Of a DNA stretch of 9,196 nucleotides, positions 1 through 9,196 are shown piece by piece. The stretch comes from Bacillota bacterium (GTDB lineage: Bacteria; Bacillota_A; Clostridia; Tissierellales; Peptoniphilaceae). The DNA lies in NCBI GenBank assembly GCA_023418535.1, contig JAEZZN010000033.1:1-9196 (forward strand), read 5' to 3'. Position numbers and translations under genes: made by a program. Below the pieces are notes generated by a model. That model worked only from the letters and a program-made list of their open reading frames with translations. It was not told the origin of the DNA and ran no database searches. Within the stretch, counting starts at the first letter, position 1. Every line of letters starts with the position of its first letter.

Positions 1-1
1 T

Positions 2-40
2 ATCACAATTATACATTATGGAGGATTTTTTGGTGCTTGA
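2..40 (+). CDS. Possible C-terminal tail of a gene cut by the left window edge
   Basis: An open frame enters from the left edge and ends at a TGA at 38-40. It reads ITIIHYGGFFGA before the stop. A GC-rich hairpin with a T-rich 3' flank follows 20 bases downstream, as expected for the end of a plus-strand transcript converging on the rny operon. Twelve residues are too few to recognise a family. The neighbouring hairpin resembles the ends of IS200/IS605-type elements, so the tail could belong to a transposase, but this is inference. It may also be noise. Confidence 0.25.
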   Translation: MTIIHYGGFFGA

Positions 41-59
41 AGCTAAAGCTTTTTTACCT

Positions 60-88
60 CCACCTGCATAGCAGGTGGTTTATTGTTT
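60..88 (+). terminator. GC-rich hairpin with T-rich tail: terminator or IS200/IS605-like end
   Basis: CCACCTGC at 60-67 pairs perfectly with GCAGGTGG at 71-78 around an ATA loop. A T-rich tail (TTTATTGTTT) follows on the plus strand, which fits a Rho-independent terminator for a gene entering from the left. It stands out because the surrounding DNA is extremely AT-rich. Short perfect hairpins of this kind are also the recognition structures at the ends of IS200/IS605 elements, which lack ordinary terminal inverted repeats. The sequence alone does not decide between the two. Confidence 0.55.
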
Positions 89-89
89 C

Positions 90-124
90 GTTCACTTACG
101 TTCACTCAACTCACTAAAGTGAAC
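90..124. repeat. Inverted repeat GTTCACTT/AAGTGAAC with internal TTCACT copies
   Basis: GTTCACTT at 90-97 is the exact reverse complement of AAGTGAAC at 117-124. A second copy of GTTCACT at 100-106 lies inside the 19-base loop and could pair with the same right arm, so two alternative foldings exist. A related TCACT lies at 111-115. The block starts 12 bases after the hairpin at 60-78, and together they make the most structured 65 bases of the left region. It may be part of a mobile-element end, but no transposase is visible in the window. Confidence 0.45.
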
Positions 125-277
125 AAATATGATTATAGAAATAGTATATCACATAATGAAAATATAGATAAATAGGAATAGGGGTAGTTAAAGTATTTGG
201 AATAATACAATTAGGAAGTTAGATAAAAAAATATAATAATATAGATTCAAAATTAGTATCATAAAATAAATGATGTT

Positions 278-429
278 TTAAATATATACAAGTAGAATAA
301 AAAATGTAAATCCTATAAAGATTAAGAAATAAATAAATTTAATTTTTATAAAATATAAATGAATTAATAATCCAGATAGAAATAATAAAATTTTTTATTA
401 TATAAAGAATTAATAAATAGGGCGATAAA
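278..429 (-). pseudogene. Possible remnant of a small membrane-protein gene with one frameshift
   Basis: The minus strand carries a 38-codon open frame (394 down to the TAA at 278) that is almost entirely hydrophobic. It contains segments such as KILLFLSGLLI and FIGFTFFILLVYI, like two membrane helices. Just upstream, a run of six A residues (minus strand, 391-396) separates it from a further short hydrophobic open stretch in another frame (FIALFINSLYN, 429 to about 397), so one slip in the run would join them. There is no start codon or Shine-Dalgarno site. T-rich DNA encodes Phe, Leu, Ile and Tyr by chance, so this is a weak call. Confidence 0.15.
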
Positions 430-480
430 TTAAATTGGATAGAATTTAATAGAAATAGGGATAATTTAACTTAAATCAAA

Positions 481-510
481 TTTGTCACAAAATAATGATT
501 TTGTGACAAA
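481..510. repeat. Perfect 13-bp-stem hairpin built on TTTGTCAC/GTGACAAA
   Basis: TTTGTCACAAAAT at 481-493 pairs without mismatch with ATTTTGTGACAAA at 498-510 around an AATG loop. No T-run follows on the plus strand. On the minus strand the stem is followed by a T-rich stretch (TTTGATTT), so a weak minus-strand terminator is possible. The same core (GTGACAAA and TTGTCAC) builds the pnp terminator at 6918-6949. It lies beside a slightly GC-richer island, and it may be an element boundary, a terminator relic or part of a non-coding RNA. Confidence 0.55.
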
Positions 511-639
511 GTATACCCAAAAGTACAAGATTGGAGAAATATCTTTAAATTCAGGACTTTTTGCGGTTTTGATCGTTTTTAATCTACATTACAAAAGAAA
601 TTAAAATTTCCAACAGCTTATTGTTTTATATTTTTTCTT

Positions 640-804
640 TTATTTCTTTTTTATTTTTAAGATGCAATTTATTTTATTCCTTATAGAATTTAAATAATTT
701 ATAATTTTATTAATTATCAATCTATATTTAATTAATTTACCTTCATTAACCTCATCAAATATATTTATACTATTAGAAACTGTATTTATAAGTTTGATTA
801 AAAT
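640..804 (-). pseudogene. Open stretch with protein-like composition; possible gene fragment
   Basis: A minus-strand frame stays open for 54 codons, from 804 to a TAA at 640-642, bounded upstream by an in-frame stop at 805-807. It contains no ATG or GTG codon and no ribosome-binding site. The first two thirds include Asp, Glu and Gly residues (NIFDEVNEGKLIKYR), followed by a Lys/Ile/Asn-rich tail. That is more protein-like than the surrounding DNA and suggests the 3' end of a decayed gene. I do not recognise a family. In DNA this AT-rich an open run of this length is uncommon but can arise by chance. Confidence 0.2.
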
Positions 805-854
805 TTATAATAAATTATCTTAATTATAGATTTTCTACAAATATTGTTTTAAAA

Positions 855-960
855 GAAAAAAACTATAAATACCTCTATCCATATAAATATATAGTATTTT
901 TTCAAATATTAGAAAAATATGAGGCTCTAATTTGCGTTCTAAGCGATTTAAAATACTATA
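855..960. other. Three arms able to form mutually exclusive hairpins
   Basis: Arm A (GAAAAAAACTATA, 855-867), arm B (TATAGTATTTTTTC, 890-903) and arm C (AAAATACTATA, 950-960) share the same pairing core. A and B pair over 13 base pairs with one bulged A at 896. B (890-900) and C pair perfectly over 11. B cannot do both at once, which is the architecture of an attenuator or switch. Within the B-C loop a further 6-bp stem forms (ATTAGA 908-913 with TCTAAT 926-931). All arms are AT-rich, and no gene that such a switch could control lies downstream, so a chance origin is realistic. Confidence 0.3.
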
Positions 961-1143
961 GCCATATAATTACATGACTGAAATAATGATATATAAAACG
1001 AGTTATAAAATATTAGAGTTTAGATTGCATCTCCATGATTATTTGTTTAAAAATATATAAATATTTATTTTAAGAAAAATTATTTCTTATACGTAACTAT
1101 ATACGGATATATTATTTTAGATTCGATGTACGATAAATATAAT

Positions 1144-1171
1144 AAGACGCATTCAAAAAAGAATGCGTCTT
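1144..1171 (-). terminator. Terminator of the ftsK-pgsA-recA-rny operon
   Basis: AAGACGCATTC at 1144-1154 and GAATGCGTCTT at 1161-1171 form a perfect 11-bp stem with a six-base loop (T residues on the transcribed strand). It starts 16 bases after the rny stop codon. The 3' flank on the minus strand is U-rich but interrupted (ATTATATTTAT), so termination may be less sharp than at the pnp terminator. It is the only strong hairpin between rny and the gene-poor region. Confidence 0.8.
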
Positions 1172-1187
1172 TAAGATTTTAATTAAA

Positions 1188-2732
1188 TTATTTAGCATAA
1201 GCTGAAGATCTAGTTTCTCTGATTATATGAACTTTAATCTTTCCAGGATATTCAAGTTCATCTTCAATTCTTCTTGCTATTTCGGATGCTAGTATAGTAA
1301 GTCTATCATCAGAAATCTTATCAGGTTCTACCATTATTCTTAATTCACGACCAGCTTGAATAGCATATGCTTGTTTAATTCCTTCATAAGAAGTTGCAAT
1401 AGCTTCCAGATTAGCTAATCTTGTTAAATAAGCGTCAATAGCTTCTCTTCTTGCTCCAGGTCTTGCTGCAGATATAGCGTCAGCAGCTTGTACTATCATA
1501 GCTTCAAGTGATTCGAAAGGTACATCAAAGTGATGTGCTTCTACTGCATGTACGATATCTTCTTTAATTTTATATCTTCTCAATAAGTTTACACCAATCT
1601 CAACATGAGTACCTTCAATTTCATGGTCTAGAGCTTTACCGATGTCATGTAATAATCCTGCACGTCTTGCCACTTTATCATTAATACCAATTTCACGTGC
1701 TAGAGTTGCTGCTATATTTGCAACCTCTACAGAGTGCCATAGTACATTTTGTCCATAAGATGTTCTAAAATATAAAAGTCCTAGTGTACGAACTAAATCA
1801 GGATGTAATCCATGAACTTTAGCTTTTTCACAAGCTTCTTCGCCATATTCTTTTATAGATTGTTCAATTTCTTCTTGTGCTTTTTCGTACATTTCTTCAA
1901 TTCTTGCAGGATGGATTCTTCCATCAAGCATTAATTTTTCCAATGTAATTCTTGCAATTTCTATTCTTTTTAAATCGAAAGAAGAAAGAACAATAGCTTC
2001 AGGAGTATCATCAATTATGATATCTACACCAGTTAAACTTTCAAAGGCTCTAATATTTCTACCTTCACGTCCTATAATTCTACCTTTCATCTCATCATTA
2101 GGTAGAGATACTACTGCTACTGATGATTCTGCTACAGTATCTGAAGCTTGTCTTTGTATAGCTTGAACTATAATATTTTTAGCTATTTTTGTTTGATTTT
2201 CTTTTATACGAGCTTCATAATCACGTATAATTAAAGCTTTTTGATGTTCAGCTTCTTCTTCAGCCTGATCTAAAACTATTTGTCTAGCTTCTTGATCAGT
2301 TAAACCAGAAATTCTTTCTAGTTCTACAATTTGTTCTTGTAGTTTTTTATTTACTTCAAGTTCTTTTAATTCAACATTTTTTAATTTTGAATTAAGAGAA
2401 TCATATTTTCTGTCTACTTTATCTATTTTTTTATCTAAGTTTTCTTCTTTTTTCACTAACCTTTGTTCGTGCTTGTTGAGTTCTTTACGTCTTAATTTTT
2501 CTTCATGTTCAATATTTTGTTTTAATTTAAAAATTTCATCTTTTGCTGTCAACATTGCTTCTCTTTTTAGAGATTCAGCGTCTCTGTTTGCATCTTCAAT
2601 AATTCTCATTGATAAATTTTTAGCAGAATTTAATTTCTTTTTATCTGAGTTTGTTTTTATAATTGAAACAATAATATAACCTATTAAAACTCCCACTATT
2701 AAGGCTAGGATATAATATCCTATATTATCCAT
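1188..2732 (-). CDS. rny: Ribonuclease Y (membrane-anchored mRNA-decay endonuclease)
   Basis: RNase Y makes the initiating endonucleolytic cuts in mRNA turnover in Firmicutes and sits at the membrane as a partner of degradosome proteins. The 514-residue product has the full family layout and usual length. It has an N-terminal membrane helix (about 5-25), a long charged coiled coil (about 30-180), a KH RNA-binding domain with GREG at 221-224, and an HD metal-phosphohydrolase domain. The HD residues are visible: H333 (LWHSVE), H362-D363 (LLHDIGKA), an EAHH motif at 398-401 and D418 (AADAIS). The ATG is preceded by AAGAGG at a normal distance and lies 12 bases after the recA stop, so rny is translated from the recA transcript. 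recA-rny adjacency is common in Firmicutes. Nothing appears truncated. Confidence 0.97.
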   Translation of the reverse strand: MDNIGYYILALIVGVLIGYIIVSIIKTNSDKKKLNSAKNLSMRIIEDANRDAESLKREAMLTAKDEIFKLKQNIEHEEKLRRKELNKHEQRLVKKEENLDKKIDKVDRKYDSLNSKLKNVELKELEVNKKLQEQIVELERISGLTDQEARQIVLDQAEEEAEHQKALIIRDYEARIKENQTKIAKNIIVQAIQRQASDTVAESSVAVVSLPNDEMKGRIIGREGRNIRAFESLTGVDIIIDDTPEAIVLSSFDLKRIEIARITLEKLMLDGRIHPARIEEMYEKAQEEIEQSIKEYGEEACEKAKVHGLHPDLVRTLGLLYFRTSYGQNVLWHSVEVANIAATLAREIGINDKVARRAGLLHDIGKALDHEIEGTHVEIGVNLLRRYKIKEDIVHAVEAHHFDVPFESLEAMIVQAADAISAARPGARREAIDAYLTRLANLEAIATSYEGIKQAYAIQAGRELRIMVEPDKISDDRLTILASEIARRIEDELEYPGKIKVHIIRETRSSAYAK

Positions 2733-2744
2733 TTTTACCTCTTG

Positions 2745-3806
2745 CTATATTATTTTATCTGTATCAGTTTCTTCTATTTCTTCATTTTCTGTATTAGAGA
2801 TTTTATCTGATTTTAAATTGTTTCTAATTTCAGTTTCAATGCTATTTAATAAATCTTGATTATTTGATAAGAATTCTTTAACATTTTCTCTACCTTGACC
2901 AAGTCTCTCACCCTTATAACTATACCAAGAACCTGCTTTATCAACAATTCCAAAATCAACAGCTGCATCTAATAATGTTCCAGTTTTTGATATACCTGTT
3001 CCATACATTATGTCAAATGTTGCAGATTTAAATGGTGGAGCAACTTTATTTTTAACAACTCTAACTTGAGTTATATTTCCAATTACATCATCGCCATTTT
3101 TAATTTGTTCTTTTCTTCTAACGTCTAATCTTACACTAGAGTAAAATTTAAGTGCTATACCACCTGTAGTAGTTTCAGGGTTACCAAACATTATACCGAT
3201 TTTTTGTCTTAATTGATTTAAGAATACTACTGTACAATTTGATTTTGCTACAATAGCAGTAAGTTTTCTTAAAGCTTGAGACATAAGTCTCGCAAGTAAA
3301 CCAACATGAGTATCCCCCATGTCCCCTTCGATTTCAGCTCTAGGAACTAAAGCTGCTACTGAGTCAATTATAATTATATCAACTGCATTTGATCTTACTA
3401 ATGATTCGGTAATTGCAAGTGCTTGTTCTCCTGTATCAGGTTGTGAAAGCACTAGATTTTCAATATCAACACCTAAATTTTTTGCATAATTAACATCAAG
3501 AGCATGCTCAGCATCTATAAATGCAGCGATTCCGCCTAATTTTTGAGCTTCAGCAATACTATGAAGTGCTAATGTAGTTTTACCAGATGATTCTGGACCA
3601 TATATTTCAACTATTCTTCCTCTTGGTAATCCACCAATTCCTAAAGCAATATCTAATGTTAATGCTCCAGTAGGAATAGCTTTAATATCATTGCTTTGAG
3701 GAGAATCTCCTAAAACCATTATAGATCCTTTACCATAAGATTTTTCAATCTGTGTTAAAGCACGATCTAAGGCTTTTTTCTTATCTTTATCGATATTTTC
3801 AGTCAT
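2745..3806 (-). CDS. recA: Recombinase RecA
   Basis: RecA forms ATP-dependent filaments on single-stranded DNA, catalyses strand exchange, and triggers LexA self-cleavage in the SOS response. The 353-residue product is full length. It shows Walker [10 protein letters not shown] (70-78), the catalytic glutamate E100 in IDAEHALD, Walker B ending in D148 (VDIIIIDSV), loop L1 near 157-165 (EIEGDMGD) and loop L2 around 197-216 (NQLRQKIG to ETTTGG). It ends in an acidic tail (about 333-350), as is usual. AAGGAGG lies four bases before the ATG and overlaps the pgsA stop codon, only 9 bases upstream, which implies coupled translation. I see no promoter or LexA box directly in front of recA, so its expression should follow the operon promoters upstream of ftsK. 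cinA, which often precedes recA in Firmicutes, is absent here. Confidence 0.99.
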
Positions 3807-3815
3807 TATTCCTCC

Positions 3816-4364
3816 TTATATATTATCTAAATCTAAAACCTGTATATTTTTCATTAGATAATCCATACCGGAAAGTATAGTAAGTATAACTGAGATATAA
3901 AGAAATATATCGTATGCGATATTTGGAATAAATGTTAGTACACCGCTTAATAGATACAAAATTATTGTAATCATTTGGCTAGTTGTCTTTAATTTTCCGT
4001 AAATTGAAGCAGCTATTGTAATATTATTTGATGCTGCTAAAATTCTTAATCCATCTATTAGAAGTTCTCTAAAAATTATTATAATTACAGCCCATGCAGG
4101 TATAATTCCAGAACCTACTAAAACTAAAAATCCTGCTTGTGTAAGGACTTTATCTACTAATGGATCCATAAATTTACCAAATGTGGTAATTAAATTTCTA
4201 GATCTTGCAATATGACCATCTAAAAAATCAGTAGCAGAAGTTAATGCAAAAACAATAGCGGGTATAACGCTATTTACACCAAATATATTGTATATAATAA
4301 CAAATACTGGGACCATAAATAATCTAATTATAGTTAGTTTATTCGCTAAATTCATTTTCAACAT
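3816..4364 (-). CDS. pgsA: CDP-diacylglycerol-glycerol-3-phosphate 3-phosphatidyltransferase
   Basis: PgsA transfers the phosphatidyl group from CDP-diacylglycerol to glycerol-3-phosphate, the committed step to phosphatidylglycerol, at the inner face of the membrane. The complete CDP-alcohol phosphotransferase signature is present. In the 182-residue product I prefer, it is D46, D49-G50, A53-R54, G63, D67 and D71 (DFLDGHIAR, then GKFMDPLVD). Several hydrophobic segments surround it, as the family requires. Starts are possible at GTG 4373, ATG 4364 and ATG 4355. I choose ATG 4364 because AGAAGGTGA (4378-4370) lies five bases before it, a near-perfect Shine-Dalgarno site that would be inside the coding sequence if the GTG were used. 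The start overlaps the end of ftsK by 26 bases, so translation is probably coupled. The family also contains cardiolipin and phosphatidylserine synthases, but the length and the location beside recA favour PgsA. Confidence 0.93.
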   Translation of the reverse strand: MLKMNLANKLTIIRLFMVPVFVIIYNIFGVNSVIPAIVFALTSATDFLDGHIARSRNLITTFGKFMDPLVDKVLTQAGFLVLVGSGIIPAWAVIIIIFRELLIDGLRILAASNNITIAASIYGKLKTTSQMITIILYLLSGVLTFIPNIAYDIFLYISVILTILSGMDYLMKNIQVLDLDNI

Positions 4365-6591
4365 TATCTTCACCTTCTAATGTATTTTCATATTCTTCTA
4401 ATGTAACTAAAATATTTCTTGGCTTTGCGCCATCTTGTTCACTTACAATACCATTTCTAGTCATTTGATCAATTATACGACCAGCTCTAGCATATCCAAC
4501 TCTAAATCTACGCTGAATAGCAGAGATTGATGCAGTGTTTTCTGTGAGTACAAATTTTACTGCCTCGTCATATAATTCATCTACATCATCTAATGAATCT
4601 TGTGGTTTGTATGTTTCTTCAATTTTTTTATTAAATGTTTCATCTACTTTTATAGTTTCGTTTTTATTTTTAATATAAGTAACAACTCTTTCAACTTCTT
4701 GATCTGTTACAAAAGCACCTTGAGCTCTCTTTGGCTTAGGTAATTTACTTGGATAATACAACATATCACCTTTTCCAAGAAGCTTTTCAGCACCTGATGA
4801 ATCTATAATAGTTCTTGAATCGACATTAGATGCAACTTGAAAGGCGATTCGTGAAGGTATATTAGCTTTTATAATACCTGTAATTACATTAACACTTGGC
4901 CTTTGTGTTGCAATTATTAAATGTACACCACTAGCTCTACCCATTTGAGCAAGTCTAGTGATATAGTTTTCTACATCTTTAGAAGCTTCCATCATTAAGT
5001 CAGAAAGCTCATCAATTATGACAACTAAATATGGAAGTTTTTCCAATGTATTATTTTCGTCATCTTCTTCAACTTTTGAATTATATGCTTTGATGTCTCT
5101 TGCACCAGATTTCGCAAATAATTCAAATCTATCAGTCATTTCTTTTACTGCTTCATGTAGAGAAGCTGTAGCCTCGACTGCTTTAGTAACTACTTTTCGT
5201 CCTTTTAAATGTGGAATACCAGAATAAATCTTAAGTTCAACCATTTTAGGGTCTATCATTATAAATTCCACTTCTTTAGGAGAGTATTTGTATATAATAC
5301 TCATAATTATTGCATTCATCAATACAGATTTACCTGATCCGGTAGCACCTGCGATTAGTAAATGCGGCATTTCATTAATTTGAGCATATAAAGGTTTGCC
5401 AAAGATATCTTTACCTATAGCAACAGTTATATCCTCATCATGTTTTTGAAATTCTTCTGTTGAAATTAATTGTCTGAATCCAACTACATCCTTATTTCTA
5501 TTAGGTACCTCTATTCCTACATAGGGTTTTCCAGGTATTGGAGCTTCTATTCTTATGCTAGAAGAAGCTAGAGCCATAGCTAAATTATTTGATAAATTTA
5601 CTATTTTACTAACTTTAATACCTGATTGTGGTTTTACTTCATAAGAAGTTACAGTAGGACCATTATTGATATTTACAACTTCTGATTCAATACCGAAACT
5701 GCTTAAAGTTTCAGTTATAATCTCAGCGTTTTTTAATAAAATACCTTTATCATCCACTGCTGATTCAGAAGGATTAATTAACAAATCAACTGGCGGTTTT
5801 ATATATTCATAATCTTCGTCATAAATAATACCTACCTGTCCAGTTTCTTCAACTTTTTGAATCACTTCTTCAGATTTTTCATCTGAATGTTCACCTGAAT
5901 TATGATATGAAATCATTGGTTCTAAATTATTATTGTTGAAATCATCATTTTCAATAACTGTCTTTTTATCTTCATTTTTATTAATTTTTGCTATTGACTT
6001 CTCTCTTATGTTATTTGTTTTTTTATCTTTTACAAATAATGCTCTAATGTTATAAAAAATACTTTTTATAAAATCTGCCATAGATTTATCAAATAAGTAA
6101 AAATAAGAAATGAAAATAGTCAAAACAGTAAATATATAGATTCCTATATCAGCAATTAGTGAATTAAATACAAAATAAATAGATGCAATAATTACACCAA
6201 CTCCTGTATAATTTAAAGCTTGATTATATGAGCTTGCAATAGTTTGATTGAAACTTAATTCATCACCATTCATAAAAAATGTTGCTGCAGTTAATGACAA
6301 CATAATAAATAAAATAGTGAAAGTTAATAGTTTCCATTTAAACTCTATCCAGAGCTTTTTATTTCTAAAAGAGTAGAAAACAAACATTGCATAAAATGGA
6401 GCAATATAAGCTGCCAAACCAAAAAGTATAAACATTCCTTGGCTAAATATTAATCCAATTATCCCCATTTTATCTTTTAACAATACTGTAGAAGTAGTTA
6501 AAATAAATAAAAATAATACAATTATTGACATAGCAATAGTTGATTGATTTTTGGATTTATTTTTTGCTCTTGATGATTTATTTTTAGTCAT
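4339..6591 (-). CDS. ftsK: DNA translocase FtsK/SpoIIIE
   Basis: FtsK/SpoIIIE is a hexameric, membrane-anchored ATPase that pumps DNA through the division septum and aligns chromosome termini. From the chosen start the product has 750 residues. Four or five hydrophobic segments occupy about 19-170. A low-complexity Asn/Glu/Lys linker (about 190-260) follows, then the motor domain with Walker A AGATGSGKS (414-422) and Walker B LVVIIDELSD (about 522-531). A C-terminal winged-helix gamma domain (about 672-716, RRFRVGYARAGRIID) reads polar DNA motifs. I start at ATG 6591 because GGAGG lies four bases upstream. The alternative TTG at 6612 has no ribosome-binding site and would put that site inside the gene. 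It is the first gene of the operon. Whether it serves vegetative division or sporulation cannot be told from sequence; a non-sporulating coccus would use it in division. Confidence 0.97.
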   Translation of the reverse strand: MTKNKSSRAKNKSKNQSTIAMSIIVLFLFILTTSTVLLKDKMGIIGLIFSQGMFILFGLAAYIAPFYAMFVFYSFRNKKLWIEFKWKLLTFTILFIMLSLTAATFFMNGDELSFNQTIASSYNQALNYTGVGVIIASIYFVFNSLIADIGIYIFTVLTIFISYFYLFDKSMADFIKSIFYNIRALFVKDKKTNNIREKSIAKINKNEDKKTVIENDDFNNNNLEPMISYHNSGEHSDEKSEEVIQKVEETGQVGIIYDEDYEYIKPPVDLLINPSESAVDDKGILLKNAEIITETLSSFGIESEVVNINNGPTVTSYEVKPQSGIKVSKIVNLSNNLAMALASSSIRIEAPIPGKPYVGIEVPNRNKDVVGFRQLISTEEFQKHDEDITVAIGKDIFGKPLYAQINEMPHLLIAGATGSGKSVLMNAIIMSIIYKYSPKEVEFIMIDPKMVELKIYSGIPHLKGRKVVTKAVEATASLHEAVKEMTDRFELFAKSGARDIKAYNSKVEEDDENNTLEKLPYLVVIIDELSDLMMEASKDVENYITRLAQMGRASGVHLIIATQRPSVNVITGIIKANIPSRIAFQVASNVDSRTIIDSSGAEKLLGKGDMLYYPSKLPKPKRAQGAFVTDQEVERVVTYIKNKNETIKVDETFNKKIEETYKPQDSLDDVDELYDEAVKFVLTENTASISAIQRRFRVGYARAGRIIDQMTRNGIVSEQDGAKPRNILVTLEEYENTLEGEDNVENEFSE
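4370..4378 (-). promoter_or_regulatory. Shine-Dalgarno site that sets the pgsA start
   Basis: The minus strand reads AGAAGGTGA, eight of nine bases matching AGGAGGTGA, and lies five bases before the ATG at 4364. It is inside the last codons of ftsK and overlaps the competing GTG at 4373, which argues against that GTG being the start. Confidence 0.7.
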
Positions 6592-6594
6592 GCT

Positions 6595-6600
6595 TCCTCC
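6595..6600 (-). promoter_or_regulatory. Shine-Dalgarno site that sets the ftsK start
   Basis: GGAGGA on the minus strand lies three bases before the ATG at 6591 (four if measured from GGAGG), slightly close but the only purine-rich site here. The upstream in-frame TTG at 6612 has no comparable site. Confidence 0.75.
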
Positions 6601-6617
6601 ATAATAACTCAACTATA

Positions 6618-6626
6618 ATTATACCA
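6618..6626 (-). promoter_or_regulatory. Proximal extended -10 promoter of ftsK (P2)
   Basis: TGGTATAAT on the minus strand is a perfect -10 hexamer with the TG extension that makes a strong -35 unnecessary. The best -35 at 17 bp is poor (TTCAAT). A transcript starting about seven bases downstream, near 6611, would have a leader of about 20 bases that contains the ftsK ribosome-binding site. It lies clear of the LexA box, so it could give basal, damage-independent expression. Confidence 0.5.
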
Positions 6627-6662
6627 TAAAGATTGCCATAATTGAATTATCTATATACCTAT

Positions 6663-6691
6663 ATTATACGAACATTTGTTCTATTTAGCAA
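6663..6691 (-). promoter_or_regulatory. Distal sigma-A-like promoter of the ftsK operon (P1)
   Basis: On the minus strand TTGCTA (6691-6686) is followed after exactly 17 bases by a perfect TATAAT (6668-6663). The start would be near 6656, about 65 bases before the ftsK ATG. The spacer contains a GAAC-N4-GTTC palindrome, so a repressor bound there would block polymerase directly. The spacing, a perfect -10 and a 4/6 -35 make this the best promoter in the window. Confidence 0.65.
6669..6682 (-). promoter_or_regulatory. Putative LexA (SOS) operator
   Basis: The minus strand reads AGAACAAATGTTCG. It matches the Gram-positive SOS box CGAACRNRYGTTYC at all positions except the two outermost bases, and carries the invariant GAAC-N4-GTTC core. 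It lies entirely between the -35 and -10 of P1, the usual place for LexA repression. It stands before an operon that contains recA, a classic SOS gene, which strengthens the call. No lexA gene is in the window, so the regulator itself is inferred. Confidence 0.7.
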
Positions 6692-6912
6692 ATAATTCTA
6701 GTTTCATCATTATTTAACATAATTCCATCATATCCACTTAAAAATCTGAATTATTAACTATTGTGATATTTACAGTAGTATTTACCTTGTTTACTCAATT
6801 GGAAGATTTTATATAGGAACAAAGATTTGATAAATAAAAAATGACCTCTTTCGTCAAGAGAAATGAAGATTTGTTACAATTGAGTTAATCGTAATATTTG
6901 GAGAATTGCTAC

Positions 6913-6949
6913 AAAAAAGTGACAAATTTCTAAAATGAAACTTGTCACT
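6913..6949 (-). terminator. Rho-independent terminator of pnp
   Basis: On the minus strand AGTGACAA (6949-6942) pairs with TTGTCACT (6925-6918). One C/A mismatch and a further 4-bp stem (GTTTC-side TTTC/GAAA, 6927-6930 with 6937-6940) follow, around a six-base loop. A run of six T residues (6918-6913) follows immediately. It starts 18 bases after the pnp stop codon and separates pnp from the ftsK operon. Confidence 0.9.
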
Positions 6950-6967
6950 CATTCAATATTATTTAAC

Positions 6968-9067
6968 TTATTCACCTTTTTGCATTACATCTTTTCTTGA
7001 AAGATTAATTCTACCTTTATCATCAATTTCCATGATTTTAACCATTATTTCGTCGCCTTCTTTTACTACATCTTCAACTTTATCAACTCTCTTATGATCA
7101 AGTTTTGAAATATGAACTAATCCTTCTTTTCCATTTGCAAATTGTACAAATGCACCAAAGTTCATTATTTTAACGACTTTACCTAAATAAACATCCCCTA
7201 TTTCAGGTTCTTCTACTATGCTTTCAATAATTTCAATTGCTCTTTTACCGCTTTCACCATCAGAAGAAGTAATTGTAATTAAGCCTTCGTCTTGTATATC
7301 TATTTTAACTCCAGTTTCATCGATTATCTTATTGATAGTCTTTCCACCAGAACCTATAACTTCTCTAATTTTTTCAGGTTTAACTTGAATTGTAAATATT
7401 CTTGGAGCATTTGGTGATATTTCAGGTCTTGGTTCAGGTATAGCTTCAAGTATTACATCTAGTATTCTTAATCTAGCATTTCTTGCATCTTCTAAAGCTT
7501 CTTCTAGTATAGATCTATTAATACCATCTATTTTTATATCCATTTGTAATGCTGTAATACCATCTTTTGTACCAGCTACCTTAAAGTCCATATCACCTAA
7601 ATGATCTTCTAATCCTTGAATATCTGTAAGTATAGAAAAATCATCGCCTTCTTTAATAAGTCCCATTGCAATACCAGCTACTGGTGCTTTAATTGGAACA
7701 CCTGCATCCATTAGTGAAAGTGTTGAAGCACATACTGAAGCCATTGAAGATGAACCATTTGATTCAAGTACTTCTGAAACTAGTCTAATTACATATGGAA
7801 ACTCTTCTTCAGAAGGAATAACTGATTCTAAGGCTCTTTCAGCTAATCTACCGTGTCCTATTTCTCTTCTACCAGGTGTTCTGAATCTTCCAATTTCACC
7901 TACTGAATATCCTGGGAAATTGTAGTGATGAATATATCTCTTCTTAACTTCTTCATCAGTTAATCCATCGATGTATTGAATATCTGAAGGAGATCCAAAT
8001 GTTGCAATATTTAACACTTGTGTTTGACCTCTTGTAAATAATCCAGAACCATGTACTTTTGGAACATATGCTACTTCAGCAGATAAAGGTCTGATTTCAT
8101 GCATTTTTCTTCCATCGGATCTAACCTTATCTACAGAGATTAATTTTCTTACAATTGTTTTTTCTAATTCTTCAAATACTTCATTTACACTTTTTAGTTT
8201 TTCTTCGAGATTTTCATCTTCTTCATCTGTATATTTTTCAATAATTTCATTTTGGATTGCAGTTAAAGCATCGTCTCTTGTTTTCTTATCTACAGTTTGT
8301 AATGCTTCTTTTATTCTTTGTCCAAAATTATCATCTATTTCTGTATATAAAACTTTATCTACACCTTCATAATGAAATTCATTTTTTTCTTGTCCAATTT
8401 CATCTATAATAGTTTGAATAAATTCACAGATTTTTTTAATTTCTTCATGTCCAAATAGTATAGCTTCTAGCATTTGATTTTCTGTTAATTCTTTTGCTCC
8501 TGCTTCTACCATCATAATAGCATCTTTTGTACCAGAAATAGTTAAATCTAATTTTGAAATTTTCTTTTGTTCAGAATTTGGATTTATTACGTATTTATCA
8601 TCTATATATCCAATAGATACTGATCCTGTAGGTCCATTAAATGGTATTGGAGAAATTCCAAGAACGATTGATGAACCAATCATTGATAAGATACCTGTAT
8701 CATAATTTTCATCAGCAGCTAAAATAGTTGAAACTATTTGAACATCATTTTTATAACCTTCTGGGAATAAAGGTCTTAAAGGTCTGTCCATCATACGAGC
8801 TGTTAATGTAGCTTCATCTGTTGGTCTTCCTTCCCTTTTAATATATCCACCAGGTATACGTCCAACTGCATATTGTTTTTCTTGAACTTCAACTGATAAT
8901 GGGAAAAAATCTATTCCTTCTCTTTCTTCATCAGATCCAACAACTGTAACTAGAACCATTGAATCACCAGCTCTTAAAGTTGCTGCTGCACTAGCTTGTT
9001 TTGCAACTTTACCTATCTCAACTTCAAATTCATAATTTTCTGAACTATATTTGTATTTTTTTACCAT
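6968..9067 (-). CDS. pnp: Polyribonucleotide nucleotidyltransferase (PNPase)
   Basis: PNPase degrades RNA 3' to 5' by phosphorolysis and can add tails in reverse; it is a trimeric core component of RNA-decay complexes in the cytoplasm. The 699-residue product has the complete family order: first RNase PH-like domain (about 1-225), helical linker (about 240-310), second RNase PH domain (about 315-540), KH domain (about 553-615, GSGG at 572-575) and S1 domain (about 622-692). Active-site residues of the second core are visible: the SSS run at 439-441, and D488 and D494 in EDHLGDMDF. The ATG is preceded by AAGGAG with five bases between. pnp has its own terminator, so it is probably expressed alone or with an upstream gene outside the window (often rpsO). 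A 7-bp leader hairpin touches the ribosome-binding site. Confidence 0.99.
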   Translation of the reverse strand: MVKKYKYSSENYEFEVEIGKVAKQASAAATLRAGDSMVLVTVVGSDEEREGIDFFPLSVEVQEKQYAVGRIPGGYIKREGRPTDEATLTARMMDRPLRPLFPEGYKNDVQIVSTILAADENYDTGILSMIGSSIVLGISPIPFNGPTGSVSIGYIDDKYVINPNSEQKKISKLDLTISGTKDAIMMVEAGAKELTENQMLEAILFGHEEIKKICEFIQTIIDEIGQEKNEFHYEGVDKVLYTEIDDNFGQRIKEALQTVDKKTRDDALTAIQNEIIEKYTDEEDENLEEKLKSVNEVFEELEKTIVRKLISVDKVRSDGRKMHEIRPLSAEVAYVPKVHGSGLFTRGQTQVLNIATFGSPSDIQYIDGLTDEEVKKRYIHHYNFPGYSVGEIGRFRTPGRREIGHGRLAERALESVIPSEEEFPYVIRLVSEVLESNGSSSMASVCASTLSLMDAGVPIKAPVAGIAMGLIKEGDDFSILTDIQGLEDHLGDMDFKVAGTKDGITALQMDIKIDGINRSILEEALEDARNARLRILDVILEAIPEPRPEISPNAPRIFTIQVKPEKIREVIGSGGKTINKIIDETGVKIDIQDEGLITITSSDGESGKRAIEIIESIVEEPEIGDVYLGKVVKIMNFGAFVQFANGKEGLVHISKLDHKRVDKVEDVVKEGDEIMVKIMEIDDKGRINLSRKDVMQKGE

Positions 9068-9077
9068 TGTTTCTCCT

Positions 9078-9095
9078 TGATAGCACCCGCTATCA
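9078..9095 (-). promoter_or_regulatory. Leader hairpin adjoining the pnp ribosome-binding site
   Basis: TGATAGC and GCTATCA pair perfectly over 7 bp around a four-base loop (GGGT on the transcript). The last base of the stem is the first A of the AAGGAG site for pnp. No T-run follows, so it is not a terminator. In enterobacteria the pnp leader folds into a hairpin cut by RNase III and PNPase, which autoregulates the gene. A similar role here is inference. Confidence 0.5.
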
Positions 9096-9122
9096 TCTTA
9101 TATATTTTCTTTTTTGTGTACT

Positions 9123-9150
9123 ATAATATAATACCATATAATCATGAAAA
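9123..9150 (-). promoter_or_regulatory. Candidate pnp promoter
   Basis: On the minus strand TTTTCA (9150-9145) and TATTAT (9128-9123) are separated by 16 bases. A start near 9116 would give a leader of about 50 bases that includes the hairpin at 9078-9095. The DNA is so AT-rich that similar hexamers occur nearby (another TATTAT at 9133-9128), so the exact position is uncertain. Confidence 0.3.
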
Positions 9151-9196
9151 TTATAAATAAATATTGGAAATATAACGCATTTCATAATTTAGTATT

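What the first reader, a model, noticed from the sequence alone, without database searches (positions are those of the whole stretch)
6663..6691. LexA box inside the promoter of an ftsK-pgsA-recA-rny operon
The spacer of a TTGCTA-17-TATAAT promoter contains GAACAAATGTTC, matching the Gram-positive SOS operator core. In many Firmicutes the SOS box sits directly before recA. Here it would control the whole four-gene operon, so DNA damage would raise a DNA translocase, a phosphatidylglycerol synthesis enzyme and the main mRNA-decay endonuclease together with RecA. Coupling RNase Y and PgsA to SOS would be unusual. The motif and spacing are seen directly; LexA control is inferred from the consensus.
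Basis: partly seen in the sequence, partly recalled or inferred. Interest (0 to 1): 0.7.

Follow-up and report, generated by a model that had tools for sequence, protein, structure and literature searches.

The report
SOS switch heading ftsK–pgsA–recA–rny operon
A bacterium close to Helcococcus sueciensis carries a DNA-damage (SOS) repressor site inside a promoter at the head of a four-gene operon, so recA is probably switched on together with a DNA pump, a membrane-lipid enzyme and an RNA-degrading enzyme; the site itself is classical, its place is unusual.

Summary
The window is 97% identical to Helcococcus sueciensis DSM 17243 (G001), which has the same site in the same promoter and, about 9 kb away, an intact lexA whose own promoter carries near-identical boxes. 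LexA control is well supported, not shown.

Two corrections. A proximal promoter element (TGGTATAAT, 6626–6618) lies between box and ftsK and is conserved in all six genomes compared, window included: the SOS promoter is probably a second, added one, as in E. coli ftsK. And the box is missing in the nearest other genomes (ftsK 68–70%), so it is a lineage-specific gain.

Beyond the finding: outside the family, 21 of 21 lexA+ genomes examined keep the box before recA. Inside it, 17 of 71 lexA+ genomes have a box before ftsK (4 of them weak); of 70 with recA in view 8 have one before recA, none both. The ftsK location arose at least twice. Box plus adjacent rny was seen only in window and G001. 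Verdict: new variant of a known kind, moderately interesting.

The parts
6669..6682 (-). LexA operator (SOS box) AGAACAAATGTTCG; core GAACAAATGTTC 6670-6681
   Evidence: same site in G001 with one change (AGAACAAACGTTCG)
6663..6691 (-). P2: predicted SOS promoter, -35 TTGCTA 6691-6686, 17-nt spacer 6685-6669 filled by the box, -10 TATAAT 6668-6663
   Evidence: TTGTAA-17-TATAAT in G001; not seen in G002, G003, G032, G110
6618..6626 (-). P1: predicted LexA-independent proximal promoter, extended -10 TGGTATAAT (hexamer 6623-6618); no -35 recognised
   Evidence: TATG-N-TATAAT aligned in all six genomes compared; coordinates; one search lists only an overlapping weaker site 6639-6612
4339..6591 (-). 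ftsK (DNA translocase FtsK/SpoIIIE), ATG at 6591, GGAGG 6600-6596
3816..4373 (-). pgsA (CDP-alcohol phosphatidyltransferase family), GTG start as listed, overlaps the ftsK end
2745..3806 (-). recA
1188..2732 (-). rny (RNase Y)
1144..1171 (-). hairpin AAGACGCATTC-N6-GAATGCGTCTT just after rny, possible operon terminator
   Evidence: read by eye; not scanned with the terminator tool
6917..6950 (-). terminator-like hairpin after pnp, separates pnp from this operon
   Evidence: 1 found, 0.1 expected

Best explanation
The palindrome is a genuine LexA operator. Without DNA damage, LexA sits between the −35 and −10 of promoter P2 and keeps RNA polymerase off; a conserved proximal promoter P1 without an operator keeps basal expression of the genes going. 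After damage, RecA on single-stranded DNA triggers LexA self-cleavage, P2 opens, and one transcript raises FtsK, PgsA, RecA and RNase Y together. In this lineage the operator was gained at the operon head; the lexA+ relatives examined outside the family keep it directly before recA, where this compact operon leaves only about 10 nt. Shown by sequence: the site, its place in P2, its match to lexA-promoter boxes, a lexA with the cleavage motifs in the near-identical genome, gene order and gaps, conservation of the P1 element, absence of the box in sister genomes. Inferred: that P1 and P2 are used, that LexA binds, that the four genes share a transcript, that damage induces them.
For: Exact site and promoter. 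20.2 bits on a matrix trained only on lexA promoters. Same site and layout in H. sueciensis DSM 17243. Intact lexA there with three boxes in its promoter and AAG, GDSM and TVKRL stretches aligned with PDB 7b5g chain A, a LexA repressor. Another box in G001 sits before a calcineurin-like phosphoesterase–AAA pair of the YhaO/YhaN or SbcD/SbcC kind, and the like gene has a box in G002, G003 and G032. C. difficile LexA was tested by SPR with a recA operator oligo holding AGAACAAATGTTTG, 13 of 14 letters the same (PMC4234289, passages). In the family, boxes before ftsK go with lexA: 17 of 71 lexA+ and 1 of 57 lexA− genomes.
Against: No expression or binding data. No genome is held for the window, so lexA is inferred from G001. 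Box absent in G002, G003, G032, G110. The bare core is not enriched in G001 (7 sites, 11 for the reversed control); 3 of those 7 are not SOS-like. P1 may blunt induction, though P1 itself has no recognised −35. Window and G001 are so alike that the box is not more conserved than its surroundings. The lexA/ftsK-box association is not corrected for kinship.
Confidence: 0.78

Rival explanations
1. The operator is real but has little effect on the operon: P1 drives nearly all ftsK-pgsA-recA-rny transcription and P2 adds a small damage-inducible share, felt mainly as a modest rise in RecA.
For: The P1 element is the conserved one of the clade and P2 is absent in sister genomes; LexA at 6669-6682 lies upstream of where P1's -35 region would be, so it would not block P1 directly (coordinates).
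Against: P2 matches 10 of 12 promoter letters; the scan lists no site on the P1 hexamer 6623-6618, only an overlapping 9-of-12 site at 6639-6612. G001 keeps P2.
Confidence: 0.35
2. Chance palindrome in an AT-rich intergenic region, with no LexA binding.
For: Core pattern not enriched in G001; absent in sister genomes.
Against: 20.2 bits, while 0.035% of 2,840 resampled upstream regions reach 19; exactly inside a promoter spacer; kept in G001; near-identical letters in the lexA promoter.
Confidence: 0.07
3. Operator for another repressor with a similar palindrome, for example a phage-type S24 repressor.
For: G001 encodes a second protein matching the lexA model over its later part only (C2:55699-56070, 102 bits, below the cut-off).
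Against: The site matches the boxes in front of lexA itself, the expected autoregulatory sites.
Confidence: 0.04

Closest known systems
E. coli ftsK (dinH) SOS promoter
   Same: ftsK driven by two promoters, one of them SOS-regulated (PMC4080785, passages)
   Different: Not linked to recA, pgsA or rny in E. coli (recalled); operator type differs (CTGT-N8-ACAG, PMC4234289); in E. coli the SOS promoter is the essential one and the other is dispensable, here the box-free promoter is the conserved one
Gram-positive recA SOS box (C. difficile recA; B. subtilis type GAAC-N4-GTTC)
   Same: Same operator type, 13 of 14 letters as in the C. difficile recA oligo used in SPR
   Different: There the box lies directly before recA (C. 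difficile -39/-41); here it lies at the operon head about 2.8 kb upstream of recA
C. thermocellum LexA regulon (DAP-seq, PMC8457756, passages)
   Same: Three sites before lexA; recA in the regulon
   Different: The SOS passage names no ftsK, pgsA or rny; the paper's one mention of ftsK is under another regulator, Xre_0026; its full target lists were not read
ftsK-headed LexA boxes in a 14-genome group of the same family
   Same: Box in or next to the ftsK promoter, none before recA, recA tightly packed downstream
   Different: There two more ORFs (437-448 aa and 407-420 aa, by size and place perhaps rimO and cinA, recalled) lie between ftsK and recA; no rny behind recA where read; box -23 to -53 from the start, in 11 of 14 just after the -10; separate origin on the tree

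Membership tests
Gram-positive LexA operator (SOS box) | GAAC-N4-GTTC palindrome with the flanks of lexA-promoter boxes | tested here: met
   Exact core; 20.2 bits
Gram-positive LexA operator (SOS box) | Overlaps promoter elements | tested here: met
   Box lies in the 17-nt spacer of P2; promoter use itself not tested
Gram-positive LexA operator (SOS box) | Genome encodes LexA with HTH and S24 domains and cleavage motifs | tested here: met
   In G001 (97% identical); window's own genome not held; meaning of the motifs recalled
Gram-positive LexA operator (SOS box) | Same motif in the lexA promoter of that organism | tested here: met
   Three boxes in G001
Gram-positive LexA operator (SOS box) | Conserved at the orthologous promoter in sister species | tested here: not met
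   Present in G001 only; absent in G002, G003, G032, G110
Gram-positive LexA operator (SOS box) | LexA binds in vitro; gene induced by DNA damage | not testable with these tools
   needs gel shift and RNA data
Single SOS transcript ftsK-pgsA-recA-rny | Same strand, no room for promoters or terminators between genes | tested here: met
   Overlap, ~10 nt and ~13 nt gaps; co-transcription itself not shown; promoters inside the genes not excluded
E. coli-type two-promoter ftsK with one SOS promoter | One LexA-controlled and one LexA-independent promoter before ftsK | tested here: inconclusive
   P1 and P2 predicted and the P1 element conserved; start sites not mapped

The most novel reading that the evidence does not exclude
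In this bacterial family the SOS operator has moved, more than once, from recA to the head of the ftsK…recA operon, seen only where the gap before recA is lost (−25 to +10 nt), so that FtsK and whatever else lies in the operon became SOS genes together with RecA. In the H. sueciensis lineage this put RNase Y, the main mRNA-decay endonuclease, and PgsA under LexA: a damage-inducible change of mRNA decay and anionic lipid supply.
Probability: 0.45. Interest if true: 0.62.

Novelty: new variant of a known kind. Interest (0 to 1): 0.48.

Why it matters
It shows how an SOS regulon can be rewired: repressor site and key target (recA) are conserved, but the site sits at the operon head, which drags unrelated essential genes into the damage response. 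The family offers a natural series (box before recA, box before ftsK, no box, no lexA) on which the use of inducible RecA can be tested. RNase Y under LexA would be a direct link between DNA damage and mRNA decay.

Tried and rejected
Genome of the window: none held, so G001 stands in. Rfam: no match at gathering scores in the window. Bare core pattern as a regulon finder: 7 sites in G001 against 11 for the control. The refined pattern, both strands, sites against control: G001 11 and 10, G002 10 and 12, G003 9 and 3, G032 15 and 10, G014 5 and 6; clearly above control only in G003, so I used a matrix trained on lexA promoters. Boxes elsewhere in the ftsK–recA regions: of 28 hits of 12 bits or more in 376 kb (window and lexA+ family genomes), 6 lie neither in the ftsK promoter nor directly before recA (G006, G010, G030, G034, G127, G137). 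uvrB: the best site in the G001 locus (11.2 bits) is not before uvrB, nothing above 5.4 in G002 and G003; boxes before uvrB in G014, G032 and one of two G110 copies (best two sites per locus printed). A first RecA-only tree used 72 of 93 rows, the others lost through my start guesses or short sequence; redone with RecA plus FtsK, 92 of 93 rows. A six-row DNA alignment had two rows in the wrong orientation and was redone. Some ftsK starts in my table are misplaced inside the gene (for example G127, G137, G141), which can hide a box; G030 and G127 have boxes over 500 nt upstream of my start that I did not interpret. Thresholds: 11 bits first (16 genomes), then 10.5 (17, adding G145 at 10.9); G019, G034, G145 and G150 (10.9–12.0) are weak one by one, and the lexA promoter of G034 shows no box with at most one mismatch. 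Outside the family 21 of 24 genomes were examined; G037, G040 and G052 were not fetched.

Full report
What is there. On the minus strand the window carries, after a terminator-like hairpin behind pnp (6950–6917), the promoter TTGCTA-17-TATAAT (6691–6663) with AGAACAAATGTTCG in the spacer (6669–6682), then a second promoter-like element TGGTATAAT (6626–6618), GGAGG and the ftsK ATG at 6591. Then follow ftsK, pgsA, recA and rny with an ftsK–pgsA overlap, about 10 nt before recA and about 13 nt before rny, and a hairpin at 1144–1171 read by eye.

Is it more than chance. GAAC-N4-GTTC occurs once in 9,196 bases with 0.04 expected; 7 of 200 shuffles had one or more. I trained a 14-position matrix on 123 boxes (at most one core mismatch) in front of lexA in 50 of 51 genomes examined (G034 had none). 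The window site scores 20.2 bits, the next best in the window 8.1. Of 2,840 first-order Markov resamplings of 300-nt ftsK upstream regions, 0.035% reached 19 and 1.4% reached 10.5; of 354 windows inside ftsK genes, 3 reached 10.5 and none 14.

The organism. No genome is held for the window. FtsK as query found one close locus, Helcococcus sueciensis DSM 17243 (L001); DNA identity is 97.0% over a 5,586-position alignment. That genome (G001) has a lexA of 202 bits, about 9 kb from the ftsK promoter on the same contig. Its protein has the LexA DNA-binding and S24 domains and aligns with PDB 7b5g chain A through AAG, GDSM and TVKRL; that these hold the cleavage site and the Ser/Lys pair is recalled. 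Its promoter has CGAACATCTGTTCT, AGAACAAATGTTCT and AGAACATTTGTTTT. The ftsK promoter of G001 has AGAACAAACGTTCG, again in a 17-nt spacer before TATAAT.

The rest of the G001 regulon, as far as looked. A box lies before a calcineurin-like phosphoesterase followed by an AAA protein of the Rad50/SMC kind (L010), similar to YhaO/YhaN or SbcD/SbcC; the like gene has a box in G002, G003 and G032. B. pumilus yhaO, yhaN and yhaM are listed as lexA/SOS genes (PMC3896406, passages). Among the two best sites printed per locus, none lies before uvrB in G001, G002 or G003. The bare core is not enriched in G001: 7 places against 11 for the reversed control. Four of the seven are SOS-like (two at lexA, one at ftsK, one at the phosphoesterase); the other three lie in a terminator-like hairpin or inside genes.

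Two promoters. Aligning ftsK upstream regions of six genomes (window, G001, G002, G003, G032, G110) shows TATG-N-TATAAT at nearly the same distance from the start in all six, while the P2 box and −10 appear only in window and G001. The simplest reading is an old, LexA-independent P1 and a younger SOS promoter P2. P1 has no −35 that the scan recognises; it lists only an overlapping 9-of-12 site. Two promoters weaken the claim that LexA controls the whole operon and bring it close to E. coli ftsK, which also has two, one SOS-regulated (PMC4080785, passages).

Where the box sits in relatives. Outside the family I examined 21 of the 24 genomes (G037, G040, G052 not fetched); all 21 have lexA, a box of 11 bits or more before recA and none before ftsK. 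In the family (130 genomes; lexA search) I counted as lexA+ the 72 with a near full-length match above 165 bits; 71 have an ftsK region (G014 has none), 57 others are lexA− and G117 was not examined. With 10.5 bits for ftsK (300 nt upstream) and 11 for recA (160 nt): 17 of 71 lexA+ genomes have a box before ftsK; of the 70 with recA in view 8 have one before recA, 0 have both, 45 have neither. Of 57 lexA− genomes 1 has a site before ftsK (G093, at −299) and, of 55 with recA in view, 2 before recA (G111, G113). Fisher's test for ftsK boxes and lexA gives p = 0.0002, uncorrected for kinship. The window is not in these counts (one search prints it in a separate row).

Gap and box. By my estimated starts, the gap before recA is 49–147 nt in 28 of 29 genomes with a recA box (exception G006, −9) and −25 to +10 nt in all 17 ftsK-box genomes and the window. 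In the 21 genomes with neither box in which pgsA directly precedes recA the gap is 9–66 nt, 57–66 in five of them (G008, G028, G114, G115, G126), so a short gap does not by itself explain the loss of the recA box.

Tree. On 92 of 93 RecA+FtsK rows (quick IQ-TREE, SH-aLRT only; G146 dropped) 14 ftsK-box genomes form one group (95*), window and G001 another (100*), joined with G002 (98*) and then G003 (100*), which have no box; G145 and G150 are single weak cases. The ftsK-box label needs at least 4 changes, 4 forced by starred branches; shuffles average 16.7. The H. sueciensis site is therefore most simply independent of the 14-genome group. Geometry agrees: in 11 of the 14 (G004, G005, G009, G011, G061–G067) the box lies just after the −10; in G019, G034 and G154 just before it.

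RNase Y. rny starts 10–16 nt after recA in window, G001, G002, G003, G110 and G032, and 29–44 nt after it in G116 and G122–G125, which group with them on the tree (17 rows with G001, 100*). Of these only window and G001 have a LexA box at the operon head. Of 20 further loci read behind recA (G032 is one of them), 17 are from recA-box genomes: rny lies 156–418 nt away in 6 (G044, G045, G055, G058, G059, G060) and 1,890 nt in G018; G042 shows rny but no recA end; 9 show no rny within the stretch, two of them without a recognised recA end (G048, G050). The two ftsK-box genomes in that set (G005, G009) show none. G119 has rny 226 nt away behind a hairpin seen by eye. Among 79 loci with over 2 kb behind recA, 10 lexA+ ftsK-box genomes show no rny. 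So a LexA box with rny directly behind recA was seen only in window and G001. In G061, G145, G150 and G154 (ftsK box) recA is followed by a phosphoesterase–AAA pair (Pfam only for G061).

Literature. Of the ten searches, none listed a paper that by title or abstract describes ftsK-headed recA operons under LexA; 0 papers hold both Helcococcus and LexA. Passages, not whole papers, were seen of PMC4234289, PMC4080785, PMC3998124, PMC3896406, PMC8457756 and PMC9380542. The library lacks most subscription papers, so absence there is weak evidence.

Verdict. The operator is real with high probability; SOS control of the operon is likely but shared with P1; conservation is confined to the H. sueciensis lineage, with a parallel arrangement elsewhere in the family.

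Noticed in passing
family of G001, 70 lexA+ genomes with recA in view: 45 of 70 have no box reaching threshold before recA or ftsK; in those whose lexA promoter was examined (for example G002, G003, G008, G010, G016, G020, G025, G033) lexA itself has at least one box with at most one mismatch. RecA may be uncoupled from LexA there.
   Followed up: partly
family of G001: Only 76 of 130 genomes have a lexA match over the cut-off, 72 of them near full length: lexA seems lost repeatedly within one family, or missing from incomplete assemblies.
   Followed up: no
window 1-1187: No ORF of 60 aa or more in 1.19 kb of very AT-rich sequence left of rny; only parts match H. sueciensis. Hairpin TTTGTCACAAAATAATGATTTTGTGACAAA at 481-510 (by eye).
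   Followed up: no
L010:1507-3011 (G001), L182, L220, L228: LexA box before a phosphoesterase-AAA pair (YhaO/YhaN or SbcD/SbcC kind) in G001, G002, G003 and G032; another phosphoesterase-AAA pair follows recA in other family members.
   Followed up: partly
L235, L233, L234 (uvrB of G001, G002, G003): No LexA box seen before uvrB in these three, though G014 and G032 have one.
   Followed up: partly
G030 and G127, over 500 nt upstream of the estimated ftsK start: Boxes GAAACATTTGTTCA and AGAACATTAGTTTG, possibly heading a longer operon.
   Followed up: no
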